From positions 1-64,000 of the forward strand of contig NZ_JAFEWE010000014.1 of the NCBI RefSeq assembly GCF_017355785.1: 64,000 nt of DNA, read 5' to 3'. Positions 1 to 64,000 of this stretch are shown piece after piece; the stretch's first letter is position 1, and every line of letters starts with the position of its first letter. The translations under genes were made by a program, and so were the position numbers. The notes beneath the pieces were generated by a model. That model ran no database searches, was not told the origin of the DNA, and saw nothing but the letters and a program-made list of their open reading frames with translations. This DNA is from Desertivirga arenae (GTDB lineage: Bacteria; Bacteroidota; Bacteroidia; Sphingobacteriales; Sphingobacteriaceae).

Positions 1-88
1 CTTTCTCCTGACCCATTATAAGGATTTCATCAAGATTAGACCTAAGTATATCAAGGGTTAATGTAAACGTACGAATGTTTCTTCCCAT
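1..88 (-). CDS. 5' end of an unidentified gene running off the left edge
   Basis: An ATG at 88 (reverse strand) opens a frame that stays open to the window edge. The 29 visible residues begin MGRNIRTFTLTLDIL. An in-frame TGA lies two codons upstream, so the start is fixed. Too little is visible for a family call. It is on the same strand as the next two unknown genes. Confidence 0.4.
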   Translation of the reverse strand, partial: MGRNIRTFTLTLDILRSNLDEILIMGQEK

Positions 89-181
89 AACTCAATTACG
101 CTTCCTAATGGTTTAAATCCCATCGTTATCTAAGACTAATCCTTAATTATCAGCTGGGTACCGAGCAGTAAAGCATTGCCA

Positions 182-601
182 TTACTTCTGTTTGATCCAG
201 AACTCCATTGTTTTAATTTTACCATCCGGATCTGTCTCTGACATGGAATATAACCGGAACGCTTCCGACAAAATCCCTTCTCCAAAGTTTTCCTTCATCC
301 AAAGGGGCAGCTCTGCGACACTTTTATCCCAATTTTTAACAGTCCTCTTTAAAATTTCAAGCGCAGTTCTCTCACTTTTTGGCTTAGTGATTTTAAGTAT
401 TTGTCCAGCGAACTTCTGGTCAGTAAACAAATTCGTAGGCCTATCTTCCCGTTCGAAAACTCGGAGCACTCCTTCCACGATCATTTCTGGATTTACGTCA
501 GCAATGACTCTCCCGAGTTTACGGATTCTTTGCTCGCCGCCATTCGCAACAGAGATTAGTATTTCAGTTTCAATATCTTCAGGCTTTTCTGGGTACTTCA
601 T
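182..601 (-). CDS. Hypothetical protein, 139 aa
   Basis: I do not recognise a family. The protein is soluble, charged and predicted mainly helical, with no signal peptide or membrane segment. It begins MKYPEKPEDIETEILIS and contains a Glu/Arg-rich middle and a Trp-containing C-terminal part (PLWMKENFGEG). A same-length frame exists on the opposite strand. I prefer the reverse frame because its composition (charged, few Ser/Leu runs) is protein-like while the other is Ser/Ile/Pro-rich. The start is an ATG. It sits in a gene-poor, decayed neighbourhood next to a serine resolvase. Confidence 0.55.
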   Translation of the reverse strand: MKYPEKPEDIETEILISVANGGEQRIRKLGRVIADVNPEMIVEGVLRVFEREDRPTNLFTDQKFAGQILKITKPKSERTALEILKRTVKNWDKSVAELPLWMKENFGEGILSEAFRLYSMSETDPDGKIKTMEFWIKQK

Positions 602-651
602 TAAAGCTTAAACTTTATCGCTGTTCATATAAATAATACAGACCTCAATAC

Positions 652-783
652 TCAAGGAATCCACTTCAACAAATTATCGTTTTTTGAGAAGAAGGGATTT
701 GAATTAAAAGGGCCCTTTGCCTCCACTTCCGATCCGATCACTTCTACTGGATCTACACTTCCAGCTTCCGTAGACTTTTGTGG
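652..783 (-). pseudogene. Possible C-terminal gene fragment
   Basis: This lies in the 602-963 gap. On the reverse strand a 43-codon open stretch reads PQKSTEAGSVDPVEVIGSEV and continues to a C-terminus ending NLLKWIP before TGA. It has no start codon and an in-frame TAA directly upstream. The composition looks coding, but I cannot name a family. It may be the tail of a decayed gene. Nothing else is visible in the gap. Confidence 0.25.
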
Positions 784-963
784 TTATACAAATCCGGGAT
801 GATTAAGGACCATATATGAGGGAGCTGTAATTAATCGTTGCTCAGATAAGTTGGCCTCCCTTATACCGAGCAATTGTCGTTGCCTTTTTAAGTCTGTTAA
901 ATTAACTTATGGGACTAATTGAAGAAGCTGGATAATCTAAAATAAGATAAAGACATCAATTAT

Positions 964-2091
964 TTAATAGATATATATGAGATTGACATAGCTTTGTGAT
1001 CGATCAAAGCCACCACCAGTCCACAAATCATAGGCAGCTTTAAACTCCAAGGTTTCTCCTTTATAAAAGGGGATGTCAACATCATATTTCAGCTTAATAG
1101 TATGATCTCCATTAATACCCGTTGATATACTATGTTTATCCAAATCCTTTAAATGCTCCTCTCTCGCTCCTTTGAGATAAACCAAATCAAACTGTTCATT
1201 ATTACACCCTTTTAAGAAAATTTCTGCTTCAACTCTAAGAATGATATCTTTACCCTTAGGATTTGAAAATTTATGGTGATTAATTGCATCTCCTTTTAGC
1301 CCTTTCGCAATGTATCGGCGTTCTTGTTGTGTTCCAATTTCCTTCACAAACGTTGGCTTTTCCTCCTGAATAGTCGGGCCTATAAAAACTAAGTGTCTAA
1401 ATTCTGGATTGTTTGTCTTTAAAGGCAAATAAAAACTCTTGTTTCTTAGATTACTAGGTCTCTTGATTAGTATACTATTTTCACCGGTGGTGAGAATAGG
1501 ATCAATATCTCCTATTAAAGTACATCCATTGTCCGATATAGATCTTTTTAAGGTCTTTTTATCTAACCTAATTCTAGTATAGTTACTCATTCTCAAATCT
1601 GCCACAATTTGAACTTTTATCACTTCCTCCATACCAGAATTGACTGGAGTAAAAATGGGGTAGCCAACCAGTCTAGCTTTAGGTTTTTCCATACATTTAG
1701 ACCAAGCCTTAACTATACCATCGTCTGCTTGAATATTCTTTTCTAAATAAACTTTCCTATAGTCAACATTATGTTCAAGATAATATGCTACAGCTTCGCT
1801 ATAATACTGTGAATTACTCTGTCCAAATGTCCCTTCGAGGTTCATTGGAATTACTAGCCCTTCAATAGGTAAAGCAATGTCGGCTTTTTTGGCTAAATCT
1901 AGGGTTGATTGTTTCGAATGAATTTTATTATTTGTAAACCAATTAACCGTTTTCTCTGCTAATTGTACACTTTCATATTTTTCATTATATGACCATAAGC
2001 CCCATTTTAGTATTTCTGAGCACTGATCGATAATTTGAGCATTACAATTATTAAATAGAGTTAGTAGAAAAAGCAATAACAGGTTTTTCAT
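964..2091 (-). CDS. Secreted hypothetical protein, 375 aa
   Basis: The N-terminus (MKNLLLLFLLTLFNNCNAQ) is a clear Sec signal peptide, ending in a Cys/Ala-Gln region typical of Bacteroidota exported proteins. The mature part has no membrane segment. Its C-terminal 200 residues alternate hydrophobic and polar residues and look beta-rich, ending in VNLIYIY, which resembles a beta-strand terminus. I do not recognise the family, so periplasmic or outer-membrane-attached location is an inference. It stands alone between decayed regions; base composition looks AT-richer than the genes after 6 kb. Confidence 0.6.
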   Translation of the reverse strand: MKNLLLLFLLTLFNNCNAQIIDQCSEILKWGLWSYNEKYESVQLAEKTVNWFTNNKIHSKQSTLDLAKKADIALPIEGLVIPMNLEGTFGQSNSQYYSEAVAYYLEHNVDYRKVYLEKNIQADDGIVKAWSKCMEKPKARLVGYPIFTPVNSGMEEVIKVQIVADLRMSNYTRIRLDKKTLKRSISDNGCTLIGDIDPILTTGENSILIKRPSNLRNKSFYLPLKTNNPEFRHLVFIGPTIQEEKPTFVKEIGTQQERRYIAKGLKGDAINHHKFSNPKGKDIILRVEAEIFLKGCNNEQFDLVYLKGAREEHLKDLDKHSISTGINGDHTIKLKYDVDIPFYKGETLEFKAAYDLWTGGGFDRSQSYVNLIYIY

Positions 2092-2205
2092 TAGAATAGG
2101 TTTTAAGGGAAAGTTACAAAATTCTTTAATACTTTGAGTCTTTAAATCTCTATTGTGAAAAAATTGTCCTGATGTAGTATGTCAATTTAAACACCTTTTC
2201 TCGCT

Positions 2206-2299
2206 CTAATATTCTTCGATATATTTAAATTCTATACTCTTTTCACGAAACTCCGCCATCAGCTTTATCGGTTCCAAGGTTGTTCTCTTCCAAGCCGAT
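2206..2299 (-). pseudogene. Fragment of a second serine resolvase, frameshifted
   Basis: Read on the reverse strand, this stretch gives RTTLEPIKLMAEFREKSIEF before a stop. It closely matches the intact resolvase 0.7 kb away (RTTLELIKLMVEFREKGIEF). Just upstream, the conserved R-L-G-R codons are in a different frame, so at least one base was gained or lost. Only about 30 residues of the middle of the catalytic domain survive. It is best read as a remnant of a duplicated or earlier-inserted element. Confidence 0.7.
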
Positions 2300-2369
2300 G
2301 GTTTTGATGCACCTAGAAAATTTGATCGATCTAAATACCCCTTAATGGCAGATTAAAATAATTGTGATT

Positions 2370-2591
2370 CTATTTCAAGTTAAAGGCCTTTACATAGTCA
2401 CCCAACTTGTAAGAGTTCTCCGCTTCAAGCTTTCTGCGAATATTTCTCCGATGGGTCTCCACGATAGCTACAGAAATAAAAAGTGCATCAGAGATCTCCG
2501 GTGAACTTTGTCCTTCTGCGAATAATACTAATACTTCTTTTTCCCTTGAAGTAAGTTTATTAAACCCAGATTGGTCTAAACCTTGACGTTT
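2370..2591 (-). pseudogene. Truncated LuxR/GerE-type HTH domain
   Basis: A reverse-strand frame of about 73 codons encodes a GerE helix-turn-helix: LTSREKEVLVLFAEG, then SSPEISDALFISVAIVETHR and RNIRRKLEAENSYKLGDYVK. This is the C-terminal DNA-binding part of a NarL/LuxR-type regulator. There is no start codon: an in-frame TGA at 2592-2594 cuts off any N-terminal domain. The frame overlaps the last codons of the resolvase by about 16 nt. The front half was probably replaced when the resolvase element arrived. Confidence 0.65.
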
Positions 2592-3199
2592 TCAATCTTT
2601 ACATTAGGATTTTTCACCCACCCATTTACCTCAACACCAGCATGCCTTAAATACCGGTACAGCGTCGTCTTACTACCAATATTTAACATCTTGCAAATCT
2701 CTGCAGTGGAAAGGTTGGTGGTGTTATAGAGGGTCGCAGCAGTCGCTGCTAATTTCTTTGCATCTTCCGTCAGACCTTTCGGTCGGCCACCAACTCTTCC
2801 TCTGGCTTTTGCGGAAGCCAGTCCTGCCTTCGTCCGTTCCCTTATGATCTCCCTTTCATTCTCGGCAAAAATAGAACTTAGCATATACCAGATCCTACCC
2901 ATAGAAGTCGAGGTATCGATACCTTCAACAATACTTTTAAACTCTATCCCCTTTTCCCGGAACTCTACCATTAGCTTTATAAGTTCCAGGGTTGTTCTTC
3001 CTAGTCGATCAATTCTCCAGACAGTAACAGTGTCACCCTTGCGCAGCCCTTCAATCATTTTCAAATATTGAGGTCGCTCTTTTTCAGCTCCGGAAATTTT
3101 CTCTTTAAAGATCTGTTCGCATCCTGCTTTTTTCAAAGCTTCCACTTGGAGATCTAAATTCTGCTCATTCTTTGATACCCTTACATAACCTATTTGCAT
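2576..3199 (-). CDS. Serine recombinase (resolvase/invertase family), 207 aa
   Basis: It catalyses site-specific DNA strand exchange by a covalent serine intermediate. The N-terminal catalytic domain (about residues 1-135) carries the nucleophile Ser9 in GYVRVSKNEQ, followed by WRIDRLGRTTLELI and the E-helix region ENEREIIRERTKAGL. The C-terminus has a Hin/Pin-type HTH (residues 150-195, LSTAEICKMLNIGSKTTLYR). Length is normal for small resolvases and the gene is intact. The start is the ATG at 3199. No transposase lies next to it. A palindrome at 3306-3337 and an inverted CACTTTAACG pair (3204-3213, 3323-3332) lie upstream and could be its recombination site. Its last codons overlap a LuxR fragment. 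Confidence 0.92.
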   Translation of the reverse strand: MQIGYVRVSKNEQNLDLQVEALKKAGCEQIFKEKISGAEKERPQYLKMIEGLRKGDTVTVWRIDRLGRTTLELIKLMVEFREKGIEFKSIVEGIDTSTSMGRIWYMLSSIFAENEREIIRERTKAGLASAKARGRVGGRPKGLTEDAKKLAATAATLYNTTNLSTAEICKMLNIGSKTTLYRYLRHAGVEVNGWVKNPNVKIENVKV

Positions 3200-3305
3200 T
3201 GTACACTTTAACGTTTGTTTTGCAATATAATGGAATTTGTTTTTGTATACGATATTAATGAACTAGTAATAGAATTAAAAGGGAGGGAAAAGGACGGCAG
3301 TCGAA

Positions 3306-3337
3306 GAGTCCATTTTATCGTTCGTTAAAGTGGACTC
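3306..3337. repeat. 32-nt palindrome, candidate resolvase site
   Basis: GAGTCCATTTTA at 3306-3317 pairs with TAAAGTGGACTC at 3326-3337 (12-bp arms, one G-T pair, 8-nt spacer). The core CACTTTAACG occurs inverted at 3323-3332 and direct at 3204-3213 beside the resolvase start. The same core closes the dispersed repeat copy at 9613-9622. The role as a crossover or regulatory site is inferred from position only. Confidence 0.5.
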
Positions 3338-3400
3338 ATTTGCAGGCAAAGAAGGGACCCATTACTGGCTCAACAAGTTGGTATCAAAAAAGAAAAATGC

Positions 3401-3501
3401 CAGTCTTTCTGGACCTACTTTTTGAATCCTCTTTTTGATTGCTTTTTTACTAGAATAGGAAGAAAATGGGCAGGGCCCAGAAAGTTATGACTTTTTGGAC
3501 T
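3401..3501. repeat. Scrambled pieces of the dispersed repeat
   Basis: Two pieces of the repeat family seen at 6.3 and 9.5 kb occur here: GTCTTTCTGGACCTACTT near 3403 and CAGAAAGTTATGACTTT at 3478-3494. Order and spacing differ from the longer copies, so this looks like a decayed or rearranged copy. No gene is visible in 3200-3600. Confidence 0.45.
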
Positions 3502-3600
3502 ATATTATTTCTGCTTTATACTATGTTACCTCTATAAGAGAACGGAAGGCGAATCCTTCAATTCTCTTTTAGCTTTATTGGAAATTGTCAAGCTACGGCT

Positions 3601-6012
3601 TCAAATCTTGTCATCATTATTTATCCCTCGCTTATTTCTTATTACCTGAACTTTCAATCTGCCGAAACGATATACAAATAGCATGTCTACTCCTCTATAT
3701 AAATTAGTATTCTGGGTTTGCTGGGTAAAAGTTCCAGTAGTTAAGTAATTGGTGTAAGTAAAGAACTTCTGAAAAGGATTCCGGATAAAGAGGGTAAAAG
3801 TTACCTTTTTATGAAGAAGGTCTTTTACCGCGCTTACAGTCGTACTTACTAATGGATTCGTTCTCCCTTGCAAAATTACCCGTGAGGAGTTGTAACCGAA
3901 TTCTATTGAGCTTCTGAAGTTTGCTGGAAACGTAAAGGAAAGATCGGAACTAATGTTCCCCTGAAATCCTTTATTTTTATAAGTATCTCCCCTGACCATA
4001 CCTTCAATTGATATATGGGAAAGACGGCCATTCAGTTGGAACTCAAGCCCTTTTATAAAAGGATATTTGAAATAAATATTTGAGCCTAGCGTCCGATTTT
4101 TGCCAATATTCTCAAAACTTGATAAACTGATGCTATCTTTAGTTAAGGTTATTACATTCTGAATGGTATTATTCGAGAACGAGTAATTCGTACCTATGTA
4201 GACTGAAGCTTTCTTATAACTGCTAAAGTTAAGTTCGAAGCTATGATTAAGAACAGGTCGCAATTCAGGGTTTCCAAATTGGTAGTTAAGGGAATTGATT
4301 ATATTTATGAAAGGATTTAATTGAGTAATGCCAGGTCTCTGTATCCTTTGACTATAACCGAAAACAAGACTTTTTTTGTCTGGCAATCTTCTCTGAAAAG
4401 AAACAGATGGAATGAAATGGGTGTAGTCTTCATTGACAGTACTTCGATCTGTAACAAAGTCTCCGTTTACCATTGTGTGTTCGATACGTAAACCTGCACG
4501 CATCCCCCATTCAGAGATTTTTATTTGCCAGGAATTATAAAGAGCAAAGATATCCTGCTGATATTCAAATACATTAGCATTATTACTTTGTTCCTCATCC
4601 CCATAAAGAAAGCTATTAGTGCTGAAATCACTATGATTGTCCCTGAGAATTATTTTACCCCCACCTTCCATACTGATTTTTTTACTAAGGGGCTGTGTAT
4701 AGTCAATTTGAAAGGTTTGTTCTAATGAACCATATTTATTCCTCTGGTCAAAGTTATTATCCGGGTAGTTTAGGATGGAGCTGACTTCATTCAATCCAAA
4801 CTCTGAGTTTCGCGACACCACTCGCTTAAAAGATCCGGTTAAGATTTTCTCTTTGGAACTTTGGAATGATCTCTGGTAATTCAAACCTAAATCCAAACCA
4901 TTCAGTTTTACGTCCTGTTCATTCAAAAGCACATAAGAATAGATAGGCGATCCGTCATCAAGCCGCAGAAGTTCCTGGTTGCTTTGTTGGTTCTTTCTTA
5001 GGTTATTGAAGGCAAATGTTGCAGTAATTAGATTATGCGTATCAAGTTCATAACTTAGTTCCTCTGCACTACTAATATATCTGCCGTTCCATGAGCTTCT
5101 ACCTGTATTAAAAATATCAGAATTAATATTGCCAGAAGTAGTCTTTCTCGAATTGGTGGAAGTGGATTCGATTGGGTCTTGTTCCGAGTATAATATGGAG
5201 CCAAATACAATTAATTTCTTTTCTTTCAATGTGGCTGTTGCCGTAGCTCTTGGCCCTCCAAGAGTGTTATATGAAGCTTGTGCCGACCCATTGTAGCCAT
5301 CTAATTTACGCTTGCCTAAAACAATATTGATGACACCTTCAAGGCCCTCGCTCTCATATCTCGCGGGTGGAGTTGTAATCACTTCGACTTTGGCTAAAAC
5401 TTCGGCGGGAAGGCTTGATAGAAACGACTCTAAATTGTGCTCAGTTATAGAAGAGACCCTTCCATTAAGCAAAACTCTGAAATTTCCTTCCCCTTTCAAT
5501 TTGAGCTTACCATCAGCACCCATAGATAAGAGAGGAACTTTCCTAATAATGTCAATAGCCTGCCTGCCTTTACTATCCGGGTCAGCCTGTACATCATAAA
5601 TTAGTCTATCAATTTCTTGTGATACCAGAGGTTTGTCCGCCTTTATAACCACATCCTTTAACTGAGTTGTTAGAGGCATTAGGTAAATCTTGCCTAGCAG
5701 TAACGGTTGATCGGCTTTTAAATGCAGCAATAGTTCCTTTTTTAAAAACCCTAGGGAGGAAAGGTTTAACTGATGATCACCACTTGCGACATTTGTAATC
5801 AGGAACCTTCCAGCCTCGTCTGTTAAAACTTTCCTTGGCTTCGTTGACGATATTAATGTTACAGTAGCATATTTCAGAGGAGTTTTCGAAACTGAATCTA
5901 AGACTTGTCCTTCAACTGAATGGAAAGGTTGTTGGGCAGCCGTTTGTAAAGAGACTATTGACCACCAAAGAACAAATAAAAGTTTTTTAAATAGGGGCAT
6001 AGGTTCAAACAT
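3601..6012 (-). CDS. TonB-dependent receptor-like outer-membrane beta-barrel protein, 803 aa
   Basis: It is predicted to sit in the outer membrane and import a large substrate energised by TonB. The order is: signal peptide (from MPLFKKLLFVLWW, an ATG at 6000 that is the more usual start), a carboxypeptidase-regulatory-like domain (about residues 30-115: VEGQVLDSVSKTPLKYATV), a plug (about 120-235, ending in PPARYESEGLEGVINIVL), then a long beta-barrel of the OMP_b-brl_3 type to the C-terminus. No SusD partner, anti-sigma or sigma factor lies beside it, so the substrate cannot be inferred. Length is usual for this barrel family. It is a single gene with about 580 nt of non-coding sequence upstream. 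Confidence 0.85.
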   Translation of the reverse strand: MFEPMPLFKKLLFVLWWSIVSLQTAAQQPFHSVEGQVLDSVSKTPLKYATVTLISSTKPRKVLTDEAGRFLITNVASGDHQLNLSSLGFLKKELLLHLKADQPLLLGKIYLMPLTTQLKDVVIKADKPLVSQEIDRLIYDVQADPDSKGRQAIDIIRKVPLLSMGADGKLKLKGEGNFRVLLNGRVSSITEHNLESFLSSLPAEVLAKVEVITTPPARYESEGLEGVINIVLGKRKLDGYNGSAQASYNTLGGPRATATATLKEKKLIVFGSILYSEQDPIESTSTNSRKTTSGNINSDIFNTGRSSWNGRYISSAEELSYELDTHNLITATFAFNNLRKNQQSNQELLRLDDGSPIYSYVLLNEQDVKLNGLDLGLNYQRSFQSSKEKILTGSFKRVVSRNSEFGLNEVSSILNYPDNNFDQRNKYGSLEQTFQIDYTQPLSKKISMEGGGKIILRDNHSDFSTNSFLYGDEEQSNNANVFEYQQDIFALYNSWQIKISEWGMRAGLRIEHTMVNGDFVTDRSTVNEDYTHFIPSVSFQRRLPDKKSLVFGYSQRIQRPGITQLNPFINIINSLNYQFGNPELRPVLNHSFELNFSSYKKASVYIGTNYSFSNNTIQNVITLTKDSISLSSFENIGKNRTLGSNIYFKYPFIKGLEFQLNGRLSHISIEGMVRGDTYKNKGFQGNISSDLSFTFPANFRSSIEFGYNSSRVILQGRTNPLVSTTVSAVKDLLHKKVTFTLFIRNPFQKFFTYTNYLTTGTFTQQTQNTNLYRGVDMLFVYRFGRLKVQVIRNKRGINNDDKI

Positions 6013-6310
6013 GTTTAGTGTCTAATTTAATGTGATTGGTTCGATATTGTGGAAATGAACTAAGTGCATTGCTGGATTAAGGAAAAAAGGAACTTTCTCA
6101 TAAAGTTAAGATGTTAAACTTCGAGTTATTCCATAGAGTGAATTTAGGAATTTAGTTATTACATAAAATAAATTGAGAAAGAAGCCAACTTACTCAAAAT
6201 TCATGAGCAATAAGACACGACTTTTCAATAGAAGCACTCTCCTTTTCTAATAATTAAAAAAATTATTGAACCTGCTTTTTGGCCCTAATTCTTATTAGTT
6301 TCTTCTTAGG

Positions 6311-6420
6311 CTCAGAAAGTTATGACTTTCTGGACCTACTCTTTCTTTAATAAAAACTGCAGCGACTTCAATAAATCATAAAATCCTGATAAAATTTGAA
6401 AGTCCTTTTTAATGGTGGAT
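6311..6420. repeat. Dispersed intergenic repeat, copy A
   Basis: This is the best-preserved partner of copy B at 9521-9632. The shared blocks are AAGTTATG-CTTTCTGGACCTACTCTTTCTTT, GCAGCGACTTCAATAA and ATAAAATCCTG-TAAAATT, then AAAGTCC. It occupies part of the 6013-6594 gap; the rest of that gap shows no gene. No inverted termini or coding potential are visible. Confidence 0.6.
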
Positions 6421-6488
6421 TAATTGCACTTTGAAATTAGCTTTATGGATACAACAATTTCTTAATAAACTTCAACCCTTTTTAATTC

Positions 6489-6504
6489 CTTACCATTCGG
6501 TAAG
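6489..6504. promoter_or_regulatory. Palindromic operator-like site upstream of the AraC gene
   Basis: CTTACC-ATTC-GGTAAG is a perfect inverted repeat with 6-bp arms, 91 nt before the ATG of the AraC gene. This symmetry is typical of sites for dimeric repressors such as TetR-family proteins, which are not encoded in the window. Alternatively it is a small hairpin. The function is inferred. Confidence 0.4.
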
Positions 6505-6594
6505 AATAGGCGGAAACCAATCCTTTTTCTAAAAGTCAACTTGCCATTTCCAGTTTAACCACTAGTTTAGCGTCTGGAATTCCTGCTAACAACC

Positions 6595-7518
6595 ATGAAT
6601 GAAGATAAGATAAAAGTATTTAATGGGCTACATGATCAATACCAGCACCTTGGTCTTCCAACTGATCAAATTGACGTAAACACTGACTTTACCATCTTCA
6701 ATCTAAAAGATACTATCACTAATCTACCTTTCGAATGCCCGGTACACCGCCTAAACTTTTTCGTTTTTGCATTTATTAAAAGTGGAACAGGCATATATAC
6801 GATTGATGAACAACATTTCGAAATGCAGCCCGGCACGGTTTACTTCACTAATCCAGGACACTTTAGAAGCTATGAGTGGAAGGGCATAGAAGAAGTTTTT
6901 CTGATAACACTTGGCGAATCGTTTCTGAAAGAGAATGTACACAGAGATATATTCGAAGAATTTCCTTTCTTACTTACCGAAACTTTTCCTGCACGGATTC
7001 TAACTCCGGAAGTATTTGCAGAATTGGAATCTATTTATTTACAAATCGCTAAAGAGTACTCCAATCGTTCTCCTTACCGTACGCGCATTATTGGGAATCT
7101 CTTTGTAGTACTTCTTTTGAAGATCAAAGAGTTATTCTGGCTAGACTACAATCCAATTTATGAGGGAAACAGAAGCTCTCACATAGTAAAGAATTTTAAA
7201 CGACAGCTTGAGAAACATTACCGGGAGCTAAGCGAGGGAAAGGTAGACAGGGTACTTCGAATACAGGATTACGCCGAGGCTCAAAGCTTACATCCAAATT
7301 ACCTGAATAGCGTGATAAAAACCAAAACAGGTAAACCAGTAGGAATTTGGATTTCTGAAAAGACGATTACCGAGGCTAAATCACTCCTGCAACATTCTTC
7401 CATGTCAATAAAAGAAATCGCTTTCCGGCTCGGATTTTCCGAATTAGCTCATTTTAGCAATTATTTTAAGAAGCATACCGGCAGTTCTCCTGCTACTTAT
7501 CGCAAAACCGCCTTTTAA
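6595..7518 (+). CDS. AraC-family transcriptional regulator, 307 aa
   Basis: The N-terminal half (residues 25-150) is a cupin-like sensor domain (FIKSGTGIYTIDEQHFEMQP, followed by GTVYFTNPGH). The C-terminal 100 residues carry two HTH motifs of the AraC type (LRIQDYAEAQSLHPNYLNSV, then MSIKEIAFRLGFSELAHFSN) and the conserved end FKKHTGSSPATYRK. The start is an ATG. Two short-chain dehydrogenases follow on the same strand, so it probably controls them, activating in response to a small molecule. The ligand is unknown. Confidence 0.9.
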   Translation: MNEDKIKVFNGLHDQYQHLGLPTDQIDVNTDFTIFNLKDTITNLPFECPVHRLNFFVFAFIKSGTGIYTIDEQHFEMQPGTVYFTNPGHFRSYEWKGIEEVFLITLGESFLKENVHRDIFEEFPFLLTETFPARILTPEVFAELESIYLQIAKEYSNRSPYRTRIIGNLFVVLLLKIKELFWLDYNPIYEGNRSSHIVKNFKRQLEKHYRELSEGKVDRVLRIQDYAEAQSLHPNYLNSVIKTKTGKPVGIWISEKTITEAKSLLQHSSMSIKEIAFRLGFSELAHFSNYFKKHTGSSPATYRKTAF

Positions 7519-7633
7519 AACACCGTATTAATACCGGAATCTTTATATCATGCAACTCTTACTTTAGAACTTGCAATTTTCTCGATTTCCTATTCCTGAC
7601 TTTTGTATTGTCAACAACGATGAAAAAATAATC

Positions 7634-8374
7634 ATGGAATCATTAAATGGAAAAGTAGTCCTGGTAACAGGCGCATCAAGAGGAATTGGCGCAGCTGTAG
7701 CAATTGAATTAGCAGAAGCTGGCGCAACAGTAATTGTAAACTATACTAATGGAAAAGAATCAGCAGAAAAGACTGTAGAAACTATTAAAGCTAAAGGTGT
7801 TGAATCCGTAGCAATCAGAGCTGACGTCAGCAAAGCATCTGAAGTAACTGCAATGTTTGACGAAGCAGTAGCACGGTATGGAAAAATTGATATTCTGATC
7901 AATAATGCCGGTATTCTGATATATAAATTATTGAAAGATACCACCGATGAAGATTTCACACGGCAATTCGAAATCAATGTTCGCGGAACCTTTAACACGC
8001 TTAGAGAAGCGGCAACAAAGCTAGCGGAGGGAGGTACTATAATCAATTTCTCCAGTTCAACAACACGGATGATGTTACCTACTTATGGGACCTATGTTGC
8101 AACAAAAGCTGCTGTAGAGCAACTAACCAGGGTATTTGCGAAGGAAGTCGGAGTCCGTGGAATTAACGTTAATGCAGTACTTCCTGGTCCGACTAATACC
8201 GAACTCTTTATGCAGGGTAAATCTGAGGAACAAGTAGCTAAACTAGCTGCACTGAATGCCTTTAATCGAATAGCAGAGCCTGAAGATATCTCAAAAGTGG
8301 TTAAATTTTTGGCAAGCGATGACGCCAAATGGATTAGTGGACAAATAATTGGCCTGAATGGAGCGATGGCTTAG
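7634..8374 (+). CDS. Short-chain dehydrogenase/reductase, 246 aa
   Basis: A classical SDR of the FabG-like type, expected to use NAD(P)H to reduce or oxidise a carbonyl/alcohol. It has the cofactor motif TGASRGIG near the N-terminus, NNAG in the middle, the catalytic Ser in NFSSSTT and the YxxxK pair in YVATK. It ends with the usual SGQIIGLNGA. I chose the ATG at 7634 because the longer frame begins at a TTG and adds 21 residues unlike SDR N-termini. It is 46 nt from the second SDR gene and probably co-transcribed with it behind the AraC gene. The substrate is unknown. Confidence 0.9.
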   Translation: MESLNGKVVLVTGASRGIGAAVAIELAEAGATVIVNYTNGKESAEKTVETIKAKGVESVAIRADVSKASEVTAMFDEAVARYGKIDILINNAGILIYKLLKDTTDEDFTRQFEINVRGTFNTLREAATKLAEGGTIINFSSSTTRMMLPTYGTYVATKAAVEQLTRVFAKEVGVRGINVNAVLPGPTNTELFMQGKSEEQVAKLAALNAFNRIAEPEDISKVVKFLASDDAKWISGQIIGLNGAMA

Positions 8375-8419
8375 GATTAAAGAACAAGAAGCAGGACAAA
8401 TAGTATTCAATACCAGATC

Positions 8420-9172
8420 ATGAACTCATTAAGAAACAAAGTAGCACTAGTAACAGGATCGGCAAGAGGACTGGGAAAAGCAATAGCTGAACGTTATGCC
8501 GCGCTGGGTGCTGATATCGTAATTAATTATTCGCGTGACAAGGCTTCTGCTGCCGAAGTAGAAAGTAATATTAGGGCAATGGGAGTAAGAGTTTTGTCAG
8601 TGCAGGCAGATGTAAGTAAAGTACCCGAAATAGAGAAACTATTTTCAGAAGCTATTCAAGCTTTTGGCAAAATAGACATTGTGGTGGCTAACGCGGGAAT
8701 TGAGATGGTTGAAACTCCAGTTACTGAGTTTACAGAGGACCAGTTTGATAAGCTCTTCTCCGTAAATACAAAAGGCTCGTACTTTACTATGCAACAAGCT
8801 GCCAGGAGTGTCGAAGATAACGGACGCATTATTTATATCGCTTCTTCTACCACGGCTTTCCCTGTTCCCGGCATGGCTGTATATGGGGGAAGTAAAGCAA
8901 CACCTCGTTACCTGGTTGACATACTTGCTAAAGAAATAGGACCCCGTGGTATCACAGTAAATTCTATTATTCCCTTCGCAGTAGATCACTCTGGGATATT
9001 CGCTGAAGATGGTTCTTATCCAAGGCTTCGTAAACAATTGTTGGAGAGCTGTCCTATGGGACGCCTGGCGGAAGTGGAAGACGTCGCGAATGTGGCTGAA
9101 TTCTTTGCCAGTGATCTTTCCTCTTTTATAAATGGGCAGCACTTATTAGTAAATGGGGGAGCGACAAATTAG
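8420..9172 (+). CDS. Short-chain dehydrogenase/reductase, 250 aa
   Basis: The second SDR of the pair. Motifs: TGSARGLG cofactor site, ANAG in place of the usual NNAG, catalytic SSTT and YGGSK, and a C-terminal FINGQHLLVNGGA. It is only moderately similar to its neighbour, so this is not a fresh duplication. A stem-loop 12 nt after the stop (9185-9219) probably ends the transcript. A joint role with the upstream SDR, such as successive steps of detoxification, is inferred from adjacency. Confidence 0.9.
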   Translation: MNSLRNKVALVTGSARGLGKAIAERYAALGADIVINYSRDKASAAEVESNIRAMGVRVLSVQADVSKVPEIEKLFSEAIQAFGKIDIVVANAGIEMVETPVTEFTEDQFDKLFSVNTKGSYFTMQQAARSVEDNGRIIYIASSTTAFPVPGMAVYGGSKATPRYLVDILAKEIGPRGITVNSIIPFAVDHSGIFAEDGSYPRLRKQLLESCPMGRLAEVEDVANVAEFFASDLSSFINGQHLLVNGGATN

Positions 9173-9184
9173 ATTGATTACCTG

Positions 9185-9219
9185 ATCAATAGCGGGAAGC
9201 ATAGTTTCACGCTATTGAT
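9185..9219 (+). terminator. Stem-loop terminator after the SDR pair
   Basis: ATCAATAGCG (9185-9194) and CGCTATTGAT (9210-9219) form a perfect 10-bp stem with a 15-nt loop, followed by TTAAATTATTAG. It lies just after the stop of the second SDR gene. Confidence 0.65.
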
Positions 9220-9520
9220 TTAAATTATTAGTTTGTCAAACATTGCCACTGAAGGAAACTCCGTCCTATTGCACACCTCTTATCTTTGTTCAGGTGTCAC
9301 ATTTAAAAATACGATTTCTTTTATCCTGGAATTTGAATTGAAGTGGATTCAGTTGATATTCCTAATCAGGTTATCTATATTAAGCTCGATAACGAAGAAA
9401 TTGCGCCAATATTCATATCTTTTAATTATGAATGTCTGGCTACACCAAAATTGCTTCATTCAGGTATAGGCGTTTTTTCTCATTCCTGAACCTCCTATTT
9501 GAATCTAATTCAGGCATGGT

Positions 9521-9632
9521 TCAAAAGTTATGCCTTTCTGGACCTACTCTTTCTTTCATGAAAACAGCAGCGACTTCAATAATTGATAAAATCCTGTTAA
9601 AATTCAAAAGTCCACTTTAACGGTCGTTATTT
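9521..9632. repeat. Dispersed intergenic repeat, copy B
   Basis: This matches copy A (6311-6420) over about 90 nt and ends in AGTCCACTTTAACGGTCG, the core shared with the resolvase-side palindrome. It sits in the long gap 9173-9983, which otherwise holds only the terminator at 9185 and no convincing gene. Confidence 0.6.
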
Positions 9633-9983
9633 CAGATGATGGCACGGAATCACATGGTCAGTTTCTCCGAATTAAACATTTTTGCTCTGAATAAGAAGCT
9701 TTAATGGTGACCGTACTAGACTTTAATGGGTAAAAGAATTTCGACTAATCGTGTTGAGTATAAAGATTAGATAGAAGAAGGGGCATTCCCGCCTTCTCTT
9801 ATAGCAATTTTAAATGAACCACTTTTCTTTCATTGGGGCATACAATACGAACCGGTTTGGTTAATAATTCTCCAAAACTTGTGGATGAAGATCTTTAATG
9901 CCCCTTAGTGCTTTCCCTGGAAGTTATTGGTCTATTGACATTTAAGAAGAACAGGAGGAAAAACAACCTTAGAAACTTGGATC

Positions 9984-11150
9984 TCAGCTTATGATAGGAA
10001 GACTAAAGCAAAAAACACTGCCCTTTCCGAGTTCACTGTTCACCCACAGCTTTCCTTGCTGGTTTTTCACTATTTCCTGACATATATACAGCCCTAACCC
10101 CATACCTGACTCTAAATTACTTTCAGCCTCCTTGACTTTGTAGAAACGTTCAAAAATATTTTCTATACTCTCTTGAGATATCCCTCTACCCTGGTCCTCT
10201 ATACATACAATAGCGTCTGACTCATGCCTTTGAAGGGTTACCTTGATTGGAGTGTCTTCATTAGAGAATTTAATTGCGTTGGTAAGTAAATTTTCTATTA
10301 CCTGGGAAATTTTAAACTTATCCCCTTTAATTCTAATTGCTGGGCTATTGTGCAATTGGATGTCTCTTCGGGTTACCGTTTCTCTAAACTCCTCAACAAT
10401 AGATGCTAATAGTCCATCTAGCGAATATTCCTCTGATCGGGGCGATAGTTTTCCGCTATCAATTTTGGAGGCCAAAACCAAGTCTTTGATAAGAGTGGTT
10501 AAACTATTTACCTTTAAATCTAACTGGCGTAACATGCTCTTGGGCTTTTCATCTTCCAGCCGATTGAAGTAGCGAAGCAATAATTGGGAGTAAGATTTAA
10601 TTGAAGTCAGCGGAGTTTTGAGTTCGTGGCTAATAGTACTTATAAACTCATCCTTATGTCGTTCCAGTTGTTTCCGACCTGTAATGTCAACTAAAGAAGT
10701 GTAGCCAAGCGTTTCTCCCCTATCCTTAAATCGGATAGTGTTAATCAGGCACCATACCTCTGTTTTATCCTTGCGTATAAGGCAGGCCTCAAGCTGAAAA
10801 GAAGGCAACTCCTGTTTCCAAAGAGCTTCATGAAGGTCGTACCAATATTTTATAAAATTGGGATGTGTATATTCGAGTATCACAGTTCCCAGTATTTCTT
10901 CTTGAGAATAGCCTAATAAATCGCACAAAGCCTGATTAATCTGTACCATTTTGAAGTCCAGATCAATAATTTTATATGCGACGGTACTTTGTTTAAATAC
11001 TGTCACAAAGCGCTCCTGGCTCTCTTTTAAATCTTCTTCAATCTTTAACCGCTTCTCCAGGATTGACAGAGCTTCATTATAGGCTGTAGTTAAAGATTCG
11101 TTCTCACTCTTCAGCCTCCGGTTTTCCTCTTCCAGTTCGTTATTTTCCAC
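9984..11150 (-). CDS. PAS-domain sensor histidine kinase, soluble, about 388 aa
   Basis: A predicted cytoplasmic kinase: N-terminal coiled coil (rich in Glu/Lys), one PAS domain with PAC tail (ERFVTVFKQSTVAYKIID to SLVDITGRKQ), then HisKA with the phospho-acceptor His in ISHELKTPL and an HATPase_c domain with N, G1 and G2 boxes (NLLTNAIKFS, DQGRGIS, GMGLGLYI). No transmembrane segment is present. The start is uncertain: no ATG precedes the coiled coil, and the open frame extends to a TTG at 11207. I take the GTG at 11150, which begins directly at the coil. No response regulator is adjacent, so its partner is unknown. Confidence 0.88.
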   Translation of the reverse strand: MENNELEEENRRLKSENESLTTAYNEALSILEKRLKIEEDLKESQERFVTVFKQSTVAYKIIDLDFKMVQINQALCDLLGYSQEEILGTVILEYTHPNFIKYWYDLHEALWKQELPSFQLEACLIRKDKTEVWCLINTIRFKDRGETLGYTSLVDITGRKQLERHKDEFISTISHELKTPLTSIKSYSQLLLRYFNRLEDEKPKSMLRQLDLKVNSLTTLIKDLVLASKIDSGKLSPRSEEYSLDGLLASIVEEFRETVTRRDIQLHNSPAIRIKGDKFKISQVIENLLTNAIKFSNEDTPIKVTLQRHESDAIVCIEDQGRGISQESIENIFERFYKVKEAESNLESGMGLGLYICQEIVKNQQGKLWVNSELGKGSVFCFSLPIIS

Positions 11151-11289
11151 GCGTAAGATATGTGCAACTAAGATATATAAATTATTTTTGAGGGAAATAC
11201 AATCCAAACCTAAACTGATACTCAGCTAGCTTCGATACGTATTTTTTTGACCCTAGTTTTAGTCTTGAGATCACTTTTTGAAGCAGAGT

Positions 11290-11406
11290 TTAAAAAGTTT
11301 TTTGACCTTATGAGCCTGCTATTTCTTACTGTCAAACCGCTTCGACTTCAATAAATGATAAAATCACATTAAATTGGAAAGTCCAATTTAACGGGCCGTA
11401 TTTCTG
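11290..11406. repeat. Dispersed intergenic repeat, copy C (diverged)
   Basis: It shares CGACTTCAATAAATGATAAA and GAAAGTCCA-TTTAACGG-CGTATTTC with copies A and B, while the first half is poorly conserved. It lies in the 11208-11514 gap between the kinase and the DUF1622 gene. No gene is seen in that gap. Confidence 0.5.
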
Positions 11407-11461
11407 GCCCCCCTGTTCAAACATTAAGGAAATAGTTCCATAATGTTTTCTATCGATATTT

Positions 11462-11487
11462 GTAGGGCAGGAATGCCCTACTGTTTT
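11462..11487. terminator. GNRA-capped hairpin, likely terminator
   Basis: GTAGGGCA (11462-11469) and TGCCCTAC (11474-11481) form a perfect 8-bp stem closed by a GGAA tetraloop. It is followed by TGTTTT on the plus strand. It lies 28 nt beyond the stop of the leftward DUF1622 gene, so it may end that transcript, although the T run faces the other way. Confidence 0.5.
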
Positions 11488-11514
11488 AAAAACATCACTT
11501 TCATATCCATGAAT

Positions 11515-11871
11515 CTATTCTGCTGATTTAAGATCTCGTTCAAGGAAAAAGTTTAGCGCTGTTCTTATGGTAGCTATGGCAGCGAGTTTACCGATATCGT
11601 CCCAGGTAGGTGCAACTGCCGTTGCAATAACATCAGCTCCTAATAGCAATTCCAGCGCTACAGCTACTGAACTGCCAAACTGGATCCTGATGTCGCGTTG
11701 TTTAATATTAGATCCGCTGGAAAACAGGATCTTGAAATAGTTTTTTACAGCTACCAGAACGGCTATCCCTATAAGTATAGCAGCCGTAATTTCAACAGCG
11801 CTGCTGATGGTGTGAGCAATAGGTTCTGCATATTCTTGCAGTAATGTTTTATGAGTACTTATTTCATTCAT
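11515..11871 (-). CDS. DUF1622 family membrane protein, 118 aa
   Basis: A small inner-membrane protein with the family's hallmark C-terminal half (ALELLLGADVIATAVAPTWD, then IGKLAAIATIRTALNFFLE). There are three predicted helices: about residues 23-45, 65-85 and 88-108. The biochemical function of DUF1622 is unknown. Its start overlaps the upstream AI-2E-type gene by 4 nt, so the two are co-transcribed, and an ion-channel gene is divergent from them. Such grouping suggests a membrane ion or stress role, which is inference. Confidence 0.85.
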   Translation of the reverse strand: MNEISTHKTLLQEYAEPIAHTISSAVEITAAILIGIAVLVAVKNYFKILFSSGSNIKQRDIRIQFGSSVAVALELLLGADVIATAVAPTWDDIGKLAAIATIRTALNFFLERDLKSAE

Positions 11872-12263
11872 GCTTGATCCTGCTTGTTAACATATAATTC
11901 TTGTACCATGGTTATCACTATCAGTAGTACAGGAGTAGCAAGGATTATTCCCAAATATCCTGTTAAAGGCCCGATAATAAGTTGCTCAGATACCTGGGAC
12001 TGCACCTTCGTTCCGACAAAAAAGAATAGTATTGACAGGAGGCAAAGGGTTCCGAAGATGGATATAAGGATAGATGCTTTATGCCCTGCTTTTAACTTTC
12101 GTTCAATCAGACCTGCCAATCCGTGAAAAAACAGGGCTATTAAGGAACCTGCCAGAATCATTAAAAATACGCTGAAGGTTGATTTGATCAGCAAGATCAC
12201 CAGTACAAACAAAGCTGTAATACCTGCCGAAATCCACACCTTATTGGTAAAACTACTGGCCAT
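11868..12263 (-). CDS. AI-2E family permease with a large internal deletion, 131 aa
   Basis: The first about 85 residues match the N-terminus of AI-2E/PerM-type permeases (VWISAGITALFVLVILLIKS, FSVFLMILAGSLIALFFHGL, VGTKVQSQVSEQL). The last about 35 match the very C-terminus of the same family (GPLTGYLGIILATPVLLIVI, TMVQELYVNK). Normal members are about 350 residues. Some 200 residues, including the central helices, are missing, yet the frame is kept. I place the start at the ATG at 12263; the frame can be extended to an ATG at 12332 but that intrudes on the divergent promoter. Probably non-functional as a transporter, or a micro-protein. Confidence 0.75.
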   Translation of the reverse strand: MASSFTNKVWISAGITALFVLVILLIKSTFSVFLMILAGSLIALFFHGLAGLIERKLKAGHKASILISIFGTLCLLSILFFFVGTKVQSQVSEQLIIGPLTGYLGIILATPVLLIVITMVQELYVNKQDQA

Positions 12264-12377
12264 AATGATTCTTTTTAACCTGCTAACAATATTTTGCTGC
12301 AGATGGTTATAGAAGAACTTAAGTTTTTGCAAAATTCCTTTACGTCAAGCTGTACGTTTTTAAAACCAATTCGAAAG

Positions 12378-13166
12378 ATGGAAAACTCGAACCAACTTAA
12401 ATTTCAGAGACAAAGACTCTTAAAATCAGTAGAATGCTTCTTAGATGGCCCAATGGTATTTCTTGGTTTTGTTTGGCTCTTACTTTTAATTATAGAATTC
12501 ATAAAGGGGCTAACCCCTTCCCTGCAATTAATCAGCGAGATAATCTGGCTGGTTTTCATTGTAGATTTCCTGATCAAATTTGTGCTTGCTCCCGAAAAGC
12601 TCAAATTTCTGAAATCTAACATCCTGACCATATTTTCTCTAGCTCTGCCTGCATTAAGACTCGTTCGCTTTTTTAGGGTTATGAGGCTGCTTCGTTTTGC
12701 ACGGGGATCCCGCCTGATAAAAGTAGTCGCATCGTTAAACCGGGGAATGAGGAGCCTGAATGCGACTATGCGAAGAAGGGGATTTGCCTATGTGGTGATA
12801 TTTACCATACTGGTGATCCTCTCGGGAGCTGCTGGAATGTTGGCGTTTGAAAGTCAGGTGGGAGGCATACAATCCTACTCGAACGCCCTCTGGTGGACAA
12901 CCATGCTCATTATTACAATTGGCAGCGATTACTGGCCTCAAACCTCCGAAGGCAGAGCACTATGTATCCTGCTGTCCATTTATGGATTTGCCATTTTTGG
13001 ATACATCACTGCAACGATATCTTCTTTTTTTGTTGGCCGGGATGCCGAAGAAAAGGATGCACCATTGGCTAATTCCCATCAGGTGGAAACGCTAAAAAAG
13101 GAAATACATGAGCTGAAAACAATGATAGGAGAATTGCAGGCAACGATGAAAAATAAAGGAGAATAG
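12378..13166 (+). CDS. Voltage-gated-type ion channel (ion transport protein family), 262 aa
   Basis: A six-helix cation channel of the inner membrane. An S4-like voltage sensor is visible (LRLVRFFRVMRLLRFARGSR), then S5, the pore loop and S6. The selectivity-filter region is TMLIITIGSDYWPQTSEGRA, so the canonical potassium signature TVGYGD is replaced by TIGSDY; ion preference is therefore uncertain. A C-terminal coiled coil (VETLKKEIHELKTMIGELQA) probably assembles the tetramer. I start at the ATG at 12378, since the longer frame begins upstream inside the divergent gene's promoter. It is divergent from the truncated AI-2E gene. Confidence 0.85.
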   Translation: MENSNQLKFQRQRLLKSVECFLDGPMVFLGFVWLLLLIIEFIKGLTPSLQLISEIIWLVFIVDFLIKFVLAPEKLKFLKSNILTIFSLALPALRLVRFFRVMRLLRFARGSRLIKVVASLNRGMRSLNATMRRRGFAYVVIFTILVILSGAAGMLAFESQVGGIQSYSNALWWTTMLIITIGSDYWPQTSEGRALCILLSIYGFAIFGYITATISSFFVGRDAEEKDAPLANSHQVETLKKEIHELKTMIGELQATMKNKGE

Positions 13167-13357
13167 CCATAGAATAATTTTTCATTTTTTGATAATAAGT
13201 AAAAGTTGAACTATCCGTTAGGGCCTAACAGATGTAAGGGTTTGCAGAACTAGAATGTTATGCTTTAAGCAGGCCCGTATACCAGGATAGTGCAATTGAT
13301 CATTAAGATTCTGTCTAACCTATTATATGATCAGATGTAGTACCTGCAAAACGTTTT

Positions 13358-13373
13358 TGTGATTACGATCACG
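13358..13373 (+). promoter_or_regulatory. Crp/Fnr-type box upstream of the hydrolase gene
   Basis: TGTGATTACGATCACG matches the TGTGA-N6-TCACA consensus of Crp at nine of ten positions. It lies about 22 nt before a TAnnTTTG -7 element. A Crp/Fnr-family gene lies 0.8 kb downstream, so autoregulation of the cluster is possible. The assignment rests on the motif only. Confidence 0.45.
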
Positions 13374-13394
13374 ATCCTTCTCTATTTGCAGCTA

Positions 13395-13402
13395 TAGCTT
13401 TG
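13395..13402 (+). promoter_or_regulatory. Putative -7 promoter element (TAGCTTTG)
   Basis: This matches the Bacteroidota TAnnTTTG consensus exactly and ends 4 nt before the ATG at 13407, which would give an almost leaderless transcript. No good -33 TTG is found at 19-21 nt, fitting an activator-dependent promoter. Confidence 0.35.
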
Positions 13403-13406
13403 TAAA

Positions 13407-14114
13407 ATGAAACAAAGCATAATACTATTACATGGACTATTTGGTCGCTTAAGTAATTGGAATGCCTTAGTACAGCATTTAAATCACGCTCACGATGTTC
13501 ATGTACCTTTGATACCTATTTATGATGATCATAATGGATCTATACTTGATTACTTGGTGAATTGGCTACATCTCTATATTACTTGTAATAAACTAAAGAC
13601 CGTTGTTTTGGTAGGGAACTCTTTGGGTGGACATCTTGCAGTTTTATATACCCATCGCTACCCTTCAATTGTTAAGGCTTTAGTACTAACGGGAAGCTCT
13701 GGGCTATATGAAAGGAATGCTTTTGGAACGTTTCCAAAACGCCACAGCCGAACTTTTATACAAAGTAAGGTTGAATCCGTGTTTTATAACCCGGCTATTG
13801 CAACCTCAGAATTAGTGGATGAGGTATTCTATATTCTAAAAGACAATAAGAAATGCCTTCGAATAATAGAAACGGCAAGAACTACCCAGAGGAATTATGC
13901 AATAAAAGAACTGCAGGATATTAAGCAGCAAGCCTTACTGATCTGGGGAGCAGATGATAATATTACTCCTCCACATGTAGCAATAGAATTCAATCGTTTG
14001 TTGGTCAACGCCTCACTTGTATACCTACCGCAATGTGGTCATGCCCCTATGATGGAGAAGCCCGGCGAATTCAATAAACTAGTCGAAGATTTCTTAGCCA
14101 CTTTGCAGCCATAA
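13407..14114 (+). CDS. Alpha/beta hydrolase, 235 aa
   Basis: A cytoplasmic alpha/beta-fold hydrolase. The oxyanion region is LLHGLFG, the nucleophile is Ser72 in GNSLGG, the acid is in LIWGADDNITPP and the catalytic His is in CGHAPMMEKP, so the triad is complete. The overall pattern resembles carboxylesterase, haloperoxidase-like and MhpC-type enzymes, but substrate cannot be told. No signal peptide is present. The gene has its own promoter with a Crp-like box and is followed after 99 nt by a Crp/Fnr regulator on the same strand. Confidence 0.9.
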   Translation: MKQSIILLHGLFGRLSNWNALVQHLNHAHDVHVPLIPIYDDHNGSILDYLVNWLHLYITCNKLKTVVLVGNSLGGHLAVLYTHRYPSIVKALVLTGSSGLYERNAFGTFPKRHSRTFIQSKVESVFYNPAIATSELVDEVFYILKDNKKCLRIIETARTTQRNYAIKELQDIKQQALLIWGADDNITPPHVAIEFNRLLVNASLVYLPQCGHAPMMEKPGEFNKLVEDFLATLQP

Positions 14115-14213
14115 TAAAATTAAGGTCTAAGCAGATGCTAATGGCTACTTAAATAGGAGCAAACTGAATTTTTACAAAAAATTATATCTTAGATATTACA
14201 AGCTCAAAGTGAT

Positions 14214-14810
14214 ATGAATACAAGTGCAGCTTTTTGGTATCAGAGACTAATGGAGAAATATCCAATTGTATCTGATGATGAATGGAAATTGCTAGATGAC
14301 ATGTCCAAGGTTAAGGTTTTTAAAAAAGGGGAAAGTTTCGTACGCTTTGGAAGAGTCGCACGATATGCAGCTTTTGTATTGTCAGGTCATTTCGCTTATA
14401 TCATTCTCGATGAGGAGGGGAATGAAAAGATAATAAGGTTCGCATTTGCTGACGACCTGCTGGCTAATTGTGAAAGTTATAACCATAGAGCTCCCTCCTA
14501 TATTAGCATCACTGCTCTGGAAGACTCTGAAGTTCGAATATTCAGCATCAAAAAACTACAGCCACTTTATAGCATTTATATGTCGCTATCTGCTGTAAAT
14601 TTGAAGATATATGAAGAGATGGTGGAACAAAATATCGCCCATCAACAAATTTTATCACTAAATAGCCCCGTGAAACGCTACCAATTTTTGTTGAAGTATA
14701 GGCCTCTGATCATTAAAAAGATTTCCCTGACCAATATTGCCCGTTTTTTATTCGTTAGCCGGGAATCACTCAGCAGAGCAAGGTCAATGCTATTTAATAA
14801 AAGCGATTAG
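14214..14810 (+). CDS. Crp/Fnr-family transcriptional regulator, 198 aa
   Basis: The N-terminal cyclic-nucleotide-binding-like beta-barrel spans about residues 10-125 (VKVFKKGESFVRFGRVARYA, AFVLSGHFAYIILDEEGNEK). The C-terminal winged HTH is short (about 150-195: KKISLTNIARFLFVSRESLS). The phosphate-binding RxS signature of true cAMP receptors is not evident, and there are no clustered cysteines as in Fnr, so the effector is unknown. It probably acts on its own region, where a Crp-type box lies upstream of the hydrolase gene. Confidence 0.88.
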   Translation: MNTSAAFWYQRLMEKYPIVSDDEWKLLDDMSKVKVFKKGESFVRFGRVARYAAFVLSGHFAYIILDEEGNEKIIRFAFADDLLANCESYNHRAPSYISITALEDSEVRIFSIKKLQPLYSIYMSLSAVNLKIYEEMVEQNIAHQQILSLNSPVKRYQFLLKYRPLIIKKISLTNIARFLFVSRESLSRARSMLFNKSD

Positions 14811-14867
14811 TTTCTCGAATTAAATTTGTAGTCCAATAGGGTGAGCTCCACGGAGATTTTTAGATTG

Positions 14868-15661
14868 TTATTCAATGGTTTTAATTTTCTCGGTTATCTG
14901 ATTTTCGAGTTCGGCATAAAAGCCTTCGTAGGCTTGCACAATTATTCCCTGCCTGTTTAAAAGATAAAAATTAGGATACCCGTTTATATGATAAATATTG
15001 GCAGCAGAGGGCTCAGTCAAGTAACTTGGATATTTTATTCCGTTCTTAGCATCAAACTTCGTTACGGATTTTATACTATTGAAGTTGCTTTGGTAAATAC
15101 TGACAATCTCTAAACCTTTGCTTTTATAGTGATCATATAATCGCGTAAGCATTTGTGCAGCGTTAATACAATGCGGACACCCGTCTGTAGTAAAATTCAA
15201 TAAGACCAATCTGCCGCGTAGGCTGTTTAAGCTAAAATCCTTGCCAGCTACATCTGTAAGCTTTATTTTGGGGGACTTTGTGCCGGCGGTCAACATCGGT
15301 ATTCTGTCTCTTTTGACGGGCAACTTAAAACCCTGAGGTACCATCGCTATAGACAAGTCCGGAAAACCTGCCTTGTTTAGTTGATAGTTCCTAAATGTAT
15401 GTTCTTCAAACATGCCCATGTAAGTTCCGTCATCAGCAAATCCCGTAGATTGTGTTCTAATGATAAAAGGTAAGCCGTTTGTTTTAGCGGTTATGATATC
15501 TGCAAAATCATAAAGGCGTTTATCATTTTGAATGGTGTCTGTCAATGTTACTACATAGTGATTATGGCTTTTAATTTGTTTACAGTTGCTTGCAGAGACT
15601 GCCCATCAGTACTGTGACAGCAGCTAATAAGTATAAAAACTAATAGCAGAAAGGTTCTCAT
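14868..15661 (-). pseudogene. TlpA-like thioredoxin-fold lipoprotein, frameshifted
   Basis: The main frame (14868-15545 and upstream) has a thioredoxin fold with the redox pair in TTDGCPHCINAAQMLTRLYD, typical of TlpA/ResA thiol-disulfide proteins that act in the periplasm. It lacks a proper start. In another frame, an ATG at 15661 encodes a lipoprotein signal (MRTFLLLVFILISCC) and about 15 more residues before stopping at a TAG. Joining the frames near 15555-15580 would restore a 264-residue protein of ordinary layout. So one base has been lost or gained, either a real mutation or a sequence error. Confidence 0.75.
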
Positions 15662-15860
15662 TTTGGTAATCAGGGAAAATTAAGGTACTACTTAGTTAAT
15701 TTCTGTTAAATACCTGTGTTACCTCCCCCCTTTCCATCCAGCTCCTGCTATGAAAAGGCAGGATGGGGAGATTTGGTGGCTTGAATCTGCCATCGTAGCA
15801 TCGTCGTTAAGAGACGGATGTACTAGCCAAATAGTTGGCCTACTTAACTAGTCTTAAAAG

Positions 15861-17051
15861 TTATTTTAACGAAATGCTAACGTTAGAACGCCACAATAAC
15901 AATAGAGTAATGGCTGTACAGCCAAACATTACCGATGGCATTATTACCAGACTTCCGTTATGCAGAAAGCTTATTAATCCCGAAGCAATCACCCCAGCAA
16001 TCATTTGTAGGCTTCCTAAAACCGCAGATGCTCTTCCGGTAGCAGCCTGAAATTCTTTCAAAGCAAGGGCTGTAGTATTGGGGTTGATGAAGCCGACGCA
16101 GAATAGGAAAAGGAAGGTGAAGCCCAAGGCTAAAAATGCATTGGCCACACCGGAAACCGCAGTAATCAGAAAAAGAAATCCTGTAAGAAAAAGCAGAATA
16201 CTTGCCCAATAACATATTTTCTCGCTCGTAAACCTTTTTAATGCCAATTTATTGAGCTGACTGCCTGCAATTAGTCCACATGCGTTAAATGCAAATGCCC
16301 AGCTATATTGACTATCTGTAAAGCCAAATTTTTCCATGAATACGAATGGAGAACCCGCGATATAAGCATACATCCCGGCATAGCTGATGCCACCAGCAAG
16401 AGTATAACTAAGAAAAACAGGATTTTTAAGGACATTAAAGTATTCCGGTAATATCTTGGCTACCTTTAACGATATAGATTTGTCTTCTGCCTTTGTTTCA
16501 GGCAAGATCCATTTCACTGCAACTAAAATGGTTAAAGCGATCATTGCCATTACTCCAAATACCCATCGCCAACCCAACAAATTATTAACGATTCCCCCGA
16601 TTGCTGGTGCAATTATTGGAGCTATCCCCATTACTAAAACCAGGGTTGAAAGTATTTTAGCTGTTTCTTCTGAAGGGAAAATATCCCTGACAATCGCCCT
16701 GGCCACTACCATGCCTACACACCCTCCAAGGGCCATAAACAATCGCACAACTACCAGGCTGGTAATGCCGGTTGATAAGGCACATAGGAAAGCTGCTATA
16801 ATATAAATGATCAAACCCATTATCAGCGGTTTCTTTCTTCCAAAGCGATCTATAAGTATCCCATAAACCAGCTGTCCCATGCACAGGCCTGCATAATAAC
16901 TTGTCAGGCTATAGCCGACTGCTGATAAATTGGTGTCTAAAGACGAGGCTATTGCCGGGAATGAAGGCAAATACATGTCAATGGAGAACGGGCTTATGGC
17001 GATAAGTGCGCCCAATATTAGTATAAGGATATGATGATTTTTTCTCTGCAT
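15861..17051 (-). CDS. MFS drug-resistance transporter (Bcr/CflA family), 396 aa
   Basis: A 12-helix inner-membrane exporter. It shows the Bcr/CflA N-terminus (ISPFSIDMYLPSFPAIASSL), the MFS motif A in the loop between helices 2 and 3 (GILIDRFGRKKPLIMG) and the export motif C-like GIAPIIAPAIGG in helix 5. The start is the ATG at 17051, as the longer frame adds a charged, non-family N-terminus. It is divergent from an AraC regulator with a perfect inverted repeat in the 195-nt gap, the usual layout of a regulator controlling its exporter. The substrate is unknown. Confidence 0.9.
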   Translation of the reverse strand: MQRKNHHILILILGALIAISPFSIDMYLPSFPAIASSLDTNLSAVGYSLTSYYAGLCMGQLVYGILIDRFGRKKPLIMGLIIYIIAAFLCALSTGITSLVVVRLFMALGGCVGMVVARAIVRDIFPSEETAKILSTLVLVMGIAPIIAPAIGGIVNNLLGWRWVFGVMAMIALTILVAVKWILPETKAEDKSISLKVAKILPEYFNVLKNPVFLSYTLAGGISYAGMYAYIAGSPFVFMEKFGFTDSQYSWAFAFNACGLIAGSQLNKLALKRFTSEKICYWASILLFLTGFLFLITAVSGVANAFLALGFTFLFLFCVGFINPNTTALALKEFQAATGRASAVLGSLQMIAGVIASGLISFLHNGSLVIMPSVMFGCTAITLLLLWRSNVSISLK

Positions 17052-17139
17052 GGTTATCGCACTGATGTTAAGCTCAAGGCGATATTTATTGTTTCTTTTT
17101 AGTGTCATTGGTTCAATTTTAATACAAAGTTGAGGTTAA

Positions 17140-17158
17140 TATCTCTGCTTAAGAGATA
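17140..17158. promoter_or_regulatory. Inverted repeat in the MFS/AraC divergent region
   Basis: TATCTCT (17140-17146) and AGAGATA (17152-17158) form a perfect 7-bp inverted repeat with a 5-nt spacer. It sits 88 nt upstream of both the MFS start and the AraC start, so it is a candidate operator. Confidence 0.45.
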
Positions 17159-17246
17159 ATAAAGGATGAAATAAGGATACAAATCGAACACTGTTTCTTG
17201 TTATTGTGGTTTAACAAAAAGACCTTGTAGTATTTTTATAACCTGC

Positions 17247-18134
17247 ATGAAAAAGAAAATTGACCGGTTCGAAGGGCTTTACGGACAAACGGGTAGAGAG
17301 ATTATTCAATCTCCCCTGTATTCTGAAAGGTTAGAGGCTCGTAGTCATAGTTTCAATTGGGAGATACGTCCTCATATTCATCCTGCACGCTTGCAAATTT
17401 TCTTTATTGAGAGTGGTGAATTTGAATACCAGGAGGTTGATCGTAAAAGGATTATACAGTCTCCATGTTTAATACTCATTCCGGCTGCCGTGCTTCACGG
17501 CTTTATTTTCAATCTCTCTAACAAAGGCCGTATTTTAAGTATTTCTAATACCTTAACAGATGACCTTTTTCCTGAAAGAGAGATACTGGTACCTGTATTA
17601 AGCTCGCCCCTATGTATTACTTCATTTACTTCAAAATGGAACTTTGAAAGGATAGGTTCTTTAATTGAAGCAATTGACGAAGAGCTCTTTGGCGATCAAA
17701 TGGAAAGGCAACTAATGCTGCATATAAACCTCCAGCAATTATTCCTGGTCATATACCGTCTGTGGCTGACGGTACAAGACAAAGAGTTGAAAAACGATCA
17801 GTTGGCCCTTAAACATTTCCGTAAGTTTCAGCTTTTGATACGTGAAAAAGAAGGTAAAACAAGTGTCGCCCAACTAGCAAAGGAAATGGGTGTATCTAAA
17901 GTACACCTTAACCGGATCTGTAATGAAGTGACCGGGAAATCAGCCGGAGAGCTGATACATAGTTATATTTTAGAAGAAGCAAAAAAGTATCTTAATTATA
18001 CATCCTATAATGTTTCAGAGATAGCCTACCTGTTAGGTTTTGAATATCCTAACTACTTCGCTCGCTTTATGAAAAAGTATACTGGCTTGTCTCCGGTTGC
18101 ATTTCGGGAAAAGCAGGGCTCAAGCAAATCTTAG
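17247..18134 (+). CDS. AraC-family transcriptional regulator, 295 aa
   Basis: The N-terminal cupin sensor (residues 30-110) has the metal/ligand-type histidine cluster IRPHIHPARLQIFFIESGEF. The C-terminal AraC DNA-binding domain (about 195-290) shows TSVAQLAKEMGVSKVHLNRI and YNVSEIAYLLGFEYPNYFAR, ending MKKYTGLSPVAFRE. The histidine-rich start resembles 4-hydroxybenzoate-catabolism type (PobA-like) regulators. It is divergent from the MFS exporter and probably regulates it. The 18135-18441 gap after it has no gene but holds the promoter of the pectin operon. Confidence 0.9.
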   Translation: MKKKIDRFEGLYGQTGREIIQSPLYSERLEARSHSFNWEIRPHIHPARLQIFFIESGEFEYQEVDRKRIIQSPCLILIPAAVLHGFIFNLSNKGRILSISNTLTDDLFPEREILVPVLSSPLCITSFTSKWNFERIGSLIEAIDEELFGDQMERQLMLHINLQQLFLVIYRLWLTVQDKELKNDQLALKHFRKFQLLIREKEGKTSVAQLAKEMGVSKVHLNRICNEVTGKSAGELIHSYILEEAKKYLNYTSYNVSEIAYLLGFEYPNYFARFMKKYTGLSPVAFREKQGSSKS

Positions 18135-18277
18135 CAGATAGAAGAATGCCAGTATTACCTGGTGCCTTATTACAAAATAAGGGGTTGGAGGTTGACCTTG
18201 CACTACCCTGAGAAAAGCTACATAGTGGGGATTATAAACTGAATGGATTATTTGTCCCCCGAACAGGATTCAGCAGG

Positions 18278-18308
18278 TTGCCGTTGAGATTCACGCAACG
18301 TATCTTTG
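18278..18308 (+). promoter_or_regulatory. Bacteroidota-type promoter of the glycoside hydrolase operon
   Basis: TTG (18278-18280), a 20-nt spacer and TATCTTTG (18301-18308) fit the -33/-7 consensus of Bacteroidota primary sigma factor. The expected leader before the ATG at 18442 is about 125 nt, long enough to hold post-transcriptional control. Confidence 0.55.
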
Positions 18309-18441
18309 TCCAAATTAACCATTTGTCCATCATTAACCAATTCTTTGACGCAAATAAGACGCGATAGGCTATTGTAAAGCTGGGGTACCGGATAATAAAA
18401 AGGATAGCTTTAAAGGAAATATAAACAACAATAGAACTCGG

Positions 18442-20037
18442 ATGAGAAGATTATTATCCATACTTCTTTTATCAATTATTGTAGAATCGACCTATGGTCA
18501 GGTATTGAAGAGTAATGACTACAAAAAATACGTAGACGAATTCAATAAGAACGATAATGAACTTTACAAACTCGGCGATTTTCCTAATGAGAAAGCCTGG
18601 GGATTTTTGGAAAAGAATATTCCCTTGTTTGACTGTCCGGACAAACAACTGGAAAAGACTTACTATTTCAGATGGTGGACCTACCGCAAGCATATACGCA
18701 ACACCCCTGAAGGTCATATTATCACTGAATTCCTTCCAAATGTTAACTGGGCAGGTAAATATAATTCAATTGCTTGTGCCGCTGCTCTCCATTTCATGGA
18801 AGGACGCTGGTTGCAGGAAACCAGTTATTTCGAGGAGTATGCCAGGTTTTGGTTAAAAGGTAGCGGTGCAAAAACAGCGCGGGGCTATTCATTTTGGATA
18901 GCTAATGCCTTGGAGAATTATACGAACGTTCATCCGAATGACGCCCTCTTGGCTGAATTGTTCCCATATCTGGAACAAAATTTCAGCTTATGGGAGAAAG
19001 AACATCGCGATTCTACCGGATTTTTTTGGCAAACAGATAATAAAGATGGAATGGAAATATCCATTTCCGGAGAATATCCCGGCAGTAAGACGAAAGGTTA
19101 TCGGGCAACAATAAACAGCTACATGTTTGCCGAGGCAGAGGCCCTGAAAAATTTGGCTGTTAAGCTGGGTGATGCTGAAAAAGCCAAATACTACGGGAAT
19201 AAGGCTGATACTATTAAAAATAATGTCAACAATAGGTTATGGGATCAACAGGCTTCCTTTTATAAAGTTATTCCATGGGGTAGCAAAAACCTGTTCTTTT
19301 CCGATGCCATCGAATTGCATGGTTACACCCCCTGGTATTTTAATATCCCTCCTGCAAACTATTCGGCAGCCTGGAAATATTTGATGGACTCGAAATTCTT
19401 CTATGCTAAGTATGGGCCTACTACGGCGGCACAAAATCATCCTAAATTTAAGATATCCTATGAGGGACACGAGTGCCAATGGAACGGGCCTAGCTGGCCA
19501 TTTTCAACATCAATAACTCTTACCGCATTAGCAAACGTGCTGAATAACTACCAGCAGAAATATGTATCGGCAGGCGACTATTACAAGCTATTAAGTAACT
19601 ATAGTCAGTCTCACCAGATTACCTTTCCTGATGGGCGTACCATGCCCTGGATTGATGAAAACATTAATCCTTATACTGGTGATTGGATTTCAAGGACGAG
19701 ACTGAAAACCTGGGAGAACGGCACCTGGAGCAAGGGAAAAGGTGGTGAAGAACGTGGCAAAGATTACAACCATTCAACCTTCAATGATCTGATCATTTCA
19801 GGGCTCATCGGAGTGCGTCCCACTTCTGCAAACGAACTTGTAATCAATCCTCTGGTTCCAATTGAGCAATGGGATTATTATGGGCTTGATCATCTTTCCT
19901 ACAAAGGAAAAAACATAAGTATTTATTACGACAAAACAGGGAAACATTATAACAAGAAAAAAGGATATGTTATTTCTGTTGATGGTATGGTGGTGCATAC
20001 GTCTAAAATGCCACAAAACGTTAAAATTAAATTATGA
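18442..20037 (+). CDS. Secreted six-hairpin glycoside hydrolase (MGH1/GH63-like), 531 aa
   Basis: A signal peptide (MRRLLSILLLSIIVESTYGQ) precedes a predicted (alpha/alpha)6 barrel. Motifs of the mannosylglycerate-hydrolase-like/GH63-like clan are visible: FRWWTYRKHI, ATINSYMFAEAEALKNLAVK, LFFSDAIELHGYTPWYFNIP, CQWNGPSWPFSTSITLTALA. A C-terminal beta domain (residues 455-531) follows, as in trehalase/GH65-like enzymes. It likely trims a side chain or end of a plant polysaccharide. The GH28 gene overlaps its stop by 4 nt, so the two are translationally coupled and pectin-related action is inferred. Exact specificity is unknown. Confidence 0.8.
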   Translation: MRRLLSILLLSIIVESTYGQVLKSNDYKKYVDEFNKNDNELYKLGDFPNEKAWGFLEKNIPLFDCPDKQLEKTYYFRWWTYRKHIRNTPEGHIITEFLPNVNWAGKYNSIACAAALHFMEGRWLQETSYFEEYARFWLKGSGAKTARGYSFWIANALENYTNVHPNDALLAELFPYLEQNFSLWEKEHRDSTGFFWQTDNKDGMEISISGEYPGSKTKGYRATINSYMFAEAEALKNLAVKLGDAEKAKYYGNKADTIKNNVNNRLWDQQASFYKVIPWGSKNLFFSDAIELHGYTPWYFNIPPANYSAAWKYLMDSKFFYAKYGPTTAAQNHPKFKISYEGHECQWNGPSWPFSTSITLTALANVLNNYQQKYVSAGDYYKLLSNYSQSHQITFPDGRTMPWIDENINPYTGDWISRTRLKTWENGTWSKGKGGEERGKDYNHSTFNDLIISGLIGVRPTSANELVINPLVPIEQWDYYGLDHLSYKGKNISIYYDKTGKHYNKKKGYVISVDGMVVHTSKMPQNVKIKL

Positions 20038-21392
20038 AACACACACTCGTTTGCACGATCTTATTTTGTTACTCCATAGTTGTTTCAGTTGCTAAAGACA
20101 TTCCAAGTACCAAAATAAAGGTACAGGCACCCTTTGGTGTACGCACCATAAAAGTTCCTGATTTCAGCAGAAGCAAAGAATTTAAGATTACCGACTTTGG
20201 AGCTGTATCGGGAAACAAAGCGAGCATTTCCCAGGCAATTGCCAAAGCGATTGACCATGCAAACAAAACTGGAGGAGGAGTAGTGGTGGTGCCTCCTGGA
20301 GAATGGCTTACAGGAAAAGTTCATCTTAAAAGCAATGTTAACCTGCACCTTAGTAAAGATGCTGTTCTTCTCTTTTCTGAAGACCCTGCAGATTACTTGC
20401 CTGCCGTTCCCAGCACATGGGAAGGAATGGAGTGTTATAACTACTCACCCCTTATCTATGCCTACAAATGTAAAAATGTAGCTATCACTGGCGAGGGGAA
20501 AATTAAAGCCCAAATGGACGTATGGAAAACGTGGTTTACTCGTCCTAAAGCTCATATGGAAAGTATTAAGCGATTGTATAATCTGGCACAAGCTTATGCA
20601 CCGGTAACGGAAAGGCAGATGGTAAATGATACTGCCCATCTTAGGCCACAATTTGTACAGTTTAACCGGTGTGAGAATGTCTTGATAGAAGGTATTACTA
20701 TTACTAACAGCCCCTTTTGGACAATTCATCCTTATCTTTCAAACAATGTAGTGATCCGAAAAGTGAACGTATATGCTCATGGCCATAATAATGATGGCGT
20801 TGATCCCGAGATGAGTCAGAATGTTCTTATTGAGGATTGTATTTTTGATCAGGGTGATGATGCCATAGCTATAAAATCGGGTCGGAATCCTGAGGGTTGG
20901 AGATTAAAGACCCCTTCAAAGAACGTTATTATTCGAAATTGCACCGTAAAAAATGGGCACCAATTGATAGCTCTGGGAAGCGAGTTGTCGGGCGGTATTG
21001 AAAATGTGTTCGTCGATAACTGTACTGTTCTTGATGGTGCAAAGCTTAATCATCTTTTATTTATTAAAACCAACGAGCGGATGGGTGGATATGTTAAAAA
21101 TATCCATTTTACCAATATAACTTCAGGAAAAATTGATTTAGGGATAGTAGGAATTGAGACGGATGTTCTTTATCAATGGCGCACGCTCGTACCTACCGTG
21201 GTTCGCCGCTTAACGCCGATTCAGGATATTTACCTTGAAAATGTAAAGGCAACAAATGTGAAGTTTATATCCAGGATTATAGGCCAAAAGGAGCTGCCTG
21301 TGAAAAACGTTTCTTTAAGAAATGTAAAAGCTGAATCTGTTACAGAGAAACAGCATATTCACGAAAATGCAGTTGGGTTGAAGTTGGAGTAA
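20034..21392 (+). CDS. GH28 family polygalacturonase-like enzyme, 452 aa
   Basis: A right-handed parallel beta-helix enzyme that hydrolyses alpha-1,4-galacturonosyl bonds in pectin; a signal peptide (MKHTLVCTILFCYSIVVSVA) sends it to the periplasm. Catalytic aspartates are present in NNDGVDPEMS and GDDAIAIKSG. The usual G-H-G is GHQ here, in NGHQLIALGSE, and the usual R-x-K is F-I-K (LLFIKTNERMGG), so the substrate-binding arginine appears replaced. This suggests an exo-acting or altered-specificity subfamily. The gene overlaps the upstream hydrolase (ATGA). No SusC/SusD pair is next to it. Confidence 0.88.
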   Translation: MKHTLVCTILFCYSIVVSVAKDIPSTKIKVQAPFGVRTIKVPDFSRSKEFKITDFGAVSGNKASISQAIAKAIDHANKTGGGVVVVPPGEWLTGKVHLKSNVNLHLSKDAVLLFSEDPADYLPAVPSTWEGMECYNYSPLIYAYKCKNVAITGEGKIKAQMDVWKTWFTRPKAHMESIKRLYNLAQAYAPVTERQMVNDTAHLRPQFVQFNRCENVLIEGITITNSPFWTIHPYLSNNVVIRKVNVYAHGHNNDGVDPEMSQNVLIEDCIFDQGDDAIAIKSGRNPEGWRLKTPSKNVIIRNCTVKNGHQLIALGSELSGGIENVFVDNCTVLDGAKLNHLLFIKTNERMGGYVKNIHFTNITSGKIDLGIVGIETDVLYQWRTLVPTVVRRLTPIQDIYLENVKATNVKFISRIIGQKELPVKNVSLRNVKAESVTEKQHIHENAVGLKLE

Positions 21393-21413
21393 GAACTTAT
21401 TGGTGTTGACGCA

Positions 21414-21746
21414 TTATTTCCCAATCCTCCAATAGAACAACCCCAACATAGCTTTCTCGATCACTCCATTCACTTTCGCTGCGCAAATACCAGGGCCTGT
21501 TTGTGTAGGCTTTCCATTACTATTAAAATCAGTCGTGGTGATTAAATAGTATAGCAAATCATCTACTTGATTGTATCCGTTTTCTCGGAATTCAAAATTC
21601 AACGAAGATGAAGAACAACCCTCTGAGCTCCTGGGTGCATAGGAATAAATATCCATTTTCCTCCTATTGTCCAAAAGGTGGTATTGCCCTGTTGATGTTA
21701 GTTTTATAATTTCAATCAGCAAAAAAAAGCGCGATAGGTTTAACAC
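21414..21746 (-). CDS. Hypothetical small protein, 110 aa (doubtful)
   Basis: A reverse frame after the pectin operon. The middle (LNFEFRENGYNQVDDLLYYL, TTDFNSNGKPTQTGPGICAA) has a protein-like composition, but I recognise no family, and the N-terminus is not a convincing signal. It could be the remnant of a longer secreted protein. It would be convergent with the GH28 gene. Confidence 0.3.
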   Translation of the reverse strand: MLNLSRFFLLIEIIKLTSTGQYHLLDNRRKMDIYSYAPRSSEGCSSSSLNFEFRENGYNQVDDLLYYLITTTDFNSNGKPTQTGPGICAAKVNGVIEKAMLGLFYWRIGK

Positions 21747-21815
21747 GCCAGCACATACATAAGTGTCAGAATGCTAAACTTATCAGCTAATTCAAATTTT
21801 CTACTGGTGTTTCGC

Positions 21816-22568
21816 TTACCTCATTCCACCAGAGACTGCCAGTTTTTCGCCAGTGATCCAGGAAGCGTTGTCACTTGCAAGAAAGGCGACTGCAGGTGCA
21901 ATTTCACTTGGTTTTCCAAACCTTCCCATTGGTATAGCGGCAATCATTCCTTTTTCAATGTCGGTGCCCTCTAGTCCCAGGGCCCGGGAACCTTCAGTAT
22001 CTGTTGGTCCGGGTGCAATTGTGTTAACGCGAATATTCCGGCCTACCAGTTCTCTTGATAAAGATACAGTCAGCGCGTTCAAAGCAGCCTTTGATGAAGC
22101 ATAAACGCTAGCATATGGACCTGGATTTTGTCCTCCCACAGAACTAATATTGACTATACTACCCCCGGTTCCCGGAAAATATTTCAGTGCCTCCCGTATA
22201 GTAAGTAAAGGACCTAATACATTGACGCCGTACTGCTGCATAAAATTCTCTGGAGAAACAGTCTCTATTGGTCCAAACGTTGCAATACCCGCATTATTAA
22301 CTAACACGTCAACCTTTCCATATAAATCTTTTACTTGCCTAAATAGGTTTACAATGTCTTCGCTTTTAGATACATCCGCTTTAATTGAAGTGGCTTGACC
22401 GGCGGCATTCTGAATTTCTTTAACTACACATTCTGCATCAGCACTAGCCAAATTATAGTTAACAACGGTTTTAGCACCACATAAAGCAAGTTCTTTAGCA
22501 ATAGCAGCGCCTATCCCTTTTGAACCGCCCGTGACGATGGCAACTTTTTCATTTAAATCAATTTTCAT
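21816..22568 (-). CDS. Short-chain dehydrogenase/reductase, 250 aa
   Basis: A classical SDR: TGGSKGIG cofactor loop, NNAG, catalytic SSVGG and YASSK, and the C-terminal substrate-loop end WITGEKLAVSGGMR. I place the start at the ATG at 22568, which gives MKIDLNEKVAIVTGG; the longer frame runs into the divergent regulator. It is divergent from an HxlR-type regulator, with tandem TTTCC repeats between them. This arrangement is common for redox- or electrophile-induced reductases. The substrate is unknown. Confidence 0.9.
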   Translation of the reverse strand: MKIDLNEKVAIVTGGSKGIGAAIAKELALCGAKTVVNYNLASADAECVVKEIQNAAGQATSIKADVSKSEDIVNLFRQVKDLYGKVDVLVNNAGIATFGPIETVSPENFMQQYGVNVLGPLLTIREALKYFPGTGGSIVNISSVGGQNPGPYASVYASSKAALNALTVSLSRELVGRNIRVNTIAPGPTDTEGSRALGLEGTDIEKGMIAAIPMGRFGKPSEIAPAVAFLASDNASWITGEKLAVSGGMR

Positions 22569-22620
22569 ATCAATTATTTTAAAGGCAAATGTATATTCGC
22601 GTACTTTACGATGTATATGA

Positions 22621-22649
22621 GTTTCCTTTTGGAAAGTGGTTTCCTTTGG
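22621..22649. promoter_or_regulatory. Tandem operator-like repeats between SDR and HxlR genes
   Basis: GTTTCCTTTTGG (22621-22632) is repeated as GTTTCCTTTGG (22639-22649), an 18-nt period. The first copy extends to the palindrome TTTCC-TTTT-GGAAA (22622-22635). It is a candidate HxlR binding region, immediately before the HxlR start at 22673. Confidence 0.45.
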
Positions 22650-22672
22650 TATACTAACTAAACAGACGTTGA

Positions 22673-23047
22673 ATGAAAAAGAAATTGTTTGTTGATCAAA
22701 AGCCGCTGCAGTGTCCAAGTCAGCTTAAAGCTATTCATGATACAATGGATATCTTGAGTGGAAAATGGAAGATTACAATTATTGCTTGCTTAAATTTTGG
22801 GACGAAACGTTTCATGGACCTCCAACGAGAAGTAGAAGGTATCGGTTCTAAAATGTTATCTAAAGAACTGCAGGAGTTAGAAGTGAATGGCCTTATTAGC
22901 CGCACTGTGTTAAACACTAAGCCGGTAACTGTAGAATATGCCGTAACTGAATATGGACAAACTCTAAGGCCAATACTTTGGGAGATGGCTAATTGGGGAC
23001 AAAACCACAGGAGTAAAGTGAAATCGGCATTTAAAGTTCCGGTTTAA
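22673..23047 (+). CDS. HxlR-family winged-HTH transcriptional regulator, 124 aa
   Basis: A compact dimeric repressor/activator. The family core is clear: CPSQLKAIHDTMDILSGKWK, FGTKRFMDLQREVEGIGSKM, LSKELQELEVNGLISRTV and YAVTEYGQTLRPILWEMANW. A single Cys (Cys16 region, PLQCPSQ) sits where redox-sensing HxlR members carry their reactive cysteine. It is divergent from the SDR and likely controls it. The start is the ATG at 22673. Confidence 0.92.
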   Translation: MKKKLFVDQKPLQCPSQLKAIHDTMDILSGKWKITIIACLNFGTKRFMDLQREVEGIGSKMLSKELQELEVNGLISRTVLNTKPVTVEYAVTEYGQTLRPILWEMANWGQNHRSKVKSAFKVPV

Positions 23048-23055
23048 CCTCTTTT

Positions 23056-23340
23056 ATTATAGTTCATGCTGCTGAACCCTGGTCTACCAAAAGTATTGTT
23101 GATGGTAATTTGGTTACCTGTCAGAATCTGGCATCGGCAAAATTGGTAAGCAGAAAAATGATAGTGTTATTGGAAGCCAAATTAGAACATTCAGAACCGA
23201 TTATTCAAGCCGCATTTCTTCCGGGACATAAGTGTACGATGGCTTTTCTGCTCCGATCGTTTGGATTGGTACTAGCTGGGGATAATAGCAGCTTCAATTT
23301 TTTAGCCATTATGATAACCCTCCGTCTAAATGGTGCTTAA
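23056..23340 (+). pseudogene. DJ-1/PfpI (YajL/Hsp31-like) C-terminal remnant
   Basis: Directly after the HxlR gene, an open frame without a valid start reads IVHAAEPWSTKSIVDGNLVT, then CQNLASAKLVSRKMIVLL. This matches the C-terminal end of DJ-1/PfpI proteins (typical DGNLVTGQNPASA). After about 40 residues the match ends and the frame continues with unrelated sequence to a TAA at 23340. The catalytic cysteine half is absent. The rest of the 23048-23466 gap holds nothing else I can support. Confidence 0.5.
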
Positions 23341-23466
23341 AATCTCTAAACCCAAGGCCATGATGTGCTGATACTACCTGCTCAATAGAATACTTATTGA
23401 ACACGTCCTATAAATCTTAAGTCTAAAAATACTTGGTAACGAATATAGCTAACATGGTTTTCGGTA

Positions 23467-23880
23467 TTAGTGAGGGAGTTTGTCTTTAATCAACCCATAG
23501 AGATACGTGCCGACAAGTGCACCGATTACAACGATGATCATTGCAAGGTAGCCATAACCAATATTAACAAACATAGGACCGGGACAGGCTCCCGTTAAAG
23601 CCCAGCCGAGTCCGAATATCATGCCTCCGAAAAGATACCGCTGCCATCTTTTATCCTTATCCTGAAAAGTAATTAGATTGCCCTTACTATCTTTCAAGCG
23701 AAATTTTTTAATAAGTGCTACGGCTGTCACGCCGAGTATAACTGCCGTTCCAATGATTCCATACATATGGAACGCTTGAAAGCGGAACATCTCCTGAATT
23801 CGGTACCATGAAATTGCTTCAGACTTAGCCATGATCACGCCAAAGACCAATCCGGTTAGAATATATTTTAATCCTTTCAT
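23467..23880 (-). CDS. YeeE/YedE family protein, short partner (DUF6691-like), 137 aa
   Basis: An inner-membrane protein with four predicted helices, the smaller half of a two-gene YeeE/YedE sulfur transporter. The family signature is FGLGWALTGACPGPMFVNIG, containing the conserved Cys thought to relay thiosulfate in YeeE-type channels. The start is the ATG at 23880, since the open frame beyond begins at a GTG. It lies 9 nt after the larger partner, so they form an operon. The substrate is thiosulfate or related sulfur species by family. Confidence 0.88.
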   Translation of the reverse strand: MKGLKYILTGLVFGVIMAKSEAISWYRIQEMFRFQAFHMYGIIGTAVILGVTAVALIKKFRLKDSKGNLITFQDKDKRWQRYLFGGMIFGLGWALTGACPGPMFVNIGYGYLAMIIVVIGALVGTYLYGLIKDKLPH

Positions 23881-23889
23881 CTTCTTCAC

Positions 23890-24447
23890 TTAAAATAATA
23901 ATGGCAATAGTAAATGAGTCATTACCATTCCCCCTATAAAAAATCCGATCACAGCTATCAAAGAAGGAAGCTGCATATTGGAAAGGCCACTGATGGCATG
24001 CCCTGAGGTACATCCTCCTGCATACCGAGCTCCAAATCCCACCAGGGCACCTCCAATAAGTAGTACCAGTATTCCTTTCGGCGATGTCATCACTTCTGCT
24101 CCGAAAAGCTGCGATGGATTCAGTTCGCCGTCGAAAACTATTCCCAATCTTTTCAAATCTTCGATCGTGGCTGCAGACAGTCGAAGTGGCTCATTGTTTT
24201 GGAATAAGGTCGAGGCAACTACACCCCCTAGCACTGATCCAAAAAGGAAGAGCAAGTTCCATTTTTCGGTCTTCCAATCGAAGTTGAATAATTCTAGTCT
24301 TTTTCCCGCTCCGGCTATGGTACACATGGTGCTCAGGTTTGCCGATACACCGAATGATTTGCCAAAAAACAGGAGTAATACCATGATGAAAGCAATTGCT
24401 GCGCCCGATATATACCAGGGCCATGGCTGTCGAAGTAACTCAAGCAT
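23890..24447 (-). CDS. YeeE/YedE family sulfur transporter, larger partner, 185 aa
   Basis: An inner-membrane protein with about five helices. The conserved motif GFGARYAGGCTSGHAISGLS carries the Cys of YeeE/YedE proteins, which move thiosulfate or sulfide-level sulfur across the membrane. A second Cys (LSTMCTIAGAGKR) lies in the N-terminal half. It is the first gene of a two-gene leftward operon with the short partner. The pair is common in Bacteroidota, often near sulfur-detoxifying enzymes; none is seen nearby here. Confidence 0.88.
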   Translation of the reverse strand: MLELLRQPWPWYISGAAIAFIMVLLLFFGKSFGVSANLSTMCTIAGAGKRLELFNFDWKTEKWNLLFLFGSVLGGVVASTLFQNNEPLRLSAATIEDLKRLGIVFDGELNPSQLFGAEVMTSPKGILVLLIGGALVGFGARYAGGCTSGHAISGLSNMQLPSLIAVIGFFIGGMVMTHLLLPLLF

Positions 24448-24672
24448 AAGTTGCTGTTATAAGTTGATTGTTGAGAATTTTAAGTTAAACTATTGCACTG
24501 GAACAAACATAGGGGCTATTTTCAAATATTCCTGATTCTTTCAGCGCATTATACTCGCCTTTATAACTATGAGCTTATCATAACCCGGAGTATTGTTACC
24601 TCAGCTCCCTCATCCAAAAATCGCGTTAGCATACCCTAGTTTACAAAAAATGTATATTTTAGGGGGCGCACT

Positions 24673-27018
24673 ATGAAAAATCTGTTGTCTGACCCTCTTT
24701 TTCTGGCTCTCTTCAATTCTCCGGTACCTCGTATTATCATCCAGGCAGATGCTCCCCTGTTTACTATTGTTATTAGCAACGATGCTCATAAAATCGTTAC
24801 AAATCTGGTAGGGCGGGAAATTGACGGTAAGTCTGTATGGGAGATCTTTGATCCAACTGAGGCTGGAGGAGATGGTGGAAACTTGCTACGTGATGCCTTG
24901 ACAGAAGCGCAGACAACAAATAAAACGGTATTGATGCCTCCTTTCCGGTACGACATGTCTTCCCGGTACGATGAGGGGATGGAAGAAAAATGGTGGCAGT
25001 TGGAAATTATGCCTGTGGGCGGGAACAGCCCTCAACCCGAGTTCCTACTGGCTACAACACTCGATATCACGGAACAGGTGTTAAAGCAAAGGGCTATTGA
25101 AAACCGGGGCGAGAACCTGGTGAAGCTAAACACTGAATTGGAGGAAACGGTCTCAGACCGTAACAAAGAGCTTCAGGCCAGCGAATTGAAGTTCAGGAAT
25201 CTCGTGGAGCAGTCGCCCATCGCAATAACCTTACTTACGGGCTCTGATTTTATTATAGACCTGGTTAACAAAGAAATGCTAAGCATCTGGGGGAACCCGG
25301 AAGACGTGATAGGACGACCGATTATAGAGGTGCTACCAGGACTGGAAGGAACGAGTCACCTTGCCGCTTTTGATCATGTATATAAGAGTGGCCTCCCCTA
25401 TTACGGTAAGGAGATTGAAATCTTGCTTCGCCGGAATGGTGTCCTTGAAAATGGCTACTTCAATATCATTAATTATCCGGTAAAAGGTCCTGAGGGAGCT
25501 GTCGAAGGTATTATTGTGTCGGCTATTGAGGTAACAGAACTTGTACTTGCCCGCCGCCGTGTGGAAGAAAGCGAAAGGTTGTTGCATTCGCTGATCATGG
25601 CTGCCCATTATCCTTTAATGGTTTTGCAGGGTAATGAGTGGATTATTCAAATTGCCAACAAACCCTTAGCTGAATTATGGGGAATGTCCCTTGAAAATAT
25701 TATAGGCCTGCCCCTGCTACAGGTTCTGCCAGAACTTAAAGATCAGCCTTTTCCAGCATTATTAAAAAATGTGTTTGACACAGGGCTTAGCTATGGTCAG
25801 GAGGAAGAGGTTTTTTATCTGGAAACACCTGAAGGAAGACTAACAAAGTATGTTAGTTTTTATTATGATGCTTTGTTTGACGAACAAGGTAAAGTGGCAG
25901 GGATAATAGTGTCTGCTAATGACATTACTGCTCAGGTAAGTTCCAGAAAAGAACTAGAGAAGGCTTATGAGCAAGCGAATTTATCAAAGCAGGCTGCTCA
26001 GCTTGGAACTTTTGATATGGACCTTCTCGCTGGCACTATGGAATGGGACGCCAGGTGTAGGGAGCTTTTTGGTATATCACATAATAATGAGGTTAATTAT
26101 AATGTCGACTTCGTTAAGGGATTACACGAGGAGGATAGGGACAGGGTTCAGACATTAATTGATGATCTGTTTACCCGGCAGAAACCCGATGGTGATTACG
26201 ATGTTGAATACCGCACTGTAGGTGCCGAAGACGGTAAGGTAAGATGGGTGCGTGCAAAAGGCAAAGTATTTTTTGATGATACCAATACCGCTGTTCGTTT
26301 TATAGGCTCTGTATTGGATATTACCAGTCAGAAACTTGACGAGCAACGAAAGAATGATTTTATAGGGATGGTGAGTCACGAGCTGAAGACTCCCCTAACA
26401 ACACTCAAAGCGAATATTCAGTTACTCTCGAGGAAGGCAAGAACAAAGTCAGATCCTTTTTATATCTGGGCATTGGATAAGTCGGAAAAACAGGTGGATA
26501 AGATGAAGAATATGATCTACGGCTTTTTAAACCTTTCACGACTTGAATCAGGCAAACTATTCCTGGATCTTAAAGAAGTGGATCTCAACAGGCTGATCCT
26601 CGATGAGATCAACAGCTTATTATCCATTCAGGAAAGAGAAAGGATAAGGTTCCGTAACTGGGATGACATAAAGGTTAAGGCAGACCCCGATAAGATTTCT
26701 CATGTTCTTTCAAATCTGATCAGCAATGCCATTAAATACTCTCCCAAAGGAGGTAGCATTGAAGTTGAAAGTCGCACGGAAGGCGATGAGGCAATTGTGA
26801 GTGTGAAAGACGAAGGTATCGGTATTGAGAAAAAAGACCTGGACAAACTTTTCGACCGGTACTACCGGGTAAAGATGAACAGTACGGAATACATCTCTGG
26901 CTTCGGCATCGGCCTCTATCTTTCTTCCGAGATCGTTAGCAGGCACAATGGCAGAATATGGGTCGAAAGTGAGGTCGACAAAGGGTCCACTTTCTTTTTC
27001 AGCTTGCCTCTCAATTAA
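24673..27018 (+). CDS. Multi-PAS sensor histidine kinase, 781 aa
   Basis: A soluble kinase with four sensor modules: an N-terminal PAS-like domain (residues 10-150), a coiled coil (155-170), and PAS domains at about 170-295, 300-420 and 430-555, each ending in a PAC-like ITEQ/VTEL/ITAQ/ITSQ stretch. HisKA follows with phospho-acceptor His569 in MVSHELKTPLTT, then HATPase_c (NLISNAIKYSPKGG, DEGIGIE, GFGIGLYLS). No membrane segment or receiver is present. The N-terminal module is shared with the kinase at 50449-52344, so the two are paralogues. No response regulator is adjacent. The start is the ATG at 24673. Confidence 0.9.
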   Translation: MKNLLSDPLFLALFNSPVPRIIIQADAPLFTIVISNDAHKIVTNLVGREIDGKSVWEIFDPTEAGGDGGNLLRDALTEAQTTNKTVLMPPFRYDMSSRYDEGMEEKWWQLEIMPVGGNSPQPEFLLATTLDITEQVLKQRAIENRGENLVKLNTELEETVSDRNKELQASELKFRNLVEQSPIAITLLTGSDFIIDLVNKEMLSIWGNPEDVIGRPIIEVLPGLEGTSHLAAFDHVYKSGLPYYGKEIEILLRRNGVLENGYFNIINYPVKGPEGAVEGIIVSAIEVTELVLARRRVEESERLLHSLIMAAHYPLMVLQGNEWIIQIANKPLAELWGMSLENIIGLPLLQVLPELKDQPFPALLKNVFDTGLSYGQEEEVFYLETPEGRLTKYVSFYYDALFDEQGKVAGIIVSANDITAQVSSRKELEKAYEQANLSKQAAQLGTFDMDLLAGTMEWDARCRELFGISHNNEVNYNVDFVKGLHEEDRDRVQTLIDDLFTRQKPDGDYDVEYRTVGAEDGKVRWVRAKGKVFFDDTNTAVRFIGSVLDITSQKLDEQRKNDFIGMVSHELKTPLTTLKANIQLLSRKARTKSDPFYIWALDKSEKQVDKMKNMIYGFLNLSRLESGKLFLDLKEVDLNRLILDEINSLLSIQERERIRFRNWDDIKVKADPDKISHVLSNLISNAIKYSPKGGSIEVESRTEGDEAIVSVKDEGIGIEKKDLDKLFDRYYRVKMNSTEYISGFGIGLYLSSEIVSRHNGRIWVESEVDKGSTFFFSLPLN

Positions 27019-27162
27019 ATAATTTCATACAGACGCCTTTAACTTTACCTCCCTTGGCCTAAATTTATTAATCTCTTCCTGATTGTGAACTTTTAATTAA
27101 TTATTATATTAGCGCTGCTAAATTAGTAAATAGCCCTATTACATACATCTAACGCGCCTGTC

Positions 27163-28428
27163 ATGATTTTTTTCAACCATCTTCCTTACCGCGCAGCCTT
27201 GTTCGTTGCTTTTTCTATTTGTCTGCTTAGTTCTTATGTTTTCCCTCAGGCTAAAATAGACAGTAGTACCATGCAAACCTTGAGGATCGACCCGCAAACA
27301 GCCCGGGGTGCTAAAGTTTCTCAAATTTTTGATGATGTCCGTTTCATCCCTCTCGAAACTACAAAGGAGAGCCTGTTTGGAACTGTTTATACACTTCAGA
27401 TAGTAAAGAATCAGTTCGTTATATTCGATTATGATACCAAAGCTGTTCTAATCTTTGCCAGGGATGGCAAGTTTAAAGGGAAGATAGACGCCAGCAAAAT
27501 CCCTAAAGACGCGAATGATAAAACTAAGAATGAGTTCTATGGCTATAAGATCGTTGAAGAAAATAAGGATAGTGTGATCGCTATTTATTCGAATAAGTAT
27601 TTATTCTATTTCGACCTTGCAGGTAAGCAAGTTAAAAAGGAATTGAGTAAAAACAGTAGGTATTTCGAGAACTATCCTCTGGCTGATAAGGAAACTTCAG
27701 TACGGCCCGGATTCGTAAAAAAGAATGGTAAAGATAGTACCTACTATGAATTTGCCATTTTAGGGAAAAAAGATACCCTCTGCTATTTCCCTTATTCCAT
27801 CAAACGGTATGAAATGGATGAGTTTTGGGACCATTCCAAGATATATAATTATGGAGTAGAGAATGAGCTCTTCTTTATCAACATGCATGAGTATAACATC
27901 CATAGAATTACTCCTGGAAAGCTATCCCTGGCATACCGCATACTTTTTCCAGCAAACAATTCCCTCCCGAAGGATTGGTTGACAAATCCTGATTATATTA
28001 AGAAAAGAAGTGAGTACTTCCAGAATAATCAGAAGGTCTTCTATAGTCTGAACAATGTGTATCAAACCGGCGACTTTCTTTACTTCCAAATGCGAAGTTT
28101 TAGTTGGGATAGAGAAAACAAGAAGGCTCTTATTTATAACCTTAAAACAACTGAGCTGCTATCCATACAAGACCTGGAGCCCGATCCGCTTTCGCATTTC
28201 CTGCCTGTTACAGACGCATCGGCCTTCTATGATTTTGCCAACCATGGATTCTTGTTGTATAAGGATAACTATTTCTATACCAGTTATTCATCTCTTGCCA
28301 TGTTTACCTTCAAAGAACAATTGGGCGATAAGAATAAAGAGTTCTCCCCTGCTTTGCAGGAGTATTTTAAAACCCAGAATAGAAGAAGTAATCCTGTTAT
28401 CATCCAGCTAAAGCCTAAAAAACAATAA
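27163..28428 (+). CDS. Secreted 6-bladed beta-propeller protein, 421 aa
   Basis: The N-terminus has a signal-anchor-like segment (about residues 8-29). The mature part shows the Bacteroidota 6-bladed propeller signature near its start (SQIFDDVRFIPLETTKESLF), followed by repeating strands with charged turns. Members are exported and often sit beside TonB receptors, where they may bind a ligand or act as a lipoprotein partner. The TonB-type receptor gene starts 5 nt after its stop, so they form one operon. Function is otherwise unknown. Confidence 0.8.
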   Translation: MIFFNHLPYRAALFVAFSICLLSSYVFPQAKIDSSTMQTLRIDPQTARGAKVSQIFDDVRFIPLETTKESLFGTVYTLQIVKNQFVIFDYDTKAVLIFARDGKFKGKIDASKIPKDANDKTKNEFYGYKIVEENKDSVIAIYSNKYLFYFDLAGKQVKKELSKNSRYFENYPLADKETSVRPGFVKKNGKDSTYYEFAILGKKDTLCYFPYSIKRYEMDEFWDHSKIYNYGVENELFFINMHEYNIHRITPGKLSLAYRILFPANNSLPKDWLTNPDYIKKRSEYFQNNQKVFYSLNNVYQTGDFLYFQMRSFSWDRENKKALIYNLKTTELLSIQDLEPDPLSHFLPVTDASAFYDFANHGFLLYKDNYFYTSYSSLAMFTFKEQLGDKNKEFSPALQEYFKTQNRRSNPVIIQLKPKKQ

Positions 28429-28433
28429 TCACA

Positions 28434-31289
28434 ATGCGCAATTTATTTTACCTGCTGTTACTGCTAATGGTCAGTGCCAGCACCCTCCCATCCTATGCTC
28501 AACAAGCAAATCCAAATAACATTGGATCAGTTAAAGGCTTACTTCAGGATACAGTGCATAAGTACAGTGTAAAGTCGGCAACTGTGTCGTTGTACATGGC
28601 TGATAGTACGCTTATAAATTACTCCCTTAGCAATACCTATGGCGAATTCGTTTTCAAAAACCTTCCCCTGAATAATAACTATTATATTGAGGTAAGCCAC
28701 ATTTCTTACAACCTTCTAAGGAAAAGTTTTAGTACCAGCACTTCGCAACCCGCCGTTGACCTTAAGACGCTCGTTTTAAAACCCAGGGAAGTTATGCTTA
28801 AAGACGTTGTAGTAGGTGTTCCGCCAGTACAGATGAATGGCGATACGCTCGAGTTTAATGCATCGGCCTTTAAGCTCGACAGTAATGCGGTGGTAGAAGA
28901 TCTGCTCAGAAAGATTCCTAATATTACTCTTTGGGGTGACGGTTTGATCACTGTCAATGGCCGTGAGGTGAAGAGTTTGCTGGTGAACGGAAAGGAATTT
29001 TTTGGTGGGGACTTGAAAATGGCCACCCAGAACATTTCTAAAAACGCTCTTCAGAAGATCCAGGTGTACAACACGCAGAAGGATCAGAGTAATCCTTTAG
29101 ATAGCAGCCTCACCATGAACCTGAAACTAAAGAAAGCGAAAGACCGGGGGCATTTTGGGAAGATCGGGGGCGGATATGGCACTAACGAGCGGTTTGAGGG
29201 TGATGGTAGCTTAAACTTCTTCTCCTCAAAGATGCAGCTGGGCTTTATTGGAGCTACTAATAATACGAATAAAATAGCAGGGGACATACGTGCGCTTACT
29301 GCTAATAGTACCTTCAAAGGTACGGGGATTAACGTAGAGTATCAGCCCGATTTTAGAGCTACCGGAATTAACCGGACTAATACAGGTGGGGGAACCTTTA
29401 GTTATAACTTTATTGAGAAACCTACCTACCAAAATAAAAGTGAGCTGACCGCTAATTATTTTATTCAGAATAGGGATCATGATGTAATCTCTAACAGCTT
29501 GTCGGCTACCACCACCAATGAAGGGAATAGTATCTTTACCAATACTAATAGTTCAAACAATACGCTTAACACCAATCAAACATTTGACTCGAGATTCAGC
29601 CGCTCAAAGCAGAATTCCCAGCTGAATATCTCACAGCGCTTTTCTAATAATAACGGCGAGGAACGTGACTTCTCAGACAGAACCACCCAGAACCAATCGA
29701 ATGACGTTACGAGCACTAACCAAAGCGAGGGCTTGAATAATTTCGCTAATAGGAATTTGTCTCTTTAAGCAGACTATTACTATAATAATTACATGAGTTC
29801 GAAACGAAAGATCAGGAGTTTTAATGCCAGATACAACATGAATGTTTCAGATTCAGATAATGAGAGAACAAACACAACTGAATTTATATCTTACGTTAAT
29901 CCTTCTGCCAGCAGCAATTTTAACCGGAGGTACAATAATAATGGTACAACATTTAATCAAACGCTGCATATTGAACTTCCAGACCTGAAGCGATTGTTAT
30001 TTGGCGACCGCAAACTTGCGAATATAACTTTTGGTTTAAGTAATGAGGCTAACTTACTTAGCACTACTAATGATAATCGTGTTGCGGATTGGGATAATAC
30101 AAGTAAAGGCTATAGCAGCATTAACACTTATCTTACGAATGATCTTCGTACCAATACTTTCAGTGAGGCTCCAGCTATCTCTTTACAGAAAAATTATTCT
30201 AAGCAGTTGAGCAATCGATTTTACCGGAACCTTTCTTTTCATGTAGCAGCCAAACATAAATTGATCTACCAGAACAACAGATCTGATAAGAGCTTCCAAA
30301 ACATCAGCCGTAACTACAGTAACTTTATTCCGGAGGCTTCTATTCAATATTACAAAACTCAATTTGGTGAGTATGGTAATAACTTCACTATCCGATTCAC
30401 TAATGACGTCAGGATACCTAATATTGACCAGCTTGCTCCACTTACAGATAGTGCTGACGTATACAGGTTGCAGCGCGGCAACTTGAACCTGAGGGAAGCA
30501 AAGGTGAAAGATCTGAACGTTTATTTCTACCACAATGACCTTCGTTCAAAGAATACGTTGAACTACAATATCAATGCTTCAGTGAATTTCGTTAACGATT
30601 CTTTTGCAGATAGCTCTTATGTTGATGAATCAAACAGGAGGATTGTGTATGTGACCAATATTGATGGATATCAATCTGCAAACCTGGGTGGAGATATCCG
30701 GAAATCGCTGAAATTGAAACAGAATGCACTACAGATACAACTTAGTAGCTTCGTGAATTACAGTAAGAACCCGGGATATGTCAATGAGGCCTTCAACTAT
30801 TCCAATAACCTGAATTCTACCAGCAATATTTCCCTGAACTATACCTATAAGGGGAAGATAGCTTTTGAAACAAGGGAAACCTATAATTACTCTCAAAGCA
30901 AGCAGCGCGCATTACAGACTGATTATCGTGGTACTAATCTTACTTCTACTTTCAGCGGCAGCTATAACGTTACAAAAAAGTTTACCCTGAATAGTAATGT
31001 CAGTTTAAACAATAGCCGGAGCGTAAGCTTTGCAAGTGATAGAATTGTACGTAATCCTGCTGTAAACTATAATATCTGGAATGCCAGTGCTATTTATCGC
31101 TTCACGAAAGGAAACAATGCAGAGTTAAAGTTTACCGCCCTGGATCTGCTCAGGCAGAATAAGAGTATTATCAATAGTAGCAATGATCTCGGTTTCACCT
31201 TTGCAAGAAGGAATGTTCTTCAGCAATACTTTATGACCACATTCTCTTATTATCCGCGGCAATTCGGAAAGAATGGAGGTAAAAAGTAG
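28434..31289 (+). pseudogene. TonB-type outer-membrane receptor interrupted by one in-frame TAA
   Basis: The frame from 28434 to 31289 is one protein of 951 codons broken only at codon 445 by TAA (29766-29768). Both halves are in the same frame, so this is a nonsense change, not a frameshift. Order: signal peptide (MRNLFYLLLLLMVSASTLPS), carboxypeptidase-regulatory domain, plug-like region (LLRKIPNITLWGDGLITVNG, LVNGKEFFGGDLKM), then an OMP_b-brl_3 barrel crossing the stop and ending at 31289. A barrel cut at residue 444 would not assemble. Possible causes are true inactivation, readthrough or a sequencing error. It is in an operon with the propeller gene. Confidence 0.85.
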
Positions 31290-31311
31290 GTCGCGGTCGG
31301 CCTCCTTTTTT
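31288..31311 (+). terminator. Rho-independent terminator after the receptor gene
   Basis: AGGTCG (31288-31293) and CGGCCT (31298-31303) form a 6-bp stem (one G-T) with a CGGT loop, followed by CC and six T residues. It begins within the stop codon of the receptor frame. Confidence 0.75.
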
Positions 31312-31353
31312 GCTTCATGCTTTTCAAAAGACATTTTATCGGGCTAATTCCCT

Positions 31354-31361
31354 TACTTTTG
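31354..31361 (+). promoter_or_regulatory. Putative -7 element (TACTTTTG)
   Basis: An exact TAnnTTTG match ending 5 nt before the ATG at 31367, which would imply a leaderless or near-leaderless mRNA. A clear -33 TTG is not visible, so support is moderate. Confidence 0.35.
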
Positions 31362-31366
31362 CGATA

Positions 31367-31738
31367 ATGGAAATTAAACAGATACAAGCTGCTTTCCGGA
31401 ACATACTATTTTTTACGTTCCTGGGGCTTGCATTTGCTTACATTTCTAAATCGCACCAGATCGTTGAGAAGAAGGTTACCAATTACAAAAAAGGCTATTC
31501 CTCTTTTGAAGAACAATCAAAGCATCATGGAAAGTTCCTATTATGTGATGCACCCAGGCTTCATTTCAATCTGAAAGAGCAAAATGCCAAGAATTTATTT
31601 CAGGATGCTGTACTTGGTACCAAATTAATTTCCAATTTCACTCATTTTTACTTACCGGCTGCCCGGTATTTCAGAATAATTCATCTTTTCTTTTTAAAGC
31701 ATCAGCTTTTACTATACCCTTTTCATTCCTTGTGGTAG
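31367..31738 (+). CDS. Small membrane-anchored or exported hypothetical protein, 123 aa
   Basis: The N-terminal segment (RNILFFTFLGLAFAYIS) is a signal or anchor helix. The rest is basic and aromatic (FTHFYLPAARYFRIIHLFFL, ending LYPFHSLW). I recognise no family. The start is the ATG at 31367, because the longer frame overlaps the upstream terminator. It has its own promoter-like element. Confidence 0.5.
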   Translation: MEIKQIQAAFRNILFFTFLGLAFAYISKSHQIVEKKVTNYKKGYSSFEEQSKHHGKFLLCDAPRLHFNLKEQNAKNLFQDAVLGTKLISNFTHFYLPAARYFRIIHLFFLKHQLLLYPFHSLW

Positions 31739-31820
31739 ATCTTAAACTTATATAAATAATCCCTTCTCCCCTGCTTTTAAGGGGAAATTTTAAGTTTTAA
31801 TAGATCACACACATATTAGT

Positions 31821-32270
31821 ATGAATTCAATTTTATTGAATGCGGCTATCGCATTCGGGATGCTATCTGTCATTATTATACCCTTATATATTGCCTCCAG
31901 ATCAAGTCAGAGGAATAAAATCAATACTTTAAGTAAAGCTTTAACCAGTTTAGCTGAAAAAGAAAGCTTTGTTATTCTTCGCGAAAAATTTATAGGCGAC
32001 AAAGCTTTTGGCTTTACTGAAAATCAACAGGTTATAATTGTCGTTGAGCAGGGACAGGAAGTTATTTCCTATATTCTGGATAACAAATTCATTGAATCTG
32101 TTCTTGTAACTGAAAAGAATGAAGGAGGCCGCCTGGTTGAGATTAAACTAATATATCAGGAGTCAGGACGTAGACGTGATATTTCACTTTACAGGGCACA
32201 TAGAGAGGCTTCTTCCGATCTTAATGAACTCAGAAAAATATCTAATGAGATAAAGCAATTTTTAAATTAA
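31821..32270 (+). CDS. Single-pass membrane hypothetical protein, 149 aa
   Basis: An N-terminal transmembrane helix (ILLNAAIAFGMLSVIIIPLY) is followed by a cytosolic or periplasmic domain of about 115 residues with alternating strands and a final helix (LNELRKISNEIKQFLN). No family is recognised. It lies 51 nt upstream of the CPA2 antiporter on the same strand and may be co-transcribed with it; a functional link is not shown. Confidence 0.65.
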   Translation: MNSILLNAAIAFGMLSVIIIPLYIASRSSQRNKINTLSKALTSLAEKESFVILREKFIGDKAFGFTENQQVIIVVEQGQEVISYILDNKFIESVLVTEKNEGGRLVEIKLIYQESGRRRDISLYRAHREASSDLNELRKISNEIKQFLN

Positions 32271-32321
32271 TAACATTGATGCGCCTTTTAAACGAGTATT
32301 GAAAGGCGCTCTTTAAAACGA

Positions 32322-34544
32322 TTGCCTATGGTGCATTTACCTCAATTAATAGCCGACCTTGGACTCATTCTTGGTGCTGCCGCTATTACTACGCTAATTT
32401 TTAAACGAATTAAACAACCCCTTGTATTGGGGTACATTCTGGCAGGCTTTCTTGTGGGGCCGCATTTTTCTTTTATCCCAACAGTTTCTGAGGAAGAAAG
32501 TATCAGCATTTGGGCGGAGATTGGTGTAATATTTCTGCTCTTTAATCTTGGGCTCGAATTTAGTTTTAAGAAGCTTATTAAAGTGGGGGGAGCGGCATCT
32601 ATCACAGCTGTAGTGGAGGTTGTCTTTATGCTGCTTTTTGGGTTTCTAAGTGGAAAGTTTTTGGGATGGAATACTATGGACAGTATTTTTCTGGGAGGTA
32701 TCCTTTCTGTTTCGTCAACCACAATTATTATCCGGGCCTTTGATGAGTTAGGGGTAAAACATAAACAATTTGCCCGATTGGTGTTTGGAGTACTGATCGT
32801 AGAAGACCTGGTAGCTATTTTGCTTCTGGTATTGCTTACTACCCTTGCTGCAAGTCAAAACTTCGCAGGAATGGAGATGCTGGAGTCCATTCTGAAATTG
32901 GGATTTTTCCTGGTACTATGGTTCGTCTCCGGAATCTTTCTTATCCCAAGTCTGCTTAAGCGGGTTAGCCGGTTCATGACCGATGAAACGATGCTTATTC
33001 TTTCACTGGCTCTCTGTTTAGCAATGGTCATTCTTGCAACCAAAGCTGGTTTCTCTCCTGCTCTGGGTGCCTTTATTATGGGGTCTATACTAGCTGAGAC
33101 TGTTTATGCAGAAAGGATTGAACATCTTACTCTTTCAGTGAAAGACCTGTTTGCAGCAGTTTTCTTTGTTTCGGTAGGAATGTTGATCAACCCGCAGGTG
33201 CTTGTAGATTATGCCCTACCAATTCTGGTGATCACTGTGGTTACTGTAGGTGGCAAATTTCTTAGTTCTGCCCTTGGAGCTTTACTGTCAGGGCAGCCCT
33301 TGAAAACATCGGTACAAACGGGGATGAGTTTAGCTCAGATCGGAGAATTTTCTTTTATAATTGCTACCCTTGGACTTAGTTTGAAAGTTACCAGCGATTT
33401 TCTCTACCCTATAGCCGTTGCTGTTTCTGCAATTACAACTTTCACCACACCTTATTTGATTAAAGCTTCGAATTCTTTTCACGGGGCATTGGAACGAAAC
33501 ATGCCTAAAAGCTGGATTAGGCTGATCAACAACTACAGTACGAGTACACAGGGGATCACCACAACGAGCGACTGGAAGATCTTACTTAAAGCATATGGCG
33601 TTAATTTCTTCATTCAATCGGTTATCTTGATTGGAATTGTAGTTCTTGTTTCCAGGTTTGTATTCCCTTTTGCTTTGAAGCATATCGAATCGGATTTATT
33701 AGCCAAAATAGTTGTATTTGCGCTATCCATGGTTCTTATGGCTCCGTTCTTATGGAGTTTGGCGGCCAAGCGCGTTGAAAAGAGAGCCTATTCTCACTTA
33801 TGGTTAAACACGCAGTATTCACGAGGGCCTTTGGTTGCACTCGAACTTATTCGTTTAGCCCTGGCTATTACATTTGTTGCTATTTTGCTTACCAGTATTT
33901 TTGAGACTACCATTGCGGTGATCATTTTAACTATTGTAGTAGTTGCTGTTCTAAGTATTTTCTCATCCAGGTTAAACGGCTTTTACAGCAGGCTGGAAAA
34001 TCGTTTTGTTTCGAATCTAAATGCCCGGGATAATCAGATGGCCGCTCCTATTATTCCATGGGAATCGCATCTTGCTACTATGCAGGTTTCTGCAAATTCT
34101 CCCTTTAGTGGCCATACACTTGTAGAGCTGGGTATCCGAGAGAAGTATGGAGTTAACATTGCGATGATAGAGCGTGGGAAAAAAATGATTGCTACTCCGG
34201 GAAAAGATGAACGCTTATTCCCCTATGATAAACTAACGGTAATTGGAACAGATGAGGAACTGGCGGCATTGAAGCATCTCTTGGAGACAGAGGAAAACGA
34301 GGATCCTCAATACGATTACAGGGACAATATTCAGCTGCATAAGCTACAACTATCATCGCGCTCCCCTTTATGTAATAAAAGTATTCGGGAATCATCAGTA
34401 AGGGAACAAACACAAGGATTACTGGTAGCCGTTGAACGCGAAGGTAAACGGATACTGAATCCGGATAGCTCTTTTATTTTGCATGAAAAGGATCTGATCT
34501 GGATAGTGGGTAACCGCGATAAGATTAATAGTTCGTTTTACTAA
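32322..34544 (+). CDS. Monovalent cation:proton antiporter-2 (CPA2/Kef-type), 740 aa
   Basis: An inner-membrane Na+/H+ or K+/H+ exchanger or K+ efflux protein. The first about 385 residues are the Na_H_Exchanger domain with CPA2 motifs (LVLGYILAGFLVGPHF, LSVSSTTIIIRAFDELGVKH, KAGFSPALGAFIMGSILAET). A second hydrophobic block (410-560) follows, and two RCK_C/TrkA_C domains end the protein (about 575-655, FSGHTLVELGIREKYGVNIA; and 670-738, LLVAVEREGKRILNPDS). It lacks an RCK_N nucleotide-binding fold. Tandem RCK_C domains suggest gating by an ion or cyclic dinucleotide, by family knowledge. The start is the ATG at 32328 or 32322. Confidence 0.9.
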   Translation: MPMVHLPQLIADLGLILGAAAITTLIFKRIKQPLVLGYILAGFLVGPHFSFIPTVSEEESISIWAEIGVIFLLFNLGLEFSFKKLIKVGGAASITAVVEVVFMLLFGFLSGKFLGWNTMDSIFLGGILSVSSTTIIIRAFDELGVKHKQFARLVFGVLIVEDLVAILLLVLLTTLAASQNFAGMEMLESILKLGFFLVLWFVSGIFLIPSLLKRVSRFMTDETMLILSLALCLAMVILATKAGFSPALGAFIMGSILAETVYAERIEHLTLSVKDLFAAVFFVSVGMLINPQVLVDYALPILVITVVTVGGKFLSSALGALLSGQPLKTSVQTGMSLAQIGEFSFIIATLGLSLKVTSDFLYPIAVAVSAITTFTTPYLIKASNSFHGALERNMPKSWIRLINNYSTSTQGITTTSDWKILLKAYGVNFFIQSVILIGIVVLVSRFVFPFALKHIESDLLAKIVVFALSMVLMAPFLWSLAAKRVEKRAYSHLWLNTQYSRGPLVALELIRLALAITFVAILLTSIFETTIAVIILTIVVVAVLSIFSSRLNGFYSRLENRFVSNLNARDNQMAAPIIPWESHLATMQVSANSPFSGHTLVELGIREKYGVNIAMIERGKKMIATPGKDERLFPYDKLTVIGTDEELAALKHLLETEENEDPQYDYRDNIQLHKLQLSSRSPLCNKSIRESSVREQTQGLLVAVEREGKRILNPDSSFILHEKDLIWIVGNRDKINSSFY

Positions 34545-34558
34545 AGCTATTAGTATAA

Positions 34559-34586
34559 GGAGCTGGGTTAAACGTATTCCAGCTCC
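34559..34586. terminator. Hairpin between the antiporter and the small protein gene
   Basis: GGAGCTGG (34559-34566) and CCAGCTCC (34579-34586) form a perfect 8-bp stem with a 12-nt loop, 15 nt past the antiporter stop. It overlaps the stop of the convergent 50-aa gene and may serve both strands. Confidence 0.55.
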
Positions 34587-34720
34587 ATTTCATCGAATAG
34601 CCTGTCACACCCATTATCAATACAGACCACAATCTTCTCCCCTTTCTGATAGGGAAAAGCAACTATTCCAGTTTGTCCGGTGGCAATAACTCTCACCTTT
34701 GATAATACTTTAAATAACAT
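34568..34720 (-). CDS. 50-aa protein with KOW-like motif
   Basis: A short gene missed by length-based ORF calling. It starts at the ATG at 34720 and reads MLFKVLSKVRVIATGQTGIV, then AFPYQKGEKIVVCIDNGCDR, ending FDEMELEYV. The KVRVIATGQTGIVAF stretch resembles a KOW/SH3-like beta-barrel motif of the type that binds RNA or protein. The two Cys are spaced C-IDNG-C. It is convergent with the antiporter gene. Coding quality is good, but function is unknown. Confidence 0.6.
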   Translation of the reverse strand: MLFKVLSKVRVIATGQTGIVAFPYQKGEKIVVCIDNGCDRLFDEMELEYV

Positions 34721-34820
34721 AACAGCTTTTGATTAAGGGTTAAACCATGACGCAAAGTTAGAAATCAATCTTGGTAATACTAAAAATATTAGCAATATTT
34801 GTACCGTTAAATTCTTACTT

Positions 34821-35153
34821 ATGGTTCCGGATGATCTTTCTATTTTATTGATTGAGTACTTGAAACAATGGTTCAACAGGAATGAGAAAACACGCATTGT
34901 TGAACGGTACCGGGAGAAGAGCATTAGCTTTGATAAAGGCTACATTGTTATTGATGTAGAGTCGGTTAATGTGAACTATTGGAAGTATTTTCAAAAAGAA
35001 AACTTCGATAAGAATGCTGATCTGCTGGTTAAGAAACTTTGTGATGTTGTTAAAGACTGGATGGTGCTGTATAGCTTTCGGTCCTATCATTTCAAGGTGC
35101 GAATACGGAATGGCGACCGGGAGTTACAGAAACAGGGACTTTTACGGTTGTAG
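34821..35153 (+). CDS. Hypothetical protein, 110 aa
   Basis: A soluble, charged protein starting at ATG 34821. It has a helical N-terminus (DDLSILLIEYLKQWFNRNEK) and a beta-type middle (KGYIVIDVESVNVNYWKYF). No family is recognised. The composition (Trp, Tyr, Lys, Asp-rich) is protein-like, and a hairpin region follows the gene. It is divergent from the 50-aa KOW-like gene. Confidence 0.55.
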   Translation: MVPDDLSILLIEYLKQWFNRNEKTRIVERYREKSISFDKGYIVIDVESVNVNYWKYFQKENFDKNADLLVKKLCDVVKDWMVLYSFRSYHFKVRIRNGDRELQKQGLLRL

Positions 35154-35204
35154 GTATAAAAAAAGCCTACCGTATGGGACAGCAGGCTAACCTAAACCTA
35201 AAAA

Positions 35205-35248
35205 CTTCACGAAAAAACCTGTGAAGTGCTTGTTTCTCAAGAACAAGC
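35205..35248. terminator. Tandem hairpins between convergent genes
   Basis: CTTCAC/GTGAAG (35205-35210, 35221-35226) and GCTTGTT/AACAAGC (35228-35234, 35242-35248) are two adjacent stem-loops, 6 and 7 bp. They lie between the 110-aa gene and the leftward TonB receptor gene, where both transcripts should stop. T runs are poor, so termination is inferred. Confidence 0.45.
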
Positions 35249-35319
35249 ATTCAAATATTGGAAATTTTATTTAAAAAAAGAATAACCTTTCATTAACATA
35301 AATATCATATGGATCTATT

Positions 35320-37491
35320 TTAAAGCCGTAATTTTAATCCTCCATTCACTACGAAACCATCCAGCGGAGCATAGATATCTTTGAAAATGGGATTGGATAT
35401 ACTTCCACTGTAAATATTATCAAAACGGGTTTGACGGGTATCTGTGAAATTTTCAAAGTTGATATATAGAGAGAAGCGCTCCCATAACTTTTCAGCCATA
35501 AAACCAAAGATCCAATAGGGCTTACCTGTAGTTCTATCACTCAACTTTTGTTTGCTGTAATAGTAGGCTTCAGCACCCAACTTCCATTTATCTTCCACTT
35601 CATACATTAATACATTATTTAAGCGATGTTTAGCTGTTAAAGGATTCTGACGTAAAATATTCCCAACATGAATCTGTGCATCGGTGAGACTGTATCCTAA
35701 AAACAACTTAAGATCCTGGTAACTGAGTTTTACATTAGTTTCCATGCCCCTGCTATCCATATGGCCTGGCAAGTTGTCGAACCTATACTGACTTGATCCA
35801 TTGTTCTCCAAACTTAATGGGTTATTAAGGAAGGTATAAAAGAATAAATGATTGATGCTGAAGCTAAGTTGATCGTGGAAAAAGGCGGTGCGGTAGTTAA
35901 TGTCCCAGTTGAGTCCATAACTTGTTTCAAGCTTATTGGTATTACTTGAAACCGGTAAAACATTCTGATATTGGACGCGCTCACTCTCCTCGGTGAAAAT
36001 GGTTGGTGCTTTATAACCCAGGCCTCCTCCTATCCGAGAATTAAGTTGATCATTAATCTTGATCAGAGCTGAGGCCCTTGGCAGAACTGCAAACCCATAA
36101 TCAACAATATAGTCAGTCCTTAAACCAGTTTCCACTTCAAGCCAATCTGCAGCATGAATATTATTCTGAATAAATCCACCAAAGGTAGTTTGTGAATAAT
36201 TACGTAAAGGAACGCTTGTTTCCTGTTTTTCCTGGAATTGATCGGTCCAAAGGTTTAGTCCGCCTATCCATTCAGATCGTTCCCCGCTGTTCCTAATGTT
36301 TAACTCAGTGAATGTTCCATACTGGTTACCCTCAAAAGAATATGTCGGAATGGTGATCTTCCTATTAAAGTAACTGATGCTGTTACGTAAATTCAATTCG
36401 GTGTGCGCGGCGATTTTGTGGGTTAATGAGAACTGACTGGAAACACGTTCCGACTTATTCTTCTCAAAAAAGCTGTGACTTGGATTGTTATCTCCTTTGA
36501 TGTAATGAAGGTCTCCCCCGGTCCTCTCTTCAAAACTCGAATTTATTCCAAAATTTAAAGTAGTTTTCCCGTTAAAGAAGAGAAATAGTTTCGGGTTGAA
36601 GGTATAACGGCTGAATTCAGGAATAGCCGTAAGATCTATATTACCTGGAGCATATGCACGGTTGCTGTTTCTTGCTGTAAAAAGAGTTAGCCCGGCTTTA
36701 CCATATTTTTCTGAATAAAATCCATTCAAATCCAGTCCGCCAGCACTTGTACCATTTAAGTGGAAGTTAAGTTCCCTTTTTTCTTTGGGTGTTTTGCTAA
36801 CCAGATTTACAAGTCCTGCTATTGCCCCTCCTCCATATAAAGTTGAAGCAGAGCCTTTTATTACTTCGACTTGTTTGAGGTCTAGTGGAGGGGTCTGTAA
36901 TAATCCAAGTCCACTTGCTGCTCCTGAATATAAGGGAAATCCATCCTTAAGGATCTGGGTATATCTTCCGTCAAGACCCTGAATTCTAATAGAGGCATTT
37001 GCACTGGTAGCGGATGTTTGTTGCGTTTGTATCCCCGTACTTTCATTCAATATCATCCGGATGTCTCCGGGTTTCATATTTCCCTTCTCGTCCAGCTCCT
37101 CGCCTGCTATTACTTCAATCCTTGTAGGAATGTTGGCTATGGTGCGACTGCTACGGGTAGTAGAAACTACCACCTCATCCAGCTCCTCGCCTTCTGCTTC
37201 ATTTAATAATACCACACGATTTTCAGCTTCAGGAAATGAGAGGCTATCATCTTTTGTAGTATAACCTATGTATTGATAGAGCACCTTGTAATTTCCATTG
37301 GGTATATTGCTGAATAAAGCTACCCCGTTACTATCGGTTAATGATACTTTATTGAGTGCTGGAATAGAAACCGTGGCTCCGGTAAGCGGCTCTGCTGATT
37401 TGGCGTTTTTAAGTGTTATTTTGATATTGTTTTGTGCAATAGCGGCTATAGCAAACACCATTGCAACAAAAAGCATATATAGTCTCTTCAT
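35320..37491 (-). CDS. TonB-dependent receptor, siderophore/vitamin type, 723 aa
   Basis: An outer-membrane importer. Order: signal peptide (MKRLYMLFVAMVFAIAAIAQ), a carboxypeptidase-regulatory-like domain (residues 20-95), the plug (about 105-240: IRIQGLDGRYTQILKDGFPL, VEVIKGSASTLYGGGAIAGL) and a 22-strand-type barrel ending in FVVNGGLKLRL. A TonB box-like stretch (EELDEVVVSTTR) precedes the plug. A Cys/His-rich DUF6660 protein is encoded just upstream in the same operon, a pairing seen with metal-uptake or metal-tolerance receptors, so a metal-complex substrate is plausible but not proven. Confidence 0.92.
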   Translation of the reverse strand: MKRLYMLFVAMVFAIAAIAQNNIKITLKNAKSAEPLTGATVSIPALNKVSLTDSNGVALFSNIPNGNYKVLYQYIGYTTKDDSLSFPEAENRVVLLNEAEGEELDEVVVSTTRSSRTIANIPTRIEVIAGEELDEKGNMKPGDIRMILNESTGIQTQQTSATSANASIRIQGLDGRYTQILKDGFPLYSGAASGLGLLQTPPLDLKQVEVIKGSASTLYGGGAIAGLVNLVSKTPKEKRELNFHLNGTSAGGLDLNGFYSEKYGKAGLTLFTARNSNRAYAPGNIDLTAIPEFSRYTFNPKLFLFFNGKTTLNFGINSSFEERTGGDLHYIKGDNNPSHSFFEKNKSERVSSQFSLTHKIAAHTELNLRNSISYFNRKITIPTYSFEGNQYGTFTELNIRNSGERSEWIGGLNLWTDQFQEKQETSVPLRNYSQTTFGGFIQNNIHAADWLEVETGLRTDYIVDYGFAVLPRASALIKINDQLNSRIGGGLGYKAPTIFTEESERVQYQNVLPVSSNTNKLETSYGLNWDINYRTAFFHDQLSFSINHLFFYTFLNNPLSLENNGSSQYRFDNLPGHMDSRGMETNVKLSYQDLKLFLGYSLTDAQIHVGNILRQNPLTAKHRLNNVLMYEVEDKWKLGAEAYYYSKQKLSDRTTGKPYWIFGFMAEKLWERFSLYINFENFTDTRQTRFDNIYSGSISNPIFKDIYAPLDGFVVNGGLKLRL

Positions 37492-37555
37492 TGAATTTTT
37501 TTTTAATTCCTGTTTATAGGTGTGTAAGGTTAGATAGATAATAAAAACTTAGGAA

Positions 37556-37861
37556 TTATACTGCTTTTGGAGGTTGCCAAACCGAAGAAGCAAAGTGTAC
37601 GGGTTGCATAGAGGAATACTCGCTGAACTTTTCCCCTTTGATAATAGAAACACTAAGTTCTATTAACACTGAAGGTAGTACAACGGAAAAAGGACATCGG
37701 GCACAGTGACAAAAGGGTGAGCAGGGTGCTTCATCAGAATGCTTCTCATTACTTTTGCCCATCTCTGTACTTGCTTTGCTTTCATTTTTATCCAGGTTAT
37801 TACAGAGGTCGACCCCTGTGATAAGCATTAAAATGGTCATGAAAATTGCAAGTACTTTCAT
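37556..37861 (-). CDS. DUF6660-like small exported Cys/His-rich protein, 101 aa
   Basis: The N-terminus is a hydrophobic signal (MKVLAIFMTILMLITGVDLC). The mature part carries CSPFCHCARC, a compact cysteine/histidine cluster that could bind a metal such as copper or zinc. The C-terminus is SVWQPPKAV. I start at the ATG at 37861, since the longer frame lacks a signal and overlaps an upstream promoter-like element. It is 64 nt before the TonB receptor start on the same strand and presumably co-transcribed with it. Confidence 0.7.
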   Translation of the reverse strand: MKVLAIFMTILMLITGVDLCNNLDKNESKASTEMGKSNEKHSDEAPCSPFCHCARCPFSVVLPSVLIELSVSIIKGEKFSEYSSMQPVHFASSVWQPPKAV

Positions 37862-37866
37862 CGCTG

Positions 37867-37874
37867 CAAATATA
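37867..37874 (-). promoter_or_regulatory. Putative -7 element for the DUF6660-TonB operon
   Basis: On the reverse strand TATATTTG matches TAnnTTTG and ends 5 nt before the ATG at 37861. A CTG lies 20 nt further upstream as an imperfect -33 element. Confidence 0.4.
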
Positions 37875-38055
37875 GCAAGCTCATTAAAATTACCCAGATT
37901 GTTTTGACAAAGAATAAAGGATGTGCACCTCAGTAAAATTTGCAATTAATCTCTGCTCCTGCTGTTTAATCAATTCATAAATAGTTTAAACAAAGGGCGT
38001 CTTTTGGTTTTTCTATTTCTAGTATCTTCAATATCATCCAGCATCGAATTACAGC

Positions 38056-38694
38056 ATGGACAAATCGAATCTAAAGAATCAGCAGAGCGGCGAGCCAAGG
38101 AATGAAAGCCGAAGGGGGTTTTTAAAGCAGTCGGCAGTATTAACGGGTGTGGCTTTAACACCAGCAGTAGCTTTGAAAGCAGCAGAGAACCAGTGGGACG
38201 AAAAGCTTGCAGAGGCACTTGAAAAGATCCCTCTCAAACTAGAGGTTAATGGTGTAAGCAAAAGTTTGATGGTTGAGCCAAGAGTAACTCTTCTGGATCT
38301 TTTAAGGGAACAATTGCACTTGACGGGAACTAAAAAGGGATGTGATTATGGCCAATGCGGGGCCTGTACAGTTCATGTTAACGGTAACCGGGTTCTATCC
38401 TGTCTGACCTTGGCGGTGATGCAGGACGGGCAAAAGATCACTACCATTGAAGGGCTGGCTGAAGGAGAAAAATTACATCCTATGCAGGATGCCTTTCTGA
38501 AGCATGATGGATTTCAATGCGGGTATTGTACTCCCGGCCAGATCATGTCCGCTATTGCATGTATACGGGAAGGTCACGCAGATTCAGCAGAAGAGATCAG
38601 AGAATATATGAGCGGTAATATCTGTCGCTGTGGCGCTTATCCTAATATAGTTGATGCAATAGTAGAAGTTAAGAACGGAGGTAAGAAGGTATGA
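38056..38694 (+). CDS. paoA: Molybdenum hydroxylase iron-sulfur subunit (PaoA-like), 212 aa
   Basis: A [2Fe-2S] electron-transfer subunit of a xanthine-oxidase-family aldehyde dehydrogenase. A twin-arginine signal (RRGFLKQSAVLTGVALTPAV) sends the complex through the Tat route to the periplasm, as for E. coli PaoA. Plant-type ferredoxin cysteines lie in CDYGQCGACTVHVNGNRVLS, and the second cluster in FQCGYCTPGQIM and GNICRCGAYPN. It overlaps the FAD-subunit gene by 4 nt (ATGA). The three-gene order S-M-L matches paoABC, so an aldehyde is the likely substrate; xanthine or isoquinoline types remain possible. Confidence 0.9.
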   Translation: MDKSNLKNQQSGEPRNESRRGFLKQSAVLTGVALTPAVALKAAENQWDEKLAEALEKIPLKLEVNGVSKSLMVEPRVTLLDLLREQLHLTGTKKGCDYGQCGACTVHVNGNRVLSCLTLAVMQDGQKITTIEGLAEGEKLHPMQDAFLKHDGFQCGYCTPGQIMSAIACIREGHADSAEEIREYMSGNICRCGAYPNIVDAIVEVKNGGKKV

Positions 38695-39674
38695 TCCAGT
38701 TTCAATACACCCGGGCTACAGAGGCAAGAATGGCCCTTGATGCTATCTCGAAAGATCAGTCCTCGATGTTCATTGCCGGTGGCACTAATCTTGTGGACTT
38801 GATGAAGCGGGGAATCGTTACACCGGAAAGAATTGTTGATATATCTCGCCTTCCTTTAAACAAGATATCATATGAGGGTAAGGTGCTAAAGATCGGGTCG
38901 CTGGCCCTTAATAGCACTGTAGCCGAAAATAAACTGGTGCAACACAAGCACCCCCTGCTGGCACAAGCTTTAAACGCAGGTGCATCTGCACAGATTAGGA
39001 ATATGGCCACCGTTGGAGGTAATATCTTGCAACGTACGCGCTGTCATTATTTCTATGATACCTCTCTCCCCTGCAATAAAAGAGAACCGGGAACCGGATG
39101 TGGAGCTCTGGAAGGATTTAACCGGATGCATGCAATTTTCGGATTTAGCGACAAATGCATCGCTGTGCATCCTAGTGATATGAGTGTTGCATTGCTTGCT
39201 TTAGATGCAACGGTATTGGTGGAGGGATCTAAAGGACAGCGACGCATCCCTTTTGGAGACTTTCACCGTCTCCCTGGTGACAAACCTGAAATAGATACCA
39301 ATCTACTGCCGGGTGAATTGATTTTAGGGGTAGAGGTGCCAGATAATGGCTTTGCTAAAAATTCGCATTATCTTAAAGTACGCGACCGTGCCTCTTATGC
39401 TTTTGCACTGGTTTCAGTTGCAGCCGCATTGCAAATAGAAAAGAAGGTGATCAAGGATGCCCGGATTGCATTGGGTGGAGTGGCTCACAAGCCCTGGCGG
39501 CTGGCAGAAGCTGAACGTTCATTAATTGGAAAACCAGTATCTGAGGCTAGTTTCCAACAAGCAGCTTTGCTTGCAATGCAGGGGGCTAAAGGGTTTAAAC
39601 ACAACGAGTTCAAATTGAAGCTGGCTCCTAATTCTATTGTACAGGCCTTGAAAGTTGCCTCAAGAATGGTTTAA
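38691..39674 (+). CDS. paoB: Molybdenum hydroxylase FAD subunit (PaoB-like), 327 aa
   Basis: It binds FAD and passes electrons from the iron-sulfur subunit to an acceptor. The FAD pyrophosphate site is MFIAGGTNLVDLMKRG. An inserted segment ATVGGNILQRTRCHYFYDTS, followed by PCNKREPGTGCGAL, matches the extra [4Fe-4S]-binding loop known from PaoB and 4-hydroxybenzoyl-CoA reductase. Length fits the family. It is translationally coupled to the upstream gene and ends 13 nt before the Mo subunit start. Confidence 0.9.
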   Translation: MIQFQYTRATEARMALDAISKDQSSMFIAGGTNLVDLMKRGIVTPERIVDISRLPLNKISYEGKVLKIGSLALNSTVAENKLVQHKHPLLAQALNAGASAQIRNMATVGGNILQRTRCHYFYDTSLPCNKREPGTGCGALEGFNRMHAIFGFSDKCIAVHPSDMSVALLALDATVLVEGSKGQRRIPFGDFHRLPGDKPEIDTNLLPGELILGVEVPDNGFAKNSHYLKVRDRASYAFALVSVAAALQIEKKVIKDARIALGGVAHKPWRLAEAERSLIGKPVSEASFQQAALLAMQGAKGFKHNEFKLKLAPNSIVQALKVASRMV

Positions 39675-39687
39675 TAAATACACTTCC

Positions 39688-41928
39688 ATGAACAGGTTTT
39701 TTGATAAAGTTATAGGAGATCCGATGAACCGTGTAGACGGTAAACTTAAGGTAACTGGTGCCGCGCGGTATTCTGCAGAATATCAGCTTCCTAATATAAG
39801 TTATGGTGTTATTGTATCCAGTACTATCGCTAAGGGTAGGATCCGTTCTGTTGATGCAAAGGCAGCACTACGCTCGCCAGGAGTAATTGCAGTGATCTCC
39901 CATGAAAATGCAATTAGGGTTCCGGGATGGGCAGATAATGAGCATCCAACAGAACCTCCAACAGGCGGCAGGCCGTTAAGAGCTTTCCATAACAACCGTG
40001 TCTATTCAAACGGTCAGCCAATTGCTATAGTTGTTGCCGATACCTACGAACGTGCAAGGCATGCAGCAATGCTTGTAAAAATAGAGTATGATACAGATAA
40101 GCATGAAACCAATTTTGAGGCGAATAAGGGTAAAGCTGTTGTTCCCGCAGTTGTAAAGAAGAATCCGAAATCGGGACTGGCAGATTATGAACGCGGACAA
40201 GCTGAGGGATATAAAACTGCTGCAGTTAAGTTGGAACTGGAGTATGTTCATCCAACAGAAGTGCACAACCCCATGGAATTACAAGCTATCACGGCACACT
40301 GGGAAGCAGATGATAAGCTGATTGTGTATGATAAAGTGCAGGGAACAAAACCTACGCAACAGGCATTCGCTAATGAGTGGAAAATACCGGTGCAAAATGT
40401 AAAGGTGATTTCAGAATTTGTTGGTGGAGCTTTTGGGAATGGCCTGCATAATTGGCCGCACGAAACAGCAGCTATTATAGCCGCTAAAATGGTAAAACGG
40501 CCAGTGAAATTAATGCTCACACGCGAGCAAATGTTTTTCATGGTGGGCTACAGGCCTTATACCTGGCAAAAAATAGGAATTGGTGCAGATAAGGATGGGA
40601 AACTTACAGGTATTTATCATGAAGCCATAGGTCAGACTTCTTCTTATGAGGAATTTACAGAATCTACCCTGCAGCAAACCAGGATGATGTATACTAGTCC
40701 GAATATCGGTACGAAATACCGTCTGCTGCCTTTGGATGTAAGTACGCCAATATGGATGCGGGGACCAGGAGAAGCAACAGGTGCCTTCGCTTTAGAATCT
40801 GCAATGGACGAGATTGCCTTTGCTTTAAATATTGACCCTGTTCAGTTTCGTTTAATGAACCATACGGATACTGACCCTGACAAGAACCTCCCCTGGTCTA
40901 CCAAATATTTGAAGGAATGCATACAAGTTGGAGCGGAAAAGATAGGCTGGAGCAAGCGGTCTCTCAAGCCTGCGGGTGTTCGTTCGGGCGAGTGGCTGGT
41001 TGGCTATGGTATGGGGGTTGGTACGTTTGGTGCCCACCGTGGCGCTGCAGCTGTGCGCGCGAAACTGTTAGCTAATGGGACGGTAGTATTTCAAAGCGCG
41101 GTTACAGATATAGGCCCGGGAACTGGAACTGCAATGGTTCAAATTGCATCAGAGCATCTTGGAGTTAGTCCTGATAAGATAACTTTCCAGCTAGGTAATT
41201 CCGATTTCCCCCAGGCCCCAAACCAGGGAGGCTCGGCTACTGTAGCAACCGTTGGCTCCGCCGTAGTTGCCACCTGCAAGGCAATGAAGGAAAAGTTGCT
41301 CGGTATGGCCCCTGCCGCCGACAAACGCTTTGCCGGACTAAAGGTCGAGGATGTGACTTTCGACAAAGGATACCTTTCATTGTCGAGGTCCCCTTCAGTT
41401 AAAGTTGCCTTTACCGACTTGCTTAAGAAGCAAAACCTTTCTGAATTAGATGTACTACAAGACTCTAAACCAAACCAGGAAGCAAACAAGTATTCGAAGT
41501 ATTCATTTTCTGTACATTTTGCCGAGGTCCATGTTCACCCAGCTACGGGACAGGTACGGGTAAAGAAAGTGGTAACTTGTGCCGATGCCGGAACAATAGT
41601 GAACAAAAAAACAGCAGCTAATCAAATGATCGGTGGTGTTACCGGCGGCATAGGGATGGCTCTCCAGGAAGAAGCAGTAATGGATCACCGCTTTGGCAGG
41701 TATGTAACTAAGGATTTTGGAGACTATCATGTCCCCGTTCATGCAGACGTGCCCCCTATTGAAGTCTATTTTGTAAACAAGCCGGATTACATCGTAGATC
41801 CTATGGGAACTAAGGGACTCGGTGAGATAGCTATAATCGGGGTTGCTCCTGCCATAACAAATGCTATTTTTAATGCAACAGGAAAGCGAATAAGGGAATT
41901 ACCGGTAACACCTGATAAGCTCATTTAA
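39688..41928 (+). CDS. paoC: Molybdopterin-binding aldehyde oxidoreductase large subunit (PaoC-like), 746 aa
   Basis: The catalytic subunit holding the molybdenum cofactor. Features: Ald_Xan_dh_C domain near the start (DGKLKVTGAARYSAEYQLPN), the molybdopterin-binding core (FVGGAFGNGLHNWPHETAAI, GGSATVATVGSAVVATC), and the conserved catalytic Glu near the end in GTKGLGEIAIIGVAPAITNA. No signal of its own is present, so it would be exported with PaoA as a folded complex. The start is the ATG at 39688 as the longer frame overlaps the FAD gene and begins unlike the family. No maturation factor (PaoD/MocA) gene is adjacent, so maturation depends on distant genes. Confidence 0.9.
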   Translation: MNRFFDKVIGDPMNRVDGKLKVTGAARYSAEYQLPNISYGVIVSSTIAKGRIRSVDAKAALRSPGVIAVISHENAIRVPGWADNEHPTEPPTGGRPLRAFHNNRVYSNGQPIAIVVADTYERARHAAMLVKIEYDTDKHETNFEANKGKAVVPAVVKKNPKSGLADYERGQAEGYKTAAVKLELEYVHPTEVHNPMELQAITAHWEADDKLIVYDKVQGTKPTQQAFANEWKIPVQNVKVISEFVGGAFGNGLHNWPHETAAIIAAKMVKRPVKLMLTREQMFFMVGYRPYTWQKIGIGADKDGKLTGIYHEAIGQTSSYEEFTESTLQQTRMMYTSPNIGTKYRLLPLDVSTPIWMRGPGEATGAFALESAMDEIAFALNIDPVQFRLMNHTDTDPDKNLPWSTKYLKECIQVGAEKIGWSKRSLKPAGVRSGEWLVGYGMGVGTFGAHRGAAAVRAKLLANGTVVFQSAVTDIGPGTGTAMVQIASEHLGVSPDKITFQLGNSDFPQAPNQGGSATVATVGSAVVATCKAMKEKLLGMAPAADKRFAGLKVEDVTFDKGYLSLSRSPSVKVAFTDLLKKQNLSELDVLQDSKPNQEANKYSKYSFSVHFAEVHVHPATGQVRVKKVVTCADAGTIVNKKTAANQMIGGVTGGIGMALQEEAVMDHRFGRYVTKDFGDYHVPVHADVPPIEVYFVNKPDYIVDPMGTKGLGEIAIIGVAPAITNAIFNATGKRIRELPVTPDKLI

Positions 41929-42008
41929 GGTCTTGTACCCTGTCTTATTGTCTTGCTCCATCTGCTTACGGTAAATGAAGATCTTTTAATTTTAAAGAAC
42001 TCGAAATC

Positions 42009-42039
42009 CGTATTTATACTTTTTACGTATTTATACGTA
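42009..42039. promoter_or_regulatory. Direct and inverted repeats upstream of the PAS-AraC gene
   Basis: CGTATTTATAC occurs twice (42009-42019, 42026-42036; 17-nt period), and the second lies inside the inverted repeat TACGTA-TTTA-TACGTA (42024-42039). It is 33-63 nt before the ATG at 42072. AraC proteins bind such tandem half-sites, so autoregulation is plausible. Confidence 0.5.
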
Positions 42040-42071
42040 TAATTGCAGATTATCATTTCTTGAGTTTAAGT

Positions 42072-43124
42072 ATGGGTAAGGATACGGAGGCGCTTGGATT
42101 TAAAATACTTGCTAACACAAAAGCTTTATTAGGATATTGGGATAAGAATATGGTTTGCCGTTTTGCAAACCAGGCTTATGAGGAATGGCTCGGGATAAAA
42201 CCTGAGGATATCGTAAACAAGTCCACATTGAGAGAATTTCTCGGTCCTGTATTTGAGAAACACTTCCCAATGATACAAAAGGTGCTCTTAGGTGAACCAC
42301 AGGCCTTTGAAAGGGACTTTAAACTTCCAAATGGTGGTGTTCGCCGTGCTGTTGTGAGTTACACTCCTGATGTGATTGGAGATTCAGTTGAAGGTTTTTA
42401 CGTTCACGCTGCAGATATAGGAACACCACTCCCCCAGGGTAAGCTGCTGATGAAGTACAGAGACCACGCAATGGAGACCATCAAAACTCTGCAGTTAAAT
42501 GTGCTTTTGAGATTTCCGGGATTGGAAAAGTTGGCTGAGAATGAGGGGATCTCGCAATCAAAATTGAAAAGGGATTTTAGAATTAAAACCGGTTCCAACC
42601 CTTTCGCCTATTATAGAAAACTACAAATGGAGTTTGCTCACTCCTACCTTCGCGAAAATAGATGCAGTCGTAAGCAGATGGCTGCTCTGCTAAATTTTGC
42701 TAATCCTTCTAATTTTTCAAGCTGTTATAATAATTACCTGAGGGAGAAAAGCCTTGAAGATAAGCAGGCTAAATTAGGTGAAGAACGGTACAGGATCTTC
42801 GTGGAGCAGGTTCCTTTTCCTCTCGCCATGCTTGACAAAGATCTCAGAATACTTGCTGTTTCTGATAAATGGGTATCCGCTGATCCTGATAAAAGGAATG
42901 ATATTTTCGGAAGGAGGATACTGGACCTTTATCCGGGCATTCATCCTAAGTGGGAATATATTGCTTCCGCGGCATTGAAAGGCCGGCGTTTTTCGTCCAG
43001 TCATAACTACCTCAATAGTCGTACTGGTCCTCCCCGCTTTAAATGGGAACTCAAACCCTGGTATAATCAATTACAGGAAGTAGGAGGATTAATTGTATAT
43101 ATTGAGGAAATGAATCAGGCTTAA
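42072..43124 (+). CDS. PAS - AraC HTH - PAS regulator, 350 aa
   Basis: An unusual order: a PAS_4 domain (about residues 8-115, KALLGYWDKNMVCRFANQAY, GFYVHAADI), an AraC/HTH_18-like DNA-binding domain in the middle (about 145-225: NEGISQSKLKRDFRIKTGSN, MAALLNFANPSNFSSCYNNY), then a second PAS domain (about 235-345: ERYRIFVEQVPFPLAMLDKD). The DNA-binding domain is therefore flanked by two sensors. The start is the ATG at 42072 (a TTG four codons earlier is less likely). It heads the photosensory island and has repeats in its promoter. It may be the transcriptional output of the light pathway, which is inference. Confidence 0.8.
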   Translation: MGKDTEALGFKILANTKALLGYWDKNMVCRFANQAYEEWLGIKPEDIVNKSTLREFLGPVFEKHFPMIQKVLLGEPQAFERDFKLPNGGVRRAVVSYTPDVIGDSVEGFYVHAADIGTPLPQGKLLMKYRDHAMETIKTLQLNVLLRFPGLEKLAENEGISQSKLKRDFRIKTGSNPFAYYRKLQMEFAHSYLRENRCSRKQMAALLNFANPSNFSSCYNNYLREKSLEDKQAKLGEERYRIFVEQVPFPLAMLDKDLRILAVSDKWVSADPDKRNDIFGRRILDLYPGIHPKWEYIASAALKGRRFSSSHNYLNSRTGPPRFKWELKPWYNQLQEVGGLIVYIEEMNQA

Positions 43125-43223
43125 TAGTTACTACCTAATAGTTAAGCTTCTGCAGCTATAAATCAGACCTAAGCAGGTAGGATTTATTCTTTTGGCTGTA
43201 TTATTTTGCTCCCATTATACTAG

Positions 43224-43583
43224 ATGAAAAAGGTACTTATTATTGAAGAAGATTTAAATATCAGTGAAATCTTTCATCTGGTGCTAAGTGATCACTTTTG
43301 TGTGAAAATTTTGCATAATACGAATAACGCTTATGGTGAAATAGAAAAGTTTCGGCCCGATCTTCTTCTACTAGATCACTGGCTTGGAAAAGCTAAGCTT
43401 GCAGCACTTATAAATAAGCTTAAAAACGATAATAGATTTAGGAAGATCCCTGTAATCATTTCATCCACCGATGATACTGTTACTCATGTAGCGGAGCAGT
43501 TGAGAGCCGATTCATGCTTGCCAAAACCCTTTGATCTGGATGATCTGCTTAACTTGGTGAGGAAACATTTAGAGCAAGGTTGA
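43224..43583 (+). CDS. Stand-alone response-regulator receiver, 119 aa
   Basis: A CheY-like receiver with no output domain. The phospho-acceptor is Asp51 (LLLLDHWLG), the acidic pocket is EEDLN (with an E-E/D pattern rather than D-D), and the conserved Lys is Lys101 in LPKPF. It lies 55 nt before the LOV kinase gene and is probably a phosphate target or relay for the photoreceptor kinases. Start is the ATG at 43224. Confidence 0.88.
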   Translation: MKKVLIIEEDLNISEIFHLVLSDHFCVKILHNTNNAYGEIEKFRPDLLLLDHWLGKAKLAALINKLKNDNRFRKIPVIISSTDDTVTHVAEQLRADSCLPKPFDLDDLLNLVRKHLEQG

Positions 43584-43637
43584 GACGAAACCAAAAAGGT
43601 GTTTTTAGGGTTTATATAATAATTACAATCTACAAAT

Positions 43638-45185
43638 TTGAAGGAAGAGACAAATAAAAACGGCTTTTCACCAGGTGGCGAACAAGAGCTTGAACTGATG
43701 CGAAAAGCTCTCGATGCCAGCATTACCGGGGTAATAATAACCAATAACTTATTGGAAGATAATCCTATCATTTATTGTAACGCTGCTTTTGAGCGCATGA
43801 CCGGATATGTGAGGAATGAGGTTATCGGGAGGAACTGCCGGTTTCTACAAAAGGAAGACCGAAGGCAGGAGGCTCGACAGAAAATCAAGGACGCTATTGA
43901 AAATGGAGAGGCCTGCATTGTTGAGATCAGGAATTATAAAAAGAATGGTAACTTCTTTTGGAATGAGCTTTACGTAACACCAATAAAGGATGCTAATGGT
44001 GTGGTTACCCATTTTATTGGTATACAAAATGATATCTCGCCAAGGAGGAAGGCTAAGGAGGATCTGGAACGGGTACAAAGGGATACCGACAGACTTGTTA
44101 TGGAGAGGACGAGGGAATTAAGGGAGAGTGAAGAATACCTCTTAAGTATTTTACAAACAGTAAGGGAATGTTTGATTGTCCTTGATGCTGAAATGAAAGT
44201 ACTTACCGTTAACGATCAATTCCTGAGAGTATTTAAAGTATCAAGGGCTGAAACTGAAGGTACCAAATTATATGACCTTGGTAATGGGCAGTGGGCAATA
44301 GAAAAGCTCCAGAATCTGCTTGAAAATGTTCTTCCTTCCAATAATCCTGTGCTGGATTTTGAAGTTGAACATGATTTTCCTCATATAGGAAAAAAGCTTA
44401 TGCTTCTGAACGCCCACCGGGTTGAATTAGAGGGACAATACAAAGACCATATTTTACTTGCCATTGAGGATATTACAGACCGGCGTGAAATTGAGCGGCG
44501 AAAGGATGATTTTTTATCTATTGCCAGTCATGAACTGAAGACTCCTTTAACAACAGTTCGTGGGTTTATCCAGTTACTTCAGAAAACTCCTAACACCCAG
44601 CTTCCTGATCAATTTTCTTCTGCTTTGGAAAAAGCGAACACACATCTGGACAGGCTTGGCAATTTGATTAACGAGTTGCTGAACGTTTCAAAGATTCAGT
44701 CGGGAAATATTGAGATTTATCGCGATTACTTTGATATAAATGAAGCGATATCAGAAACCATAAACGCATTTAGGGAAGCTTCCAAAACACACAGGATAAC
44801 ACTTAAAGGGAGTATTCCTGAGCAATATTATGGCGACGAGTCACAAATTGTTCAAGTAGTTAAAAACCTTATTTCAAATGCGATAAAGTACTCTCCCGAA
44901 GCGAAAGAGGTGATTGTAACCATTTCTATGGTAAGTGAATTTGTAAAGATCTCTGTAACTGATTTCGGAGTGGGAATTCGGCCTGACGAGCAAAACCGCA
45001 TCTTCCAGCGTTTCTACCGGGTAAGTGAAAATCAAAAATCGTTCCCGGGTATGGGAATGGGTCTTTATGTGTGCGAGCAGATCATAGAAAATCATGGTGG
45101 AACTATCTGGGTTGACAGTGAACCTGGAAAAGGTTCTACATTTAGTTTTACCCTCCCCTTACTAATTAATAATGACCGAAAATAA
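43638..45185 (+). CDS. LOV-domain blue-light histidine kinase, 515 aa
   Basis: The N-terminal LOV domain (residues 22-135) has every flavin-binding landmark: the adduct-forming Cys67 in GRNCRFLQ, Asn99 in RNYKKNG, Asn109 in FFWNEL and Gln130 in FIGIQND. A coiled coil (135-165) leads to a second PAS domain (about 168-280), then HisKA with His298 in IASHELKTPLTT and HATPase_c (NLISNAIKYSPEAK, DFGVGIR, GMGMGLYV). By family knowledge blue light forms a flavin-Cys adduct that changes kinase activity. The frame begins with a TTG at 43638; an ATG at 43698 would cut the LOV N-cap. Its end overlaps the next receiver gene by 14 nt. Confidence 0.92.
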   Translation: MKEETNKNGFSPGGEQELELMRKALDASITGVIITNNLLEDNPIIYCNAAFERMTGYVRNEVIGRNCRFLQKEDRRQEARQKIKDAIENGEACIVEIRNYKKNGNFFWNELYVTPIKDANGVVTHFIGIQNDISPRRKAKEDLERVQRDTDRLVMERTRELRESEEYLLSILQTVRECLIVLDAEMKVLTVNDQFLRVFKVSRAETEGTKLYDLGNGQWAIEKLQNLLENVLPSNNPVLDFEVEHDFPHIGKKLMLLNAHRVELEGQYKDHILLAIEDITDRREIERRKDDFLSIASHELKTPLTTVRGFIQLLQKTPNTQLPDQFSSALEKANTHLDRLGNLINELLNVSKIQSGNIEIYRDYFDINEAISETINAFREASKTHRITLKGSIPEQYYGDESQIVQVVKNLISNAIKYSPEAKEVIVTISMVSEFVKISVTDFGVGIRPDEQNRIFQRFYRVSENQKSFPGMGMGLYVCEQIIENHGGTIWVDSEPGKGSTFSFTLPLLINNDRK

Positions 45186-45537
45186 AACTATTCTGATCTG
45201 TGATGATGATGAGGGAATATTAGAATTAGTATCGATTATTCTTGAAGGCAGTGGATTCCAGACAGTCTGCGTGCAAAATAGCCTCGAAATATTTAAGAAG
45301 ATATCTGAAAAGGATCCGGATTTAATCTTTTTGGATCTCTGGATGCCTCAGCTTTCAGGAGACCAGGTTTTGAAGACAATACGGGAAGATGAATCCTTCT
45401 CAGGACTTCCGGTAATTGTTATGTCTGCAAGCCGCGATGGAGCCGCTATTGCCCATCAGGCTGGTGCTAACGATTTTCTTGCAAAGCCCTTTGATATTGA
45501 TGAATTAGTAGACAAGGCAAGAGCGCTGATGCGCTAG
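45172..45537 (+). CDS. Stand-alone response-regulator receiver, 121 aa
   Basis: A CheY-like receiver: acid pocket DDDEG, phospho-acceptor Asp55 (LIFLDLWMPQ), switch Ser in VIVMSAS and Lys105 in FLAKPFDIDE. No output domain. It overlaps the LOV kinase gene (start codon inside the kinase's last codons) and ends 20 nt before the phytochrome gene, so it is translationally coupled to one light sensor and adjacent to another. It is the best candidate shared target of both. Confidence 0.92.
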   Translation: MTENKTILICDDDEGILELVSIILEGSGFQTVCVQNSLEIFKKISEKDPDLIFLDLWMPQLSGDQVLKTIREDESFSGLPVIVMSASRDGAAIAHQAGANDFLAKPFDIDELVDKARALMR

Positions 45538-45557
45538 TGCTATTTGATATTTTAATA

Positions 45558-47768
45558 ATGCCAAAATTTAAAGTCGACCTCAGCAACTGCGACCGTGAGC
45601 CGATTCATATTCCCGGTCAAGTTCAGGCATGGGGTTTTTTAGTGGTGATCAATGCTACTAATAACATTATCAATTATGTTAGTGCCAATATCCTGGAGTA
45701 CCTGAATATCACTGCAGGATCAATACTTGGACAAAGCCTTTCCTTTCTAGAACAAAAGATTTCCACCAAGGAAAATCCCAATCCGCTCGTGGCTTTTGTT
45801 GAATCTGCGAAACGAAAGCAGGATACGGAATCTTACGAAATTTTTTACCAGGAAATCCAGTTCGATCTGCTTGTCCATTGCCAATCTGATTATGCTTACC
45901 TGGAATTTGAACTAAAGTTAGAAAAGTCAAGTCTTGATATTCATAATCAAATAGGTCGCCACGTTTCTACGATCCTTGCAACAAATAATCTTCCTGATAT
46001 ACTTAGTCGCGCAGCTTCTATTGTGAAACAACTGATCGGTTTTGATCGAGTGATGATCTATCAGTTTTTGGAGGATGCACATGGAAAAGTTGTAGCGGAA
46101 GCCAAAAATGAGGATCTTGACCCTTTTCTGGATCTACATTATCCGGCGTCTGATATACCCGCTCAGGCTCGTCTGTTGTATAAAGCAAATAAAATACGTT
46201 TGATAGCTGATGTGCATTCGACCACTTCGGCTATTTTAGCACTCACTGACACGCCTGTCGACCTTACTCATTCTGTTCTAAGGGCAGTTTCTCCAATGCA
46301 TATCCAGTACCTGAAGAACATGGGGGTGGCTTCTAGCTTTAGTATTTCACTGATGTGTAAAGGGGAGCTTTGGGGTTTGATCGCCTGTCATAATTATACT
46401 CCGAAATTTATAAATCACAGTACTCGTGAGGGAGCCAGGCTTCTCGGACAGATAATATCTTCCTCGGTGGAATTTAAGGAGGAGGAGATTGTAAATGCTG
46501 ATCAAAAAAGGCACAAAGCAATATTTGAAAAGATCGTTTCAGAATTGCGTCTTGGCGTAGATATCAAAGATGCTGTTTTAAATCCTTCTGTATCTTTTTT
46601 GCATATTGTTAAAGCAACCGGCGTGTATATGCAATATGAGGGCCGGATAATCAAAGACGGCGTTATACCTTCTGACGAACAAATGGATCATATTATCAAT
46701 TGGTTAAATGAAACGCTAAGCGATACCTTGTTCCACACTAACAAGCTTGTTGATCACATGCCCGAGGCGAGTGAATTCGCCAATGTAGCCAGCGGGATTC
46801 TGGTGTGCACCATTTCGCGGGAATTGAAGGAATATATAATCTGGTTCAGGCCCGAGTATGCTGAAAGTATCACATGGGCGGGTAATCCGGATAAGCCCGT
46901 TGAAGTTGATGAGAGTGGTACCGCAAAAATTTCCCCTCGTAAATCTTTCGAAAGCTTCAAAACGATAGTTCAATTTACCACCGAACGCTGGAAGGTTTAT
47001 GAACAAAATTTGGCAGAGCGTTTCAAAGAAGAATTGTTGTATATTATAAACAAAAAGGCAAGCGAAATAAGAGTTTTAAATGAGAAGCTGAAAGAAGCTT
47101 ACGATGAGTTGGAAACCTTCAGCAGTACTATATCTCATGATTTAAAGACTCCACTGACTGTCATTAAAAGTTATGCTCAACTTCTGGAGCGGAACAAATC
47201 TTTAGATGATGACGGAAAGAATTTTGCAGCCAGGATTAGCGTTGGTATTGCTCGAATGAATACGCTTATTGCAGAAGTACTCGATTATTCTAAAGTTGGC
47301 CGTTCAGAAATCAGCTTTAACCCGATTGATATGGCTAATATGCTTCAAACCATAAAGACCGAAGTTGCTACTGCTTTTAATAACCCGAATATGGTCTTCA
47401 ATCTTGGAAACACTCCAATTGTTCATGGAGATAAAATTATGATCTATCAGGTTTTCCTTAATTTAATAAGTAATGCCGTTAAATATTCAAGGCTTTCTAA
47501 TCCTTCCATTGTTACAATCGAGGGTTCGGAAAACGAATATGAAGTGGTTTACAAGGTTCAGGATAATGGTATAGGAATCGATCCTAAGCACTACCATAAA
47601 GTATTTGAACTGTTTAAGAGGGTAAATGTGAAGGCAGATTTCGAAGGAACCGGGGTGGGTTTAGCGATTGTAAAGCGAATACTTGAAAAGCATAAGGCTA
47701 ATATCTGGATCGACGGACGTCCTGGAGAAGGCTCTATTTTCTGGATCAAGTTCAGGAAATTACAGTAA
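45558..47768 (+). CDS. Bacteriophytochrome histidine kinase, 736 aa
   Basis: A red/far-red photoreceptor kinase with PAS-GAF-PHY-HisKA-HATPase order. Chromophore residues are intact: Cys11 in NCDREPIHIPGQ (biliverdin-attachment position), Asp199 in PASDIPAQAR, His248 in MHIQYLKNMGV and His278 in CHNY. The PHY tongue PRxSF motif is present (SPRKSF, about 459-464). Phospho-acceptor His527 lies in ISHDLKTPLTV, and HATPase_c follows with DNGIGID and GTGVGLAIV. The start is the ATG at 45558; the open frame extends to a GTG inside the receiver's stop. No heme oxygenase gene is nearby to supply biliverdin. Confidence 0.95.
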   Translation: MPKFKVDLSNCDREPIHIPGQVQAWGFLVVINATNNIINYVSANILEYLNITAGSILGQSLSFLEQKISTKENPNPLVAFVESAKRKQDTESYEIFYQEIQFDLLVHCQSDYAYLEFELKLEKSSLDIHNQIGRHVSTILATNNLPDILSRAASIVKQLIGFDRVMIYQFLEDAHGKVVAEAKNEDLDPFLDLHYPASDIPAQARLLYKANKIRLIADVHSTTSAILALTDTPVDLTHSVLRAVSPMHIQYLKNMGVASSFSISLMCKGELWGLIACHNYTPKFINHSTREGARLLGQIISSSVEFKEEEIVNADQKRHKAIFEKIVSELRLGVDIKDAVLNPSVSFLHIVKATGVYMQYEGRIIKDGVIPSDEQMDHIINWLNETLSDTLFHTNKLVDHMPEASEFANVASGILVCTISRELKEYIIWFRPEYAESITWAGNPDKPVEVDESGTAKISPRKSFESFKTIVQFTTERWKVYEQNLAERFKEELLYIINKKASEIRVLNEKLKEAYDELETFSSTISHDLKTPLTVIKSYAQLLERNKSLDDDGKNFAARISVGIARMNTLIAEVLDYSKVGRSEISFNPIDMANMLQTIKTEVATAFNNPNMVFNLGNTPIVHGDKIMIYQVFLNLISNAVKYSRLSNPSIVTIEGSENEYEVVYKVQDNGIGIDPKHYHKVFELFKRVNVKADFEGTGVGLAIVKRILEKHKANIWIDGRPGEGSIFWIKFRKLQ

Positions 47769-47787
47769 TTAAATGTCTATAAATAGA

Positions 47788-47821
47788 AAAACAGCGACAC
47801 CGTGGGTTGGTGTGCTGTTTT
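47788..47821 (+). terminator. Strong terminator after the phytochrome gene
   Basis: AAAACAGC (47788-47795) pairs with GCTGTTTT (47814-47821), and ACACC/GGTGT extend the stem past a bulged G, with a 7-nt loop. It lies 20 nt after the stop and closes the kinase operon, so the BLUF gene has a separate transcript. Confidence 0.8.
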
Positions 47822-47934
47822 AATCGCTCAACTAAATTTCTTTTTCATGTTTACAATTTCCAACCTGCTGGAGACTATAAAGTCATTCAAGTTTAAGAAC
47901 GATTACTTTGAGCAAAAAGTATTTCAGCTGAATT

Positions 47935-48195
47935 TTATTTCAAGGATTTTTTTTCTTTCTCAGATTCCAACAAATTGCTTAATTGCCCCTCAAGTATTAA
48001 GGCTATTGCAAATGCGTCAGAAAGATTTATTTTACTCATGCTGGACGATTTCCAAATTTCATCCTTCTGAATAGTAACCAGCATCTCCCCATTCAACCAA
48101 ATTTGAAAAACTAAGTGTAATGTATCCCACTGGACAACGTGATAGGTATTGCTCTTAAAGGCGACAGAATACTCTCGCTTGCCTTGGTAGATCAT
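47935..48195 (-). CDS. Small hypothetical protein, 86 aa
   Basis: A reverse-strand gene starting at ATG 48195, between the phytochrome and BLUF genes. The N-terminal 55 residues alternate in a beta-sheet pattern (YHVVQWDTLHLVFQIWLNGE), and the C-terminus is a charged helix (LILEGQLSNLLESEKEKKS). I recognise no family. The opposite-strand frame (47802-48074) is Leu/Phe/Ser-rich and less protein-like. It is convergent with the phytochrome operon. Confidence 0.5.
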   Translation of the reverse strand: MIYQGKREYSVAFKSNTYHVVQWDTLHLVFQIWLNGEMLVTIQKDEIWKSSSMSKINLSDAFAIALILEGQLSNLLESEKEKKSLK

Positions 48196-48332
48196 TCTCT
48201 ATAAAGGTAACAACAATGCCGACATTGTTGTCATGACACGCAAGAATATTATTCTGACTACCTTTTCCATCGAACCTTGAGTAGTATTTTCTTAGAAAAC
48301 AGAAGAACGGATAAATAAGCAGGAGGATTTTA

Positions 48333-48452
48333 ATGAAAGCAATACTTTTTATAGGTGGTATGGTTAAAAAACTACGGAGAGTAATTTTTGTTAAAGTGTT
48401 ACCGCGAATAACTGACCATGTACTATTTAATTTATCGAAGCGAAGCAATTGA
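48333..48452 (+). CDS. Possible 39-aa upstream ORF overlapping the BLUF start
   Basis: It starts at an ATG preceded by AGGAGG, an unusually good Shine-Dalgarno for this genome, and reads MKAILFIGGMVKKLRRVIFV then KVLPRITDHVLFNLSKRSN. It runs past the BLUF ATG at 48418 by 35 nt in another frame. It could be a real small membrane-like peptide, a translational coupling device, or chance. Confidence 0.25.
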   Translation: MKAILFIGGMVKKLRRVIFVKVLPRITDHVLFNLSKRSN

Positions 48453-48834
48453 AGAAATGGAGGATAAGGCCCTTAAGGCTATTCTCGGTAGTTCCAGAAA
48501 ATACAACAAAGAGGTGAATGTTACAGGAATGTTGTTATATTTTGATAGCAAATTCCTACAATTACTGGAGGGTGAAGAGTTTGCGGTAAAGTCTATATTT
48601 CGAAAAATATGTAAAGATAGCCGGCATCATAATATTGTGATTTTGAAGGAAGGTGAAAGAATGGAACGCTTGTTTCCTGGCTGGTCAATGAGTTTTAGAA
48701 CTCCCTCTCCTGAAGAAGTTGCTGCAGAGCCGGGCTATAAGGATATTTATACCCCCGGAAGTCCGGGAGCATTAGATCTTGTGAAACTGTTCAATCTTTT
48801 AAGAGGAAAAAAGGCGAGTGAGATAGTAAGCTAA
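48418..48834 (+). CDS. BLUF-domain blue-light sensor, 138 aa
   Basis: A short flavin (FAD) photoreceptor. All key BLUF residues are present by alignment with AppA: Tyr6 (MYYLIYRS), Asn30 (KYNKEVNVTGMLLY), Gln48 (KFLQLLEGEE), Trp89 and Met91 (FPGWSMSF). The C-terminal 45 residues form only a short cap, so it has no output domain and must signal by protein contact. It has a separate transcript after the phytochrome terminator. By family knowledge blue light rearranges the Tyr-Gln-flavin hydrogen bonds. The partner is unknown; the neighbouring AraC-type regulator or kinases are candidates. Confidence 0.93.
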   Translation: MYYLIYRSEAIEEMEDKALKAILGSSRKYNKEVNVTGMLLYFDSKFLQLLEGEEFAVKSIFRKICKDSRHHNIVILKEGERMERLFPGWSMSFRTPSPEEVAAEPGYKDIYTPGSPGALDLVKLFNLLRGKKASEIVS

Positions 48835-48861
48835 TTTATCAGGCTAAATGCTACAATTAGA

Positions 48862-48903
48862 AAGTCCGCCAGAGAACAAGGATTTTATTCAGCTGGCGGA
48901 CTT
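48862..48903. terminator. Bidirectional hairpin between BLUF and GH28 genes
   Basis: AAGTCCGCCAG (48862-48872) and CTGGCGGACTT (48893-48903) form a perfect 11-bp stem with a 20-nt loop between the convergent BLUF and GH28 genes. It is well placed to end both transcripts. Confidence 0.7.
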
Positions 48904-48919
48904 GGTACTATTAATTTAA

Positions 48920-50278
48920 TTAGAAAAGTTTCTTTTTATTAACCACTACGTTTTTAAGTTTAAAGTTTTCTACAAGAGAAATGTCAATGTCCGTGAACTT
49001 CTTTGCTGTAACCTCTATATTTTCAAATTTAAAGTCTGATAATTTATAACCGAAGCCTTTAGCCGGCTGAACCTCCTTTGGAATACCAACGTTAAAAAAG
49101 TTCTCACAATCTAATTTGATATTCCGCATAGTGATATTTCTACTGTTCGATGTGCCCGAAACCTGCTCACCTTTGAGATCAAAAAATTGAGTCCATGGCC
49201 GAATATATAAGAAGTTTCCAATATCATGTCCTTCAATATCTTCTACCAGTACGTATTCATAGTTTTGAGGAGTGTCTGGGCGCATTTTTAACCAAAGCAG
49301 GCGCTCTGCGTGACTGATTTTTATTCTGCGCAGAATAATATTCCTATCGTGTACAGATTCACTTCCAAAGGTTAGCGCGCCATGACAAAACCCGTATGTA
49401 CAATCTTCAATGATGATATTTTGATTGCTTCCATTGTTCGGATTTTTATCAGCGGTTGGCCCCTTACCCCCTTTTAAAGCCACGGCGTCATCGTTAACAG
49501 ACATATAGCAATTTTTGATAAGGACGTTTTTACAGGCATCAATATCAACAGCATCGGTACTAGGAGCCTTTACAGGTTCTTTGGGAGAGTAGATGTACAG
49601 GTCAAGGAGTTTTATATTCTCGCACTTATAGAGGTGAGTAGTCCAAAACGGCGAATTCATTAACTTTACTCCCGAAAGCTGCACATTCTTACTATTCGAG
49701 ATGTATACCAGCCTCGGGCGCATTTCATCCATATTGGTGCAATTGGGGTTGAATTCTCTTCTTAACCAAAATGATCTCCAGTAGCGGAGGCCGTTGCCAT
49801 CAATTGTACCTTTACCCGAGACTGTGAAACCATCAAGCCCGTCAGCATTCACCAGAGCGGCGAAATATTTTAATGTCTGCCCTTCCATCCTTGTCATTAC
49901 CAAAGGGAAATTGCTTACATCGTCGCTACCTTTCAATTTTGCGCCATCCTCCAAATGAAGATGGGTGTTCTTTTTGAAAAAAAGAGAACCGCTCAAAAAA
50001 GTCCCTTTAGGTATAATTACCACACCCCCACCTTCATTGCTTGCTTTATCAATTACAGACTGAATAAGTTTTGTTTGAATAACAGTACTGTCATGTACAA
50101 CATTAAAATCAGTTATACGGTATTGCTTTCCTAATTTGCTGATATCTGTTGCCTTGTTTTGCCTGAACCAATCAGGAATAGCTGTTCCGTCAGGAAACAC
50201 CTCCTTCGAATAACTTTTGAAGTTCAGTGTTAGGCCAACCATGAGTAATAATGCAAGCCTGAAGTGTTTTGTAGTCAT
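48920..50278 (-). CDS. GH28 family pectin-degrading enzyme, 452 aa
   Basis: A secreted parallel beta-helix glycosidase for galacturonan or rhamnogalacturonan. A signal peptide starts at the ATG at 50278 (MTTKHFRLALLLMVGLTLNF). Catalytic aspartates are in STDAVDIDACKNV and VNDDAVALKGGKG. GHG-like CHGALTFGSES is present. The R-x-K region is RLLWLKMRPDT. The frame is open for another 29 codons upstream but those residues look unlike a signal. It is monocistronic and differs clearly from the GH28 at 20034. Confidence 0.88.
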   Translation of the reverse strand: MTTKHFRLALLLMVGLTLNFKSYSKEVFPDGTAIPDWFRQNKATDISKLGKQYRITDFNVVHDSTVIQTKLIQSVIDKASNEGGGVVIIPKGTFLSGSLFFKKNTHLHLEDGAKLKGSDDVSNFPLVMTRMEGQTLKYFAALVNADGLDGFTVSGKGTIDGNGLRYWRSFWLRREFNPNCTNMDEMRPRLVYISNSKNVQLSGVKLMNSPFWTTHLYKCENIKLLDLYIYSPKEPVKAPSTDAVDIDACKNVLIKNCYMSVNDDAVALKGGKGPTADKNPNNGSNQNIIIEDCTYGFCHGALTFGSESVHDRNIILRRIKISHAERLLWLKMRPDTPQNYEYVLVEDIEGHDIGNFLYIRPWTQFFDLKGEQVSGTSNSRNITMRNIKLDCENFFNVGIPKEVQPAKGFGYKLSDFKFENIEVTAKKFTDIDISLVENFKLKNVVVNKKKLF

Positions 50279-50448
50279 TAAATTTCTAATTCTTGAGTAT
50301 AAATTGGTCTGGAAGTATTTGGGCTTCCTTTTAATTAGGGGTAAAATTACAAATTCAAAGACCATCCTGCCACCACGGTATGTAATAAGCTTGTGGCTTA
50401 ATCGGAAAAGGGCTAAGAATTGGAGCCATTGCTTCTAAATTACTTAGG

Positions 50449-52344
50449 TCATAGCGGGAGACTAAAATAGAAGGTCGAGCCTTTTCCAACTTCACTATCC
50501 AGCCATATTCTGCCTCCTGCTCTTTCCACTATCTCCTTAGAAATATAAAGCCCCAGGCCCAAACTTAAACCTGAGCCCTTATTGTTCGCTACCTGATGGA
50601 AACGGTCGAAGATCCTCTCTTTCTGATTTTCTGCTATTCCAATTCCGAAATCCTGAACGTTACATATCATTTCGTTATTTTCCTTTCCTAAGGAAATATG
50701 CACCTCATTAGCTGCTGGAGAATACTTTACAGCATTGGTTATTAGATTGGTCAGCACTTGGACAATACGGTTCTGATCAGTTACGACATGAATTGGTTCA
50801 GTCTTGATTATTTTCAATTCATGCCCAGGCGTTACTAGTTGCAAATCCTCCACAAGTTCCTTAAGTACGGTATCCATTTCAAATTCAATAGACCGCAAGG
50901 TTAGCTTGTTTGAGTCAATGCGCGTTACATCCAGGAAATCTTTTATCAGAGTTTCAAGCCTGAAAACCTGTACATTCAATCTATTTAGGAATCGACCGCT
51001 ATTCGAATTTTCATAACCTGCGAGCGACCGGTCAAGCATTTGAAGATAAGCTTTTATAGAAGTAAGCGGTGTTTTTAATTCATGACTTACAGTGCTGATA
51101 AACTCATCTTTCATTTGCGCTGACTTCCTTCTCTGGGTTACATCCATAAAAGTTCCTATTCCCCCCGTAATGTTTCCGTTATCGTCTTTTAGGGGGGCAG
51201 CGTTGATAGAAATATAAAAAGGCTCTCCTCGAGGTGGCTGAACACCAACTTCGTGATCAAAGACCGGCTCTCCGGTGTTCATAGTAATATACATGGGATG
51301 TTCCTCAGGAGGAAGAGGCGTGCCGTCTGTCCTTAGGTTCTGCCATTGCGGGTCATGGTAGCTGCGTTGTGTGATCTGTTCCTTTCGAACGCCCAATAAC
51401 TTTTCTGCCATTGGATTAGCGTATATGATTTTACCTTGCCTGTTCACAATACCGATGCCTTCCGCCATAGTTTCTAAAAGCGTTTGAAGTCTCTTTTCAC
51501 TTTGCTCAACCCTGGTCCTGCTAATTACCTGTTCCGTTACCTGATAACCAAACAATATAATACCATCAATACTACTATTTGAATTGACTCTGGGTTTGTA
51601 GATGAAATTCCAGTACTCAAATTTCGGAGCATCCTCTCCTTTTTCATTCAGCCTTATTATCGCTTCCTTTTCCTCATAACTTTCCCCCTTATAATAGATC
51701 TTTTCGAGAATTGGAAGAAAAGATTCTACCTTCTCCGGAAAGACTTCAGTAAAAGCTCTTCCCAATAGCTCTTTGTTTGGGTAAATATGTTGGTGAATAG
51801 TGTTCTCAAATTCAAAAATGAAATCAGGACCGTCAAGAATAGCAATGGCTGCCGGAGCTTCCAATAAAAGAGAGTGGAGATCCCGTTGTTTTGCTTCAGT
51901 CACCTCCCTGGCAATCCGCTCTTTTTTAGCAAGGTCATAAGCTCCTGTGATTTCCACAGTGACATGAGAGATATAGAGTATATCTCCGCGTTCATCAAAA
52001 ACCGGATTGTTTGAGGCTTGCCAGTATTTAGTTTCGAACTGATCTGTGCCCCGGATTGGTACATCGTATCGCTTTCCGGGTAGTTCTACGCGTTTTTTAG
52101 TAGCGATGCAATCTATTAATCCATTTCTTAGTACCTCTACGTTGTCACCCTCAGGATCTTCGGGGTTTTCCGGAAAAGCTTCCAGGAATCCCAAGCCTAA
52201 AATATCTTCAGGTGAAGTTAAAGTTGCCTGATGATAAGCAGGATTAGCATAAAGGATAGTGAATTTTGGAGCATCGGGAGCTACAAGAATTGTGGCGGGA
52301 GCAGTATTTAGAAACCTTAGAACTTCACTCGAAATCTGAAACAT
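50449..52344 (-). CDS. Multi-PAS sensor histidine kinase, 631 aa
   Basis: A soluble kinase. The N-terminal module (residues 5-140, APATILVAPDAPKFTILYAN) resembles that of the kinase at 24673. Two further PAS domains follow (about 150-275 and 285-405, ending GIGTFMDVTQRRKS), then HisKA with His421 in VSHELKTPLTSIKAYLQML and HATPase_c (NLITNAVKYSPAAN, DFGIGIA, SLGLGLYIS). There is no receiver or membrane part and no adjacent response regulator, although the light-signalling receivers lie 5-9 kb away. The start is the ATG at 52344. Confidence 0.9.
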   Translation of the reverse strand: MFQISSEVLRFLNTAPATILVAPDAPKFTILYANPAYHQATLTSPEDILGLGFLEAFPENPEDPEGDNVEVLRNGLIDCIATKKRVELPGKRYDVPIRGTDQFETKYWQASNNPVFDERGDILYISHVTVEITGAYDLAKKERIAREVTEAKQRDLHSLLLEAPAAIAILDGPDFIFEFENTIHQHIYPNKELLGRAFTEVFPEKVESFLPILEKIYYKGESYEEKEAIIRLNEKGEDAPKFEYWNFIYKPRVNSNSSIDGIILFGYQVTEQVISRTRVEQSEKRLQTLLETMAEGIGIVNRQGKIIYANPMAEKLLGVRKEQITQRSYHDPQWQNLRTDGTPLPPEEHPMYITMNTGEPVFDHEVGVQPPRGEPFYISINAAPLKDDNGNITGGIGTFMDVTQRRKSAQMKDEFISTVSHELKTPLTSIKAYLQMLDRSLAGYENSNSGRFLNRLNVQVFRLETLIKDFLDVTRIDSNKLTLRSIEFEMDTVLKELVEDLQLVTPGHELKIIKTEPIHVVTDQNRIVQVLTNLITNAVKYSPAANEVHISLGKENNEMICNVQDFGIGIAENQKERIFDRFHQVANNKGSGLSLGLGLYISKEIVERAGGRIWLDSEVGKGSTFYFSLPL

Positions 52345-52362
52345 CTTATTCTGGGAGGATAT

Positions 52363-52384
52363 AAAGCACGAAGGTACGTGCTTT
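52363..52384 (-). terminator. Hairpin between the VWA operon and the kinase gene
   Basis: AAAGCACG (52363-52370) and CGTGCTTT (52377-52384) give a perfect 8-bp stem with a 6-nt loop, just after the last stop of the leftward five-gene operon and 19 nt before the kinase ATG. It probably terminates the operon. Confidence 0.6.
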
Positions 52385-52393
52385 TATTGATTT

Positions 52394-53533
52394 TTATCTC
52401 CCACTTAGTTTAATATCATTGGCTCCTGCCCATTGACTAATATCTTGTTTGCTTAAAGCAGCAGCCATCAAATCGGGGAAAAGGTCAGGTGTACAAGCAA
52501 AAACAGGCACACCAATGGAGGCCAGAAAATCAGCATTGCTGTGGTCGTGGAAGGAAGAACCGTCATCATTAAGGGCAAGTAAGGTAATAAGCTGAACCCC
52601 GTTATCTACTAATTGGGCTGCTTTTTTTCTCATCTCTTGTTGGTTTCCACCTTCGTACAGGTCTGTTATAAGCACCATAACAGTGTCTAAGGGTCGTGTA
52701 ATGATCTGTGAACAATAGGTTAATGCTTTATGGATATCTGTTCCTCCTCCCAGTTGTACACCAAAGAGCAATTCTACCGGATCTTGTAATTCTTCCGTGA
52801 GGTCTGCTACCTCCGTATCAAAGACTACCATCTTTGTGTTTACGGCAGGAATAGAAGCCATAACAGCTCCAAATATTCCTGAGTATACGACTGATGTCCC
52901 CATTGATCCACTTTGATCAATGCAGAGAACAATGTCTTTTAATGCTTTTCGTTTTCTTCCAAACCCGATCCTCGTTTCGGGAATTACTGTTTTATACTCG
53001 GGTTGATAGTGCTTAAGGTTTCTGCGGATGGTTTCTGACCAGTTGATCTCGTTATGCCGGGGCCGTCTGTTTCTGGCTGAACGATTTAGACTTCCGGATA
53101 TAGCCTGTTGTGTAGGTGCGGTAAGTTTTTGCAATAATTCATCTACTACCTTCTTAACAACCATTCTGGCTGTTGATTTGGTTTTCTCGGGTATAGCACG
53201 GCCCAGGGTAAGCAGGTTGGCTACGAGATGTACATCAGGAATAACAGTCTCGAGCATCTCTGGTTCAGTCAACATCGAGGTAAGATTAAGTCGCTTCAAA
53301 GCGTCCTGCTGCATCACTTTAACGATGGTATTGGGAAAGTATTCACGTATATCTCCCAGCCACCGGGAAACGTTTGGGGATGAGGGACCAAGTCCTCCCT
53401 TCCGGTCCGAATTATACAAGGCCTGAAGGGTGTTGTCAATGCCCGTTTCTTGTTTACTTAAATCTACTGAAAGCTCGTCTCTGGTTTCAGAACCTAATAC
53501 TAATCTCCAGCGTTTCTCCAGTTCTTCCTGCAT
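52394..53533 (-). CDS. VWA (MIDAS) domain protein, CoxE-like, 379 aa
   Basis: The C-terminal von Willebrand A domain carries the full metal-ion-dependent adhesion site: DQSGSM with Asp206, the Thr region (LGGGTDIHKAL) and the Asp in VLITDLYEGG. The N-terminal 190 residues are helical and basic. VWA proteins of this kind pair with MoxR AAA+ ATPases to remodel or insert cofactors into target proteins. It is the last gene of a five-gene operon, 6 nt after the DUF5682 gene. Confidence 0.9.
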   Translation of the reverse strand: MQEELEKRWRLVLGSETRDELSVDLSKQETGIDNTLQALYNSDRKGGLGPSSPNVSRWLGDIREYFPNTIVKVMQQDALKRLNLTSMLTEPEMLETVIPDVHLVANLLTLGRAIPEKTKSTARMVVKKVVDELLQKLTAPTQQAISGSLNRSARNRRPRHNEINWSETIRRNLKHYQPEYKTVIPETRIGFGRKRKALKDIVLCIDQSGSMGTSVVYSGIFGAVMASIPAVNTKMVVFDTEVADLTEELQDPVELLFGVQLGGGTDIHKALTYCSQIITRPLDTVMVLITDLYEGGNQQEMRKKAAQLVDNGVQLITLLALNDDGSSFHDHSNADFLASIGVPVFACTPDLFPDLMAAALSKQDISQWAGANDIKLSGR

Positions 53534-53539
53534 AGTTCG

Positions 53540-55780
53540 TTATTTTATTCCCAGGATAGTACCTAATATTGGTAGTACCCTGGATGCTCTTTCTTTATTA
53601 ATGGTTACTGCGGCTTCTCGTTTTTCCCCACCCTCTTTGCTGTATTTCACCCTTTGCGCTATCCTGCTTTTTTCAACAGAATTGTACACCGCAAATGTCC
53701 GGCGGAGTAAAGGCACAACCTGCAGGAATACTTCCTGATCAAGGCTTGCCAGCCAGTTATTGGTAATATTCCAGATATCATCGTCAAGTATCAATATAGT
53801 AGCAGAATCTTTTAGGAAGCCCTCTGCCCAGGCAGCCGAATAAGAAGGATCATTGCCTGATGACAATGCTTTACTAAACTCCGCAGCTGTCTGTTCACTG
53901 TCAATGTATTTAAGGTCATAAAGGATCTTTGAGCTCATGCCGTGTACCAGCGGCGACACTTGCTTTACGGTTGTAACCTTCAATAATGTTTCGAGCCAGG
54001 TATTCTTTAGTTCTTCTTCGTCAAGGAAAAGGATGGCATTATTTACAGCTTTAATCTTTTCTGCCATGTCCGCTGATTGCTCCTCGTCTATCCCCGTGCA
54101 ACTTAATGGTAAACCAGCAATCATGCGGTAGAATATGGATCTTAGAATTACCTGAACAGTCTCCCGGTCTGTTTGCCTAACGTTGCCGTACCGGCTTACC
54201 TGTACAAGTGGACTGAACGCGTCCATGAGCATGGCGGTATCCGTTGTGCCCGAAGCCAGTTCATCCATTCTTTTCATTACCGTCTCTATACCTGCATGGA
54301 GATCCGCGGGAAGAGCCTTACTTACCAGTTCTGTTATTTCCGAAAGTTGTTTGCTATTTATTGCTTTATTCTGTAGATAATGGTTGCAAGCTGCTTCAAC
54401 TGTATTTCCCCATGGAGCTTTTTCCAGAAGCTGGATGGTAAGTTCCGGAGTCCATCGTATGCGCCATTCCTCCTTAAATGTCCCCTTACCAGAAGTATTT
54501 TGTTGTTTAGCCCAAGGGATGTCTAAGACCAGGAGGCGATGAAAAAGGATACTTTTCTGCAAACCACTGCTCTCTCTCAGATCGAGACCGACAACCTTGT
54601 CTTCATTGGAAAGTTTTAGTCGCATACCCTTTACCTGCTGCTCCAGGTCACGTTGAATAGGTACCTGCGGTGCTCCTTCCGGCACTTCACCCTGTTCCTT
54701 TCCAACGATCAGATCACGCCAAACCAATTGCATGGGAATATCATCTCCCATACACATCACGGTCTGTGTTGCTTCGTTGAGCTCTTTTAATCCCGGGCCA
54801 TTTAGGTCCCTGATAGCCGCGAGCGTATTGGCAAGTCGTACGGCCTCTAGGATGTGAGCTGATGAAATATCGACCTTGTTTTCCCTGAATAGTCTTGCTG
54901 CGTAGGAAAGCCATACTGTTCCATCATCATCTGGCTTGTTCCAGATGTGAGCATAATAGCCTGGAGAATTTACTCCCGCCCCGTATCCGCTTTCAAAGCT
55001 TAAACGATCGTTTGTCCATGGGATCCAGGTGGTCTCAACTTTTGTCTTGGGAAGATTTTTAAGCAAGGCGTCATCGTCCTTTTGCTTCGGCATGTTCTGC
55101 AGTGCAGGTACATGCCACGCTCCGCATATTACGGCAATTTCAGTATACATTTCTCTTTCTGCCGTCCGTATTCCGCGCCGCATAAACGCTTCTCTAATTT
55201 CTTCCCGCTGATCCTTCCGCTGAGGAAGTAATTCCCGCAGTGCTCCCATTGCCTCAGCGATAGCCGAGAATACCTCCTGTGGTTGCAGGTTTAATTCAAA
55301 CTGATGCTCCCACCATTCCTCTTCATCTTCAAAGCCAGCAATAGTGGCTAAGTAAGAAAGAGGGTTTTTCCTTATAGTTTCAAGATCCCCAATTTCCTGT
55401 CCTGCTTGAAGGCTTTCTTCGTTAAGATCCGAAGGAATAGTATCTTCTTTTTTTGAAGGCGGGCTAGCGAGTTTGTGTACAAGAGGCGTATCAATGAACC
55501 TTACCGGTCTCTTATGCTCTACACCATATCTGATCGCTTGCCACTCTGGCGAGAATTCGGCAAAAGGGTAAAATACAGCACGTTGAGGATCGTCAGGTAC
55601 ATAAGCAAGTAAGGCAACAGGAGGCTTCATTTCCTCGTGGAGAACCCATGAAAGCATATGCTCTCCCTCCGGAGGTCCTTCTATAAGGATAATATCCGGT
55701 TTAATTTGGTTTAGCGCTTCCAGTACATGCCGTGCAGAACCTGGTCCATGATGCCTTATACCTAGTAAGTGAATGGCCAT
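53540..55780 (-). CDS. DUF5682 family protein, 746 aa
   Basis: The N-terminal part begins with the family signature LLGIRHHGPGSARHVLEAL and an acidic IEGPPEGEHML, as in EreA/ChaN/TraB-like folds that bind a metal or heme-like group through His and Glu; this homology is suggested, not proven. A central HIWNKPDDDGTVWLSYAARL stretch and helical C-terminal half follow. Biochemical role is unknown, but the gene is consistently found with MoxR, VWA and SWIM proteins. It starts 3 nt after the MoxR gene. Confidence 0.8.
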   Translation of the reverse strand: MAIHLLGIRHHGPGSARHVLEALNQIKPDIILIEGPPEGEHMLSWVLHEEMKPPVALLAYVPDDPQRAVFYPFAEFSPEWQAIRYGVEHKRPVRFIDTPLVHKLASPPSKKEDTIPSDLNEESLQAGQEIGDLETIRKNPLSYLATIAGFEDEEEWWEHQFELNLQPQEVFSAIAEAMGALRELLPQRKDQREEIREAFMRRGIRTAEREMYTEIAVICGAWHVPALQNMPKQKDDDALLKNLPKTKVETTWIPWTNDRLSFESGYGAGVNSPGYYAHIWNKPDDDGTVWLSYAARLFRENKVDISSAHILEAVRLANTLAAIRDLNGPGLKELNEATQTVMCMGDDIPMQLVWRDLIVGKEQGEVPEGAPQVPIQRDLEQQVKGMRLKLSNEDKVVGLDLRESSGLQKSILFHRLLVLDIPWAKQQNTSGKGTFKEEWRIRWTPELTIQLLEKAPWGNTVEAACNHYLQNKAINSKQLSEITELVSKALPADLHAGIETVMKRMDELASGTTDTAMLMDAFSPLVQVSRYGNVRQTDRETVQVILRSIFYRMIAGLPLSCTGIDEEQSADMAEKIKAVNNAILFLDEEELKNTWLETLLKVTTVKQVSPLVHGMSSKILYDLKYIDSEQTAAEFSKALSSGNDPSYSAAWAEGFLKDSATILILDDDIWNITNNWLASLDQEVFLQVVPLLRRTFAVYNSVEKSRIAQRVKYSKEGGEKREAAVTINKERASRVLPILGTILGIK

Positions 55781-55783
55781 AGG

Positions 55784-56866
55784 TTAAATAATATCCCGGC
55801 AAGCACGATAAATGTCTTTCCAGCCGTCACGTTGTTTAAGCACGGTCTCCATATATTCCTGCATCACAATCTTATCCTGGACAGGGTCTTTTACCACAGC
55901 TCCTATCACACCACTTGCTATATCATCAGCTTTCACAAGGCCATCACCAAAATGATAAGCCAGAGCCAGGCCGCTATTCATAACAGAAATAGCTTCGGCT
56001 GTACTTAATGTTCCAGATGGAGATTTGAGTTTTGTTTTTCCATCCAGCGAAACACCGTTCCTCAGTTCCCTAAAGATGGTGACAATGCGTTTAATTTCTT
56101 CTGTTACTGGTTTTTGTATTGGTAGTTCTATAGCTCTGCTAAAGCTGGATACCCGTTGCTGAACGATATCAACTTCTTCTTCCATACTGGAAGGAACTGG
56201 TAGGATAACAGTATTAAAACGACGTTTCAAAGCACTGGATAATTCATTCACGCCTTTATCCCTGTTATTGGCAGTTGCGATAACATTAAAGCCCCGCACA
56301 GCTTGCACCTGAGTATTAAGTTCCGGGACCGGAAGCATTTTTTCGGAAAGGATGGTGATAAGGGAGTCCTGAACATCAGAGCCAATCCTTGTAAGTTCTT
56401 CTATACGCACGATCTTACCTTGCTTCATTGCCCGCATTACCGGAGTTTCCACAATGGCTTCAGCTACTGGTCCCGCTGATAAAAGCATAGCATAATTCCA
56501 ACCATACCGGACAGCTTCTTCGCTAATACCCGCTGTACCTTGTATTACCAGGCTAGAGTCACCGGTAATAGCCGCAGCAAGATGCTCTGATACCCATGAT
56601 TTCGCTGTTCCTGGTAGTCCGTAAAGTAAGAGCGCTCTGTCGGTAGTAAGAGTTGCAACTGCAATTTCCATCAGACGCCTGTTACCAATATATTTTGGAG
56701 TGATCTCAAAGCCATTACTCAGCGTTCCTCCCATAAGATAGGTAACCACGGCATTTGGCGACATTTGCCAATTGGCAGGTTTCGTATGTTTATCCTGTAA
56801 CTTTATTTCCTCAATTTCCTGCGCAAATTGCTGCTCAGCTGCCTGGCGCAAAATAGTTTGTGTCAA
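55784..56866 (-). CDS. MoxR-type AAA+ ATPase, 360 aa
   Basis: A hexameric-type ATPase predicted to act as a chaperone for its VWA partner. Walker A is GLPGTAKS (residues 83-90), Walker B is KIVRIEELTR (about 151-160), and sensor 1 is ATANNRDKGVNEL; the arginine-finger region (LKRRFNTVILPVPS) follows. The C-terminal helical lid is present. It is 11 nt downstream of DUF5691 and 3 nt before DUF5682 in one operon. Confidence 0.92.
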   Translation of the reverse strand: MTQTILRQAAEQQFAQEIEEIKLQDKHTKPANWQMSPNAVVTYLMGGTLSNGFEITPKYIGNRRLMEIAVATLTTDRALLLYGLPGTAKSWVSEHLAAAITGDSSLVIQGTAGISEEAVRYGWNYAMLLSAGPVAEAIVETPVMRAMKQGKIVRIEELTRIGSDVQDSLITILSEKMLPVPELNTQVQAVRGFNVIATANNRDKGVNELSSALKRRFNTVILPVPSSMEEEVDIVQQRVSSFSRAIELPIQKPVTEEIKRIVTIFRELRNGVSLDGKTKLKSPSGTLSTAEAISVMNSGLALAYHFGDGLVKADDIASGVIGAVVKDPVQDKIVMQEYMETVLKQRDGWKDIYRACRDII

Positions 56867-56877
56867 AATATCTTAAT

Positions 56878-58347
56878 TTAAAATGTTAAACCTTCTCTTA
56901 ATTCAATATAACGTAACATGTTAGAGGCCTGATTACTAAAGTATCTTTTCTGATAGTCGTCTGCACCCTCCTCAATATATTTGCTCAGAAAGCTCTTAAT
57001 GCCGACTGGTAGCGATAGGGCTAGCCTGGTATAGATTGGCTGGGTGATCACGTATGGGTTTACCGCCAACCTTTTTACAACCCGTTCTGCCAGTTGTTGC
57101 GGAATTATTGAATAGTGATCATTGAGCAACAATCCTAATATGATGGGAAACCTCGACTCCAGGTATTTATCATACCACTCGTAGCGTTCATACTCAGAAA
57201 GGATTAATAGTAATTCTTCTCGAAAGGCTTCCTCATGAGCGAGGAGATTCTTAGCAAGAGGTTTGTTCCGGAAACGAATAGCTGCAGCGGCCAGGTAAGG
57301 AATAAAAACGGAGATTTGTTTATGCTCAATTGATAGCTTAAACCACTCATCTTGGGAAATTTGATACCGTTCTGCTAAAGCAGAAGGATCTATAAAACTT
57401 AGGATTTGGCTAAGCCAGAATAGCTGGTCGTCCACCCCTTTAACAGAACTTACTTTCTCTATCCCATATCTGAACAGGTCATCAGATGGAAGGACTGCCG
57501 GATCTATTTCGATGACCTTTTTTTTCAGTATCAACAGACTCCGTTCTTCTCTAATTGATACTGCATCCAGAAAATAGTTTATATAAAGGTTGTTAATTTC
57601 TGTTCCCAGTAAGGGTTGAAGTAATTTTAGTGCTACTTCTTTCACTTTCTTGCTTTTATCTTTTAATGCTTCCAACAGAAAGGCTTCATCTTTTACCGAT
57701 ATACCTATCTCTAATATCTCCAGAAATTCAGCCCTGTTGTTTGCATTTTCCTGCTCAAATACTGCCTGTAGAAGCTGCAAAGCTTTATCAGGATCTGTCG
57801 TCCTTAGTCGGGCCAGAAAGAGCTTACGGTCTTCGAGGCTCCCCGTTTCCCAATCGATTTGCTCCTCATTCTTCAGGGTTAGTCTCTGCCAGTTTGGGTT
57901 TAAAGAGCAAAGCCACTCTCCTGTTTTCCCGCAAACAGCGATTAGTTTTTCAGCTTTTCTTTTCTGTTCAATTGCTCTATTTAGCAACAGCGGTACCAAT
58001 TTAGAAGAAACGGTTTTATCGGCCTCGAGGGTTTTGGTTAACAGGTATTCGAAAAATACTTCGTCTTTTGATAGGAGCGCATCTTCTAAGTGCTGACTTG
58101 TACTTGCACTCAATTCTTCCCTGGTATCATCAGGACATTCAGGGATAGTATTTATTGAATCCTTAGCCTCCTGGCCGCTCTCCTCATAGATAAAAGCTAT
58201 TGCGGCGGACTTAAGGAAGGCATCCTCTTTATCCTCCTGCTTAGTGGTGATACCATCCTTAATATCCGACAACTCTTCTGGAAGTTGAAATTGTATTTTG
58301 TCAGTACCCAGCAGGGCTGTTTTTATAATATCGTTCTGGAGGCTCAT
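56878..58347 (-). CDS. DUF5691 family HEAT-repeat-like protein, 489 aa
   Basis: An all-helical protein opening with the family N-terminus IIKTALLGTDKIQFQLPEE. Helical pairs with hydrophobic spacing (for example KSKKVKEVALKLLQPLLGTE) are HEAT-like, suited to protein scaffolding. No catalytic motif is visible. Its start overlaps the SWIM gene's end by 4 nt. It is always operonic with MoxR/VWA in families known to me, so a scaffold role is inferred. Confidence 0.8.
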   Translation of the reverse strand: MSLQNDIIKTALLGTDKIQFQLPEELSDIKDGITTKQEDKEDAFLKSAAIAFIYEESGQEAKDSINTIPECPDDTREELSASTSQHLEDALLSKDEVFFEYLLTKTLEADKTVSSKLVPLLLNRAIEQKRKAEKLIAVCGKTGEWLCSLNPNWQRLTLKNEEQIDWETGSLEDRKLFLARLRTTDPDKALQLLQAVFEQENANNRAEFLEILEIGISVKDEAFLLEALKDKSKKVKEVALKLLQPLLGTEINNLYINYFLDAVSIREERSLLILKKKVIEIDPAVLPSDDLFRYGIEKVSSVKGVDDQLFWLSQILSFIDPSALAERYQISQDEWFKLSIEHKQISVFIPYLAAAAIRFRNKPLAKNLLAHEEAFREELLLILSEYERYEWYDKYLESRFPIILGLLLNDHYSIIPQQLAERVVKRLAVNPYVITQPIYTRLALSLPVGIKSFLSKYIEEGADDYQKRYFSNQASNMLRYIELREGLTF

Positions 58348-59657
58348 TTTATCGAATAGTATCTATTGGAAGGCCATAAAGCCAGGATATTGTACGACTC
58401 ATTTTCATAGATCCCGAAACAAGGAAACATTTTTCCTTTACTGATTGAAAGAATAGTCCAGCATTGCTCTTCATTATTAGAAAGTCGCAAACCACTCCCA
58501 TCATCTCCTATAATGTACCAGTTTTTTCCATTAAGAGCTATCCGCCCAGAAGATAAAATAAAGGGTATTTCAGAAACAAACGGATTAAGTGAAAATTTAC
58601 TTGTCACATCCTGCAAAAGTGTTGATATAGAACTTCTAATGCCAGGTTGTATGAACCTTCCATTTATCTCAAACGGTTCTTTCATTAATCCCCGTAGCGG
58701 GGTTGTTGACGGGTAGAACGCCAGTTCACCTTTTACTGTTCCCCCTTCCACAAAAGCGTGTCCACTTAGTTGTGCCCCAGCATAAAAATTTAGGATAAGT
58801 GCAAATTTTTGACACCCTAAACCAAAAAGCCAGATCTTTTCGGTCCTTAAATTTCCCTCTTCTTCGTTCGAAATACTTAAGATCAGCCACTCGTCTTTTA
58901 TACCTGTTGAATTCAACACATCCTCTTTCGGAGTGTTCCATCCTATTAAGGTTTTAATGTCTGATTGAAGTTCAGTGTTTAGGGCCTCAATATTTTCATA
59001 TGCCTCTGTTATCAGATAGGTCTTGCTTAACTGCTTAATAAGTGCCTTCTGCCAGCCTTCCTGGTAAAAGTTAATTTTATTGATCCTCCTTAACTGATTC
59101 GCTAATCCAGCAGCCTGAGAATCAACCATCCGGGCAATGATATTTTGATTAAACTGATAAGGATCTTGTGGCACATTCATAATTCCAGTTCTTACCACAT
59201 CCTTCATCCAAAACCTTAATTCTTCAATGCCGCCCCTTACCTTTTTCTCTCTTGCTTCAATACGTTTTTGCTGTGCTTGTTCATCCGGTGCTGCTTTTTC
59301 AACCTGAACGGGTTTGCTTTCTGCCCTTTCGGCGCGCTTGCCAAGCCACTCACCTACATGTTCAGGCAGTTCCTTTTCTACAGAAAACACATTAGGGTTG
59401 GCAGCGTAAAGGAAGAGTAAACCAAGCCCATGTTTACAGGGGAACTTGCGACTGGGACAAGAGCATTTAAAGGCAAGATTAGTCAGATCTATAATCGTTC
59501 TATAAGGATTTTTACCACTTCCCTGGCAGTCGCCCCACAAAGCTTTCTCATGTACGCACCTTAAAACCCACTTGGAATTACTGGCAAGAGCTTTACCTGC
59601 TTTCGCTGAAGCATCATCGGGAGCTAGTTTAGTAACCTGTTCCTGTGTAAACTGCAT
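58344..59657 (-). CDS. SWIM zinc-finger protein, 437 aa
   Basis: The SWIM motif (CxC-x(n)-CxH) is clear at about residues 60-80: FKCSCPSRKFPCKHGLGLLF, a zinc-binding DNA- or protein-interaction module. A charged linker (100-130, ESKPVQVEKAAPDEQAQQKR) follows, and a C-terminal beta-rich half. It is the first gene of the five-gene operon; the ATG at 59657 is preferred over a TTG at 59669. It may recognise the target of the MoxR-VWA machine, which is inference. Confidence 0.88.
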   Translation of the reverse strand: MQFTQEQVTKLAPDDASAKAGKALASNSKWVLRCVHEKALWGDCQGSGKNPYRTIIDLTNLAFKCSCPSRKFPCKHGLGLLFLYAANPNVFSVEKELPEHVGEWLGKRAERAESKPVQVEKAAPDEQAQQKRIEAREKKVRGGIEELRFWMKDVVRTGIMNVPQDPYQFNQNIIARMVDSQAAGLANQLRRINKINFYQEGWQKALIKQLSKTYLITEAYENIEALNTELQSDIKTLIGWNTPKEDVLNSTGIKDEWLILSISNEEEGNLRTEKIWLFGLGCQKFALILNFYAGAQLSGHAFVEGGTVKGELAFYPSTTPLRGLMKEPFEINGRFIQPGIRSSISTLLQDVTSKFSLNPFVSEIPFILSSGRIALNGKNWYIIGDDGSGLRLSNNEEQCWTILSISKGKMFPCFGIYENESYNILALWPSNRYYSIK

Positions 59658-59738
59658 GTTAAATAGCAAGAGTATAAGAGTTTATAGAAATGTTTTTAGT
59701 TGAGGTTTCCAGACAAGGTTTATTCTGCATTAGAAATG

Positions 59739-59778
59739 ATTTAATTCTCTCAAACATAAAAATTTGAGCGAATTAAAT
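59739..59778. promoter_or_regulatory. Large palindrome in the divergent promoter region
   Basis: ATTTAATTC-T-CTCAAA (59739-59754) and TTTGAG-C-GAATTAAAT (59763-59778) form a 9+6-bp inverted repeat with one mismatch and an 8-nt loop. It is between the leftward SWIM operon and the rightward SpeD operon. A terminator is unlikely between divergent starts, so it is a candidate operator shared by both. Confidence 0.55.
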
Positions 59779-59851
59779 GGATGATGTGCGAAAAAAATAT
59801 GTGTTATGCACTTACCTAGCCCCTCGTATTTCCATATATTCAAATAATATT

Positions 59852-59859
59852 TATTTTTG
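59852..59859 (+). promoter_or_regulatory. Putative -7 element of the SpeD operon
   Basis: TATTTTTG fits TAnnTTTG and lies 16 nt before the speD ATG. The -33 region is not clearly TTG. It is 73 nt from the palindrome at 59739-59778. Confidence 0.4.
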
Positions 59860-59875
59860 AGTTCCTTATTGCAAT

Positions 59876-60229
59876 ATGGAATATAATCCCGGGTTACACA
59901 TTTTAGCTGAATTTAAAACAGAGAGAGCTGATCTTCTCTGCTCTTCGGCAGCTTCAAGAGAACTTTTTGAAAAACTCATCACGAGGTTTGAGCTATCTTC
60001 TGTTGGTGAAGTTTATCATGACTTCGAGCAGGGAGGCTTCACAGCTGTAATTTGTCTTACAGAATCACATCTTTCTATACATACCTGGCCGGAGTTTAAG
60101 CTTGCCACTTTTGATATATTCCTTTCCAATTTCAGGAAGGACAATACTGAAAAGGTTAGAGCGATTTACAAGGAAGTGCTGGCATTTTTTGAAGGCAGCG
60201 AATTGCAGAAAACCGAATTAAGGCGCTAA
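59876..60229 (+). CDS. speD: SpeD-like S-adenosylmethionine decarboxylase proenzyme, divergent, 117 aa
   Basis: A pyruvoyl-enzyme precursor that self-cleaves at Glu63-Ser64 (LTESHLSIHTWPEF) to make the pyruvoyl group; His69, which helps processing, is present. Aligned with the Thermotoga enzyme, the proton-donor Cys83 is replaced by Ser84 (TFDIFLSNF). Decarboxylated AdoMet would feed the spermidine synthase in the same operon. Homologues of SpeD have also been shown to decarboxylate arginine or ornithine, so the substrate is not certain. It is followed by the DUF4178 gene 2 nt later. Confidence 0.85.
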   Translation: MEYNPGLHILAEFKTERADLLCSSAASRELFEKLITRFELSSVGEVYHDFEQGGFTAVICLTESHLSIHTWPEFKLATFDIFLSNFRKDNTEKVRAIYKEVLAFFEGSELQKTELRR

Positions 60230-60231
60230 TT

Positions 60232-61581
60232 ATGGCAACAGTGAAACAGCTTTCTTTCCCGGAACCGGAAACCTTCAAGTGTCCGAACTGTCATGAATCG
60301 ATTACACTTTTTGATCCAGATGGAAGTGAATTCTGTATTTGCGGTTCATGTAATTCCTTTATTCGTTTTGTTACTGCTTATACACCGAAAGTCCAAAAAA
60401 ACGTTCCTCCTGTTAAAGCAAAACCCCTTATTCCCCTTGGGGCAGAAGGAACCTTAAAGGACCATAAGTTCCGGGTGATAGCCTACCTCGAAAAGAAAGA
60501 GAAAGGTACAAGCTATGGCTGGAAAGAATATTTGCTATATAACTACGAAAAGGGATACGCAACATTGTCGGAGTTTAACGGGCACTGGAATTTTATTGTT
60601 GACAAGATATGGGAGCCTTCCCTGGAAAAAGCGTATAGCGATTCTGGAACTGCTACACATAATAATATTGAATATCGGATTTTTAATAAATATACTCCAG
60701 TAATTACTGGCCTAATTGGAGAATTTGATTGGGATGTTATGGAAGACCATCCCAGAGTGAATGAATATATCGCCCCACCCTTTATTATTAGCAGGGAAGT
60801 TGGAAACTCCGGAAGTAACAAAGCACAGTATTTTTGGGGGGAATATACTGAGCCGGAAGAAATTGCTGAAGGTTTTGGATTGAACGCGGATAGTTTTCCA
60901 CCTAAAGTTGAGATTGGGGCAAATCAACCGTCCCGACAGGGAGCGAGTTTTGACACCCTGGCCAAGGTCAGTATTCTAGCTGCTCTTGCTGTTTTGCTGG
61001 TTGTATTCCTTTTCAGGGCAATCAGGCCTGAGCGGGAATTGCTTAATAGTGATTTTAATATTTCATTTGAGCGAAACTCCACAGATTCAACTAGTTATTT
61101 GGGTTCCAGTTCAGGCACTTACGAATACAAGCCATTCTTAAGCTCTTCTTTTGAGCAACCCTATGGAAAAACAACGCTTGAAATAGAAGTACGCGCAAAC
61201 GTTGATAATAGCTGGATGGAAGCGACAGTTGTTTTGGTTAACGAAGGCACAAATGAAACCTGGGAAGTAACTAAAGGAATTGAATACTATCACGGCTATG
61301 AAAGCGGTGAATCATGGTCTGAGGGATCGAAGAGCCAATCTATAATCCTCTCGAAAATCCCTGAAGGTAAATATCATCTTAATATTTATCCAGCTTCAGG
61401 TGATCCCACTCAAACCTATCTCCATATAGCGGTTACTGCAAACGTAATGATGTGGCGTAACATCCTACTAGTCTGGCTTCTACTAAGTATTTACCCAATC
61501 ATTAGTTACATCCGCTGGACAAGCTTCGAAAGGAAGCGTTGGATGAGCAGTGATTATTCTCCTTACGAAACTGATAATTAA
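60232..61581 (+). CDS. DUF4178 zinc-ribbon membrane protein, 449 aa
   Basis: The N-terminus is a zinc ribbon (Cys17, Cys20, Cys37, Cys40: FKCPNCHE, FCICGSC). A DUF4178 beta-barrel-like domain follows (about 68-210, starting GTLKDHKFRVIAYLEKKEKG). A transmembrane helix (about 240-258) leads to a jelly-roll-like extracytoplasmic domain (270-405), and a second helix (about 410-430) returns inside. DUF4178 is known from clusters with DUF350 and spermidine synthase, with no assigned activity. It could bind or deliver a lipid- or polyamine-linked substrate. It is tightly spaced in the operon. Confidence 0.85.
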   Translation: MATVKQLSFPEPETFKCPNCHESITLFDPDGSEFCICGSCNSFIRFVTAYTPKVQKNVPPVKAKPLIPLGAEGTLKDHKFRVIAYLEKKEKGTSYGWKEYLLYNYEKGYATLSEFNGHWNFIVDKIWEPSLEKAYSDSGTATHNNIEYRIFNKYTPVITGLIGEFDWDVMEDHPRVNEYIAPPFIISREVGNSGSNKAQYFWGEYTEPEEIAEGFGLNADSFPPKVEIGANQPSRQGASFDTLAKVSILAALAVLLVVFLFRAIRPERELLNSDFNISFERNSTDSTSYLGSSSGTYEYKPFLSSSFEQPYGKTTLEIEVRANVDNSWMEATVVLVNEGTNETWEVTKGIEYYHGYESGESWSEGSKSQSIILSKIPEGKYHLNIYPASGDPTQTYLHIAVTANVMMWRNILLVWLLLSIYPIISYIRWTSFERKRWMSSDYSPYETDN

Positions 61582-61584
61582 GAT

Positions 61585-61761
61585 ATGGATATCAAACCAT
61601 TAAAATACTATATAGGATTTATGCTGGTTATTCTGTTTTATTTTGGTTATGCTACCTGGAATGGAATTACATTTTGGGCAGATAAGGCAGAAAAAAACAC
61701 CGAGTATACAAATACGAACCGTGGACATTTTGGTTCAGGAGCAAGGTTTTACCACAAGTAG
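61585..61761 (+). CDS. 58-aa single-pass membrane protein
   Basis: This small gene fills the gap between the DUF4178 and DUF350 genes. The ATG at 61585 follows the DUF4178 stop by 3 nt. It reads MDIKPLKYYIGFMLVILFYF, then a soluble tail TEYTNTNRGHFGSGARFYHK. One N-terminal helix with a positively charged tail containing Gly/Ser is visible. It is too short for most gene callers. The tight spacing argues that it is a real part of the operon. No family is recognised. Confidence 0.65.
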   Translation: MDIKPLKYYIGFMLVILFYFGYATWNGITFWADKAEKNTEYTNTNRGHFGSGARFYHK

Positions 61762-61809
61762 GTTAACCAGTCATCTCAAATAATAAGAAAACTTCAAAAA
61801 AATAAGAAA

Positions 61810-62034
61810 ATGAGTTTACACGAACTGATCAATTACAAGTATTTAGTTGCATCCTTGGTTTATTCAGTACTTGGTATTGTAATCCTGGTTATTTCTTTCG
61901 TTATAATAGAAAAGATCACTCCGGAAAATCTGTGGAAAGAGATCGTTGATAAGAAGAATAACGCACTTGCTATTGTTTGTGCTGCATTTATTATTGCCAT
62001 CGCTATAATTATTAGTTCTGCCATTCACGGATAG
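61810..62034 (+). CDS. DUF350 family membrane protein, 74 aa
   Basis: Two predicted helices (about residues 10-33 and 50-72) with the family sequence LVYSVLGIVILVISFVIIEK. The usual DUF350 has tandem units; this is a single unit. It is known to occur next to spermidine synthases and DUF4178 proteins, and its activity is unknown. It ends 5 nt before the synthase gene start. Confidence 0.85.
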   Translation: MSLHELINYKYLVASLVYSVLGIVILVISFVIIEKITPENLWKEIVDKKNNALAIVCAAFIIAIAIIISSAIHG

Positions 62035-62039
62035 AAAAT

Positions 62040-63548
62040 ATGAATAACAAACTTCCTGCAGTGTTGCTGCTCTCTGTATTTGTAGTTGCAACATGCGGGT
62101 TAATTTATGAACTGATTGCCGGAACTCTTGCCAGTTACCTTCTTGGAGATTCCGTAACGCAGTTCTCTACCATTATTGGTGTTTATTTATTTTCAATGGG
62201 AATTGGCAGCTGGTTGTCCAAGTACTTTGAGAAAAATATCTTATCCTGGTTTATCCAAATAGAAATATTGGTTGGAATTGTTGGTGGAATAAGTTCTACT
62301 TTACTATTTCTTCTATTTGAAAGCATTGCCTCTTTCAGGGTACTGTTGTACGGTCTGGTATCCCTTACAGGAATATTGGTAGGTTTGGAAATCCCCTTGC
62401 TGATGCGTATCCTTCAGAACCGTTTTGAGTTTAAGGATCTTGTGTCGAAGGTGTTTACCTTCGACTATATTGGGGCCTTGCTTGCATCCCTTATCTTTCC
62501 GCTGGTATTGATCCCCTATTTAGGCTTGGTAAAAACAGCATATCTGTTTGGCATCCTCAATGTCTCTGTTGCTTTATTGGTCTGTGTAAATTTTAAAAAA
62601 GAGATACCAGCGGTTAATTACCTTCAATCTGCCTCTATAATAAGTATCCTTGGTCTGCTGCTGGGTTTTGTATACGCCGAAAAGATCACCAATTTCTCCG
62701 AAAGTCTCAGCTATAACGACACCATTATTTATTCCAAGAGTACCTCTTACCAACGCATTATCCTGACTAAACGAGGAAAAGTCCTACGGTTATTCCTGAA
62801 CGGAAATCTTCAGTTCAGTTCCGACGACGAGTATCGCTATCATGAGGCCCTGGTACACCCCGGTCTTCAGGCCCTGCCGCAAGCACGTAAGGTTTTGATA
62901 ATGGGAGGCGGCGACGGTTTGGCGGTTAGAGAAATACTTAAATATCCTAATGTAGAGCAAATTACCCTTGTTGACCTGGACAAAGGAATGACCTCTTTGT
63001 TTCAAAAGAATGAGATGTTATTGAGTTTGAACAAGAAATCATTACTGTCGAAGAAAGTGAAGGTGGTTAATGCAGATGCTTTTACCTGGGCCCGTCAGCA
63101 AAAGGAAACTTTTGATTTTATAGTTATTGATTTCCCGGATCCTTCTAATTATTCTGTAGGAAAATTATACACAAATTCCTTTTATTCAATAATTAAGGAA
63201 CTATTAAATCCAGACGGGATCATGGTGGTACAATCTACATCTCCTTTTGTAGCCCCTAAATCGTTCTGGACCGTCAATAAAACTCTTGAATCTGTAGGTC
63301 TGCACACTGTTCCCTATCATAACTATGTTCCATCTTTCGGTGAATGGGGATATATTATGGCGATGAAGAAGAGTTTCTATAAGAAGCCGAACTCCTTTAT
63401 TTCCAACCTTAAGTTCATAAGTAAGGAAAGCATGGATCAAATGCTGTATTTTCCAAAAGACATGGCCAAGAGAGAGACGGAAGTGAATAAATTGAACAAT
63501 CAGGTGCTGGTGAAATATTTTGAGGATGAGTGGGCATCGGTTCTTTAA
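62040..63548 (+). CDS. Membrane-embedded spermidine synthase (polyamine aminopropyltransferase), 502 aa
   Basis: The N-terminal about 215 residues form seven predicted helices; the C-terminal part is a Rossmann-like aminopropyltransferase (about 230-430). Cofactor-binding GGGDG is in VLIMGGGDGLAVREILKY, and the acceptor/catalytic region includes DFPDPSNYSVGKLYTNSFYS. By family it moves an aminopropyl group from decarboxylated AdoMet to an amine acceptor. The membrane fusion suggests an acceptor in or at the membrane, which is inference. The FAD gene overlaps its end by 23 nt. Confidence 0.9.
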   Translation: MNNKLPAVLLLSVFVVATCGLIYELIAGTLASYLLGDSVTQFSTIIGVYLFSMGIGSWLSKYFEKNILSWFIQIEILVGIVGGISSTLLFLLFESIASFRVLLYGLVSLTGILVGLEIPLLMRILQNRFEFKDLVSKVFTFDYIGALLASLIFPLVLIPYLGLVKTAYLFGILNVSVALLVCVNFKKEIPAVNYLQSASIISILGLLLGFVYAEKITNFSESLSYNDTIIYSKSTSYQRIILTKRGKVLRLFLNGNLQFSSDDEYRYHEALVHPGLQALPQARKVLIMGGGDGLAVREILKYPNVEQITLVDLDKGMTSLFQKNEMLLSLNKKSLLSKKVKVVNADAFTWARQQKETFDFIVIDFPDPSNYSVGKLYTNSFYSIIKELLNPDGIMVVQSTSPFVAPKSFWTVNKTLESVGLHTVPYHNYVPSFGEWGYIMAMKKSFYKKPNSFISNLKFISKESMDQMLYFPKDMAKRETEVNKLNNQVLVKYFEDEWASVL

Positions 63549-64000
63549 GAACTCAATTACAAATAGTATCAGCAGAAGAGGATTTATGCTTCGTGCGGGA
63601 CTTATTTGTTCTGGCATTGCGCTCAATGCCTGTATCCGAAAAATTAAGCCCGGGTCTTCTCCTTATTCCGATATACCAGCTGAACTTAAAGGACCCGATG
63701 CAAGCGCTGGACATGTTCTGAGGGACAAGGTATCACTACCTAAACCCTCTTACTCCAGGGATGTTGGTGTTTTAGTTATTGGAGGGGGAATTTCCGGCCT
63801 TTCGGCTGCGCGTTGGCTGAAGAAAAATGGCTTAGAGAATTTTGAACTGCTGGAATTAGAGAACCAGACAGGGGGAAACTCAAAGTTCGGGGAATCGAAG
63901 GTTTCAAAATACCCTTTGGGTGCACACTATGTTACCCCTGCCAATAATGAAAATAAGGATCTGATTGATTTTTATCAGGAATGTAACCTGATCACTCATT
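63526..64000 (+). CDS. Tat-lipoprotein FAD-dependent oxidoreductase, 5' part (truncated by window edge)
   Basis: From the ATG at 63526 it reads a twin-arginine signal with SISRRGFMLRAGLICSGIAL and a lipobox-type LNAC, so it would be exported and anchored by the Tat route. The mature part has the dinucleotide motif VLVIGGGISGLSAARWLKKN, followed by LELENQTGGN. This resembles amine-oxidase-like FAD enzymes, which oxidise amines such as polyamines. Only 158 codons are visible. It overlaps the spermidine synthase gene by 23 nt, so it is in the same operon; the rest lies beyond the window. Confidence 0.85.
   Translation, partial: MSGHRFFKNSITNSISRRGFMLRAGLICSGIALNACIRKIKPGSSPYSDIPAELKGPDASAGHVLRDKVSLPKPSYSRDVGVLVIGGGISGLSAARWLKKNGLENFELLELENQTGGNSKFGESKVSKYPLGAHYVTPANNENKDLIDFYQECNLITH

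Follow-up and report, generated by a model that had tools for sequence, protein, structure and literature searches.

Do a flavin-based blue-light kinase and a bilin-based red/far-red-light kinase, encoded almost side by side in a bacterium, act on the one receiver whose gene lies between them, or does this receiver belong to only one of the two? The question is raised by a row of light-sensor genes in the genome of Desertivirga arenae (G000 hereafter; 6.19 Mb, 99.8% complete). The window, that is, the whole stretch of 64,000 nucleotides analysed here, is its contig C5, and the features that matter for the argument are the following.

42060..43124, plus strand: regulator with PAS, HTH_18 (AraC type) and PAS domains (Pfam)
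43224..43583, plus strand: RR1, single-domain receiver, 5' of LOV-HK (Pfam)
43638..45185, plus strand: LOV-HK, histidine kinase with LOV, PAS, HisKA and HATPase domains; the start codon is TTG 43638 or a later one (Pfam, residue check)
45172..45537, plus strand: RR2, single-domain receiver (Pfam), the putative common receiver of LOV-HK and BphP
45558..47768, plus strand: BphP, bacteriophytochrome histidine kinase with PAS, GAF, PHY, HisKA and HATPase domains (Pfam; residues Cys11, Asp199, His248)
47788..47821, plus strand: terminator-like hairpin and T-run, 3' of BphP (RNA folding, terminator scan)
48418..48834, plus strand: short BLUF protein with intact flavin-site residues (Pfam, residue check)

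All six open reading frames of the initial annotation were confirmed at these coordinates, and its claim that three light sensors with intact chromophore residues are encoded here agrees with both the Pfam matches and the scripted residue numbering. LOV-HK matches its families far over the cut-offs (PAS_9, 1.5e-33; HisKA, PF00512, 4.9e-18; HATPase_c, 8.7e-33), carries Cys67 inside GRNCRFLQ according to the scripted check, and displays the full set of features of LOV histidine kinases, namely, the GxNCRFLQ cysteine motif, the Asn/Asn/Gln flavin contacts, HisKA, and HATPase_c; RNYKKNG, FWNEL, and IGIQND, read in the sequence by eye, are what we take to be these contacts. BphP also matches far over the cut-offs (PHY, 2.6e-44, along with GAF, PAS_2, HisKA, and HATPase_c) and combines the hallmarks of the histidine kinase type of bacteriophytochromes: PAS-GAF-PHY, the N-terminal Cys, the Asp of PASDIP, the GAF His, the PRxSF tongue, and HisKA. 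The scripted check located Cys11, Asp199, His248, PRxSF at 460, and the phospho-acceptor His527, all counted from ATG 45558, the mechanical open reading frame beginning earlier, at GTG 45537. The BLUF protein (6.5e-30) has Tyr6, Asn34, Gln48, Trp89, and Met91 of the flavin site all present, RR1 and RR2 both match as receivers, and the PAS-AraC-PAS regulator matches PAS_4 and HTH_18, with a weaker C-terminal PAS. The plus strand is used throughout the stretch that runs from the genes at 38056-41928, judged by eye to be xanthine-dehydrogenase-like, to BphP. The spacing noted at the outset was also borne out, with the RR2 gene overlapping LOV-HK by 14 nt and separated from the ATG of BphP by a gap of 20 nt.

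Our preferred reading, which we hold at about even chances, is that LOV-HK, RR2, and BphP form a unit in which the blue-light and the red/far-red-light kinases would act on one receiver, RR2, once the partner of LOV-HK and then adopted by the phytochrome. The evidence consists of the gene order, the intact sensor and phosphotransfer residues, the receiver tree, and the relic and the constraint difference in a sister species, G031, which together with G000 and G006 represents the genus in our collection. A more specific version, which we put forward tentatively and a shade below even confidence, is a direct two-colour coincidence switch: the phosphorylation of RR2, a receiver without an output domain, would be set jointly by the flavin-based blue and the bilin-based red/far-red kinases, the phytochrome having acquired the LOV kinase's receiver in the course of evolution, with the blue input later lost in the sister species. 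LOV-HK and BphP would each phosphorylate or dephosphorylate RR2, which, in turn, would either contact other proteins or serve as a phosphate sink. Historically, RR2 would at first have been the partner of the LOV kinase, would have been taken over by the phytochrome in this genus, and, upon the later death of the LOV kinase in G031, would have remained with the phytochrome in a red-only circuit. Within this scenario, the passing of phosphate from both kinases to RR2, the joint transcription of the genes, the direction in which each light would act, and the target of RR2 are inferences on our part. Blue and red inputs, then, may feed a single switch.

The ancestral side of the scenario rests on the company that receivers of this kind keep. 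An RR2-like receiver, with 43-58% identity, directly follows the LOV kinase gene in 49 of 51 Bacteroidota loci from Pedobacter, Mucilaginibacter, Sphingobacterium, Chryseobacterium, Epilithonimonas, and Niabella, and therefore RR2 came with the LOV kinase. These 51 loci (L076-L126) are those used from a scan of 80, the other 29 (L127-L155) having been dropped because their titles were non-Bacteroidota or named no phylum; Pedobacter sp. Leaf170 and P. jeongneungensis contribute two loci each. In most of the loci resolved by the gene caller, the receiver overlaps the kinase or starts at most 10 nt after it; the caller is a simple one, and some receivers missed by gene calls were picked up by tblastn. 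In a tree of 79 receivers, which has 126 columns and several long branches, RR2 and the G031 receiver form a pair (98/88) nested in a clade of 46 rows (96/87), 41 of which stand behind LOV kinases, and six receivers of 138-141 residues located downstream of other phytochromes make up a separate clade (100/99). A LOV kinase adjoined by a conserved single-domain receiver, the rule at these 51 loci, is the arrangement of LovK and LovR. LovK is an HWE-type kinase (the HWE/HisKA_2 class), and we know of no phytochrome in the LovK-LovR pair; unlike LovK, the window LOV-HK has a HisKA domain of PF00512 and would work in the manner of LovK-LovR while belonging to another family. The likeness lies in the pairing of a LOV kinase with a receiver of its own, as in Caulobacter crescentus, where the LOV histidine kinase LovK has its own cognate response regulator, LovR (PMC4844311).

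Taken by itself, such a history is compatible with RR2 serving the LOV kinase alone in G000, the phytochrome being a mere neighbour with its partner elsewhere, and the G031 receiver being kept by another kinase. We consider this reading unlikely, and several observations do speak for it. No phytochrome-like match was found in the fetched flanks of 46 of the 51 LOV loci, and the genome contains many kinase-like candidates (155 at first look). The phytochrome of G006 is 64% identical to the window BphP, and neither RR2 nor a LOV relic was detected at its locus, so a phytochrome of this genus can do without RR2. Directly behind 23 of the 29 phytochrome loci examined, there is no receiver; the other six (6 of 22 among those of kinase length) are followed by the separate phytochrome-receiver type. 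This type was the one other receiver type sought in the genus, whose three genomes yielded only matches of 28-29%, compared to 51-79% among its own six members; its absence would favour RR2 as the receiver of the phytochrome, but weakly, because phytochromes without a receiver gene behind them are common. In a quick, midpoint-rooted BphP tree of the 21 distinct phytochromes that passed a motif filter, from which the receiver-followed L014, L027, and L029 are absent, the closest phytochromes from beyond the genus include one that does have the separate-type receiver (L013). Partner types are not told apart by the residues that follow the phospho-acceptor histidine (LOV-HK SHELKTPLTTVRGF, BphP SHDLKTPLTVIKSY), the pattern used having missed 7 of 25 listed rows. 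The complete arrangement, furthermore, is carried by two genomes only, G000 and G031, and in the latter the LOV kinase is dead.

This dead kinase argues against a LOV-only receiver. In G031, the ortholog of RR2 (77% identity) is located ~26 nt 5' of the ortholog of BphP (78%), and both are intact; no LOV kinase gene is called at the locus, and just upstream lies a wrecked relic of LOV-HK that matches residues 1-52, 449-470, 459-492, and 493-510 only, in three frames and with a stop, and has neither the LOV cysteine nor the phospho-acceptor histidine. The strict LOV motif pattern has zero matches in the G031 genome, and no LOV-HK-like match at 1e-60 was found among the 48 of 105 candidates that were scored. 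The RR2 gene is tightly linked to both kinases in G000 and, in G031, to the phytochrome beside the relic; because relic, receiver, and phytochrome occur together in G031, the trio predates the split of the two species. Synonymous sites look saturated between these genomes (third positions are 36-40% identical) and so give no date for the loss. The fates of kinase and receiver differ markedly: the relic is changed at 14 of the 42 positions that are at least 90% conserved in 66 LOV kinases (orthologues: mean 0.9, maximum 5), compared to 2 of the 33 positions that are at least 90% conserved in 42 LOV-associated receivers for the G031 receiver (other receivers: mean 0.9, maximum 8; Fisher p = 0.0045). 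Leaving the stop and both deleted residues out of the count gives 11 of 39 for the relic (p = 0.029). Judged by these substitutions, the G031 receiver is one that stayed constrained after the loss of its former LOV kinase, and the simplest reading is that RR2 serves the phytochrome in this genus. Between them, G000 and G031 offer a ready-made comparison of a genome that has a working blue kinase with one that lacks it.

The relic could also be taken further, to mean that RR2 is now the phytochrome's own receiver throughout the genus and that the LOV kinase signals elsewhere or is being lost. The LOV kinase is, indeed, wrecked in G031 and has no match in G006, and the identity between G000 and G031 is practically equal for RR2 and BphP. 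This reading nevertheless seems quite improbable, given that the window LOV-HK is intact, departs from the consensus at only 3 of the 42 conserved positions compared, and overlaps RR2 in the same way as many of its homologues overlap their receivers.

The closeness of the two kinds of kinases is not confined to this genus. Among 151 genomes of the family, 28 combine a LOV motif match with a phytochrome, and in 5 of these 28, the two are at most 10 kb apart, yielding 6 pairs compared to 0.26 expected (Poisson on 5 genomes, 7.6e-6, or 1.5e-4 without the window, with relatedness ignored). The strict LOV pattern allowed no mismatch, so the LOV counts are lower bounds; in a larger sample, LOV matches were found in at least 129 and phytochromes in at least 228 of 399 genomes. 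The arrangements vary: head-to-head BphP and LOV-HK genes occur in G298 (L205) and two species of Sphingobacterium (L108, L121); the two genes of G141 (L182) are convergent, and each has its receiver; and in three species of Pedobacter (L079, L114, L122, which are G297, G104, and G144 of the family genomes, so that this set and the 51 loci overlap), they are ~3-4.5 kb apart. The tandem of LOV-HK, receiver, and BphP was found in this genus only, and it is the closeness, in other arrangements, that is repeated. Such repetition in Sphingobacteriaceae suggests that colour comparison may recur in non-phototrophs. In G136 (L181:6295-12661), a phytochrome kinase is flanked by LOV kinases on both sides, with BphP, LOV-HK, and an RR2-like receiver on the same strand.

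Several characterized systems resemble parts of the proposed unit. In Rhodopseudomonas palustris, the adjacent genes rpa3015 and rpa3016 encode RpBphP2 and RpBphP3, and LhfD is the cognate response regulator of both (PMC6879726); the likeness consists in two adjoining photoreceptor kinases that use one regulator, as proposed here for RR2, and the difference is that both of those kinases are phytochromes, whereas in the window a phytochrome is paired with a LOV kinase, a flavin-based sensor, and we suggest that the two share RR2. In the non-phototroph Pseudomonas syringae B728a, the signals of LOV and BphP1 are integrated, as shown by the swarming motility of mutants, and the response regulators that interact with the bacteriophytochrome are described in the same source as remaining elusive (PMC5654926). 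An integration of LOV and phytochrome signals is proposed here as well, with RR2 as the candidate protein that would join blue and red light, a step left unidentified in that earlier genetics. Ramlibacter tataouinensis, also a non-phototroph, has two BphP genes, one LOV-HK gene, and three BLUF genes, and RtBRR is discussed as a hypothetical common regulator of its two phytochromes; the putative operon given in the cited part of that paper consists of heme oxygenase, BphP1, CheY, and a hybrid kinase and, unlike the window, names no LOV-HK (PMC6848086). Among the titles listed from open-licence papers, none describes a LOV kinase and a phytochrome acting on one response regulator, a weak absence.

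A phytochrome needs its bilin, and, as the initial annotation had remarked, no heme oxygenase is encoded in the window. The sole heme oxygenase match in G000 is at C4:85075, adjoining another phytochrome, so a biliverdin source exists outside the window and may supply the window BphP. Altogether, G000 has 3 phytochrome matches, 1 heme oxygenase match, and 1 strict LOV motif match. The row on C4 (L188:7024-15188) consists of the heme oxygenase, a kinase-less phytochrome (508 aa), a 1863-aa CheB-CheR-PAS-histidine kinase, and a receiver; a second kinase-less phytochrome (503 aa), on C23 (L189:3205-10650), has a MASE3 histidine kinase on one side and a 1471-aa CheB-CheR-PAS kinase on the other.

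A circuit in which the LOV, phytochrome, and BLUF sensors all signal through two common receivers and the PAS-AraC-PAS regulator appears very improbable: every gene lies within 6.8 kb on the same strand, but BLUF is beyond the terminator-like hairpin, neither BLUF nor RR1 nor the regulator was found at the locus in G031 or G006, and a BLUF-like match (with the window BLUF as the single query) occurs in the flanks of only 1 of the 51 LOV loci. On these grounds, BLUF was rejected as a member of the unit, and so was RR1 as a shared receiver, a role that is unsupported, its placement in the tree hanging on long branches. Of the blue versus red/far-red circuit with shared receivers that had been proposed initially, the part comprising LOV-HK, RR2, and BphP is thus supported, albeit not proven, by synteny, the receiver tree, and the G031 relic, and RR1, the PAS-AraC-PAS regulator, and BLUF fall outside it; likewise, when relatives are checked for co-occurrence, the three-class set does not hold up, and LOV together with phytochrome does.

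The hairpin at 47788-47821 has a folding energy of -18.4 kcal/mol (z -3.0), and a terminator scan also marks it, albeit as one of 10 sites in the region compared to 4.8 in shuffles; a promoter scan of the same region yielded 14 sites compared to 18.9 in shuffles. BphP and BLUF are separated by the hairpin and 649 nt, of which ~600 nt contain no supported gene; searching the remaining 59 of 60 genomes turned up no match to a small reverse open reading frame at 47935-48195, which is unlikely to be a gene. The PAS-AraC-PAS regulator has one full-length relative among the 59 other genomes, in G014 (44% identity), and no photoreceptor was recognised within the 16 kb around it; this relative is found near receiver-kinase-receiver genes (L197:2866-8727), as in the window. 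A PAS protein beside a BLUF gene in G002, 41% similar to the start of the regulator, was rejected as a counterpart, being a PAS-HATPase protein without an AraC domain.

None of the nine other BLUF domains compared, 2 of the four BLUF matches of G031 among them, exceeds ~40% identity to the window BLUF. G000 has 7 BLUF-domain matches, 4 of which keep the active Tyr and Gln; the 3 that have lost both (L193:6676-7113, L194:6806-7243, L195:6930-7364) are probably light-blind BLUF folds. A better candidate for a BLUF circuit than the window gene would be a conserved same-strand row of BLUF, an alpha/beta hydrolase, two kinases, and a single-domain receiver, present on C9 of G000 (L191:638-6445) and C3 of G031 (L208:1038-6848), with the kinases assigned to the PAS-HisKA type by Pfam in the former and by similarity in the latter; the row recalls RsbQ-type hydrolase/PAS sensing. 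Farther along the window, at 52394-58347 on the minus strand, VWA_CoxE, DUF5682, AAA_5 (MoxR-like), and DUF5691 genes form a row, a MoxR/VWA-type system that adjoins a PAS kinase.
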